A DNA stretch of 44,980 nt, taken from Singulisphaera sp. GTDB taxonomy: Bacteria > Planctomycetota > Planctomycetia > Isosphaerales > Isosphaeraceae. The notes beneath the pieces are model-generated. The model saw only the letters and a program-made list of their open reading frames with translations. It was not told the DNA's origin and searched no databases. The position numbers and the translations under genes are program-made. The first letter of the stretch is position 1. Each line of letters begins with the position of its first letter. Shown here in pieces: positions 1 to 44,980 of this stretch. The stretch lies in contig DAIDJG010000470.1 in NCBI GenBank assembly GCA_027451445.1, forward strand, positions 1 through 44,980, written 5' to 3'.

Positions 1-1284
1 CGCGAGTATGCCGACTTCGCCCTTCGGCTCGAATACCAGCTCGATAAGGGCGCCGGCGCAGGCATCGGACTCCGCGCTGCTGCCGGTGAGCGCGTGCCGA
101 TGGCCAATGGGGATCACATCTTGGACCATCCCGTCTTCAAGTTGATCGATACTCCTGGGCGCGAGGAGACGGGGACGACCCACTGGCTGCGCGGCGGCGA
201 CCTTGGCGGCATGTACGTGAAGCCCGACCGGTCCGCCGAGATGAAAGAAGCGGGGTCGTGGAACCTGCTGGAGCTCGAGGTCGAGGGCCGCACGCTCCGC
301 GCTTCGATTAACCGTGGGCCGGTGCTGAACGCCTCCCTCGCCGCGGGGCGCCTTCTCGTCGACGGTACGGTCCCTGGCCTGGGCCGGGTCAAGGGGCGGA
401 TTGGGTTGCAGAAGCACACCGGGACGGTACGGTTCCGCAACATCATGATCCGTGAACTCGGCGCCGAGCCCGGCCGACCCAACGGCTTCAGGGAGATGGC
501 GAGAACGACTCCCGGGCCGAGGGTTCCGCCTTCCGTGCGGGCCGCGGGAACCTTACACATCGTGGCCATCGGGATCAACGACTATCCGGACCGGCGGCTC
601 AAACTCGATTGTGCGGCGCCCGATGCCCGATCGCTTCGCCAGGCGTTTCTGACTCACAGCCAGCGGCTGTTCCGAGGCGTTGAGGCCAAGCTCCTGGTCG
701 ACGCTCAGGCGACGCGGGCCGCCATCCTTGCCGAGCTGCGCCGACTGGCTTCTTCCGCCAAGCCGGGCGACGTGGCGGTGGTCTTCTACGCCGGTCACGG
801 CGACTACAAACGTGAGAACCAACTTTACCTCGTGCCGTTCGACGCCAATGTCCGCGACCTGAAGCGGACGGGGATCTCCGGCGAGGCGCTGAAGAAACTG
901 ATCGTCGACCTGCCGTGTACGGCGATGTTGGTCCTGGATGCCTGCTATGCCGGGAGCTTCGATGCTGCCACGCGAAAGCCCCGCGCCCTACCAGCAGGCG
1001 ACGAGTTGGCGTTGCGAGATCTGGTGCACGACCCGGGCCTGGTGGTGCTCTGCGGTGCAGACAAGGATCAGGAAGCGGCCGAGGAGGACGGACAAGGTTT
1101 CTTCACCCGGGGGATCGTCGAGGGCCTGGGCGGCCGAGCCGACCTCGACAAGGACGGCGTGGTTGAGCTCGACGAGCTAGATATGTACGTCAGAAGGCGG
1201 GTGCGGGCGCTTTCGAAAGGCGATCAAGAACCGACGATCTCGATCCCGTCGACCGTCCGGTCCTTCCCGCTCTCGCAACCTTGA
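1..1284 (+). CDS. DUF1080-caspase (peptidase C14) fusion protein, 5' partial
   Basis: The reading frame is open from base 1, so the start lies upstream of the window; an internal GTG at 94 is not the likely start. The first ~150 codons resemble a DUF1080/LamG-like fold (3-keto-disaccharide hydrolase family). A short linker leads to a caspase-like domain beginning near LHIVAIGIND. Both expected catalytic residues are present: His in FYAGHGDY (codon 796-798) and Cys in LDACYAGS (codon 943-945). The tail carries FFTRG and a DLDKDGVVELDEL segment that looks like an EF-hand-type acidic loop. Prokaryotic caspase homologues are Cys proteases often linked to signalling or cell death; pairing with a glycan/LamG-like module is a planctomycete habit. 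Substrate unknown. A strong terminator follows directly. A relic of a second caspase lies at 3784-3972. Confidence 0.85.
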   Translation, partial: REYADFALRLEYQLDKGAGAGIGLRAAAGERVPMANGDHILDHPVFKLIDTPGREETGTTHWLRGGDLGGMYVKPDRSAEMKEAGSWNLLELEVEGRTLRASINRGPVLNASLAAGRLLVDGTVPGLGRVKGRIGLQKHTGTVRFRNIMIRELGAEPGRPNGFREMARTTPGPRVPPSVRAAGTLHIVAIGINDYPDRRLKLDCAAPDARSLRQAFLTHSQRLFRGVEAKLLVDAQATRAAILAELRRLASSAKPGDVAVVFYAGHGDYKRENQLYLVPFDANVRDLKRTGISGEALKKLIVDLPCTAMLVLDACYAGSFDAATRKPRALPAGDELALRDLVHDPGLVVLCGADKDQEAAEEDGQGFFTRGIVEGLGGRADLDKDGVVELDELDMYVRRRVRALSKGDQEPTISIPSTVRSFPLSQP

Positions 1285-1312
1285 AGTCACCTACGGAAAA
1301 GCGCGGAAAATC

Positions 1313-1364
1313 GGCCGGGTCGCCCTGGGAGAGCGATCCCCGAGGGCGACCCGGCCCATTTTTC
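1313..1364 (+). terminator. Rho-independent terminator after the caspase gene
   Basis: Perfect 13-bp inverted arms (1313-1325 GGCCGGGTCGCCC and 1344-1356 GGGCGACCCGGCC) with an 18-nt loop are followed by CATTTTTC. The hairpin starts 28 nt after the caspase stop codon. This is the clearest intrinsic terminator in the window. Confidence 0.9.
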
Positions 1365-1633
1365 TTGCGGCGGCAGACCCGCAGGACCATCGGTCCATGC
1401 CGGTCCAAGAGCGCCTTGAAGTTACCTTGCGCAAATCGGCGATTGTCGATTCGCGCGATGTAACCCTTTCGGTACAAAGCCAGCCTGATTTCGTCAACAA
1501 CGGCGGCGACCCGGTGCGCTGCGACTGCGGAGCGTCGCCAAGAAAAACGGACGGAAAGGATTTCTCAGCGCGGCAAGTCAGCTTCCCGGACGATACAATC
1601 GGCCCTCGACACAGAGGAGCCGAGGGGCGTTCG

Positions 1634-2569
1634 ATGGCCGGCAAAGGGCAAGCACTGCGTGACTGGCATCGCTTGTTCGGCCTGCTGCTGACCGACCTGT
1701 TCACCGGTTCGCCGTTCGTCGTCGAAATCGAAGCGGACCTGTCCGTGCAGCAGCAACTGCTCGACGTGGTGATCGTCCGCCGGGGCCGTGGGCGATTCTC
1801 AGGCCGTTTGCCCGACGGCCTGGAGGGGCTGCTGGCGCACAACCTGATTACCTTCAAGTCGCACCGCGAGGCGCTCGACACCTGGGCGATGAAGGAGTTG
1901 GTCGGCCATTACGTGGCCTATCGCAAGCTCGTCAGCCGCTCGCCGTCGGATCTGCTCGCCGAGGACCAGTTCCGGCTTTATGCCGTGACCGCCCGCTACC
2001 CGCAAAACCTGTCGGCCCAGGTGCCCTGGCAGAGGGTCCAAGCGGGTGTTTATGATTGTCAGTGGGGTGCCGATACGATCCGCGTGGTCGTGGCTGGCGA
2101 GCTGCCGCGCGAACCGCACAACGCCCCGCTGCACCTGTTCAGCGCCTCGGCGGACCTCGTCGGATTCGGCGGCCGCGCCTACGAGCGGCACTCGACGGAC
2201 ACGAGTGGCCTGCTGATGCAACTGTTCAAAGGGCTTCAGGCGGAGGGGTTTCCCATGCCATACACAATGGAGGATTTCCGGCGCCAGTTCGTCAAGGAGC
2301 ACTTCTCGGAGCTCACGCCGGAGGAGCAAGAAGATGTGATCAGGTCACTGCCGCCGGAGGCGCGGAAGGACGTAATCAAGTCACTGCCGCCGGAGGAGCA
2401 GGAGGATATCATCAAGTCACTGCCGCCGGAGGCGCGGAAGGACGTAATCAAGTCACTTCCGCCGGAGGAGCGGCTGGCAGGTCTGACCGAGGAGCAGATC
2501 CGAGAGTACCTGAACCGCTTACCCGCTGAGCGCCCCGCCAACCTGCGCAAGCCGCGGCGGAAAACATGA
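1634..2569 (+). CDS. Rpn/PD-(D/E)XK-like hypothetical protein with C-terminal 12-residue repeats
   Basis: 311 aa from the ATG at 1634. The frame is open further upstream (to 1397), but that stretch overlaps the terminator-distal gap and lacks protein-like character. The N-terminal ~200 residues (LFGLLLTDLFTG, QQQLLDVVIV, HNLITFKSHREALD, ELVGHYVAYRK) resemble a planctomycete paralogous family related to Rpn/Uma2-type PD-(D/E)XK proteins. The usual E-x-K position reads T-F-K, so nuclease activity is uncertain. The C-terminal part carries five units of 12 residues (SLPPEARKDVIK alternating with SLPPEEQEDIIK) and ends with EEQIREYLNRL. Such a charged helical repeat may be an oligomerisation or partner-binding arm. 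No gene partner is apparent. Function not known. Confidence 0.7.
   Translation: MAGKGQALRDWHRLFGLLLTDLFTGSPFVVEIEADLSVQQQLLDVVIVRRGRGRFSGRLPDGLEGLLAHNLITFKSHREALDTWAMKELVGHYVAYRKLVSRSPSDLLAEDQFRLYAVTARYPQNLSAQVPWQRVQAGVYDCQWGADTIRVVVAGELPREPHNAPLHLFSASADLVGFGGRAYERHSTDTSGLLMQLFKGLQAEGFPMPYTMEDFRRQFVKEHFSELTPEEQEDVIRSLPPEARKDVIKSLPPEEQEDIIKSLPPEARKDVIKSLPPEERLAGLTEEQIREYLNRLPAERPANLRKPRRKT
2308..2487 (+). repeat. In-gene tandem repeat, 36-bp unit (72-bp higher-order period)
   Basis: Five 36-bp units encode x-SLPPE-x(6). Alternate units are nearly identical at the DNA level (two ARKDVIK units and two EEQED units), giving a 72-bp higher-order period. This suggests recent expansion by slippage or unequal exchange. 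The repeat is in frame and ends about 80 nt before the stop codon. Confidence 0.85.
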
Positions 2570-3000
2570 GAGAGCATGAGAGAAGAGGACATTCCGAGTC
2601 GGATCTGTTTTCGCGGGGCAGAACTATAGGATTATAATAATGTGATGAAGATGTTGTTTAAGAACATATCAATTACGCTAGTCTGACCCTCCGGGCCCCG
2701 TGGCCGAACGACGAATACGAATTTGGCGTACCGCGCACATTCTCTCGGTGCGATCGCGTGGGTCGAACGATTGTTTCACGGACGGACAGGAACCTTCTTG
2801 CGATTCTGCCGTCCAAGGATAATGCGACATCTGTGTCCGCACGCTAGACCATGGTGTCGCAGGGCCGGCGCGGCATTCCAGCGCGATCCAGCCGGCGACG
2901 AGGAACCATCGGTTCGCCCAGGTCGGCGAAAAGCCGGACAGGAGGGTCGGAGTTGTCTTGGACCAAATCTTCGGACACGGTGACTCAAGGGAGAAAGGCC
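2570..3000. other. Intergenic region with an AT-rich patch
   Basis: No convincing gene. The patch at about 2622-2685 is much richer in A/T than the surroundings and includes TATAAT at 2633-2638. That could be promoter sequence for the lipoprotein at 3001, but no matching -35 element was identified. Confidence 0.4.
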
Positions 3001-3642
3001 ATGCGGAGAATCGGCACTCTTGTCGCCTTCGCCGTCTTCGCCTCTGTGGTCGCGTCGTGCGTGACCGTCTCTCACCTCAGCCATACCTGCGTCGTTTGCA
3101 GGCTGAACCGGGTCGACGCTTCCTGCTTTAGTTTGACCCGGTCCACGTATCACGAGAACGAATGCAGCCAGTGGTATCCGACGCATGTTGAGCCTGCGCA
3201 CACCCACATCTGGGAACGCGGGACCTGTGTGTCCGAGACGAACCTGCTTGGGCATCCTATGAGCGTCGGCTGCCGGCCCGGGCACTACCCGATTCGCCTC
3301 CTCGACCCGACCACCCAGATGCACGTCTACCAGCACTTCAAGGACCCGCTGGAGGCCAAGAAGCTCTTCGAGAGCCTCACCGATGCGAAGTCGTTCAACG
3401 ACCGTCTCGATGAACATGACGACGACCGAGGTCATCTCACGGCGCGTGCAATCCAGGAATGGGAGGCGGTGGGCTTCCCGGGCACCTGGCCGGATTGGTG
3501 GGACCAGTTCTACGCGCAGCACGTCGAGTATCATAAGGAGTGGCTGACTTGGCTTCACGCGAACAGCAACATGAACTTCTGGGACTGGCAGAAGCTCGGG
3601 AAGAAGAATGGAGAGTCGGCCAAGGTCTCGACCGACCAATGA
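3001..3642 (+). CDS. Cysteine-rich putative lipoprotein
   Basis: 213 aa. The start is set by a GGGAGAAAGG ribosome-binding site just before the ATG and by the signal peptide MRRIGTLVAFAVFASVVASC, whose end fits a lipobox. The frame is open further upstream, but adding it would bury the signal sequence. The mature part has HTCVVCR and about four more Cys spread over the first 100 residues, followed by an acidic/aromatic C-terminal half (YHKEWLTWLHANSNMNFWDW). The Cys pattern could bind metal or form disulfides. I do not recognise the family. AT-rich patches lie on both sides of the gene, and it sits between an intact caspase and a caspase relic, so it may be part of an acquired or rearranged segment. 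Confidence 0.65.
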   Translation: MRRIGTLVAFAVFASVVASCVTVSHLSHTCVVCRLNRVDASCFSLTRSTYHENECSQWYPTHVEPAHTHIWERGTCVSETNLLGHPMSVGCRPGHYPIRLLDPTTQMHVYQHFKDPLEAKKLFESLTDAKSFNDRLDEHDDDRGHLTARAIQEWEAVGFPGTWPDWWDQFYAQHVEYHKEWLTWLHANSNMNFWDWQKLGKKNGESAKVSTDQ

Positions 3643-3783
3643 TCGCACAAGGAATCCGTTCCGAGTTATTTACCGGCCAGTCTGATCTTCTAGATCAAAC
3701 ATGGTTACGATTTCCTAATATCTCAAAATACCCAGAATTTGGTGCATGGCCACAATCGCCCATCGATGATCCACGACTACGGC

Positions 3784-3972
3784 CTGGCCACGCTCTGCGG
3801 CGCCCGCGACAACCAGTTGGCCATCGAGGAGGACGGGCATGGGTTCTTCACCCGCGCGTTGATGGAAGGGCTCGCGGGCGCGACCGACAACGACAAAGAC
3901 GGGATTGTCGAGCGTTACGAACTTTTGCCCTACGTGTGCTCGGGGGTCAGAAAGCGGTCGGATGGCGATCAG
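3784..3972 (+). pseudogene. Relic of a second caspase C-terminus
   Basis: This stretch translates to LATLCGARDNQ..EEDGHGFFTR..EGLAG..DNDKDGIVE..ELLPYV..GDQ. It aligns without gaps to the C-terminal part of the caspase at 1-1284 (VLCGADKDQ..EEDGQGFFTR..DLDKDGVVELDEL..GDQ). The catalytic His/Cys region and a start are absent, and the frame runs on after 3972 without caspase similarity. It is therefore a truncated fragment. The remainder of 3643-4330 holds no gene I can support. Confidence 0.75.
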
Positions 3973-4330
3973 GTTGCCGACGTTTGGGCTTCCTCAGTCC
4001 ATCGAGTCGTTTGCACTGGCGCGCGTGAAGCCGCCGAGCCCCTGAGTCGAGTCGGGGCGCCGTCGCGTGCCGGTCCGCGGTCCCTGTTTCGGCAAGCCGG
4101 CTTCATGCCCCGGCCAGAGTCCAGGTCCTGGCCGCTCGACGTATCCTTTGCCGTCGGTCGCGTCCGCTCCGGGATGCTTGAAAATGATGCGCGACTGAGC
4201 AGAGCGAAGCAGGACCGTGACGCGGTTGCCATTCACACTCGAACGCCCGCGTCGGGGGCGAGCGTCGGCGAGAGGTTCCCTGGGGCGTCCCCTGTTCGAG
4301 GCCGACCGCGGGGATCGCCCCTAACTCAGG

Positions 4331-4978
4331 TCACTTCGCGCGGGCGTGAACCGACTGGGTCAGTTCGGGCGGCAGTTTTGCGTCGGGGGTGAGAACGAAC
4401 GGCTGCTCGCCGGTCACGGACCAGAAGAGCCGGGCCGGACCTCGGGGATAGTCGCTCCCGGAGGCCCACGTGTGATACACCTTGCCCCAGAGGGTGCGGA
4501 CCTTGGCGAGCGTCTTTTTCTCCTCGTCGCCGCTCTGGGTCAAACTTTTGAGATAACCGCCGTCGACCTCGTACTTGTGGTCGTGCCAGAAGGCCTTCTC
4601 GTCGGCCGGCATTTTTTGGTACACGGCGTCGCTGACGAGATACTCAACCCCGAGCAGCCTGGCGTCGGGCCCGGTGCCGTCGTAGAGGACGCACTGGTTC
4701 AGGTCGTCGTTAACCTCTTTGCAAAAGTGGTAGGCAACCTGTGAACGCTCGGGCAGCTCCTTCATGAGGTGGACCCCGGCGAACGCCAGAGGGCAATGAA
4801 GTACCTCCTGGATCGGCGCCTTGGAGCCGGCGGCAGCGGCGGCATGACCCTCGGCGCGTGCGGCGGGGGACCGCAACGCGGGCCCAAGGAGGACGCCGGC
4901 CGTGAGGCCAGACACGCAGGCAAGGCCGGCGAAAAGCGGGCCGCGAAAGCGCGGCAGGATCCATCGAAACGGGTTCAT
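4331..4978 (-). CDS. DUF1264 (OBAP-like) secreted protein
   Basis: 215 aa. An N-terminal signal-anchor (FRGPLFAGLACVSGLTAGVLLGPAL) precedes a DUF1264-like domain with the family's conserved string: HFCKEVNDDLNQCVLYDG, ARLLGVEYLVSD, EKAFWHDHKYEVDGG. The family is named after plant oil-body-associated proteins; bacterial members have no established biochemical role. AAGGAG lies about 6 nt before the ATG. It is the last gene of a likely three-gene minus-strand operon, starting 40 nt after the stop of the metallophosphatase. Confidence 0.82.
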   Translation of the reverse strand: MNPFRWILPRFRGPLFAGLACVSGLTAGVLLGPALRSPAARAEGHAAAAAGSKAPIQEVLHCPLAFAGVHLMKELPERSQVAYHFCKEVNDDLNQCVLYDGTGPDARLLGVEYLVSDAVYQKMPADEKAFWHDHKYEVDGGYLKSLTQSGDEEKKTLAKVRTLWGKVYHTWASGSDYPRGPARLFWSVTGEQPFVLTPDAKLPPELTQSVHARAK

Positions 4979-5018
4979 AGGGTGCTCCTTCGCAAGGGTG
5001 TGGGACGGGACCCGAGTT

Positions 5019-6632
5019 TCACGGCTGGGGAGGTTTGGAGGTCAGAACCTGCGACCGGATCACGGGCGGCAAGTCCAGCGCGACGACGCGCTCGACCGCG
5101 GGCGGACCCAGCGGCCGGTGTCGCGCGAGGTAACGCCGGACGGCTTCGTGAGCGTCAATCTCCAGGGTCCTCGGTTCGCGGACCCCGGCGATCCGGCAAA
5201 GCTTGTCCACAGGATCGCCCTCGCGTTCGCAAGCGGCAATTGTATAAATGCGGTCGTCTTCCAGAGGGTGGGCGCCGACGAACATGGTGCGTACGCGATG
5301 GTCCTTTGGCGCATGCGCCTCGAACCGAACCGACAGCCCGGAGACGCGCGGCAGCCAGCCGCCAAACTGAAGGAATGGATCGGCAGCGAAGACGTTCTCG
5401 GTCTCACGCTCCCAGAACGCGCGAAGCTGCTTCCCCGAGACGCGACCGGTCTTGAGCCGGGTCGTGATCGGATACCAGGTCCACACGTCCTGCTCGCGGA
5501 TCGGGCCTGGCAGGGTCGGCGAGCCGAAGCGGAACCCGTTGGACAGGGCGATCTCCGCACCCGTCGCCTCGCGTAGCGCGTCGGTGAGCATGGCGTCAAG
5601 GTTCGTCTCGACGACCCCATAGCGCACCAGCGGAACCGACGTCGTACCGACCTCGGCGTTGAGCCGAGAGCGGAGCGGCGCCAGCGAGGCTTCGACCACG
5701 GCCTTCACGTCCGCCGCTTCCTCGAATCGTCCGGCCCGCAGCTCGATCAACTCCCAGCGGCGCTCCACGACCGCGCCGCCGGCCACCGTCAGGTCAAGCC
5801 GCCCTAGAAAAGACCCGAAGCTCCCGGGCTCGACGACCCAGGTCCGCCCGCGGACGATCGGCGCGTAGGTTCGTTCGTGCGTGTCACCCGAGAGAATCAC
5901 GTCGACGCCGTCAAGTCGCTCCGCCAGAGCGACCGCCTTGGGAAGACCGACGTGCGCCAGCAGCACGACGACCTCGGCTCGCTCCTGGCTGCGCAACCGC
6001 TCGATCAGCGGGGCAAGGACGTCAAACGACTCGAACCGCAACCCTCGACTGTACGACGGCGGCTGGCGCTCGGGCACGTCGGGATCCGTGAAGCCGATCA
6101 CCCCGATGCGAACACCGTTGACTTGCCGCACGAGGTAGGGCGGAAACACGAGCCGCCCTGTCTCCGCATCGCGGACGTTGGCGGCGACCAACGGGTGCCG
6201 GAATTCCCGGGCGCGTTCCAGCAGCACGTTCTTGCCATAGACGACCTCCCAGTTGCCCGGGATGCCGAGATCCAGCTCCAACGCGTTGAGCGCCGGGACC
6301 ATCACACGCCCCTGGGTCCAGGCGGCGGCCGCGGACCCCTGGATGGTGTCCCCGGCATCGAGGGTTAGGACCTGTCCCGGGCGCTCGCGCCGGAGCTTCC
6401 GGAGCGCCGCCGCCAGTCGGGCCACGCCTCCGGTCTCCGGCGCCAGTTCTTCTGTTCCCGCCGACCAGAACAGCTCGGGATGCGGCTCGAGCTGGGCGTG
6501 GAGGTCCGCGAAATACGCGAGCGTGACCGTTCGAGGCGCCTCGGATCCATCCAGGCGGGCCGCCTCCAACCCGACGAGGGCGAAGGCGGCGACGATGAAC
6601 CTCAAGACGGAATTCTTCGATCGGATGTTCAC
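5019..6632 (-). CDS. Metallophosphatase / 5'-nucleotidase-like protein (SoxB-like branch possible)
   Basis: 537 aa, GTG start followed by a signal peptide (VLRFIVAAFALVGLEA). The calcineurin-like metallophosphatase core has YFADLHAQ, LDAGDTIQG, GNWE, LLAHVG and ILSGDTHERTY as metal-site motifs. A 5'-nucleotidase C-terminal domain follows (ETNLDAMLTDAL, LSNGFRFG, FGGWLPRVSGL). The usual GNHE is GNWE, and the His motif is SGDTHER rather than GGHTH. SoxB thiosulfohydrolases have a similar W-E at this point, so a SoxB-like role is possible, and the neighbouring rhodanese agrees with sulfur chemistry. A plain periplasmic nucleotidase is the alternative. The RBS-like AGGA almost touches the GTG, so the exact start is uncertain. 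Confidence 0.8.
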   Translation of the reverse strand: MNIRSKNSVLRFIVAAFALVGLEAARLDGSEAPRTVTLAYFADLHAQLEPHPELFWSAGTEELAPETGGVARLAAALRKLRRERPGQVLTLDAGDTIQGSAAAAWTQGRVMVPALNALELDLGIPGNWEVVYGKNVLLERAREFRHPLVAANVRDAETGRLVFPPYLVRQVNGVRIGVIGFTDPDVPERQPPSYSRGLRFESFDVLAPLIERLRSQERAEVVVLLAHVGLPKAVALAERLDGVDVILSGDTHERTYAPIVRGRTWVVEPGSFGSFLGRLDLTVAGGAVVERRWELIELRAGRFEEAADVKAVVEASLAPLRSRLNAEVGTTSVPLVRYGVVETNLDAMLTDALREATGAEIALSNGFRFGSPTLPGPIREQDVWTWYPITTRLKTGRVSGKQLRAFWERETENVFAADPFLQFGGWLPRVSGLSVRFEAHAPKDHRVRTMFVGAHPLEDDRIYTIAACEREGDPVDKLCRIAGVREPRTLEIDAHEAVRRYLARHRPLGPPAVERVVALDLPPVIRSQVLTSKPPQP

Positions 6633-6709
6633 TCCTACGCCCCCTCATGGCTTGATCGAGTCCGGCCCCGCACGACCCGGGATCGCGCCGGCGGGCCCAC
6701 CGGCGCCGT

Positions 6710-7144
6710 TCAGTTCCCGGGTGCGCGCGGAAAACCGGCTTCGATCAATTTCTGATAGCCCGAACGCAACGGACGGGCGTCGTACCCGAGCTTGCGCAGC
6801 GACTCGCCGCCGGGCGCCGCCCGTCCTCCCGCGGCACAGTGGCAGTACACGACCGAACCCTTGGGCAACGCTTTCGCCAGCGCGGTACGGTCAGCCGGGG
6901 TCATCCCATCCCGTTCCCACGCCGTCAGCACGCTCAGCGGAACGAGCACGGCCCCCCGAATGTGTCCCCTGTCCCACTCGTTCTGCTCCCGAACGTCGAC
7001 CAGGACGGCCTGCTTCGCCTCGACCTTGGCCTTCACCTCATGGAGCGGCTCCGCGGTGTAGCCAGGCTCCCCGCCTCGAGCCGAGAGCACCGTCGTCCCG
7101 GCCAGGACGGCCCACCCAAGCTTTGCCAGCAAACGCCTCATCAT
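6710..7144 (-). CDS. Exported rhodanese-like sulfurtransferase
   Basis: 144 aa. AGGAGG lies 6 nt before the ATG at 7144, which decides the start over the upstream in-frame codon at 7168. A signal peptide (LAKLGWAVLAGTTVLS) leads to one rhodanese domain: VLVDVREQNEWDRGHIRGA, then the active-site loop in VYCHCAAGGRA, where the CAAGGR fits CxxGxR with a catalytic Cys. Rhodaneses move sulfane sulfur to thiol acceptors; export suggests a periplasmic acceptor or reporter role. It is the first gene of the operon with the metallophosphatase and DUF1264 genes, 77 nt upstream of the former. Confidence 0.88.
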   Translation of the reverse strand: MMRRLLAKLGWAVLAGTTVLSARGGEPGYTAEPLHEVKAKVEAKQAVLVDVREQNEWDRGHIRGAVLVPLSVLTAWERDGMTPADRTALAKALPKGSVVYCHCAAGGRAAPGGESLRKLGYDARPLRSGYQKLIEAGFPRAPGN

Positions 7145-7410
7145 GCCAATCCTCCTGGATTCGCTCACATTCTGCGAGCGACGCTTCCACTCTCCCGACG
7201 ACGCCCCTCTGCGAGCGCGCCGGCCGCCCGCCCAATCGCGAGTAGCTAACTATATGGCCAACCAGCTATCTAGTCAACCCCGCCTGCCGTCGCGTAACGC
7301 TCGGCTCTTCGGGCTGGACTTCGGAGAATAGGGCACGTGACAAATACTGCGTCCCTTTGTCGTTTCCCGTTTGGGACAACGCAGGTCCGATTCGATTCTG
7401 GCGCCACTCA

Positions 7411-7605
7411 CTAATCCTCGTCCGCGCGGCCGCTGGCCCACTCCGGATAGGGAACCGCGAGACCCTTGCGCGCCCGCCACAGAATGCGATTGAGGACGCC
7501 TTCCGGCGCCCGGTCGACCTCACGGAGCGGAGTCTGGCCTGGCATCACGGCAGGGTAGTTTGCGAAGTCTGCGTTAATTCCTTGGTGCTCTAACCCGCCC
7601 CATCA
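7411..7605 (-). pseudogene. Relic: C-terminal end of a beta-propeller phosphoesterase paralogue
   Basis: On the minus strand this reads to a TAG at 7411-7413 and encodes REVDRAPEGVLNRILWRARK..PYPEWASGRADED, the same C-terminus as the gene at 22294-24969. At DNA level 7411-7527 matches 22294-22410 with only about five differences, and similarity stops sharply on both sides. An in-frame stop near 7605 limits the fragment to ~60 codons with no start. It is a partial copy, not a functional gene. The rest of 7145-7860 holds no gene I can support. Confidence 0.8.
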
Positions 7606-7860
7606 AATACGACTAAGCTCTCCCAGTCTCTTCAGATACCCTGTATTTAGTGCACGGCCAGAATGGCAGGCCCGTCCCCTTTTTCCCCGGTGCTCCCTGA
7701 AGTTGCGACCGCGCTCCAAAAGGACGAAGGGGTCTGTGCTGCTTCTGCCGATAGAAAGCAACGAGGAGCTGAATGGAAAAGTGTTCCGGGGCCAACGCTT
7801 CGCGGAACCAATTCGAACGCTCCTGGACACTACGCCGGGCGTACCGGGTTGGGAGGAGCC

Positions 7861-8556
7861 ATGGGTCCAGGCAAGCGCCCCAGGCAAGGCGTTTTGGCGA
7901 GAGTGGGACGTCCTGCCGTTGTCGGCGCCGCATTCTTGCTCGTCGCGATGGCGGGAAACCCTCGCGTAAACGCTGACTGCGCCTGTGGTAAGAGCTGGCC
8001 TCACTGGAGATGTGCCGCCCGCCTCCACCGTGTGGCGGAGCATCTCCCTGCGCCGGCCGACCTGAGCAACCCTGAATTCGGGGGCACCTGGTACTGGGTC
8101 AGGAGCCCGGAACAGGAACGCCGGGTGGTCATGAGTCTGTTCAACCGCTACTGTATCCGCTGTCACGGTGTGGATGGCCGGGGTGTCTGGGATATTCCGG
8201 ACGTGCCCGATTTCACGAACACGGTCTGGCAGGCAAGCCGCCCGGAACAATATCGCGCCCGGGTCATCCTCGAAGGTCGCGGGGCCGTCATGCCCTCCTT
8301 CCGGGGTGTCATCACTTTGGAAGAGGCGTTCGGGCTGGCCCGTTATCTCCACTCGTTCGTCCCGGGCCACGAGGTTTCGCGCCCCGGCCTCGGTCACGAC
8401 GGCTCGTCAGGCACTCCACCCACCCAAACAACGGTTCCACCAGCGACCGCTCCAACGCAGGCCCCGATCGCAACCCCGCCTCCATTGCCCGCGCCTCCAC
8501 CCACAACCATCCCGGCACCACCCAGTCCAAGCACCCCGGGCCCGTTTCATCGCTGA
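7861..8556 (+). CDS. Monohaem c-type cytochrome with proline-rich tail
   Basis: 231 aa from the ATG at 7861, chosen because GGGAGGAGCC precedes it; the frame is open upstream to 7663. The N-terminus is a signal peptide (VGRPAVVGAAFLLVAMA). A cytochrome c domain has CIRCH as the covalent haem site, then DGRGVWDIPDVPDFTN, ILEGRGAVMPSFRG (probable axial Met) and ARYLHSF. The last ~60 residues are a Pro/Thr-rich disordered tail (PPTQTTVPPATAPTQ). The haem domain is closely similar in pattern to both domains of the cytochrome at 11739-13205, so the proteins may share an electron partner. It is the first of three plus-strand envelope genes facing the Act operon. Confidence 0.85.
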   Translation: MGPGKRPRQGVLARVGRPAVVGAAFLLVAMAGNPRVNADCACGKSWPHWRCAARLHRVAEHLPAPADLSNPEFGGTWYWVRSPEQERRVVMSLFNRYCIRCHGVDGRGVWDIPDVPDFTNTVWQASRPEQYRARVILEGRGAVMPSFRGVITLEEAFGLARYLHSFVPGHEVSRPGLGHDGSSGTPPTQTTVPPATAPTQAPIATPPPLPAPPPTTIPAPPSPSTPGPFHR

Positions 8557-9147
8557 TCGCAACGAAAAAAGTCCGAGCGAACGGTCCAGGTGCTTGCAAT
8601 CGGTCCGCTCGAACGAGCAAGACAACACATCTGTGCCCCCCCTTTTTCTCTCCCTTTCCACATTCTCTCCAGATCACCAATCCCTCAACCCCACGGGCGG
8701 CAGGGCCGCTGGAAGACAGGACACCCACAACGGGTCTCGAGCCGTGGCCGACGCTCATCTCTCCCGCTCATTCGTGTTACTCATCTCCGGCGGGTACGAG
8801 TGGGAAGCGAGCCCCCGGAACGACCGATTTGACGGTATTAAGCTTCCCTGCCGTTTTCGGTTGCGACACAGCCCTTGGTCTTCGTTGCCGCCCGTCGTGG
8901 GCATGCGCCAACTCGCTTGACCGTTGCCGGAAGAACAACGCCGATCGAAAACGTCGCCTCGGTCTCGACAGATTATGCAATCGCTAAAGATGATTTGACT
9001 GGCCGAATCCCTTCGACCGATACATTCCCTGAGTGATCCTCGATTGAGAGTCGTTTAGCCAGCACTTGAAGTCGTCCAGCGATGATCCGCAAAGCAGGTG
9101 GCGCGCGACGAACCCTCCATTGCCAACTCGCACGAAGGGTGTTCGGC
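8557..9147. other. Intergenic region, no gene seen
   Basis: Long gap between cytochrome and porin. No reading frame on either strand has convincing protein character. A pyrimidine-rich run occurs at about 8637-8665. TTGACT near 8995 and TACATT near 9020 resemble promoter boxes, but their spacing is too long to call. Confidence 0.4.
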
Positions 9148-10785
9148 ATGCGGCGAGTTTGTGGACTAGGAATTCTGGGATATCTGGTTTGCTGCCGTGG
9201 CGCAGCTTTGTCCCAGGATTCGGCGAAAACCGCTCCTTCAACTGCCCCTCCGCCCGCAACGGCAGGCGAGAACGCGAGCGCGGAAGCGAAGCTGCTCGCG
9301 ACGGTGCGCGAGGCGCTCGAGCGGAACGCCCAGGAGATCAAGTCGCTCAAGGAACAGTACGCTAGGGACATGGCCGAGCAGAAAAAGAAGGTGGCCGCTC
9401 AGCAACAGCAGATCCAGTTGCTGGAACAAACGGCCCGGAAGCTCCAGGAACAGATTCGCGCCAGCCCAGCGGGGGACCGGCAGCAAAAGATCGCGCAGCT
9501 CCAGCAGAAGCAATTGGGGGTGCTCGAAGAGCAATCGCAGCTCATCGCCGACCAGCTCGAACAGAAAGCCGCGGTCGTGGACAAACTCCAGACTCAGACC
9601 GCCACCCTTGAGTCGCGGGCCGGGCAAGCCGCAGAGCGCGACCGCAAAGCCGCCGCCGCCATCGATCAACTCACGGACGCGCTCGACAACCAGCGGCGCA
9701 ATACCCCCAACTTGCCGCCTCAGCTCAAATCGTGGTTCTTGCCAAGCGGCACCGACTCAACTCCGGTTTCGATGTTTAGTACATTCGACGTCTACTACAA
9801 TCTTTATCCTAACCGCAGGGGTGCGGGAGAGTTCGCATTCGACCAGTACACCCCGTTTTTTCTCTATCAGCTCAATAGGCGCATGTTATTGAGCGCCGAA
9901 GTTACGTTCAACTTGTCAGGCGCCACGCTCGGCCAGGCCCAGCTTGACATGTTTATCAACGACTGGCTTACCGTTGATATTGGCTATTTCCTGGCCCCGG
10001 TGGGATTCATCAGCGAGCGGCTCGATCCGGTCTGGATCAACAAGTTGCCCGATCTGCCTCTCGCGGCGTACCAGGTCATCCCCGACGGTCTCGCGCTGAC
10101 CGGCGTTCAGATGCGCGGGGCGAAGTATCTGTTCGGGTCGCCGATCAAGATGGAGTACTCCGGGTACATGACCAACGGGTTGGGCGTTCCCGGGCAGGGG
10201 CAAGTGGCCGATTGGTACGACCTCGGGGGAGTCCTCGGTACGTCCTCGAGCGTGAACGAAGCGATGGCGTATGGCGCCCGGCTCGGCTTCTGGTATCCGG
10301 CGATGGGGATCAACCTGGGGGTCTCCGAGTTCGTGAACGCCCCCTACTCCGCGTCGTCGGGCGCCGTAATGAGCATCTGGCAGCCCTATTTCAACTATCA
10401 CCGGGGCAACTGGGACTACCGGTTCGAGTACGGCGACAACTACGAAGCCACCAGGCAGTTCATCGGCAACAACATCCATCGCGAAGGCTTCTACAGCCAG
10501 ATCGCTTACCGCGACTACCGTTCGATCCAGAAGCACCGCCAACGCCTTGAATACGTCTTTCGCTTCAGCGAAGCACGGTTTCAGGGGATCGACCAGGCGA
10601 GCGTGACGGCGTCCGCGTTCGATCCCCCCTCGACCGCGCCCGTGAACCGAAATCAGTACACGTTTGGTCTGAACTACTACATCTATGCGTCGACTGTCTT
10701 GAAATTCGCCTATGAGTTTAACCAAGAGATCAACAAATCATTCAACGACAATGTATTCATGATTCAGTTCGCCACCAATTTCTGA
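9148..10785 (+). CDS. Coiled-coil outer-membrane porin (OprO/OprP-like)
   Basis: 545 aa from the ATG at 9148 (AAGGGT upstream); an alternative ATG lies at 9082. A signal peptide (RRVCGLGILGYLVCC) is followed by a long Gln/Lys/Glu-rich coiled coil, roughly residues 45-185 (QQQQIQLLEQTARKLQEQI, ATLESRAGQ), then a beta-barrel region with many alternating aromatic strands ending in FNDNVFMIQFATNF, a terminal aromatic residue typical of outer-membrane proteins. The layout matches phosphate-selective-porin-like proteins with an N-terminal trimerising or periplasm-spanning coiled coil. Substrate cannot be read from sequence. It lies between two cytochrome genes, which may mean shared regulation with respiration. 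Confidence 0.85.
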   Translation: MRRVCGLGILGYLVCCRGAALSQDSAKTAPSTAPPPATAGENASAEAKLLATVREALERNAQEIKSLKEQYARDMAEQKKKVAAQQQQIQLLEQTARKLQEQIRASPAGDRQQKIAQLQQKQLGVLEEQSQLIADQLEQKAAVVDKLQTQTATLESRAGQAAERDRKAAAAIDQLTDALDNQRRNTPNLPPQLKSWFLPSGTDSTPVSMFSTFDVYYNLYPNRRGAGEFAFDQYTPFFLYQLNRRMLLSAEVTFNLSGATLGQAQLDMFINDWLTVDIGYFLAPVGFISERLDPVWINKLPDLPLAAYQVIPDGLALTGVQMRGAKYLFGSPIKMEYSGYMTNGLGVPGQGQVADWYDLGGVLGTSSSVNEAMAYGARLGFWYPAMGINLGVSEFVNAPYSASSGAVMSIWQPYFNYHRGNWDYRFEYGDNYEATRQFIGNNIHREGFYSQIAYRDYRSIQKHRQRLEYVFRFSEARFQGIDQASVTASAFDPPSTAPVNRNQYTFGLNYYIYASTVLKFAYEFNQEINKSFNDNVFMIQFATNF

Positions 10786-10862
10786 CTGCGACCGAGGCGG
10801 TTCCGGTCGCACGCGATCGGCGTGGTACGATTTCCGAAAACCATCAAAGGAGGGAACGAGCC

Positions 10863-11339
10863 GTGCTGAGCACTCCGAGCAAGCCGCCGATTCACGGCGC
10901 GATGATGAACTGGTTCGTCAGCCTGCTCGGTCTGGTCGCCGCGGGCTGTCAGAGCACGCCGATCGATCTTGCTGAGGGGCCCGCTCCGTTTCGGTTGCCC
11001 GGGTGGGCGGGGGAGCGAAACACCTACGAGGACTCGCTCACCGGCGGCGAGGTGTTCGCGATGTACTGCAACGAGTGCCACAATGCGCGGTCCCTCGGTG
11101 AACGCAATCTCGCAAACTATCAGAACGTGGCCGCGCACATGCGGGTGCGTGCGAACCTGACCGGCAAGGAGTACGAAAAACTCCTGGCCTTCCTCAGCCG
11201 CTGGCACGATGTATCCCCGTCCACACCGCCCCTGGAACCTTCGCCGAAGCGGCTGATCTACGGACAACCGATCGCCGAGTTGCGTGAGGAAGGTGCGCCG
11301 AGGGACGCTCCTGGACCCCTCGCTCCGGCACAACCGTAG
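10863..11339 (+). CDS. Haem-binding (cytochrome c-like) lipoprotein
   Basis: 158 aa with a GTG start preceded by AAAGGAGGGAACGAG. The N-terminus has a signal sequence and lipobox (SLLGLVAAGC). The mature protein has a single CNECH haem motif in GEVFAMYCNECHNARSLGERN, then FLSRW. The domain is short for a class I cytochrome c and lacks an obvious MP-type distal Met in the usual place, so the sixth ligand is unclear. It begins 77 nt after the porin stop and likely shares its transcript. Convergent with the small secreted protein at 11418-11711. Confidence 0.8.
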   Translation: MLSTPSKPPIHGAMMNWFVSLLGLVAAGCQSTPIDLAEGPAPFRLPGWAGERNTYEDSLTGGEVFAMYCNECHNARSLGERNLANYQNVAAHMRVRANLTGKEYEKLLAFLSRWHDVSPSTPPLEPSPKRLIYGQPIAELREEGAPRDAPGPLAPAQP

Positions 11340-11361
11340 TGCGTCTCAGGTGGACCGGCGA

Positions 11362-11402
11362 CCGCCGCGTTCGGCGGGCGCCTCGCCGCCGCGTTCGGCG
11401 GG
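11362..11402. repeat. Two tandem GC hairpins between convergent genes
   Basis: CCGCCG-CGTT-CGGCGG occurs at 11362-11377 and again, with the same stem and loop, at 11386-11401, about 24 nt apart. They sit in the 78-nt gap between converging genes. A bidirectional termination role is plausible, but there is no T tract. Confidence 0.5.
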
Positions 11403-11417
11403 TCCGATCCAGGTTCT

Positions 11418-11711
11418 TCAGTACGACGGCTCGTGGGCACCCAGGGGAAGTCCGCGAACCGTCGTCCGCCAGTAGACCTTGCCGTCGGGACCGAGATGGC
11501 GCGTATGCCGAGGCCGGTTGAACCAAAGATCGTACTGATATGAGAACGTCCGGGGAAAGGTCACTCGCGGCTTGTGAGCACACCACGCGTGATGGCGTTC
11601 CCAAAGTCCGTGCGCCGCAGCCGGCGCAGCAACCTGCTGGGCCGTGGACGAGGTCGTGGCCGCCAACAGGACAATCAGGCCGGCGGCGGCGAATCGCACG
11701 CGGGGTTTCAT
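11418..11711 (-). CDS. Small secreted hypothetical protein
   Basis: 97 aa. Signal peptide MKPRVRFAAAGLIVLLAATT ending near TAQQ, then a short basic/aromatic mature part (HGLWERHHAWCAHKPRVTF, YQYDLWFNRPRHTRHLG). GGAGG lies about 9 nt before the ATG. It starts 27 nt after the dihaem cytochrome stop and looks like the last gene of the Act transcript. I do not recognise the family. The single Cys and several His could bind metal, but nothing establishes this. Confidence 0.6.
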   Translation of the reverse strand: MKPRVRFAAAGLIVLLAATTSSTAQQVAAPAAAHGLWERHHAWCAHKPRVTFPRTFSYQYDLWFNRPRHTRHLGPDGKVYWRTTVRGLPLGAHEPSY

Positions 11712-11738
11712 GACAACTGAACCTCCATGATCAAGCGG

Positions 11739-13205
11739 TCAAGGACCGGACAGTAAACGCAACTGCTGGTCCAGGTCGTCCCACTGCTTCCTGAGGTTGC
11801 GATAACGCGCTTCGAATTCGCTCGTGGAAACTCCGGAGCCGAGGAGATCGGCGGGGCCGAAATGGCGGATGTACGCCACGAGGTCGCGCGCCTGCGCCGG
11901 GCTGATCTTTCCGCGCCAGGGGGGCATCAGCGTGCCTTTCCCTTCGAGGACACTGACCGAAAGCTGGGTGCCGTCGTGGCTCGTCTGCCAGGCCCGCGCG
12001 GTGAAATCGGGGATCACCGGCATGGCCGCGCGCACGAGGCTCCCCCGCCCGTCCGGACCGTGGCAGACCGCACAGTTGACCCGAAATAAATCCGCGGAGG
12101 CCCGCAGCTTCGCGGCCTCCTCGGGTGAGGCGCCGGGTGGTGAAGATGGGGGCGCCGCGGCCGGCGCAAGCAAGGCCAGGACGTCCGGGGAAATCGGCGT
12201 CGACAGTGCGAGCGCGGCCGCCGAGTTGTTGGGAGCCGTCGGAAGAGTGGCCGCCGCGGCGAGGGATGTGGGCTTCGCCGCGGTCGTGGCCGTCCCGGTC
12301 GGCGCGGTCGCAGTCGTGGCTGTCCCGGTCGGCGCCGGCGTTCCCGGCGCCGCGGCCGCGGCTCCGAGTTGGAACCGACGCACGAAGGCGACCATGGCCT
12401 TCGGGTCGGTGCGCGCCAGCGCGAACTTGTCCTTCATCGGCAGCATGAGCTTCCCCTTCCCCTCGAGCACGGAGTGCAGCAAGTCGGCGTCGGTCCGGGT
12501 GCGTTGCCACCTCGGGTCGGCGAAGTCGGGGATGACGGGCATCGCCTTGCGAACGACCCCTCCTCGACCATCCACGTCGTGGCACGCCATGCAAACCGCG
12601 CGGTAGAGGACCTCGGGAGGCAAGCCCGGGGGAGCGGAGGGCGGCGCCGGCGGAGCGACCACGGCGACCGTGGCGGCGGGCTTTGCACCCGCGGCGACGG
12701 AATCCGGCGTCGTCGAGGCGGCGGCTGGAGCCGCTGCCAGGGGCGTGGGAGCGGGGTTTGCGGCCGTCGGTGCTGCGGCAGCGACGGGTGTCCGGGCGCT
12801 TTCGGCCGCGATCAGTTCCATGGCCCTTGCAATGGGAATCCGCACCGTTTTCAGAGCCGGGTTGACGACTCCATAGGTCGTGAGCACCCGGCGTTCCTCG
12901 ATCCGCAGCGCCTCGGTCTTCCTGACCACCGTGCGAACGTTTTCTGGAACCGGCGCGGGAGCCGAGGGCTTCCTCGAAAAGTAAACCATAAAAAAGTACG
13001 TGAAATAGATGATCGCCCCGACCGCGACAAGGTTGCCGACGCTGTTGAGCACGATCTCGGCCATGCTCCTCGAAGGAGGTGAAAGCGGTCGCGCTGCGCC
13101 CTGGTCCGACGACGCGTGCGGCAACTGCCGCTCGCTCGACGCACTTTCCCCGGGTTGGGAATGGGCGGGCGTCGCGCCGGGGCTTTCAGATGCCCCATCC
13201 GTCAT
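11739..13205 (-). CDS. Membrane-anchored dihaem cytochrome c of the Act locus
   Basis: 488 aa. A transmembrane segment (NLVAVGAIIYFTYFFMVYF, about residues 57-75) follows a cytoplasmic Ser/Pro-rich N-terminus. A segment with VRIPIARAMELIA, Ala/Pro linkers and two class I cytochrome c domains come next: CMACH at about 205-209 and CAVCH near 370. Each is followed by the same pattern (AMPVIPDF, VLEGKG, LMLP or LMPP), so the domains look like an internal duplication. The start has AGGAGCGAATGCC before the ATG. It begins 12 nt after actF and is very likely the electron acceptor of ACIII or a link to a terminal oxidase; no oxidase genes lie in the window. Confidence 0.85.
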   Translation of the reverse strand: MTDGASESPGATPAHSQPGESASSERQLPHASSDQGAARPLSPPSRSMAEIVLNSVGNLVAVGAIIYFTYFFMVYFSRKPSAPAPVPENVRTVVRKTEALRIEERRVLTTYGVVNPALKTVRIPIARAMELIAAESARTPVAAAAPTAANPAPTPLAAAPAAASTTPDSVAAGAKPAATVAVVAPPAPPSAPPGLPPEVLYRAVCMACHDVDGRGGVVRKAMPVIPDFADPRWQRTRTDADLLHSVLEGKGKLMLPMKDKFALARTDPKAMVAFVRRFQLGAAAAAPGTPAPTGTATTATAPTGTATTAAKPTSLAAAATLPTAPNNSAAALALSTPISPDVLALLAPAAAPPSSPPGASPEEAAKLRASADLFRVNCAVCHGPDGRGSLVRAAMPVIPDFTARAWQTSHDGTQLSVSVLEGKGTLMPPWRGKISPAQARDLVAYIRHFGPADLLGSGVSTSEFEARYRNLRKQWDDLDQQLRLLSGP

Positions 13206-13217
13206 GGCATTCGCTCC

Positions 13218-14417
13218 TCAGGAGTTGCGGAACGCAATCGATTCCGGCAGGCGAGCGTCGCCGATCGGAACCAGCGGCCGCTTCAGGCAGGCCCGCGCGA
13301 CGATGGCGCCGCAGAAAAACAGCAACGTCAACAGCCACGAAGCGTCGAGCCAGCGAGGCTCGGGTCGACTGGGGCTCAGAGCCGGCATGATGACCCAGTA
13401 AAGATCAGCGTAGTGAAAAACGAGGCTCCAGGCCGCCACGAATCCCAGCCAGAACGGGCTCCGTTTCGTCGGGCGCGACAGAAGCAGGAAGAATGGCACG
13501 ACAAAGTGCCCGAACACAAGCGCCCAGCTCAACGTGTTCCAGTCGCCGGCCCGCCGGACGACGTACCATTCCGTCTCGTCGGGGAAGTTTGCATACCAGA
13601 TCAGAAAATACTGCGAGAACGCGATGTAGGCCCAGAAGATCACGAAGCCGAAAAGCAGCTTTCCGAGGTCGTGCAAGTGCTCTGCTGTAATCGTCTCGCG
13701 CAGCCAGCCTGCGGCGTGAACGACCAGCACGAGCAGGATCAAGGCCGCGAGCCCGCCCACGAGCGAGCCCGCCCAGAAGTAGACCCCGAAAATCGACGAG
13801 GTCCAGCGCGGATCGAATGACATCAGCCAGTCGAACGCCGCGAAGCTGCTGGTCAGGCCCACCCCGATTGTACCCCAGGCGCTCGCCGACCGCATCCGCC
13901 GGATGTGCGCGGGGTCGCCGGTACGGTCCTGCCGGATCGAGCTGAGTCTCAAGAGCCCCGTCACGACGGCCCAGGTTGTGAAATAGAGCGCCGCTCGCGC
14001 GGTGAACGCGGTTGGATTAAGCCAGACCGCCTTGCGAGCCAAACCGGGATCTGCCGAGATCCGCGCGAAGTCGGCCCAGACGTAGAGCCGCCCCAGGTTC
14101 AGCACGACCGGGATGAACAGCAGCGCGCTCCAGGGCAAGGGGCTGGCCAGGTTCTCCAGCAACCGTCGCAGTGCGACCGACCAGACCGCTCCGGTCAGGT
14201 GCAGGAGCAGCAGCCAGGCGAGGGCCCCGACGCTCATAGACGTCACGAACACCAGTGCGGTCAGATAAGAAAACGCGGAGTGGCGCGGCGCGGCCGACCA
14301 GGCCGAAACTGAGATCGCCCCGGTCATGACGGCCAGTGCAAGCAGAACCAGGGCGACCGGCTTTGCCGTGTGTGTGGAGACTGTCACGGGTTCCGTGATC
14401 GTACGGGTTCTATTCAT
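13218..14417 (-). CDS. actF: Alternative complex III subunit ActF
   Basis: 399 aa integral membrane protein with about ten hydrophobic helices, for example VALVLLALAVMTGAISVSAW, LLFGFVIFWAYIAFSQYFLI and LLTLLFFCGAIVARACL. Characteristic stretches include FDWLMSFDPRWTSSIFGVYF and FSQYFLIWYANFPDETEWY, which match the ActF family of quinol:cytochrome c oxidoreductases. ActF pairs with ActC in the membrane arm near the quinol site. The ATG overlaps the actE stop as ATGA, showing tight translational coupling. Gene order and sequence agree, so the assignment is secure. Confidence 0.93.
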   Translation of the reverse strand: MNRTRTITEPVTVSTHTAKPVALVLLALAVMTGAISVSAWSAAPRHSAFSYLTALVFVTSMSVGALAWLLLLHLTGAVWSVALRRLLENLASPLPWSALLFIPVVLNLGRLYVWADFARISADPGLARKAVWLNPTAFTARAALYFTTWAVVTGLLRLSSIRQDRTGDPAHIRRMRSASAWGTIGVGLTSSFAAFDWLMSFDPRWTSSIFGVYFWAGSLVGGLAALILLVLVVHAAGWLRETITAEHLHDLGKLLFGFVIFWAYIAFSQYFLIWYANFPDETEWYVVRRAGDWNTLSWALVFGHFVVPFFLLLSRPTKRSPFWLGFVAAWSLVFHYADLYWVIMPALSPSRPEPRWLDASWLLTLLFFCGAIVARACLKRPLVPIGDARLPESIAFRNS

Positions 14418-15070
14418 GGGTTCAGGTTTCCGCGCTGGTCCTCGGGAACGTCGCCCAGGGTCGTGCTCTGGCTGCGCATCAGAGCCCGGATGTAGGCGAT
14501 GATGGCCCAGCGGTCGCGCACCTTGACCTGCGGGGCGTAGGGCATCATCCGGCCCTTGCCGTTGGAGATCACGTCGAAGAACTGACCGTCGGGCATCAGC
14601 GTGTGCAACTCGTCGGTGATGCTTGCCACGCCGAGCATGCCGTACTGGGTCATGACGCCGTTTCCCGCACCCGTCGCCCCGTGGCACGGCGCGCAATGGA
14701 TGTTGTATCGCTCCTGGCCGCGGCGGAGCAGGGCGATGTCGACAGGCAAGGCGTTGCGAGCAAGCCAGGCGGTTCCCGCCTTGCCGCGGTAATAGGCGTC
14801 GTCGCTCTTGAGGAAGTCGGGATTCTGACGGGGCGAGCCAGCGTCGCTGTCGTAGTCGGCGCCGCCGAACGGGATGGTTCCGGCCGGCGGGGTCCTCATC
14901 GTACGTCCGTCGGCGAAGAACGGCGTGGCGGCCTGGGGATTGTAGCGCGGTTGAAAGTCCATGTCCGTGATGAACATTAAGGGCCTGCGGTCGCTCACCG
15001 CCCCGCGCGGCCCCATCTGGACCACCACGATCGCAGCGGCCGTCGCTATTCCCAGTAATACCCAACGCAT
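14414..15070 (-). CDS. actE: Alternative complex III monohaem cytochrome ActE
   Basis: 218 aa from the ATG at 15070; an in-frame GTG at 15079 would add three residues. An N-terminal anchor (WVLLGIATAAAIVVVQM) precedes a class I cytochrome c with CAPCH in RYNIHCAPCHGATGAGNGV, then GRMMPYA as probable axial Met region and WAIIAYIRAL. The upstream segment (MDFQPRYNPQ, PPAGTIPFG) is the conserved ActE lead-in. ActE carries electrons from the quinol-oxidising core to the acceptor. It overlaps actF by 4 nt. The gap to actCD is 75 nt. Confidence 0.93.
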   Translation of the reverse strand: MRWVLLGIATAAAIVVVQMGPRGAVSDRRPLMFITDMDFQPRYNPQAATPFFADGRTMRTPPAGTIPFGGADYDSDAGSPRQNPDFLKSDDAYYRGKAGTAWLARNALPVDIALLRRGQERYNIHCAPCHGATGAGNGVMTQYGMLGVASITDELHTLMPDGQFFDVISNGKGRMMPYAPQVKVRDRWAIIAYIRALMRSQSTTLGDVPEDQRGNLNP

Positions 15071-15145
15071 CGGCACCACCCTTGACGTTCTTGGGAAGGC
15101 CAGCAGGCGTACCCGCCGTGAAAATCCGACCCAGCGCGTTCCGAT

Positions 15146-17100
15146 TCAGTGAGCGAGGAACTCGACCTCGGTTCCGCCGGCCTCCGCGAGCTGCGCGGGG
15201 GTCTCCCGTGGGTCGAACTTCGGATCGCGGGCCTCGATCGTTAGGAAGAAGCCGTCGTCAGTCGCCCGCGCGAAGGAACGGCCCCTGAAGACGGGGTGAT
15301 ACAACCGCGGCAGTCCGTTCAGCAGCAGCATCGCGCCGACGGATCCGAACGCCGCATACAGCACCATCGTCTCGAAGTCGATCGGCACGAACGCCTCCGT
15401 GCTGTTGATCGGCTTGCCCCCGGTGATCAATGGATAGCCGATGGCGCTCTGGTACCACTGGAGCCACTGCGCGAAGCTCAGCCCGAAAATCCCGCCGGCG
15501 AGTGTAAACAGAGGCACTTTCGAGCGGCCCAGCCCGAGGGCTTTTTCGATTCCGTGGATGGGAAATGGTGAATACGTGTCAATTCTCTGGAAGCCGAGCG
15601 CGCGGAGTTCCACCACTGCGGCTGTCAGTTCTTCGGGACCACGAAACCGCGCCATGGCCCCGAAGCAAGGGCCGGCGGTGGGGTCAGCCGGGACCGGCGG
15701 GACCGGCGCGGGCGCTGGCTCGGCTTCCGGGCTGGCGGTGTGATGCGGGTTGGCCTCGGGCAGAGCGGCCTTCACCTCGCTCAGGGCGACCATCGGGACG
15801 AACCGGATGAACAGAAGAAATGGGGTCGCGAACAGCCCGAACCCGCCGGCCAGCAACCCCATGTCGACCCATGTCGGGTAGAACATCCCCCAACTCGACG
15901 GCAGGTAATCCCTGTGCAGGCTGGTGACGACGATCACGAACCGTTCGAACCACATCCCGACGTTTACGCACACGGCGACGGAGAACATCGCCCACGGCGT
16001 GGTTCGCACCCACCGCATCCAGAAAAGCTGAGGCAGGACGACGTTGCACGCGATCATCGTCCAGTAGCACCACGCGTACGGGCCGGCCATGCGGTTCGTA
16101 AAGACGAACTGCTCGTAGGCGTTGCCGCTGTACCAGGCATTTGTCAGCTCGACCATGTAGCCGTAGCTCAGCAGCAGGCTCGTCGCGAGGATCAGCTTGC
16201 ACATCGTCTCGAGATGCCGTGTCGTGACCAGGTCCGTGAGCCCGCACAAAACGCGCAGGGGCACGATGAGGGTGATCACCATCGCCAATCCCGAGAAGAT
16301 CGCACCGTTGACGAAATAGGGGGGGAAGATCGTCGAGTGCCAACCGGGCACGACCGACGTGGCGAAGTCGAAGCTCACGATCGTGTGCACGCTCACGACG
16401 AGCGGGGTCGCGAGTCCGGCGAGCATCAGGTAGGCGGACTCGTAGTTGTGCCAGTGTCGTCCCGAGCTCCGCCAGCCGAGGGCGAGCAGGCCGTAAACGA
16501 ACCGTCTCATGCGGCCCGTGGCCCGGTCGCGCAGCGAGCCGAAATCGGGGATCAGTCCGTAGTACCAGAACATCGTCGAGACGGTGGCGTAGGTCGCCAC
16601 CGCCGCGAAGTCCCACGACAGCGCGCTCCGGAAGTTCGGATAGATCTGGTTCGCGCTCGGCGCTGGGATCAGGTACCAGAATAACCAGACGCGGCCGAGA
16701 TGGATCGTGACGAAGAGCCCCGCGCACGCCACGGCGAAGAGCGTCATCGCCTCGGCGAATCGGTTCAGGCTCGACCGCCACTTTTGGCGGAACAAGTACA
16801 GGATCGCCGAAATCAACGTACCCGCATGGCCGATCCCAACCCAGAAGACGAAGTTGGTGATGTCGAACGCCCAGGCGACCGGGGAGTTCATCCCCCACAC
16901 GCCGATGCCCGTCGAGATCACGTAAGCCGTCATGAGCCCGCCCAGGGTAAAAATCGCTCCGGCGAGCAGGAATGCACCCCACCACCAGGCCGGCGCTCGC
17001 CGCTCGACCAGGCCGCAGACAAGGTTCGTCAACGAGGCGAAGCCATGGTTCCCCGTGATCCACGGGGGTTCCTCGGCGAATGGGGCGTGCGAGTGATTAT

Positions 17101-17104
<4 letters not shown>
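15146..17104 (-). CDS. actCD: ActC-ActD fusion of alternative complex III
   Basis: 652 aa in one uninterrupted frame; the ATG overlaps the actB stop (ATGA). Residues ~1-465 are ActC, an NrfD/PsrC-like quinol-binding membrane protein with about ten helices (WWWGAFLLAGAIFTLGG, FWVGIGHAGTLISAIL, SWDFAAVATY, SGRHWHNYESAYL). A Pro/Ala/Glu linker (about 480-505) joins it to an ActD/DUF3341 domain beginning CFGAMARFRGPEELTAAV, with IHGIEKALGLGRSKVPLFTL, two hydrophobic helices and a soluble tail. ActC and ActD are usually separate adjacent genes; here no stop or restart lies between them. The fusion would lock their stoichiometry at 1:1. Conserved motifs on both sides argue against a sequencing artefact. 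Confidence 0.92.
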
Positions 17105-20189
<3,085 letters not shown>

Positions 20190-20193
<4 letters not shown>

Positions 20194-20843
20194 CGGTGGC
20201 ATCCCGAGCATTGTTCGGGGGGGTGAATCCGCGACTGGTCCTTCAGCAATCGCCCGTAGTCGCTGTTCGACCTCCCAGCGGGCGGCTGCCACGCGAAGTT
20301 GGTCGCTTCCGATGGCGGCCGGAGGCATGCCTCGGGTTGGCGGTGGCAGTCGAGACACCAGCCCATGCTCAGGGGCTTCTCGTGTACGACCACAGGCATC
20401 TCGTTCACCTTGCCGTGACAGCTCACGCACCCGACGCCCCGGCGTACGTGCGCCGAGTGATCAAAAAAAACGTAATCCGGCACCTGGTGGACGCGGACCC
20501 AAGGAACCGGCTTCCCGCTCGCGAAGCTTTCCCGGACCACCGCGAGCTGGGGACTGTCCGGCTTGATCGTCTGGTGGCAGTTCATACAGGTCTGGGTGGG
20601 AGGGATCTTCGCGACCGAAGATTCTTCCACCCCGGTGTGACAGTACAGACAAGAAATTCCCAAACGCCCCGTATGCTGCTCGTGCGAGAACGGCACCGGC
20701 TGTTTCGGTGCATAACCGACCCGCGTGTACTCGGGCGGGCCGTAATAGTAGAGCCCGGCCAGGCCGAGAGCGGCCGAAAGGACGACTCCGATCACCAACC
20801 GGCGCAGTCGGCGGTCTGCCTCGTGGGTGAAGACAAGGGGCAA
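20190..20843 (-). CDS. actA: Alternative complex III pentahaem cytochrome ActA
   Basis: 217 aa. TTG start, supported by AAGGAG seven nt upstream and by the protein beginning PLVFTHEADRRLRR. One N-terminal transmembrane helix (LVIGVVLSAALGLAGLYYYG) anchors a periplasmic domain with five CxxCH haem sites: CLYCH, CMNCH, CVSCH, CLDCH and CSGCH, the last at the very C-terminus. His residues in PFSHEQHTG and FFDHSAHVRRG are expected distal ligands. This matches ActA in haem number and position. First gene of the Act operon; the promoter must lie in 20844-21496. Confidence 0.94.
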
Positions 20844-21496
20844 AGGGCGCTCCTTGGCTCTCGGAAAGTCTGCCGGGGGACACGGTCATCCGAGAACCGG
20901 TTCAGAGAATGACCTGGGCTGGCCGGCGAGCGGTCTTTGCACTGTTCTGAGCCGGCCTCGACGATCGTTAAGGGGGGCGTCGCCCATCGCGCCGGAAAAT
21001 AGGATCCTCCGCTTGGTATATCGGCAATAGCACCCAAAACAATCACACCCGGGAGGACCGGAATGACGCTTCCGTACGCTCGAAGCCGCAAGCGCCTGAT
21101 TCAACGAGCCGCCGATACGTTCCGGTCCTGTGAAACGACGGCTCCCCCATCGGCCCTCTGACCCTCTGCAACCTCGATCGTCATTTGTCGACCCGGGGTC
21201 GAGGCCGAAAGTCTCGGAGTCTACTGGTCCGCGAAAGATCCGGGCGGCGAACCAGGGCTCCCGCGTCAAATTAGGCAGTTCGGGCAAATTGGATTCTGGA
21301 GCTCGCGGTCGGCGTTGTGGTACTTGTAGTCCAAACAACGGGGACGTGGCGCGAATCGCTATTTGTCGATTCGCTACGTCCCCCTTTTCCCAGGAAGAAG
21401 GTCAGGTGGCACTTTTCCCCTTTTTCCGGCCCACAAGCTTGACCCTGCTTTGTTGCGTCCCAAACTGGCTGAGACCTTGGCGAGCCGCGTCCGCGT
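20844..21496. other. Intergenic region upstream of the Act operon
   Basis: About 650 nt with no convincing gene. It should hold the act promoter, but no clear sigma-70 boxes were found. A large imperfect inverted repeat lies at 21340-21383 and a purine/pyrimidine-biased block at 21380-21435. Confidence 0.45.
21340..21383. repeat. Imperfect long inverted repeat
   Basis: The left arm 21340-21358 (GGGGACGTGGCGCGAATCG) pairs with the right arm 21367-21383, whose reverse complement is GGGGACGTAGCGAATCG, across an 8-nt loop; the differences are one substitution and a 2-nt insertion. It lies ~110 nt beyond the end of the Uma2 gene. It may be a terminator for that gene or a REP-like element. Confidence 0.65.
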
Positions 21497-22126
21497 TCAT
21501 CGCGCCGTTTTCTGTTTCGTATGTGGTAGTAGATCAGAGACCCGGATCTGACCGACGGTTTGCCCGGCAATCACCAGCGGAGCCGCGTCAATCTCCGCGA
21601 GGATGACCGGGACCTTTTCGTGGATTGAGTAGATCTCGAGCTGGCGTTCAGAGATGTTGACAAGCCAGTACACGGCAATACCGCCGTCGATGTAGGTCGC
21701 GGCCAACACGCGATCAGCGCGGAGCGTCGTGTGCGAGACCTCGAGGACCAGGGCGATGTCCTCTGGAGAGGGATCGCCCTCCTCGTAGTCTCTGATCTCG
21801 CCCCGAGCGACCGAGATATCCGGCTCAGGCACGCTATCCCGTCCCGGAATGCGCACAGGCTTTTCGATCCTGACGTGCCAGCCCACGGGAAGGACGCGGC
21901 GGAGCGCTTCGGCGCAGAGTTCCGAAGCTGTGCCATGGCTTGGTTTCTTGGTCGTCTTCGCTACCAGAGCCCCTTCGATCAACTCGAAGCGGTCATCCCT
22001 GTTGAAGGCCCCAGAGGCGATCATCGCGTCGTACTTCTCGACACTGATCCGTGCCAAGGGCGGAAAGCCTTCCGGTGTGGGGCCGTAAAAGGAGAGCGGT
22101 TGGTTGGCTGCTGGTGGGGCGCTCAC
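21497..22126 (-). CDS. Uma2-family (DUF820) putative endonuclease
   Basis: 209 aa with GTG start at 22126, chosen because homologues begin shortly before FYGPTPEGFPPLARISVEKY; the frame is open upstream. Uma2 proteins have a PD-(D/E)XK restriction-endonuclease-like fold. Here EPDISVARGEI, ALVLEVSHTTLRADR and GGIAVYWLVNISERQLEIY are the family signature. The distal Lys that often follows the E-V-S motif is replaced (DRVLAATYIDGG), so activity may be lost or altered. These proteins occur in many copies in planctomycetes and cyanobacteria with no settled role. It appears to be a lone gene. Confidence 0.88.
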   Translation of the reverse strand: MSAPPAANQPLSFYGPTPEGFPPLARISVEKYDAMIASGAFNRDDRFELIEGALVAKTTKKPSHGTASELCAEALRRVLPVGWHVRIEKPVRIPGRDSVPEPDISVARGEIRDYEEGDPSPEDIALVLEVSHTTLRADRVLAATYIDGGIAVYWLVNISERQLEIYSIHEKVPVILAEIDAAPLVIAGQTVGQIRVSDLLPHTKQKTAR

Positions 22127-22293
22127 CAATAGGGTTCCTGTGCCTTGGGTTTCCACGCTCGTAAGCAAGAACCGAGCGCATCGTATCACATTTGCGCGTT
22201 GGCGTGAGCCCGCTCCCGGGCCAGTTTCCTTTCTGGTCGGTCTGGCTTCCGAACAAACCGGGGACCGGCTCTGAGGCTTCCCCATTTTGTTTG

Positions 22294-24969
22294 TTAATCA
22301 TCGTCCGCGCGGCCGCTTGCCCACTCCGGATAGGGAACCGCGAGACCCTTGCGCGCCCGCCACAGAATGCGATTGAGGACGCCTTCCGGCGCCCGGTCGA
22401 CCTCTCGGAAATTGAGCTGTGCGGAGACGAGAGCGTCCTTCTTGAGGATCACATCCCGGATCGCCTTCGGATCGGGATTCATCTGATCGAGCGGCACGAG
22501 GTTGGCAACCGAGCGAAACGGTCGGCAATCCGGTGTATCGGTGAAACAATCGAACAACGGTGTGGCACTGGCGTCGAACTGGTTCATCGGTGGCAGGCCG
22601 AGGATCTGCTCGATCGTGCGGATGAGGCTGGTGGTGTTGTACTGGGTGCTGACCACGGCGTTACGCCTGGCGTAGGGACTGGCGCAATAGGCTGTCGTGC
22701 GATAACCGCTGACATGGTCCCAACCGGCTTGCGGGTCGTCCTCGATCGCGAAGATGGCCATTTTGTTCCAGAAGCGGGACTGGCTGAGGGCCTCGACGAT
22801 TCGTCCGAACGCCAGATCATTATCGGCCACGCACGAGGCGGGCGTGGGGGTGCCGGGGCTCGTGCCGCTGGTGTGATCGTTGGGGAGGCAGATGATGACA
22901 AGATTGGGGTAGGTTCCCTGCTTCTCGAATTCTTTGAGCTCCCGGATGATGAAGTCGGCGCGATACTGGTCGGGGACCGCCATTTCCCAACCCACGTACT
23001 CCGGCGGAGAAAAGGGGCGAACGGTCTCGAGCGCCGGCTCACTCTCAAAAATCACCTCTCGCGTTTCCCCCTTCCAGGTGCGGTAGCAGTCGAGATACCG
23101 GGGCGCTCCCTTCCGGGTCGCGTCGCGCCAGCGGACCTTCGGCATCATGAATTCGCCGTAGTTCCGGATCGTCTTCCCATGGGCGAGGACGTTGTCCCAC
23201 AGGAACCCGGCGGGCGAATAGGCGAGCGCGTCCCGGTCGTCCACGCCCATGCCGTCGGGATAGCTGCGCGGAAATCCAGCGAAGCTCTTCTCCATGTAAT
23301 CCGTGCTGAACGCCGACGTGCTCCATTGGTGGCCGTCCGCGCTCAAGATCCCCGCACAGTAGGTGTTGTCGAGGAGCACGAACTCGTTGACCAGCTTGTG
23401 CTGATTCGGGGCGACGTCCGGTCCGAAGATGCAGAGGTCGGCCTGTCCTCGGCCACGCTCGATCGTGCCGAAAACCTGGTCGTAGGTCCGGTTCTCCTTG
23501 ATCACATAGACGACGTGTTCGATTAGACTGGGTTCGCCGATCCGTTCGGGAATGGCCCGCGGGCTCTGGTCCTTGCGGGCTGGCAACGCGGCCTGGGCGA
23601 TGGCGCCTCGGCGCAGGTTCCGGGCGGCGCGCTCCGAGAGCCTGGGCAGATCGTCCGGAGAAGGCAACGGCATCAACGACACCGATCCGTGGTAATGGTG
23701 TGAGTTGAAGCCCTTCACCCCGTCGCTCCGCGTTTTCGGCATGGTCGGCAGTCCCTTGATGTTGGCGACGTACACCGACTTGCGTTGCGCATCGAACGCG
23801 ATCGCGCCGGGAAACCAGCCGGCGGGGATCAGGCCCTCGAGCTTCGTGTCACCCTTGTCGTCGGGCTCGAAGTGAAAGACGGCGACGGCATTCTGGGTCC
23901 CGTTCGCGACGAACAGCCTGCGTCCGGAATCGTCGAACGCCAGCGCATTGGGTGACGCCCCGAACAGGTCGGAGGGCTTGTCCTTCGCCCAGACCGTCTC
24001 GACGACCGCTTCCCGGGCCGTGTCGATGATGCTCAGGTGGTCGCTCCCCGCGTTGGCGCACACGACGAACCGGCCGTCGCGCGAGACCGCCAGGGCGGAG
24101 GCGTGCAGGCCCGTTGCGAGTTCCCGCGAAGCGCGGTCGCCCGTCAGATCGATGATGCTTACGGAACCTTCGCTGGCGATGTGCCGGACCGGGTCGACGC
24201 GTGCTTCGGTTCCCCGCCCGGCCGGGCCGGTCAGGTCACCGGGGGCGGGCCGGCGGCCACCCCAGTTGCTGACGAAGGCTTTGCCGTTCGCCAGCACAAC
24301 GTCGTAGGGAGCGACCCCCACAGCCCAGGCGCGGAGCAGCGCACCGTCGGCGGTGTTCAGTTCCAGGAGCGTGTTGGAAAGATTGCCGCACACATAGAGC
24401 CGAGTATCGTCGTCCGACGGCGCCAGGCCGCTGGGGATCTCCTTCTTGCGCCTCGATGCCTTCGCGTCCGGCAGGCCGATGACGTGTGAGGGTTGAATCG
24501 CGCCGTCGTCGGCCGCGGCGAAGACCTTGATCGAGCCGTCGACGTTGCTCAGATAGACGCGCTTGCCGTCGTGCGAGAACTTCAACCCCGTGTAACTCAC
24601 CTGCCCCTTGCGATCCGGATTGAGAATGTTGGGCGAAACCACGTCCGGCGGTTGCTGCTGGTTCTCTGATGGAAGGCCGACGCGCTGCACGACTTTCGCT
24701 TGATCGACGTCGATCACGAGCAATTCACTGGTCTTACCCGACACGAGGAGTCGCCTGCCGTTCGGCGACAACGCCAGCGCCTGGGGACGCAGACCGGCAA
24801 GTTCCACCTGCCGGCCATAGGGAGTGAGAACCTGATTGACGGGAGTGCTGATCAGGTCGTCTCGCCAACGCCCGACACGATCCGTGGTCGTTTCGAACGC
24901 GGGCTCTTGAGCGAGGGCTGCGGACGCCAAAACCATCCAGCACGACAGAAGAGTCCAGCCGCGGATCAT
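22294..24969 (-). CDS. YncE-like beta-propeller fused to phosphoesterase (phospholipase C/acid phosphatase superfamily)
   Basis: 891 aa. Start at ATG 24969, preceded by GGAGGCAATC; signal peptide MIRGWTLLSCWMVLASAALA. Residues ~45-450 form a lactonase/YncE-type seven-bladed propeller (ALALSPNGRRLLVSG, GLKFSHDGKRVYLSN, ALAVSRDGRFVVCAN, ALAFDDSGRRLFVAN). The rest is a phosphoesterase of the alkaline-phosphatase superfamily: HVVYVIKENRTYDQVFG, LLDNTYCAGILSADGHQW, ICLPNDHTSG and AIFAIEDDPQAGWDHVSGY supply metal and nucleophile-type residues. The substrate is probably a phosphate ester in the periplasm. A 113-117-bp copy of its 3' end lies at 7411-7527. The GNAT gene is upstream by 129 nt on the same strand. 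Confidence 0.88.
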   Translation of the reverse strand: MIRGWTLLSCWMVLASAALAQEPAFETTTDRVGRWRDDLISTPVNQVLTPYGRQVELAGLRPQALALSPNGRRLLVSGKTSELLVIDVDQAKVVQRVGLPSENQQQPPDVVSPNILNPDRKGQVSYTGLKFSHDGKRVYLSNVDGSIKVFAAADDGAIQPSHVIGLPDAKASRRKKEIPSGLAPSDDDTRLYVCGNLSNTLLELNTADGALLRAWAVGVAPYDVVLANGKAFVSNWGGRRPAPGDLTGPAGRGTEARVDPVRHIASEGSVSIIDLTGDRASRELATGLHASALAVSRDGRFVVCANAGSDHLSIIDTAREAVVETVWAKDKPSDLFGASPNALAFDDSGRRLFVANGTQNAVAVFHFEPDDKGDTKLEGLIPAGWFPGAIAFDAQRKSVYVANIKGLPTMPKTRSDGVKGFNSHHYHGSVSLMPLPSPDDLPRLSERAARNLRRGAIAQAALPARKDQSPRAIPERIGEPSLIEHVVYVIKENRTYDQVFGTIERGRGQADLCIFGPDVAPNQHKLVNEFVLLDNTYCAGILSADGHQWSTSAFSTDYMEKSFAGFPRSYPDGMGVDDRDALAYSPAGFLWDNVLAHGKTIRNYGEFMMPKVRWRDATRKGAPRYLDCYRTWKGETREVIFESEPALETVRPFSPPEYVGWEMAVPDQYRADFIIRELKEFEKQGTYPNLVIICLPNDHTSGTSPGTPTPASCVADNDLAFGRIVEALSQSRFWNKMAIFAIEDDPQAGWDHVSGYRTTAYCASPYARRNAVVSTQYNTTSLIRTIEQILGLPPMNQFDASATPLFDCFTDTPDCRPFRSVANLVPLDQMNPDPKAIRDVILKKDALVSAQLNFREVDRAPEGVLNRILWRARKGLAVPYPEWASGRADDD

Positions 24970-25098
24970 GATTGCCTCCGAAGAAAGTGGCGAGGCAGTC
25001 AATTTACACGGTGGGCGGACCAGAGGGCAGGCATCTCGTGCGCTCTGTTACTACGATCATTCTGGTTGCTCGCTGGCGAGCGCAACTTGGACAAGAAT

Positions 25099-26118
25099 CT
25101 ATGTATAAACATAGTCAGCTTCAAGGGGCGTCAGATGGACGACCGCGCCGGCGGGAACCAGGCCCTGCTTATCGCGGAGGCGGAACTCCAACCCATGCCT
25201 CGAGGCAAACCCGCAGGCCTGGAGGGCGTGGGCCGACCAGCCGGTGCTGGCGAACCCGACGGCGGAGCTGGCCCCCTGCTCGGCCAGAGCGTCAGTCAGC
25301 GCGCGATATGCGGAGTGCCAGAGGTCGAGATCGGAGGTGTCGAGCACGCAGTCGACGATCTTGCCCACGTGCGCTCCCCCCTGCTCTACAAGGCTGAGCA
25401 GGCCGAACCCGCGGACATTTCCCGCGTGCAAGAGGAGCCCGCCGGTGATCCCCCCGCGAGGGTAGCGCAGCATGTGGTTCAGCAGAGGGGGCCGGCGGTC
25501 GGTGAACAGGGCGAGGTGCCGGTAGGCGTCGAGGATGGGAAGGATCTCGGGACCAAACGCGTCCAGGCGCTGGAATTCGAGCGTGGTCCGGGGCTTTTGC
25601 GGGGGATTCTGAACGTTCCGTACCAGGTCCCGGGCCCAGCGGGCGACCTTCCCCTGGCGAAGGGCCAGGGCGGGGCGCAGGACTCTTTGAAAGACGGGGA
25701 CCATCCCGATGAGCCGGTAGCCCCCTCCCCCGCCGACGGATCGTCCCGCGTTGCTGCCGCCCAGGCCATAACCCGTCGCGACCCCTTGATGGGCGCGCAG
25801 CAACAGCCGGGCGCCGATCCCCGAGCCGGGTCGAGCCGAGAGCCAGTCGATCATGTGCAGGGTCGAGACTTCGCCTCCGGGCAAGCCGTCGCCGAGGAAG
25901 GCGCCCGTGGTCAATCCGAGGTGGCCGACGATCTGGTCGTCTTCGCGCGCGATCCAGCTCCGGGGGACGTCGAGGCTGCCCCTTGGGTCGAAATACTTCC
26001 AGCGCAGGACGTCGGGGGCCGCGAAGGGGGCATCGGGAGCCGTCCCGAACCCCTGGGTCAGGAAGCGGCTGAGGGCGGAAAGGTCGTCGGGTACGAGCGG
26101 GCGGATTTCGAAGGCCAT
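25099..26118 (-). CDS. GNAT-like acetyltransferase
   Basis: 339 aa from ATG at 26118 (MAFEIRPLVPDDLSALSRFL). The acetyl-CoA-binding loop is recognisable as ARPGSGIGARLLLRAH (R-x-G-x-G-I/A pattern), preceded by IVGHLGLTTG. The second half (from ~residue 190) resembles another acyltransferase-like half (LLLHAGNVRGFGLLSLVE), so it may be a two-domain GNAT. No SD sequence is obvious: the start codon lies just inside the flank of the inverted-repeat element at 26123-26549, whose end may provide the leader. Substrate unknown. Confidence 0.72.
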   Translation of the reverse strand: MAFEIRPLVPDDLSALSRFLTQGFGTAPDAPFAAPDVLRWKYFDPRGSLDVPRSWIAREDDQIVGHLGLTTGAFLGDGLPGGEVSTLHMIDWLSARPGSGIGARLLLRAHQGVATGYGLGGSNAGRSVGGGGGYRLIGMVPVFQRVLRPALALRQGKVARWARDLVRNVQNPPQKPRTTLEFQRLDAFGPEILPILDAYRHLALFTDRRPPLLNHMLRYPRGGITGGLLLHAGNVRGFGLLSLVEQGGAHVGKIVDCVLDTSDLDLWHSAYRALTDALAEQGASSAVGFASTGWSAHALQACGFASRHGLEFRLRDKQGLVPAGAVVHLTPLEADYVYT

Positions 26119-26238
26119 GCGGGCTAAATAACCTTGCGGGAACTTGGGACGCGCCTGGAGACGCGGCTTCTGTTTGAACATATAGTTGGTGTCTGTACCG
26201 ACATGGTTTAACCCGAGGCGCATCGCCCGCCATCACAC

Positions 26239-26283
26239 GACCGCAGCCACCTTGTGTGGCTGGTGAAGGAGGTCGCAAGCTAG
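26239..26283 (+). repeat. 45-bp hairpin unit 1
   Basis: Stem CAGCCAC / GTGGCTG with loop CTTGT, followed by a TGAAGGAGGTC segment and ending CTAG. Same orientation as unit 2, opposite to units 3 and 4. Confidence 0.8.
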
Positions 26284-26304
26284 ACGCGTTGCATCAGCGC
26301 GTAC

Positions 26305-26349
26305 GACCCCACCCGCCTTGTGCGGGTGGTGAAGAAGGTCTGCGGCTAG
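26305..26349 (+). repeat. 45-bp hairpin unit 2 (compensated stem)
   Basis: Stem CCACCCGC / GCGGGTGG with loop CTTGT. Relative to unit 1 both arms changed together, so base pairing is kept. Confidence 0.8.
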
Positions 26350-26360
26350 ACAACCCGTCT

Positions 26361-26405
26361 CTAGCCATAGACCTCCTTCACCAGCCACGCAAGGTGGCTG
26401 GGGTC
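26361..26405 (-). repeat. 45-bp hairpin unit 3
   Basis: Inverted orientation; stem CCAGCCAC / GTGGCTGG with loop GCAAG as read on the plus strand. Identical over 45 bp to unit 4. Confidence 0.8.
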
Positions 26406-26444
26406 GAGGAACACGATACAAGGCATGATCCGCGAGGGGCTGGG

Positions 26445-26489
26445 CTAGCCATAGACCTCCTTCACCAGCCACGCAAGGTGGCTGGGGTC
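26445..26489 (-). repeat. 45-bp hairpin unit 4
   Basis: Exact copy of unit 3 in the same orientation, separated from it by 39 bp of unrelated sequence. Confidence 0.8.
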
Positions 26490-26612
26490 GGGGAGGCATG
26501 ACGCCAGCGTGCCGTCTCGCGTGTCCCAAGTTCGTGCAAGGTTATTTAGCGTACCATGAAACCCAGGGCGCACGATCCTGAGTTTCGACGTCGCAGGCGC
26601 CGTACGATCGCG

Positions 26613-27359
26613 TTAGTTCGCCCCGTTGGCGTGCCTGGGGCCGATGTGCCGGATGATGTCGCCTTCGTTCAGGTAGATCACGGCCTCGGCGATGTTCGTG
26701 GCGTGGTCGGCGATCCGCTCCAGGTTGCGGGCGGTGTTGATCAGGCGGAGCCAGTTGTCGACGCGCTCGGGGTCGCGGCGGATTTCCTGTTTGAGATCCT
26801 TCAGAACCAGCCGGTAGTGATGATCGATGCGGCGGTCGGCGGCGATGACCTCGCGTGCCAGCATCGAATCGCTCTTGGCCACGGCGTCGAGGCCGCTATG
26901 AACCTGGTCCAGGGCCTCGATGGCCATCGCTTCGAGCGGCTCGGGGATGGGAAAGGCCTCAGGATCGTTGGACAGCTTCCGGACGCGCTTGGCGATGTGC
27001 CGCGCCAGGTCGCCCATGCGTTCGAGGTCGCCGTTGATCTTCAGCACCGCGGCAACCCGCCTCAGGTCCGAGGCCACCGGCTGGTGCAGGGCCAGCACCT
27101 TCAGGCAGGCGCGCTCGATCTCGACCTCCCAGCGGTCGACGGTCGCCTCCTCCTGTCTCACCCCCCTGGCGAGGTCGGGTCGACCCTCGCACAAAGCGCG
27201 AACGCTCTGGTTGAGGGCATCCTCAACGACCGCAGCCAGCTTCAAGACACCCGTCCAAAGTCCTTCGAGGTCTCGCAGGAAGTGCCGGCCCAGGGTCACC
27301 CGCTCCACGTCCCAGCCCGATCCTTGGTACCGCCCAGACCGCTGTCCACCAGGTTCCAT
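26613..27359 (-). CDS. phoU: PhoU-like phosphate-signalling protein
   Basis: 248 aa from ATG at 27359 (AAAGGA upstream). Two PhoU helical repeats are seen. Repeat one contains HQPVASDLRRVAAVLKIN then GDLERMGDLARHIAKRV; repeat two contains LINTARNLERIADHATNIAEAVIYL, whose E/D-x-x-D pattern is the metal-binding signature of the fold. PhoU links the Pst phosphate transporter to the PhoR kinase and dampens the phosphate-starvation response. No pst or phoBR genes lie in the window. A second PhoU gene (32038-32772) has a parallel C-terminus (GDIIRHIGPRHA versus GRIIRHVGAHRV), so they look like paralogues. Confidence 0.92.
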   Translation of the reverse strand: MEPGGQRSGRYQGSGWDVERVTLGRHFLRDLEGLWTGVLKLAAVVEDALNQSVRALCEGRPDLARGVRQEEATVDRWEVEIERACLKVLALHQPVASDLRRVAAVLKINGDLERMGDLARHIAKRVRKLSNDPEAFPIPEPLEAMAIEALDQVHSGLDAVAKSDSMLAREVIAADRRIDHHYRLVLKDLKQEIRRDPERVDNWLRLINTARNLERIADHATNIAEAVIYLNEGDIIRHIGPRHANGAN

Positions 27360-27612
27360 CGACCGATCCTTTCGGGCCTCGTTGCCCGCTGCCTCGCGAT
27401 GTCCGTCCTGTGCGAATGCGAGAGACCGTGACCCCCGCACGGTCCCCTTATCCCTTCAACTTTACCCCGCATGACGCGCTCTGACAACCGATAACTACGT
27501 CACTCCCCGAGAAATTCATATTTTCTTCTCAAACGCGTATAGAGTCTCGTGGGCGCGGTCGACCCATGCCGGGGCACCCTTTTGGTATTTGCGCAATGGC
27601 CGCGACGTCGCG

Positions 27613-27754
27613 AACCCCTCACCCCGCCGCTGTGCGGCGACCCTCTCCCACAAGGGGAGAGGGGTGTTTTTCCGTCTGCGAGCGGTAGAAGCCAAAAACA
27701 CACCTCTCCCCTTGTGGGAGAGGTCGGCCCTCAACGAGGGCCGGGTGAGGGGTG
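27613..27754. repeat. Nested inverted repeat
   Basis: Outer arms AACCCCTCACCC (27613-27624) and GGGTGAGGGGTG (27743-27754) enclose inner arms at about 27644-27666 and 27701-27722, which are near-perfect reverse complements over 20 bp. Each inner arm is itself a hairpin (CTCTCCC-ACAAG-GGGAGAG). Similar CTCACCC/CTCTCCCAC intergenic repeats are common in bacterial genomes. Confidence 0.75.
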
Positions 27755-27770
27755 TGAACGAGACCGTCCG
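27729..27770 (+). repeat. 42-bp direct repeat, copy 1 (copy 2 at 27816-27857)
   Basis: Both copies begin CCTCAACGAGGG and continue GGGTGAGGGGTGTGAACG; they differ at two of 42 positions and lie 87 bp apart. Copy 1 overlaps the right arm of the nested inverted repeat. Confidence 0.8.
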
Positions 27771-27786
27771 CCCGCCGGTTGGGTAG

Positions 27787-29586
<1,800 letters not shown>

Positions 29587-29726
29587 GTTGAGCGACGTCT
29601 CAGGAAGTTGGGACGCTCTGCTGTCTGGTTAAGCGTCGAGCGAACGGAATCGCGATCCAAGGGCCGGCCGGTTCAGGAAGAACCGGTGGCCCGCAATCGT
29701 CAGCCTAGAAAGCAAGGAGGCGTGGC

Positions 29727-31943
29727 TTGCGTCGCCCATATTCGGCCTTGACCGCGGTGGCCCTCGGGGCCGCCCTGACGGCCACAACGCTCTCGGCCCA
29801 ACAGGCGCAATATGCGCCCGTTGGCGGCGGGCGGCCGGTTGCTTCCGCGCCCGGCGCTGCGCCGAGCGCGAGCACGCGCGATGTCCGCTCCGTGCTCCGC
29901 AACGGCTGGGATTTCGTCAAACTCGGTAAATTCGAACGTGCGCTCGCGCTCTTCCGCGACGTCGAAAAACAAAAGAGCAGGCTCTCGCCCGAAGAGCTCA
30001 AGAGTCTGAAGGACGGCATTACGACGGCTCAGCGCGGGCTGCGCGAAGCGCCCGTCATGAACGTGACGTACGGGCCGGACGGCATGCCCATCGTTCCTGG
30101 TGAAATGATCGCCAACGCGGCGCAGCCGACCGACGTGGGCGTCGTCCAGACCAGCGGCGCGTATCAGGCCCCACAGACCAGCGGCGCGTATCAGGCCCCA
30201 GCCCCGGCGCCCGTGGCTGCCGTGGAGCCGGTCCCCGTGCAGGCGCCTGTGGCCGCCTTGCCGCCGCCGTCGCAGGTGATCGAATCGCCTCAGGTGGCCG
30301 CAAGGCCCACCGTTCCGGACTCCGCGGCCCCGCTCGATCTGGACTCGATCTCGCTCCCGCCGCTCTCGCGCGATGCGGCGCGGCAGACCCCCGCGCCGGT
30401 GCAGGCGGCTTCGGCCGCTCCCGAGGCCGTGAGTGCCCCGCTGGCCGCGCCCGAGCCGATGCCCATCCCGGCCCCTGCACCAACACCGGAACCCGCACCC
30501 GCGCCGGCCCTGGCGCCGGTCTCGCTGCCGGAATCCACGCCCACGCCGCTGCCGACACTGGCTCCGGCCCCGACTCCTGAGCCGATGCCGGAACCGGCCG
30601 CCGCACCTACATTGGCGCCGGCCGCCGCGCCTGCCCTGGCCCCGGCGCCGACGCCGGAACCCGCGACGATCGCGGCTCCAGCGCCGCTGCCCACAGCGGC
30701 TCCGGCCCCGGCTCCCGTACCGACGCCCGAACCAGCCGCAGTGCTTCCTCCGGCGGAGACCCTTGCTCCGACGCCCGTGATCCCCTCGGGACCGGCGCCT
30801 GGCTCGGCGCCTTTGCCGTCCGTGTCCGAGCTCGCGCCGCCGCCTTCGCAAGCACGCGTTCCGATGCAGCTCGCGCAGGCGACGCCGACGCCGGTACCGG
30901 CTGCCGAACCGGTGGAGTCGCTGCCTCCGCTTCCCGAAGGGCTGCCAGAAGCGCCTGAAGCCGTCCCGGCTCCCGATGTGCCCACGACGCCGGCCCTGAT
31001 CCCGGGTGCTCCGCCGGCGATCGCCGCGCCCGGCACGGTGGTGCCGAACGCTCGGCCGTTGATGCCCGACCGGGTTGCCGTCCTCCCGCCGGCCGCCGCT
31101 CCGGTGCCAACGCCCGATCCCAATCCGGCCCCCGCGGTTGCTCCGGTCCCGACTCCCGAGCCGATGCCCGAGCCGGCTGCCGTCGCACCCGCCCCGGAAC
31201 CCGCTCCGCCGCCGGCGGCCGAGACGTTCGCGGCCCCCGCGACGTCTGCTCCGGTCCCCGCTGGCCCCGGTCCTGCCGCCGCCAACCCTTTGGACGAAGC
31301 GCGCCGGGACATGTCAGGGTCGCGGTTGAGCGTCGAACTGCGGCGGGAAGTCGAACGGATTGCCCAGAAGCAGGAGGAAGAGTCCTTCCGGCGCGACCCG
31401 CAACAAGCCCGGCCTCTGCCAGGGGCCGGCGATGTGCCCATGCCAGGGCCCGCTTCCAACCCAGGCGCTCCGACCTCCCGGCTCGAGCTCTCGCGAGCTC
31501 CCAGCCCGACCGAAGCGCGGCCGCTCCGCGCGATTCCGGTCCCCGAAGCGTTCGTCCCGTTGCCCCGTCGCCAGTGGGAGCCCAGCCGCAAGATGTGGTC
31601 GTCGGCCGCACTCTGCCACATGCCGCTCTACTTCCAGGACGCCTCGCTCGAGCGCTATGGGCACAGCGTGGACCAGTTCTTCGGACCGGTCGGCCGCTGG
31701 ATGAGCTACCCGATCGACGACCCCAAGCAGTCCACCCAGCGCAACCAGATCGTCCAGCCGCTCTGCTCGTACTTCCTGTTCTGTTCCCAGATTGTGTTCT
31801 GGCCCTACAACCTGGTCATGGACCCGCCGTGGGAAGCTGAGTACGACCTGGGCTACTATCGCCCCGGCGACCGCGTTCCCACCGATATGTACTACCTGCC
31901 CACCTCGGGCGTCGGCCCTCCGCTCCGCGGCAGCCGCTATTGA
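29727..31943 (+). CDS. Exported Pro/Ala-rich protein with conserved C-terminal domain
   Basis: 738 aa. The TTG start is set by AAGGAGG six nt upstream and the signal peptide (MRRPYSALTAVALGAALTAT). Residues ~50-105 look like a TPR-type helical pair (VRSVLRNGWDFVKLGKFERALALF). About residues 140-510 are low-complexity, with repeated PAPTPEP and PMPEPA motifs, and a 9-residue tandem duplication (QTSGAYQAP, twice). The last ~130 residues form a compact aromatic-rich domain (ALCHMPLYFQDASLERYGH, CSYFLFCSQIVFWPYNLVM) that looks conserved. A linker-like wall- or membrane-spanning role is plausible but unproven. A terminator follows. Confidence 0.75.
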   Translation: MRRPYSALTAVALGAALTATTLSAQQAQYAPVGGGRPVASAPGAAPSASTRDVRSVLRNGWDFVKLGKFERALALFRDVEKQKSRLSPEELKSLKDGITTAQRGLREAPVMNVTYGPDGMPIVPGEMIANAAQPTDVGVVQTSGAYQAPQTSGAYQAPAPAPVAAVEPVPVQAPVAALPPPSQVIESPQVAARPTVPDSAAPLDLDSISLPPLSRDAARQTPAPVQAASAAPEAVSAPLAAPEPMPIPAPAPTPEPAPAPALAPVSLPESTPTPLPTLAPAPTPEPMPEPAAAPTLAPAAAPALAPAPTPEPATIAAPAPLPTAAPAPAPVPTPEPAAVLPPAETLAPTPVIPSGPAPGSAPLPSVSELAPPPSQARVPMQLAQATPTPVPAAEPVESLPPLPEGLPEAPEAVPAPDVPTTPALIPGAPPAIAAPGTVVPNARPLMPDRVAVLPPAAAPVPTPDPNPAPAVAPVPTPEPMPEPAAVAPAPEPAPPPAAETFAAPATSAPVPAGPGPAAANPLDEARRDMSGSRLSVELRREVERIAQKQEEESFRRDPQQARPLPGAGDVPMPGPASNPGAPTSRLELSRAPSPTEARPLRAIPVPEAFVPLPRRQWEPSRKMWSSAALCHMPLYFQDASLERYGHSVDQFFGPVGRWMSYPIDDPKQSTQRNQIVQPLCSYFLFCSQIVFWPYNLVMDPPWEAEYDLGYYRPGDRVPTDMYYLPTSGVGPPLRGSRY

Positions 31944-31976
31944 GCGATCGTCGTGAACAGAGATCGTGAAAACCAT

Positions 31977-32012
31977 CGACACCTCCGGCTCGCCGGGGGT
32001 GTCGTCGTTTTG
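31977..32012. terminator. Hairpin terminator between convergent genes
   Basis: CGACACC-T-CCGGC and GCCGG-G-GGTGTCG form a near-perfect stem (31977-32004) followed on the plus strand by TCGTTTTG. It sits between the end of the Pro/Ala-rich gene and the end of the converging PhoU gene, so it may serve both. Confidence 0.75.
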
Positions 32013-32037
32013 TCACGAGGACGGCGCGTGCGGATCG

Positions 32038-32772
32038 TCAGTCCGGAGACGAAAGGCTGGCCTCGCTCGGAACTCGATGAGCACCGACGTGCCTGATGAT
32101 TCGGCCCTCCTTTAAGTACACCACCGCTTGAGCGATACCCCTGGCGTGGTCGCCGACGCGTTCGAGATGGCGCGCGATGTCCATCAAGCAGAGACAATCC
32201 TCGAGCCGATCCACATTCTCGCGGATGGCCGCCTTGAGCCCCCCATGGACGGTGCGCCGATAGTCGTCGAGACGGTAATCCTCGGCGATCACCGTTCGAC
32301 CCGTCTCGGCGTCACACCGCACGAGCGAATCGAGAGCACCTTTCACGGCGAGCATCGCAGACTCGGCCAGGGTTTCGAGTGGCTCGGGAATGGGAACCGG
32401 GTCCACGTTCCTTGCGAGCTTCTTGGCCCGTTTCGCGATTCGAGCCGCGAGGTCCCCGATCCGTTCCAGGTCTCGGTTGACTCTCAAGACGGTGAGCACG
32501 CGCCGAAAGTCGGTCGCCACGGGCTCGTAAAGGGCGAGAACCCGCAAGCACTCGGCTTCGAGCGCGACCTCTCGGCTGTCGATCTCCCGTTCGTTGGCCT
32601 TGACGGTGGCGGCAAGGTCCGGGCGATGGTTGCACAGGACGGTGACGCTCGTGGCCAGCGTCGACTCCACGACCGCCGCGAGTCGGAGGGCATCGACCCA
32701 GAGGTCGTCCTGAACCTTCAAGATGTGACGCACCGGCCCGTGGGAACGGCTGTCACTCGCTTCATCCGGCAT
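32038..32772 (-). CDS. Second PhoU-like protein
   Basis: 244 aa; AGGAG about 7 nt before the ATG at 32772. Two PhoU repeats: YEPVATDFRRVLTVLRVN with RDLERIGDLAARIAKRAKK, and LMDIARHLERVGDHARGIAQAVVYL. Organisation, length and C-terminal ending (EGRIIRHVGAHR) parallel the PhoU at 26613-27359, pointing to a paralogue, although the two are 5 kb apart and separated by unrelated genes. Expected role is phosphate-dependent signalling or control of a phosphate transporter; nothing local shows which. Confidence 0.9.
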   Translation of the reverse strand: MPDEASDSRSHGPVRHILKVQDDLWVDALRLAAVVESTLATSVTVLCNHRPDLAATVKANEREIDSREVALEAECLRVLALYEPVATDFRRVLTVLRVNRDLERIGDLAARIAKRAKKLARNVDPVPIPEPLETLAESAMLAVKGALDSLVRCDAETGRTVIAEDYRLDDYRRTVHGGLKAAIRENVDRLEDCLCLMDIARHLERVGDHARGIAQAVVYLKEGRIIRHVGAHRVPSEASLSSPD

Positions 32773-32904
32773 GGCACTTCTCCTCGGACTCGTTCCGTCT
32801 GTGCGTTTGTGGCATCCCGTAAGAATCTATCAATAGCCGATCACAACGGCCGAGACCAAGCCGTAACCGCCAACAACGAGGATCCCCGTGCGCCACCCGA
32901 CTCA

Positions 32905-33150
32905 TTACCGCGCCGTCGACTTGCCTTCGACCATGTTGAGAACGACCGCAGCGCCATCGTCGAGCGTCGTTCCCGGGCGTACAATCACCTGGTCGCCCGT
33001 ACCAATCCCGTTGAGGATCTCGACGTTTGCTCCATCGTCGTTCCCGACGATTACCGGGCCGGGGTCCGGTGGGGGGCTTGCCGTCGCGGGCCGTGTCTCG
33101 AGGGTCGCCCGGCCATACATCCCTTCGACGAGGAGACCCCGGGTTCTTGA
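32905..33150 (-). pseudogene. Fragment of RND efflux membrane-fusion protein (HlyD/AcrA-type) C-terminus
   Basis: The minus strand encodes LVEGMYGRATLETRPA, VIVGNDDGANVEILNG, IGTGDQVIVRPGTTLDDGAAV up to a TAA at 32905-32907. This matches the C-terminal barrel of periplasmic adaptor proteins of RND pumps. The upstream frame loses similarity and no start, signal peptide or hairpin domain is present. It is a truncated remnant beside the RND permease remnant on the other strand. Confidence 0.7.
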
Positions 33151-33387
33151 CGGCTTTGGCCATTCGCGCCCGGATGGGACCCGCTCCCCTACGACCCGAC
33201 CCGGGAGAGCTCTCGGCGTGAGCTCATGAAGGGGGCCTCGATCGAGCTGAGCGGCGAGTGCGCACGGAATGCAGGACACGTTCCGCAGCTTGGCGTTCGG
33301 CCTGGCGCGGGCCTCCGTGCTCATGTATTTTCTGATGGCCGCGCTCGACGGACCGACTCCGCCCAGGAGCTGCGGCGCCACGAGGGG

Positions 33388-33673
33388 TTAAGCCCCACGG
33401 AAGCCATCCGCAAGGCCGCGTCCATTCGCGTCCGTCCCGTCACGATGACGGCGCTCGCGGCGTTCTTCGCGATGATTCCTATGGCCTTGGCATGGAACCA
33501 AGGCAGCGAGGCGAACGCCCCGCTGGGCCGGGCCATCATCGGCGGGCCTGCTCGCGGGTGAGCCCGCGACGCTGCTCGTACTGCCGTCTCTCTACTCGCT
33601 GATGGTCAAGGACCGTAAGCCCGAGTCGTTCGAGACGTCGCACGACGATGAAGGTCTGGAGGATGTCCCCTGA
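33388..33673 (+). pseudogene. Frameshifted fragment of RND efflux permease C-terminus
   Basis: Reads LSPTEAIRKAASIRVRPVTMTALAAFF..PLGRAIIGG and then, after a shift of frame near 33542, GLLAGEPATLLVLPSLYSLMV and an acidic tail to a TGA at 33671-33673. These are the last transmembrane helices of an AcrB/CusA-type transporter (R-x-RP-x-x-MTALA..IGG). An extra C in GGGCC explains the shift. The rest of the ~1,000-residue protein is absent. Confidence 0.75.
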
Positions 33674-33878
33674 CATCCGTGATCGAATTCGCCGGGGAGC
33701 TTTCGGAGACGTTCTCATCCACGCGCGGCCTGGATGCGTTGCGGGGATGCCCTAACCGTAGTAGGCTAAGATTCTGTGGGGGGACACTGCCCACCGATCC
33801 AGGGATCGCGATGTGGGCAATGTGCATCCGACAATGGCCCAGCGGTGGGATTCTCCGTCCGGTGCGGGAGGTCGTAGC

Positions 33879-35504
33879 ATGGTGCGGGTCTCCGGCGGCG
33901 TCATGTGGCTTCGGCTGGGATTGACGGGACTCGTCACGTTGGCCTGCACGGCTGCCCTACTTGCCGCCGATCTGGGGAAGCCGGGGCCGCAGGCGAAAGG
34001 GATCGCCAAGGCCAAGATGGTGATGAAAAAGGCCGAGCGGGCCCAGGTGCAGCCTCCCTTGACGCCCTCCGTGTCGCGTTCCGTCACGCCGCCCACGATC
34101 ACGCCGGCCGAGGTGGACAATCTGCTGGAGCAGACCCTCAGGGCCGAGAGGGCCGAGATTGCCCCCCCGACGACCGACGTTGAGTTCGTGCGCCGGGTGT
34201 TCCTCGACGTGACCGGCGCGCTCCCCTCCCCGAAAACGGTCGTATCGTTCATTCGCGATCGCGATCGGGAGAAGCGTGCCAAGCTGATCGATTTGCTGCT
34301 GGAGAGCCCCAGCTACCCCCGCAACTGGGCGCGTTACTGGCGTGACGTGATCGAGTTCCGCGCGACGAGCGAGAACGCGGGAAACTTCAACGACCTGGAA
34401 AACTGGTTTGCGACGCGTTTCGAGCAGAACACGGCGTGGGACCTGATGGCCCGCGAGTTGATCATCACGAGCGGGAGGGACGGGCAAAACGCGGCGTCCG
34501 GTTTTGCGCGTGCTCACGACAACCAGCCGGTGGAGATCGCGGGCGAGGTCTCGCGGGTCTTCCTGGGGATCCAGATCCAGTGTGCCCAGTGTCACGACCA
34601 TCCGAACGACTCCTGGACCCGCCAGCAGTTCCACGAGTTCGCCTCGTATTTCTCCGAGCGCGGGCGTTATTCGATGCCCGACAAGGCCGACCCGACCCGG
34701 CAGATCTCCGTCGCCCCCAAGTTTTTCCTGAGCGGCCAGGATTCGATCTTGCCGATGGATGTGCCTCCCAAGGTGCGCCGGGATAAAGCGGCCGACGTCG
34801 TTACAAGCACCGCCGATCCCTGGTTTGCGAAGGCGTTCGTCAACCGCGTCTGGGTCCTGTTGATGGGCGAAGGGTTCTACAGCCCCGTGGACGACATGGG
34901 CCCTGGGCGCACGGCCAAAGCGCCCCAGGTCATCGAGACCCTGGCCTCGCAGTGGGCCAACGGGGGGTATGACGTGAAGTGGCTGTTCCGCACGTTGCTC
35001 AACACGCGTGCCTATCAGCGCGAGATCCGTTCAACCTATTCCGCATCGGGCCGTACGACGTTTGCGTCGAACACATCGAGCCGGCTCCGGGCCGACCAGA
35101 TCGTCGGCGCCCTGAACCAGGCGCTCGGCGTCTCGGCCGGTCCCGTGCGCGACGGAGGCCCTTTCGGCCCACTAACAAAGCTCTTCAATGTGGATCCGTC
35201 GACACCGAACGACGACGTCCTGGGAACGATCCCGCAGGCGCTCTTCATGATGAACAGCGGCGAGATCAACCACGCGATCAGCGCCGGCAACAAGAGCGGG
35301 ACGCTCGGCCGGCTCCTCGAGTCAACGTATGACAACCGTGCTGCGCTCGATCTGCTCTACCTCCACGTCCTCGCCCGCACCCCGACCCGTGCGGAAGTTC
35401 GGGCCTGTGCCCACCACCTCGAAACCACGGGTAGCCGCGACGAGGCCTTCGAGGACATCCTCTGGTCGCTCATCAACTCCACGGAGTTCCTGAGCCGGCG
35501 GTGA
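33879..35504 (+). CDS. DUF1549/DUF1553 domain protein
   Basis: 541 aa. GGGAGG lies 8 nt before the ATG at 33879; signal peptide follows (WLRLGLTGLVTLACTAALLAA). DUF1549 spans about 75-260 (VEFVRRVFLDVTGALPSP, KLIDLLLESPSYPRNWARYW) and includes the CAQCHDHP motif in VFLGIQIQCAQCHDHPND, a haem- or metal-like CxxCH. DUF1553 follows (FAKAFVNRVWVLLMGEGFYSP..DDMG, SRLRADQIVGALNQALG, LLYLHVLARTPTRAEV, WSLINSTEFLSRR). The pair is characteristic of planctomycetes, usually beside a DUF1501 sulfatase-like gene, which is missing here. It is compact compared with many DUF1549/1553 proteins. Function unknown. Confidence 0.9.
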   Translation: MVRVSGGVMWLRLGLTGLVTLACTAALLAADLGKPGPQAKGIAKAKMVMKKAERAQVQPPLTPSVSRSVTPPTITPAEVDNLLEQTLRAERAEIAPPTTDVEFVRRVFLDVTGALPSPKTVVSFIRDRDREKRAKLIDLLLESPSYPRNWARYWRDVIEFRATSENAGNFNDLENWFATRFEQNTAWDLMARELIITSGRDGQNAASGFARAHDNQPVEIAGEVSRVFLGIQIQCAQCHDHPNDSWTRQQFHEFASYFSERGRYSMPDKADPTRQISVAPKFFLSGQDSILPMDVPPKVRRDKAADVVTSTADPWFAKAFVNRVWVLLMGEGFYSPVDDMGPGRTAKAPQVIETLASQWANGGYDVKWLFRTLLNTRAYQREIRSTYSASGRTTFASNTSSRLRADQIVGALNQALGVSAGPVRDGGPFGPLTKLFNVDPSTPNDDVLGTIPQALFMMNSGEINHAISAGNKSGTLGRLLESTYDNRAALDLLYLHVLARTPTRAEVRACAHHLETTGSRDEAFEDILWSLINSTEFLSRR

Positions 35505-35684
35505 GCGAGGGCAACGCGTAGCAAGCCCTCTCCGGCCTTGGCGAGCATGGTCGCATTTGTTCGGGACATCATGCTTTCGACGTTCTTCTCGCGCTGGTAT
35601 GCCACATGCCAAGGGGATGTCGCGTCCCCGCACTCCAGGGCGTCGAAGCGCATTCCCGACGGTCGTGGGAACCCCGACGTTGCC

Positions 35685-36752
35685 TCAGAAGCCATCGGCC
35701 GAGGTGATTTCGCCCCCGCTGACGGTACCCAACGCTCGCCACGTTTGCCAGCTTATGGAATTCTTGATGAATTTCACGCTGCCGTCGCCGAACAGGGCAT
35801 TGACCCCGCCGGAGTGATAGCTTCTCGATGTGATCGCGCCGTAGGTCGGGCCGCCGTCGTCCTCGTCCTCCGAGCTCATATCGCCGTCGGGGGCGACGGT
35901 TCCCAGGGGCGACCTGGTGTTGGGCGGCAAGGCGGTGGTGAAGCCGTCGTGGAACGAGTTGCCGTTGCTCCAGTGGGTGTGGCCGCCGCCGGGCATGCCG
36001 GAGGGGGCCGTGGCGACCTTGCAGCCCGCACTCGGCGCCGCGTAGACGCTGGCGAGTACCGTGGCGACATCCGGGTAGGCGCCCGGGCCGGTCGGAGCGC
36101 CGTTGGGCACGCCGTTGCAGTCGTGGTAGGCGGGCGTGTAGGTCTTCACTTCCGACATCAGGAGGCTGTTGCTCAGTCCGTCTGTGAAACTGGCGAAGGT
36201 CCGGCTCATGTTTGAGCCGACGGCGCCGGCGGTCGGTGTCCGCAATGCGTAACCGCCGAAGGTGTACCAGACTCCCACGTTCCAGCCGTAGTTCGACACT
36301 CCGTACGTGGAGGTCACACCCGTGCTGGCGTTGGTGCTGACGAAGGCCTGCGGGTTCACCTCACTGGGGCACAGGAAGGTGTTGATCTGCGAGGCGACGG
36401 CCGTGGCGTTCGAGGCATCGCTGACCTTGTTGGTGTAATTGATCGCGTTGTAGAGCGCTGCCTGTTCCAGGTACGGCATGGTCCGCGACGAGGCGCCCCA
36501 GGTCGACTTCCATCCCACGGTCCCGGTATTTGTGAACGTGAGGACCATCTGGGGCGGCAAGACGCCGTTGGTGGATTCGTAATTGTGTGCCGCCAGCCCG
36601 ATTTGCTTGAGGTTGTTGACGCATTGCATGCGCCTGGCGGCTTCACGCGCCGCTTGAACCGCGGGCAAAAGCAGAGCGATCAGCACCGCGATGACGGCGA
36701 TGACGACCAGGAGCTCGATCAAGGTAAAGGCTCTCGATGGATGATTTCTCAT
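35685..36752 (-). CDS. DUF1559 pseudopilin-like protein
   Basis: 355 aa from ATG 36752; GGAG lies 6-7 nt upstream. The N-terminus is a type IV pilin/pseudopilin methylation signal: [20 protein letters not shown], with Glu at the canonical position, processed by prepilin peptidase. The DUF1559 region follows ([27 protein letters not shown]), and the C-terminus ends in the family's G[18 protein letters not shown] motif. These proteins exist in dozens of copies per planctomycete genome and are thought to be surface or secretion-related. No pilus genes are next to it. Confidence 0.95.
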
Positions 36753-37558
36753 CGTTGTCTCCAGCAAGGTAGGAAAGCGAGGCGGGAGGCAGCCTACCGG
36801 GGAGTGGTCCCACAGCGCACGGACGCCGCGCGCCATGTCTCCCCGGCAGACCACCATCACAAGGCGGATCCGCGCCGCCACATCCGTCGAGGACGGAGGC
36901 GGCCTCACGAAAGCAGTCGCTTCCGTGCGATCCGCGGTGGTTTGTTGAGGCTCACAGCCGTACGGCGCGCGGACAACGATCGTCCCAGGAGGAGAAGACC
37001 GGCCGCGGGTTTCCAGGTCGATTCAGGGGGGTGGCAGTTGCTGTTTTGTACGTGCCGGGCGCGGCTTTCCGGTAGGCTCGGACTCGCGGCGATCGAGGTA
37101 TCACGGATCGCGACTTTCATACCGAGACAGCGAACTGATTGGACCGAATCAGCTCGACGGAGGGTTAATGAGACTGAGATTCAGTCTCAATGAGGTCCAT
37201 TGAAACAAGCGGGCGTGTGCGTGTCAATAACATGGTGGGAAAAAGACGAATTGAGGGCGGAGGTCGCACTCGCCTCGCCTACAGCGGTTGACGATTGATC
37301 AGCGACAATTAGAATTACGCGACGACTCCGCGTCATGCGAATGCACACGGGAGCGTCCGCCTGGGTTTCGGCCGGCGTCAGTGGCGCGCCGGGTGCGAAG
37401 GTCACCGCCAACGCGGTCACTCCGTCCGCCGGCGTGCTGTCTGCGCCGGGTCCTTGGCGGCGTTCGCGATCGTCCATCGTTAAGGCTGGAAGCGATGTGA
37501 ACCCGCTATCGATTAACGCTGAGGTCCAACAGGAGCGGACGCGCTGAGAGCCGCGAAC
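36753..37558. other. Long intergenic region
   Basis: About 800 nt without a supportable gene; short open frames on both strands lack homologous features or good ribosome-binding sites. A notable perfect palindrome is at 37169-37189. Confidence 0.5.
37169..37189. promoter_or_regulatory. Perfect 9-bp-arm palindrome, possible operator
   Basis: TGAGACTGA (37169-37177), spacer GAT, TCAGTCTCA (37181-37189). The length, symmetry and TGAGA..TCTCA ends resemble binding sites of Fur/DtxR-type metalloregulators. There is no T tract, so a terminator is unlikely. No adjacent gene explains it. Confidence 0.45.
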
Positions 37559-38008
37559 TCAGCAGAAACCGGGCTCGCAGCCCTCGTCGGTTGCGACATC
37601 CTGCTCGCCCTCCGACTCGCGCCGCGTGTCGAGCGTAACGTAGAAGGTAGGCGAAACGCCGATGTCGAGACAGTGCCACATGAGTAAGGCGGACGGTCCC
37701 ATGCAAAACCCGAACGTCCGTCGGTCGAGTTCGATATGGTACTGTAACCCGAGCACGAACGTCGTCACGCCCGGATACTCGGCCAGCGCCTTGAGTGTCT
37801 CCCGGTTCGCCGACAAGTACTCAATGGCGATTCGTTCTTGCTCGAAGAGTGAGAGCTTCTGACCATCTCCCAGTACGAACGCGATGCCCCACGTCTCGTA
37901 GAAACGCTCGCCACGCTTCCAGATGGAGTCGGGATGGAGCGTGGCCGATGCCAAAAAGGCATCTACGTCAAATTTGTCTCCATGTGCAAATATTCGAAAA
38001 TTATTCAT
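37559..38008 (-). CDS. Hypothetical protein, DUF4279-like
   Basis: 149 aa from ATG at 38008 (MNNFRIFAHGDKFDVDAFL); a GTG at 38029 would add seven residues. The order of features (early HPDSIWKRGE, central LEQ/ALAEYP helices, final LDIGVSPTFYVTLDTR) is reminiscent of DUF4279, a family sometimes found as polymorphic-toxin immunity proteins. That link is weak and based on pattern only. The next gene upstream, 51 nt away on the same strand, is a VapC-type toxin. Confidence 0.6.
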   Translation of the reverse strand: MNNFRIFAHGDKFDVDAFLASATLHPDSIWKRGERFYETWGIAFVLGDGQKLSLFEQERIAIEYLSANRETLKALAEYPGVTTFVLGLQYHIELDRRTFGFCMGPSALLMWHCLDIGVSPTFYVTLDTRRESEGEQDVATDEGCEPGFC

Positions 38009-38059
38009 ATATATGACGCGACTTCCCACGCTGTCGAACGCCCTGGGCTCGACTCGATG

Positions 38060-38467
38060 TTACTTGGACCAGTTCTCGACGCTCAAACCCGGAACCGCCG
38101 CCAGGTCGCTGTCCGCGGAGACGACAGTGCAATTCCCGAGCGTCAGGGCGATCGCGGCGATCATCATGTCGATCGTTTGCATCGGGCGGCCGATACGCCG
38201 CAGTTCAGCCGCGACTCGGCCGTACTCGAACGCAGCCGCTTCATCAAAAGGCCAGAGCCTCCAGATGGAAAGGGTCGAACGCAGTCTCCTCATGTTTTGA
38301 TCGCGCGAAGCGCTTCCCTCGATGCCGAAGACAAGTTCAGCAAGCACGGGTATACCGATTCCGATCCGATTCCCCTGTGCGATTTCTTCCCGGGCCTGTT
38401 CGAATACACCTCGGCGACGGCCGATGAAGTCGCTGGCGATCCCGCTGTCCAGGAGGAACCGTCTCAT
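38060..38467 (-). CDS. vapC: VapC-type PIN-domain toxin
   Basis: 135 aa. ATG at 38467 overlaps the antitoxin stop (ATGA), which fixes the start. PIN-domain acidic residues: LLDSG (first Asp), ELVFGIE (central Glu), TIDMMIAAIAL (third acidic) and VSADSDLAAV (fourth). PIN toxins are Mg-dependent RNases, most cutting tRNA or rRNA. Antitoxin-first order and the 4-nt overlap match VapBC operons. Confidence 0.9.
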   Translation of the reverse strand: MRRFLLDSGIASDFIGRRRGVFEQAREEIAQGNRIGIGIPVLAELVFGIEGSASRDQNMRRLRSTLSIWRLWPFDEAAAFEYGRVAAELRRIGRPMQTIDMMIAAIALTLGNCTVVSADSDLAAVPGLSVENWSK

Positions 38468-38757
38468 TCCCACATCCTCTGTAGCGTTTGAGCGCGCTCT
38501 TCAAATTGGACTTTCTCCCGCTCCTTTCGGGCCCGACGCGCGGTTTCGATCTCAGCTTCTTCTTGAGGGGTGAGTTCGAACGGTTCGACGGTCTCCATCG
38601 CGGCTAGGAGGCGGGCGATCTCCTCAGGCGACATTGGTCCGTCGTCATCGGTCGCGACGCTGCCGGGCGTCACTATCACTTCGGTGTTGTCGGGCAGGTC
38701 GGCCGGGTAATCAAGCACGACCTGGCCGTTCTTGATCTTCCCTTTCAGTGTGATCAT
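38464..38757 (-). CDS. VapB-like antitoxin
   Basis: 97 aa. The N-terminal half (MITLKGKIKNGQVVLDYPADLPDNTEVIV) looks like an AbrB/SpoVT-type or DUF104-like beta-strand DNA-binding fold; the C-terminal half is a charged helix (EEAEIETARRARKEREKVQFEE shortened here) expected to wrap the toxin. It precedes and overlaps vapC. Such antitoxins usually repress their own promoter. Family assignment is by context and pattern. Confidence 0.75.
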   Translation of the reverse strand: MITLKGKIKNGQVVLDYPADLPDNTEVIVTPGSVATDDDGPMSPEEIARLLAAMETVEPFELTPQEEAEIETARRARKEREKVQFEERAQTLQRMWE

Positions 38758-39283
38758 GCGAGTATTCCTTCTGAATCGCGGCGAACATCGGGCGACCTTG
38801 CTTAACGGAACTGAGGCTCTTTGAGAAGGTCGCCTTCCTCGCCCACGTGACTCTCGGCGCCGCCTCGAGGCGGTCCGCTTTCGACAAGGTGTGCGCCGTT
38901 GATGATCCCATTCCCCTTGGACGTGTCGACGCGGGGGATATTCCCATTGAACCCGTTTTTGCACGGTTCGTCGAGCACGGGGGCGCAGAACGACGGGGTG
39001 ATTGCGTTATGCGTTTTTGTACCCGCATCACTGAGCTGCGTCTCAGCGTGCGGGGACGTCGGGGCGGTGAAGCAAATCTCCTCGTGCCTGCCCGGTGACA
39101 CACCAGCAATGACGGCCCCGTCGACGCCGAAAAGCGCCGCGCTGCTCTGGCCGTTTTCGGGAAGTCGATAGAAATTCTGACCAGGCATGAATGGCCTTAA
39201 GTTAGGCGCAAACTCATTCTCTCGCACGACCGCTAAAGTTTTATGCCTGGCCAGGAATCGCTCATGAGTCGTCGGAGGACGGT
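38758..39283. other. Intergenic region with one doubtful open frame
   Basis: A minus-strand frame at 38802-39227 begins MRENEFAPNLRPFMPGQNF and stays open for 141 codons. It has no signal, known motif or clear ribosome-binding site, and its composition is unlike neighbouring proteins. I do not call it a gene. Confidence 0.35.
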
Positions 39284-39949
39284 ATGACGGACGAAGAGTG
39301 GCTCACCTCGGACGATTCGATCGCCATGCTCGCGGCGCTCCGTGCGAACTGGCAGGGCACGGAAGACGAACTGGTGCGACTGACTCACCGGTATCTACTG
39401 GCGTGCTGTCGAGCGATCTGGAAGCTGCTCCCGTTGGAGGCGAGTCGACGTGGCGTGGAAATTACGGAGCGCTACATCGAGGGCAGAGCGACCAGCGACG
39501 AGTTCTCCAGTGCCGAATGGGCGGCAGAGGGCGCGGCGTTCTTCCTGGAGCCCTTCGATTGGCCTCCCGCCGAGGACGACCCGAATGAACCGGAGCAGGT
39601 CCGTGAGATGCACGATCGTGCGCGGCGAGAACTCGAGGAGGAGCCAGACGAGATCAAGGAAGCTCGCCGACAACACGAGGAGGACCGAAAGGCTCGCATT
39701 GCACTGCTGGTTGCAGATCTCGAAGCAATGCCCGTCGATGAGTTGCGCCGGATGGTTCGAACAACGGAGGGCGCCGAGAGCGTCCCACCACGTCGACTGC
39801 TTGCTGACGCGGCGTATTTCGCCGACTGTGCGATGTTTTATCCCAGCGTTGCGACGCGAGAAGGATTTATCGAAAGATACCCCCAATTTCTCTCCGCGGC
39901 GTTGCTCCGTCAGCTTGTCGGGAGTACGTTCCAATGCCGGGACCTTTAG
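39284..39949 (+). CDS. Planctomycete-type hypothetical protein
   Basis: 221 aa; GGAGGACGGT directly precedes the ATG. The opening (MTDEEWLTSDDSIAMLAAL, then LLACCRAIWKLLPLEASRRG) recalls a family multiplied in Gemmata-type genomes that starts MTEAEWL and contains a CxCCRxIW motif; that recollection is from memory. A charged middle (RARRELEEEPDEIKEARRQ) is probably helical. No enzyme motif is seen. It starts 526 nt downstream of the divergent VapBC module and lies 94 nt before the Mrr gene on the same strand, so joint expression with Mrr is possible. Confidence 0.7.
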   Translation: MTDEEWLTSDDSIAMLAALRANWQGTEDELVRLTHRYLLACCRAIWKLLPLEASRRGVEITERYIEGRATSDEFSSAEWAAEGAAFFLEPFDWPPAEDDPNEPEQVREMHDRARRELEEEPDEIKEARRQHEEDRKARIALLVADLEAMPVDELRRMVRTTEGAESVPPRRLLADAAYFADCAMFYPSVATREGFIERYPQFLSAALLRQLVGSTFQCRDL

Positions 39950-40043
39950 GGTACCGATCTCGGGCTGGACACGGGAATTTGTGTCTCAATCGAGAGCAGT
40001 CACGACGGGGCGATGATCAGCAGCACTTAATGGAACGCGAATC

Positions 40044-40970
40044 ATGGCTATCCCTGACTTCCAGACCGTCATGCTGCCGCTCGTCGAAGCTTTGTCCGAT
40101 GGCCAGGAGCGGACGATGCGGGACCTCAATGCGCTCCTCGCAAAACGATTCAGGCTAACGGATGACGAACAGCGAGAAGTCCTGCCCAGCGGTCAACAAA
40201 CCATCTTCAGCAACCGGGTTGCGTGGGCCAAGTCGCACTTGAAGGCTGCGGGTTTGCTGGAAAACCCCAACCGAGGTCGTGTTCGAATTTCCGACCAGGG
40301 GCGCAACGTACTTGCGAACAAGCCACAAGCGATCAACATCAAGTTCCTGCGGCAGTTTCCTTCGTACTGCGAGTTCAGCGGAAAAACGCAGTCGAAAAGT
40401 GGAATGGGAAGCGAGCCCACCCTTGCCTCTCCGATTGACGAGCAGAGAACGCCGCTGGAATTAATCGACGGAGCCTATAACTCGCTCAGGCAGGCTACGA
40501 CCGACGACTTACTTTCGCGCTTGAAGACATGCTCGCCTTCGTTCTTCGAGTCGGTCGTCGTCCGGCTACTCGTCGCGATGGGCTACGGCGGTGTCGCAGG
40601 TCATGGGATGGTTACGGGAAAGCCAGGCGACGGGGGTATCGATGGAGTGATCAAGCAAGACAAGCTGGGATTGGACGTGGTTTGTATTCAGGCCAAGCGG
40701 TGGGAGGGCTCGGTCGGTCGTCCGATTATCCAGGGTTTCGTCGGCAGCATGGACTACATCCGCGCGAGAAAGGGAGTCATCATCACGACCTCGACGTTCA
40801 CAAAGGACGCGGTGGACTTCGTGGATCGGATCGAGGGAAAGAAGGTCGTCCTCATTGACGGCGACCAGTTAGCCGGCTTGATGATCGAGCACAACCTCGG
40901 CGTCTTGACGACCAAGACCTACGAGTTGAAGGAGGTCTCTAACGACTTCTTCGACGAGGCCGACGGCTGA
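40044..40970 (+). CDS. mrr: Mrr-like type IV restriction endonuclease
   Basis: 308 aa. The N-terminal ~95 residues are a winged-helix Mrr_N domain (MLPLVEALSDG, SGQQTIFSNRVAWAKSHLKAAGLL shortened, GRVRISDQG). The C-terminal ~160-290 region is an Mrr catalytic PD-(D/E)XK domain: FFESVVVRLLVAMGYGG, GDGGIDGVI (195-201) and CIQAKRW (216-220), giving the D..QxK active site. Mrr cuts DNA carrying foreign methylation, so this is a probable antiviral or anti-plasmid enzyme that needs no partner methylase; none is seen nearby. The catalytic residues are intact. Confidence 0.93.
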   Translation: MAIPDFQTVMLPLVEALSDGQERTMRDLNALLAKRFRLTDDEQREVLPSGQQTIFSNRVAWAKSHLKAAGLLENPNRGRVRISDQGRNVLANKPQAINIKFLRQFPSYCEFSGKTQSKSGMGSEPTLASPIDEQRTPLELIDGAYNSLRQATTDDLLSRLKTCSPSFFESVVVRLLVAMGYGGVAGHGMVTGKPGDGGIDGVIKQDKLGLDVVCIQAKRWEGSVGRPIIQGFVGSMDYIRARKGVIITTSTFTKDAVDFVDRIEGKKVVLIDGDQLAGLMIEHNLGVLTTKTYELKEVSNDFFDEADG

Positions 40971-41039
40971 TGCATGCGGAAGCGGCTGGCGGGTCGGTTC
41001 TTCGCGTTGAATCACAAGCGGCGGCATACGACGACCGTG

Positions 41040-41422
41040 CTATGTCAACGTGATCTCCCCCGCGCGGAAGTCGAGCGTCAAGACCCGATCGCGGAGGAAG
41101 TCCAGCCCCAGTAAGCCCGAGACCGACGCGCTGGCCGGCAGCGTGTAGCCCCGCACCGGCAGGCCGAACCGATGGTGGCCCAAGGCCGTCAAACGGGTCA
41201 ACACCAGGCGCGGAACCGAGATGACCGCGCTGCCGGTCGTCATGGGCACGCTGTCGACACGTTCGCCGGGTCGTAGCCCAAGGCGACCAGCACCGCCTCC
41301 TTCAGCACGCTGGTGGTCGCCCCGGTATCGAGCAGCAAGGGCAGGGTCAAGCTCCGTGGCGGACCGGTCACTTTGGCTTCCACGAAGATCGGCCCGTGTC
41401 GCGAGTTGAACGGATAGCTCAG
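41040..41422 (-). pseudogene. Retropepsin-like aspartic protease, frameshifted
   Basis: The minus strand reads SYPFNSRHGPIFVEAKVTG, LPLLLDTGATTSVLKEAVL and GYDP, then a -1 shift near 41268, then RVDSVPMTTGSAVISVPRL, HRFGLPVRGYTLP and VSGLLGLDFLRDRVLTLDF to a TAG at 41040-41042. DTGATTS is the aspartic-protease active-site loop, and the second half has the flap and GLLGLDF strand. One missing G in a GGG run explains the break. The only in-frame start codon at the upstream boundary is CTG (41422), overlapping the upstream stop, where ATG would be expected. Confidence 0.8.
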
Positions 41423-41648
41423 AGGACGAGCACCGGGTCGTTGGAAACGGTGCCCAGGAAACGCAGGGCATACCGCCCAGGTGGGTACTCGGCCACCTTC
41501 CGGCAGACCTCATCCTGGTCGCGGGGCTATGGAACAGCACCTTGCCGGCACGGACGCGGAGCGTCTCATCGGTGTCGGGGTCGCCGATGAGCACCCAATC
41601 GGGAGCGTACCGGGTTTGGATCTGCTCGATGGTCAGAATCTCGTTCAC
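41419..41648 (-). pseudogene. Small partner protein of the retropepsin gene, frameshifted
   Basis: GTG start at 41648 with GGAG upstream. It reads NEILTIEQIQTRYAPDWVLIG and RVRAGKVLFHSP, then a frame shift near 41530 (one C missing from a C run), then DQDEVCRKVAEYPPGRYAL and RFLGTVSNDPVLVL to a TGA that overlaps the retropepsin start. This small protein followed by a retropepsin is a gene pair I recall from planctomycete genomes. Both members here carry a one-base deletion in a short homopolymer. Confidence 0.75.
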
Positions 41649-41818
41649 AGGTCGGCTCCTCTCCGTACGCAAGGGCCTGAAGTTCGTCATCGTTGAACCG
41701 AGTTCCAGTCACAAGACGAGTACTTCAGGGCAGGCAATGCGACCTTGCCTCGGCGGAGCCGGCCACACGGTACGATTGCGCCGTCAACGGCCGATAAGTT
41801 GATGAATCGAAAGAATCA

Positions 41819-41912
41819 GACGACGTTTCGCTCAGGGGAGTTGGCATCGGAGTCCGATGGTGGGTCTTCCGCGAGCGTCGAAGCGCGGTTTCGCCGTGCT
41901 CGACTTCACGTT
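41819..41912 (+). repeat. 94-bp direct repeat, left copy
   Basis: Matches 42636-42729 in the same orientation at about 84 of 94 positions, beginning GACGACGTTTCGCTCAGG in the right copy. It lies upstream of the second VapBC module. Confidence 0.85.
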
Positions 41913-41988
41913 GCATTACGCGTCCTACTGGCGCTCGTCTTCTTAATTTTTCCGATCCGCGATACAATCCACTCAGGAGGAAACCTCT

Positions 41989-42201
41989 ATGGCGACCGTC
42001 GAAAAATCAACCGATCAGGCTCATGCGGATCTGGAAGAAGTCTGCCGACTCCTCTCTGAAGGGAAGCGGCCGACCGATCCCGAATTGCTTCGCCGCATCG
42101 AAGAACGAGCCAATGAGGCGCGCGAAGAGACGCTGCGTCTTTGCGGTGTTCAGGAGATCGCGGTGGATATCGTCCGTGAGATGCGTGATCCGAAGGTATG
42201 A
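41989..42201 (+). CDS. VapB-type antitoxin (second module)
   Basis: 70 aa; AGGAGG lies 8 nt upstream of the ATG. Mostly helical and charged (LLRRIEERANEAREETLRL) and ending VDIVREMRDPKV. It lacks a clear DNA-binding domain, so autoregulation may be weak or use a partner. The stop overlaps the toxin start as ATGA. Confidence 0.8.
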   Translation: MATVEKSTDQAHADLEEVCRLLSEGKRPTDPELLRRIEERANEAREETLRLCGVQEIAVDIVREMRDPKV

Positions 42202-42593
42202 GATACGTCATCGACTGTTCGACGGCCGTGAAGTGGGAAGTACCCGAGCCAGACTCCGACAAGGCGATCCGGCTGCGTGACGCACATCGGCACGGCATCC
42301 ATGAATTGCTCGCGCCGGATCTCTGGCCCGTCGAAGTCGCGAACGCTCTCTATTCCGCTGAGCTGAAGGGTGGCATTCCATCCGGCCGCTTCGAGCACAG
42401 GCTGGCCGACATCCTCGGTGTTGGACCAGCGATCTATCAGTCCACGTCCTTGCTGCCGCGTGCGACCGTTCTCATCCGCAAGGCCATCGCGAGGATCGGC
42501 ATCTACGATTGCATCTACGTTGCCCTGGCCGAGCGTGAGGGCTGTGAGTTGGTGACGTCCGACCGGAAGCTTATCAACGCACTGCCGGGCTAA
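42198..42593 (+). CDS. VapC-type PIN-domain toxin (second module)
   Basis: 131 aa; ATG overlaps the antitoxin stop. PIN-domain acidic residues are visible: VIDCSTAVKW (Asp6), WPVEVANALY (central Glu), IGIYDCIYVALAE (third) and LVTSDRKL (fourth). A metal-dependent RNase toxin is expected. The antitoxin-toxin pair lies between two copies of a 94-bp direct repeat, an arrangement compatible with mobilisation or exchange as a cassette. Confidence 0.9.
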   Translation: MRYVIDCSTAVKWEVPEPDSDKAIRLRDAHRHGIHELLAPDLWPVEVANALYSAELKGGIPSGRFEHRLADILGVGPAIYQSTSLLPRATVLIRKAIARIGIYDCIYVALAEREGCELVTSDRKLINALPG

Positions 42594-42635
42594 CCCATCG
42601 TTCCGCTCGCATCATTTCCCTGATCCTTCTGATCC

Positions 42636-42729
42636 GACGACGTTTCGCTCAGGAGAGTTGGCGTCGGAGTCCAATGGAGGGACATCCGCGCGCGTCGAAG
42701 CGCGGTTTCGCGGTGCTCGACTCCAAGTT
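42636..42729 (+). repeat. 94-bp direct repeat, right copy
   Basis: Right-hand copy of the repeat at 41819-41912; it starts 43 nt after the toxin stop. The complementary strand of both copies stays open and would encode ETALRR..TPTPxLSETSSD, but without a start or domain. Confidence 0.85.
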
Positions 42730-42770
42730 CCAATGCCTGTCCCAATAGAGAGTCTTCTTGAGGAAGCCGT

Positions 42771-43319
42771 TCATCCCTCGGCTCTCGCCCAACCGCGCTT
42801 CTCCACGCGTCGGACGTTCCCCACGTCTCGCAACGAGAGCAGATAGTTCGCAAGCCCCGGAAGCGTATCGTCGTTGGGATCGCCGAAGAACGGCGGGACG
42901 TAGACCGCATTGCCATAGTGCCGTCGGACCTTGCGGGGCGTATCGTCGGCGATGAGCACGCGCTTCAGGCCGTAACCGAGCCGCTTGACCTTTTTCAGAT
43001 CCTTGAGGTACTCCTCCTCGAACTCTTCGTGGTTGTACGACCGCACGCACCGGCTGCGGCCCCAGATGAACACCGGCTCGATGTCGGGCGGCAGGATCTG
43101 AGGAACGACGGAGCGAACATAAGCGTCCGTCGCCGTGGACCAGATCGCGAGCCGAAAGCCGGCCGCGCAGGTCGTGAGAAACTCCGCCAGGTGCGGGCGC
43201 AGGTAGACGGAGTACGAGCCGACCACGAAGTCCTCGTCCCACCCGAGCGATTGTTCCGAGGCGTAGATCAGCGTCTCATCCAGGTCCAGGATCAGAAGGA
43301 TCGGGCTGTTCGGCTCCAC
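42771..43319 (-). CDS. FCP1/NIF-like HAD phosphatase
   Basis: 182 aa with GTG start at 43319; GGAGG lies 6 nt upstream, which favours it over the ATG at 43376. The HAD motif I LILDLDETLIYAS places both catalytic Asp at residues 12 and 14. YLRPHLAEFLTTCAAGFRLAIWSTAT is cut here to its key part AIWSTAT (motif II Ser/Thr), and VLIADDTPRKV supplies the distal acidic residues. This is the NIF/FCP1 (CTD-phosphatase-like) group, whose bacterial members probably dephosphorylate small proteins or metabolites. It is divergent from the macro-domain gene across 256 nt. Confidence 0.88.
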   Translation of the reverse strand: MEPNSPILLILDLDETLIYASEQSLGWDEDFVVGSYSVYLRPHLAEFLTTCAAGFRLAIWSTATDAYVRSVVPQILPPDIEPVFIWGRSRCVRSYNHEEFEEEYLKDLKKVKRLGYGLKRVLIADDTPRKVRRHYGNAVYVPPFFGDPNDDTLPGLANYLLSLRDVGNVRRVEKRGWARAEG

Positions 43320-43575
43320 GATGCGCCTCCGGGATCCTACGGCGAACCTCGCCAACGGCGGACTTGTCGATGCCAAGGGGCCATGTTGCCGTTGGCTCGA
43401 TCAGCTCGCAATGCGCGCAACCGGGCCCGTCCCGTCCTCATGACACGCGCGGGATCCTCGCGGTTCGCCGCTCTTTGAGGATCGCGGCTCTGGTGATGCG
43501 CCGAAGTTTTGAGGATCGCGTTTTCGAACCGGAACGCCATCACCGAGCGAAAGCCAAAACACGAGAGGCCGCGCG
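43320..43575. other. Divergent intergenic region
   Basis: Lies between the HAD phosphatase and macro-domain genes and should hold both promoters. TTTGAGGATCGCG occurs twice, at about 43476-43488 and 43509-43521, 33 nt apart (three helical turns). Confidence 0.5.
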
Positions 43576-44052
43576 ATGGGAACCATCCGTTACATCAAGG
43601 GCGACGCCACCCAGCCACAGGCCAAAGGGAACAAGATCATCGCCCATATCTGCAACGACCTGGGCGGATGGGGCAAGGGGTTCGTGGTTGCCGTCTCGAA
43701 GCGGTGGCCCGAGCCCGAGGCCGCCTACCGCGCCTGGCACAAGGATCGGTCCCAGAACAACTTCGCCCTCGGTGCGATCGAGCTAGTTCAAGTGGAGCCC
43801 TACATCTGGGTTGCCAACATGATCGGCCAACGGGGCATGAAGACGGGCTCGAACGGCCCGCCGATCCGCTATGAGGCTGTACGATCCTGCCTGAAGAAGC
43901 TTGCTGCAGAAGCTGAGACATTGGGGGCGAGCATCCACATGCCCCGCATTGGCTGCGGCCTGGCGGGAGGCCGCTGGGAAGCCATTGAGCCCATCATCAC
44001 CGACGAACTGACGTCACGCGGCGTCGACGTGACGGTCTACGACTTCGGCTGA
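43576..44052 (+). CDS. Macro-domain protein
   Basis: 158 aa; GAGAGG upstream of the ATG. The macro fold starts IRYIKGDATQPQAKGNKIIA, with CNDLGGWGKGFVVAV as the ADP-ribose-binding loop and MPRIGCGLAGGRWEAIEPII as the second phosphate-binding loop. The pattern (NDLGGWGKGF, IGCGLAGG) fits the ALC1/TARG1/Poa1p-like group, which binds or hydrolyses ADP-ribose esters. Probable role: removal of ADP-ribose from proteins or nucleic acids, or hydrolysis of ADP-ribose 1''-phosphate. No ADP-ribosyltransferase is visible in the window. It is divergent from the HAD phosphatase. Confidence 0.9.
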   Translation: MGTIRYIKGDATQPQAKGNKIIAHICNDLGGWGKGFVVAVSKRWPEPEAAYRAWHKDRSQNNFALGAIELVQVEPYIWVANMIGQRGMKTGSNGPPIRYEAVRSCLKKLAAEAETLGASIHMPRIGCGLAGGRWEAIEPIITDELTSRGVDVTVYDFG

Positions 44053-44143
44053 ACGCCCGCTGTTGGCCTCTGGAGTAGCCGGGCTCCGGGCTCGACTGTC
44101 CTTGGCGTCAGCACAGAGCCGAGTCGCTTGCCTTTGGGCGTCA

Positions 44144-44980
44144 TCAGCGCGGCAAACGGTCGGACTGCACAGGGCCGGCCGGCACCGCTGCACCATGTCG
44201 GAACGGATCTTCCGGGAACTGGGAGTCGAGGATCAGGGCCTCAGCCTCGCGCCTCAGGATCAAGAGGTCGGCCGAGTCCCACCAGGCTGCGGACGTCCCC
44301 AAGACGTCCGCGTGCAGGCCATCAGGGCCGGGAGGCCCCGGCGGTCGTCGGGTGGTTTCCAGCATGGCCTGCGCTTCCGCCATCTGGCCCAGCTTCGCGT
44401 GCGCGAGCGCCTGGACGACGCGGTTCAGCACCGAGGCGTGCCAGTTGGGATCGACCGTAAGTGACTTCCGCGCCTGTCGGAGCGCCTCGTCGGGATCCCC
44501 GGCGCGAAGGTGGGCCAGCGCCAGGGTGTAATGGGTCCATGCGGCCGTCGGCGGTTTCGCGGCTCTTTCGGCGAGTGCCACCACGGGACGGAAATCGGCC
44601 AAGGCGTCTGGCATGAGGCAGCAGGCGCGGGCAGCGTCGGAGCTGACCGAATCCAACGTGCCGATCCTCTTAATCACCGCGGCACAGGTCCGACGATACT
44701 CTTCGAGGTCGCCAGCCAGCACCAGGGCCTCGGCCAGCCGGAGCCAGGCGCTGGCGTCATCCGGCTTCTGTGCAACGGCTCGGCGCGCGTCGTCGGCCAG
44801 TTGCCGAAAGCTCATCGCGGCCTCGGAGGTCCGGCCGGAACGGTACTGGGTCTCGCCGAGCTGATAGCGGGCCTGCTCGTCGCCCGGCTTCCGGTCGAGG
44901 ATCGTTTGGAAGATCGCAATCGCTTCGTCAAACCGACCGACGAGCCGCAGGGTCATGCCGAGACGATAGATCCCTGATCC
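44144..44980 (-). CDS. TPR-repeat protein, N-terminal part outside window
   Basis: The frame is open to the window edge (278 codons visible), so the start lies beyond 44980. At least four tetratricopeptide repeats are recognisable: LVGRFDEAIAIFQTILDRKP, ARYQLGETQYRSGRTSEAA, ASAWLRLAEALVLAGDLEE and THYTLALAHLRAGDPDEAL. The C-terminal ~60 residues are non-TPR (AWWDSADLLILRREAEALI). TPR tails of this type often end planctomycete Ser/Thr kinases, so the missing N-terminus could be a kinase, but that cannot be seen. Confidence 0.75.
   Translation of the reverse strand, partial: GSGIYRLGMTLRLVGRFDEAIAIFQTILDRKPGDEQARYQLGETQYRSGRTSEAAMSFRQLADDARRAVAQKPDDASAWLRLAEALVLAGDLEEYRRTCAAVIKRIGTLDSVSSDAARACCLMPDALADFRPVVALAERAAKPPTAAWTHYTLALAHLRAGDPDEALRQARKSLTVDPNWHASVLNRVVQALAHAKLGQMAEAQAMLETTRRPPGPPGPDGLHADVLGTSAAWWDSADLLILRREAEALILDSQFPEDPFRHGAAVPAGPVQSDRLPR

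Follow-up and report, generated by a model that had tools for sequence, protein, structure and literature searches.

A 426-bp miniature transposon with REP-like hairpin units in a planctomycete genome

The miniature transposon of the window and its insertion site

Between a phoU-like gene and an acetyltransferase gene, both on the minus strand, the planctomycete window analysed here (the whole stretch of 44,980 nucleotides) contains a group of hairpins enclosed by inverted repeats, which raises the question of what kind of element this is and to which enzyme, if any, its hairpins belong. Positions 26124-26549 are a non-coding miniature transposon (MITE) of 426 bp, within which no transposase ORF was found (Table 1). 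Its inverted termini (26123-26154 and 26519-26550) show 91% complementarity over 32 nt; an earlier inspection of the letters, hereafter the sequence-only reading, had seen these ends but gave them 27 bp with 25 matches. The four units between the terminal inverted repeats (TIRs) show the order ++--, which agrees with the two-and-two opposed layout described there, but they measure 46 nt by HMM/CM boundaries and not 45. Units 3 and 4 are the same over all 46 nt, as had been claimed, and the stem of unit 2 is indeed changed on both arms (CCACCCGC/GCGGGTGG vs CCAGCCAC/GTGGCTGG in units 3 and 4). The pattern is confirmed to be well beyond chance: the TIR motif occurs twice in the 45-kb window vs 0.05 expected and the unit foot motif four times vs 0.15 expected, none of either outside the element, and the single-strand fold of the whole element is about 15 SD better than shuffles. 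With 15 occurrences where 149 are expected, the tetranucleotide CTAG is depleted about tenfold in the window; unit feet account for four of these 15.

Table 1. Positions of the element, its parts and neighbour genes in the window, and of the tandem Y1 transposases in other loci
Feature	Position	Strand	Remarks
Whole element with CTAG target context, C-TA-[AATAACC ... GGTTATT]-TA-G	26122..26551	.	TIRs, flanking TA, own-genome relatives, L039 filled/empty site
Left terminal inverted repeat (TIR1), long-arm side	26124..26154	+	5 bp upstream of neighbour start codon
Right terminal inverted repeat (TIR1), short-arm side	26519..26549	-	
REP-like hairpin unit 1	26238..26283	+	Stem CAGCCAC/GTGGCTG, bulge TGAAGGA, foot CTAG at 26280
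REP-like hairpin unit 2	26304..26349	+	Stem CCACCCGC/GCGGGTGG, bulge TGAAGAA, foot CTAG at 26346
REP-like hairpin unit 3	26361..26406	-	Stem CCAGCCAC/GTGGCTGG, foot CTAG at 26361
REP-like hairpin unit 4	26445..26490	-	46-nt identity with unit 3, foot CTAG at 26445
Neighbour gene, marginal GNAT acetyltransferase	25099..26118	-	Start codon ATG 26118-26116
phoU-like gene, upstream on same strand	26613..27440	-	PF01895, E=9.4e-40
Tandem Y1 transposases	L239:3153-4022; L199:5951-6730; L205:5773-6564; L249:956-1738; L250:1426-2328		

The start codon that had been placed right at one edge of the element is close to it (5 bp from the TIR), but the gene is only marginally a GNAT by Pfam (PF00583, E=0.0012, 19.6 bits vs a cut-off of 20.7). 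Since the element ends at this distance from the start codon, an effect on the expression of the acetyltransferase gene is possible, as far as position can indicate. In a genome of the same genus (G009), the alignment with the acetyltransferase homologue stops at the element edge; its acetyltransferase and phoU genes are in different contigs, so only the edge of the homology can be placed for the window element.

The own genome, a draft of 622 contigs, contains relatives of the window element in about 39 clusters, a family that is dispersed and diverged. The search for the unit and the ends in this genome, proposed by the sequence-only reading, gave further copies, 113 units with the covariance model and 27 matches to the TIR pattern vs 0 for the reversed control pattern, and the element is not single-copy. 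Most copies start with CTAAATAACC and end with GGTTATTTAG; they show TA at both ends and, in most cases, CTA...TAG. One site (L039) is uninterrupted in G009, ...TTGCCCCG-CTAG-CGG-GAGAACGG..., and filled in the own genome, ...TTGCCCG-CTA[AATAACC...GGTTGTT]TAG-GAGAACGG..., and, as read from these two sequences, insertion is at the TA within CTAG. L039 is the one base-exact empty site: at L059 the genes are adjacent in G043, G009 and G038 and the length of the spacer varies, so this is not a base-exact empty site. The TA in CTAG is a preferred target of IS630, according to the title of Tenzen and Ohtsubo 1991, as cited in PMC2170065.

A second end type of the own genome, TIR3 (CTAAGCAGGTCCGCAGAA), starts with CTAA like TIR1 and forms the boundaries of an element of 1138 bp that contains a DDE_3 domain, of several gene-less MITEs and of one MITE that carries units (L053). 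The transposase with the same ends that the sequence-only reading asked for was found for this sister end type; in the draft own genome no transposase gene with TIR1 ends was found, and the four DDE_3 loci of this genome are without TIR1 ends. The IS630 assignment therefore rests on the ends, the TA target and the analogy with TIR3, by which the ends of the window element are those of an IS630-type MITE. In the IS630-like TIR3 element (L146:1140-2277, G000:C277:18639-19776, ends CTAAGCAGGTCCGCAGAA) the DDE_3 reading frame is split over two frames, by a frameshift or in a programmed way. A TIR3 MITE of about 194 bp (L151:1322-1515 and L152:776-967) shows a near-perfect long internal hairpin (GGTGGCTGGGGTTCCGTCTTCGGAACCCCGG...).

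Distribution of the units and their association with a Y1 transposase gene

In the own genome the commonest layout of the units is TIR U+ U+ ... U- U- TIR. They form quartets, pairs and arrays, some within MITEs, whose ends differ, and others away from any MITE: direct pairs and triplets without TIR are found in L049, L057, L058 and L064, and L040, L041, L042 and L050 show perfectly palindromic units, in which two opposed units are fused at the loop, a structure that central deletions between inverted copies would produce. At least seven units show another small element, of four end types in all, inserted precisely at the CTAG foot, and the CTAG feet serve as landing pads for further MITEs. 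A 171-bp MITE with TIR1-like ends and without units is present at L046:3031-3201 and L145:2972-3142, and in L046 a unit's CTAG foot is the insertion site. Three mutually similar regions of about 500 bp are each followed by a unit (L058:2501-3029, L055:2254-2811 and L061:2428-3070), which suggests that a gene was duplicated together with its unit.

In the host family (45 genomes), units were found in only one other genome, which belongs to another genus and contains a single quartet inside a third end pair (TIR2). When 84,980 species genomes were scanned with a pattern, 36 stretches came up, which belong to Planctomycetota, Lentisphaerae, Kiritimatiellae, Verrucomicrobia and related MAGs. Outside the own genome, units are grouped as quartets, doublets and arrays, and most of these have no TIRs. 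A Planctomycetota MAG shows five direct units with a period of 74-75 nt (L202:680-1022), and a Spartobacteria MAG shows an alternating -+-+-+- array with a period of 214 nt (L210:5290-5866).

At four loci from several phylum-level groups, inward-facing units flank a gene encoding a Y1 (IS200-like) transposase. A 289-aa ORF of L239 (Planctomycetota, another family) has units ++ on one side and --- on the other, whose CTAG ends point inward, and relatives of the 289-aa protein are likewise enclosed by units in L199 (Lentisphaerae), L205 (PVC bacterium) and L225 (Planctomycetota, frameshifted). The window element has the layout of an L239-type locus minus the gene. Full-length relatives of this transposase, which shows two Y1 domains in tandem, are present in three of 392 sampled Planctomycetota genomes, all of them among the four unit-bearing genomes other than the own genome; the chance of such an overlap of gene and units is about 1e-6 or less by our own arithmetic. 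None of the viral contigs shows the tandem Y1 protein. No relative of it was found in the draft own genome, so the units are only putatively mobile there at present; the nine Y1_Tnp loci of this genome have no unit within 1.5 kb, which ruled out a RAYT by proximity.

The most likely reading is that the units are REP-like hairpins that belong to an HUH transposase and have been captured by an IS630-type MITE, and that the window element is a non-autonomous IS630-type miniature transposon with a ++-- quartet of these hairpins as its body (probability about 0.77). It appears to combine two unrelated modes of movement. Of the options named by the sequence-only reading, the non-autonomous transposon is right for the ends (TIRs, TA at CTAG, no transposase ORF) and the REP-like element is right for the body (four REP-like hairpin units). 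An IS630-type transposase acting in trans would cut at the TIRs and paste the element into the TA of CTAG, and the ++-- body would probably derive from a '++ tnpA --' module which lost its gene and was then caught between IS630-type ends.

DNA transposons with several subterminal repeats are known, and in most TIR1 copies the units adjoin the TIRs symmetrically and face inward, as they would if the element were a plain IS630-type MITE, its units were subterminal repeats bound by its own DDE transposase and the link with Y1 were coincidental. We regard this as unlikely, since units are also present in the TIR3 MITE, in the TIR2-ended element of the other genus and in many TIR-free places, no unit is present in the IS630-like TIR3 element that contains the transposase domain, and the Y1 genes flanked by units recur across the groups mentioned.

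Fold and covariation of the units

An 8-bp stem closed by a 5-nt loop, a bulge of 7 nt on one side (TGAAGRA) and an outer stem of GACC/GGTC make up the unit, and a conserved GGCTAG foot follows them; the hairpin of the sequence-only reading stands, but with this bulge and outer stem it is not a simple one. In the own genome, 96.9% of the cells are paired and 23 double changes are present vs a mean of 6.7 in shuffles, all of them from three pairs. Most right-arm units of the own-genome family carry CCACCCGC/GCGGGTGG, and the stem type goes with the element arm, so the stem compensation within this genome is largely inherited. The search for the unit beyond the own genome, which had also been recommended, found related units across PVC bacteria and, in an alignment fitted to the model structure, double changes at 8 of the 12 stem pairs (105 cells vs 24.8 in shuffles), which indicates that the stem is selected as a structure. 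The claim that covariation implies selection for the hairpin was right about the selection, for which the strong evidence comes from other genomes, but the lone compensated unit of the window is weak by itself. An RNA role is not needed to account for this covariation.

Another possibility, in which copying and gene conversion spread compensated stem variants that are simply inherited and selection for the hairpin does not continue, would fit the stem types that follow the element arm and the origin of all own-genome double changes in three pairs. It has a slightly smaller chance than the preceding alternative, since pairing is kept in differing stems across PVC genomes (CATCCGG/CCGGATG, CTGCCGG/CCGGCAG and CATCCAG/CTGGATG), and in the eight full elements of the own genome that were aligned the units are far more alike (90.8% identity) than the spacers (70.2%), with the TIRs at 79.2%. 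Least probable of all is the structured RNA element that the sequence-only reading also offered, in which hairpins transcribed by read-through from the phoU-like to the acetyltransferase gene would control RNA stability or translation and select the stems: the compensated stems, the strong RNA folding and the location between co-oriented genes just before a start codon agree with it, but the contexts of the unit copies are unrelated, both orientations occur and some copies form tandem arrays, the units track the gene of a single-stranded DNA transposase in other genomes, Rfam gave no family at the gathering score (only sub-threshold chance microRNA matches) and no terminator or sigma-70-like promoter signal was found in the element, so the proposal gained no support. 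A secondary effect of the units on neighbour genes is possible.

The tandem Y1 transposase and comparison with known systems

The transposases linked to units have 260-300 aa and contain the two Y1 domains in tandem. Pfam Y1_Tnp (PF01797) matches the C-terminal half (2.5e-13 and 1.9e-11), and NCBIfam REP_Tyr reaches 21.7 bits vs a cut-off of 80. The profile of the N-terminal half alone finds IS608 TnpA in the PDB (2a6m, E=5.9e-9): the two HUH histidines are replaced in this domain, and the catalytic Tyr127 and Gln131 of IS608 align with Y140 and Q144. The C-terminal half matches IS200 enzymes, keeps the HUH motif and ends before the tyrosine helix in four of the five proteins; Y140, Q144, H231 and H233 are invariant in the five. 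In AlphaFold models built with the alignment of five (pLDDT about 61-63), IS200 enzymes of the PDB rank first for the C-domain (Z 12-13.6) and for the N-domain modelled alone (Z 8.4). Since the active site of IS608 takes the HUH from one subunit and the tyrosine from the other, the natural interpretation is one chain that forms one composite site, and from these alignments we infer that the transposase resembles two fused copies of the usual enzyme with one shared active site. In L250 the tyrosine helix is kept in the second domain and a different hairpin type is nearby, so this protein may be nearer to the ancestral form.

The Y1 enzyme would recognise the folded single strand by its stem, bulge and conserved foot, and would cleave or join near the CTAG foot, as the TnpA-REP and IS200 enzymes do with their own hairpins; its substrate would be hairpins formed where DNA is single-stranded, as in the lagging-strand template. 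Since the enzyme is missing from the own assembly, the hairpins may now spread there mainly as passengers of MITEs. More tentative, and a little short of an even chance, is the proposal that these transposases are an undescribed HUH class, a single-chain pseudo-dimer with one site (Tyr/Gln from domain 1, HUH from domain 2), and that the window element could be moved by either a DDE (IS630) or an HUH enzyme. The accessible part of the scheme by Quentin et al. 2018 (PMC6006769), which classifies these transposases, describes no tandem Y1 form. If this reading of the tandem Y1 protein is true, it is a natural single-chain IS608 dimer which lost one of its two active sites, and single-site action of REP-type enzymes and the domestication of IS200-type transposases become directly testable.

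The units resemble the REP/REPIN/BIME sequences and the REPtrons with TnpA-REP (RAYT) in that about 100 short imperfect palindromes with a bulge are present per genome, single and in inverted and direct groups, and flank a Y1 transposase gene, here in other genomes. The bulge is essential in the REP of E. coli (PMC8266576). Unlike canonical REPs, the units lack the 5' GT[AG]G foot and show CTAG(CC) on that strand, and their conserved foot, GGCTAG or GCTA, lies beyond the 7-nt bulge. The fused palindromic units are similar to the 'double foot' REPs, for which PMC6006769 proposes central deletion of an inverted pair. The transposase differs from the single-domain TnpA-REP (HUH, Y..NP) in its tandem Y1 domains, its Y...Q motif and its score below the REP_Tyr cut-off. 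In the same text, TnpA-Y1 class 3 is found mainly in Planctomycetes and shows a Y....Q signature and atypical flanking hairpins of up to hundreds of copies, and in these three characters (Planctomycetes, signature, many atypical hairpins flanking the gene) it is like the system described here; however, as that text gives it, class 3 has a median of 178 aa, one core domain and a CnGA foot, in contrast to 260-300 aa, two Y1 domains and a CTAG/GCTA foot. With IS200/IS605 (Y1 HUH) the transposase shares the Y1_Tnp domain, the HUH and the catalytic tyrosine, here split over two domains, but IS200/IS605 elements, which use a tetranucleotide target, show a short gene with one left and one right hairpin, and the gene here has several inverted hairpins per side.

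The element is also like IS630-family MITEs, to which the Nezha, RUP and Correia/NEMIS types belong, in its length of a few hundred bp, its TIRs of about 30 nt, the duplication of TA, the lack of a gene and the dispersal between genes; the likeness refers to these features, and the body differs, as it is a quartet of REP-like hairpins of another transposase class. All three types are MITEs of bacteria (PMC3733652). REP sequences are insertion targets of IS elements (PMC1525189), as the units hit at their CTAG foot are here, but the inserts here are mostly IS630-type MITEs, and one such family itself carries units. The element is a variant that joins two known kinds, the IS630-type MITE and the REP-like hairpins, and behind it is a transposase of possibly undescribed architecture. 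Its units belong to an unnamed repeat family which is here linked to a transposase, and for REP-like hairpins a place inside a DDE-type miniature transposon is a route to multiply in a genome without their own enzyme. Integron attC sites and Helitron 3' ends, both considered for their likeness in hairpin and CTAG, were dropped as candidates, since no cassette layout and no helicase gene, respectively, were noticed at the unit loci.

The window contains other repeats. Positions 27642-27723 and 27729-27857 show a 30-nt inverted repeat (22-nt gap) adjoining a direct repeat of 42 nt (CCTCAACGAGGG...), which probably represent a further family of intergenic repeats. Two direct repeats are present, one of 115 nt with 97% identity and copies 15 kb apart (7412-7526 and 22295-22409) and one of 111 nt with 86% identity (41815-41925 and 42632-42742), and positions 2316-2495 contain a 36-nt tandem repeat with four copies in register.
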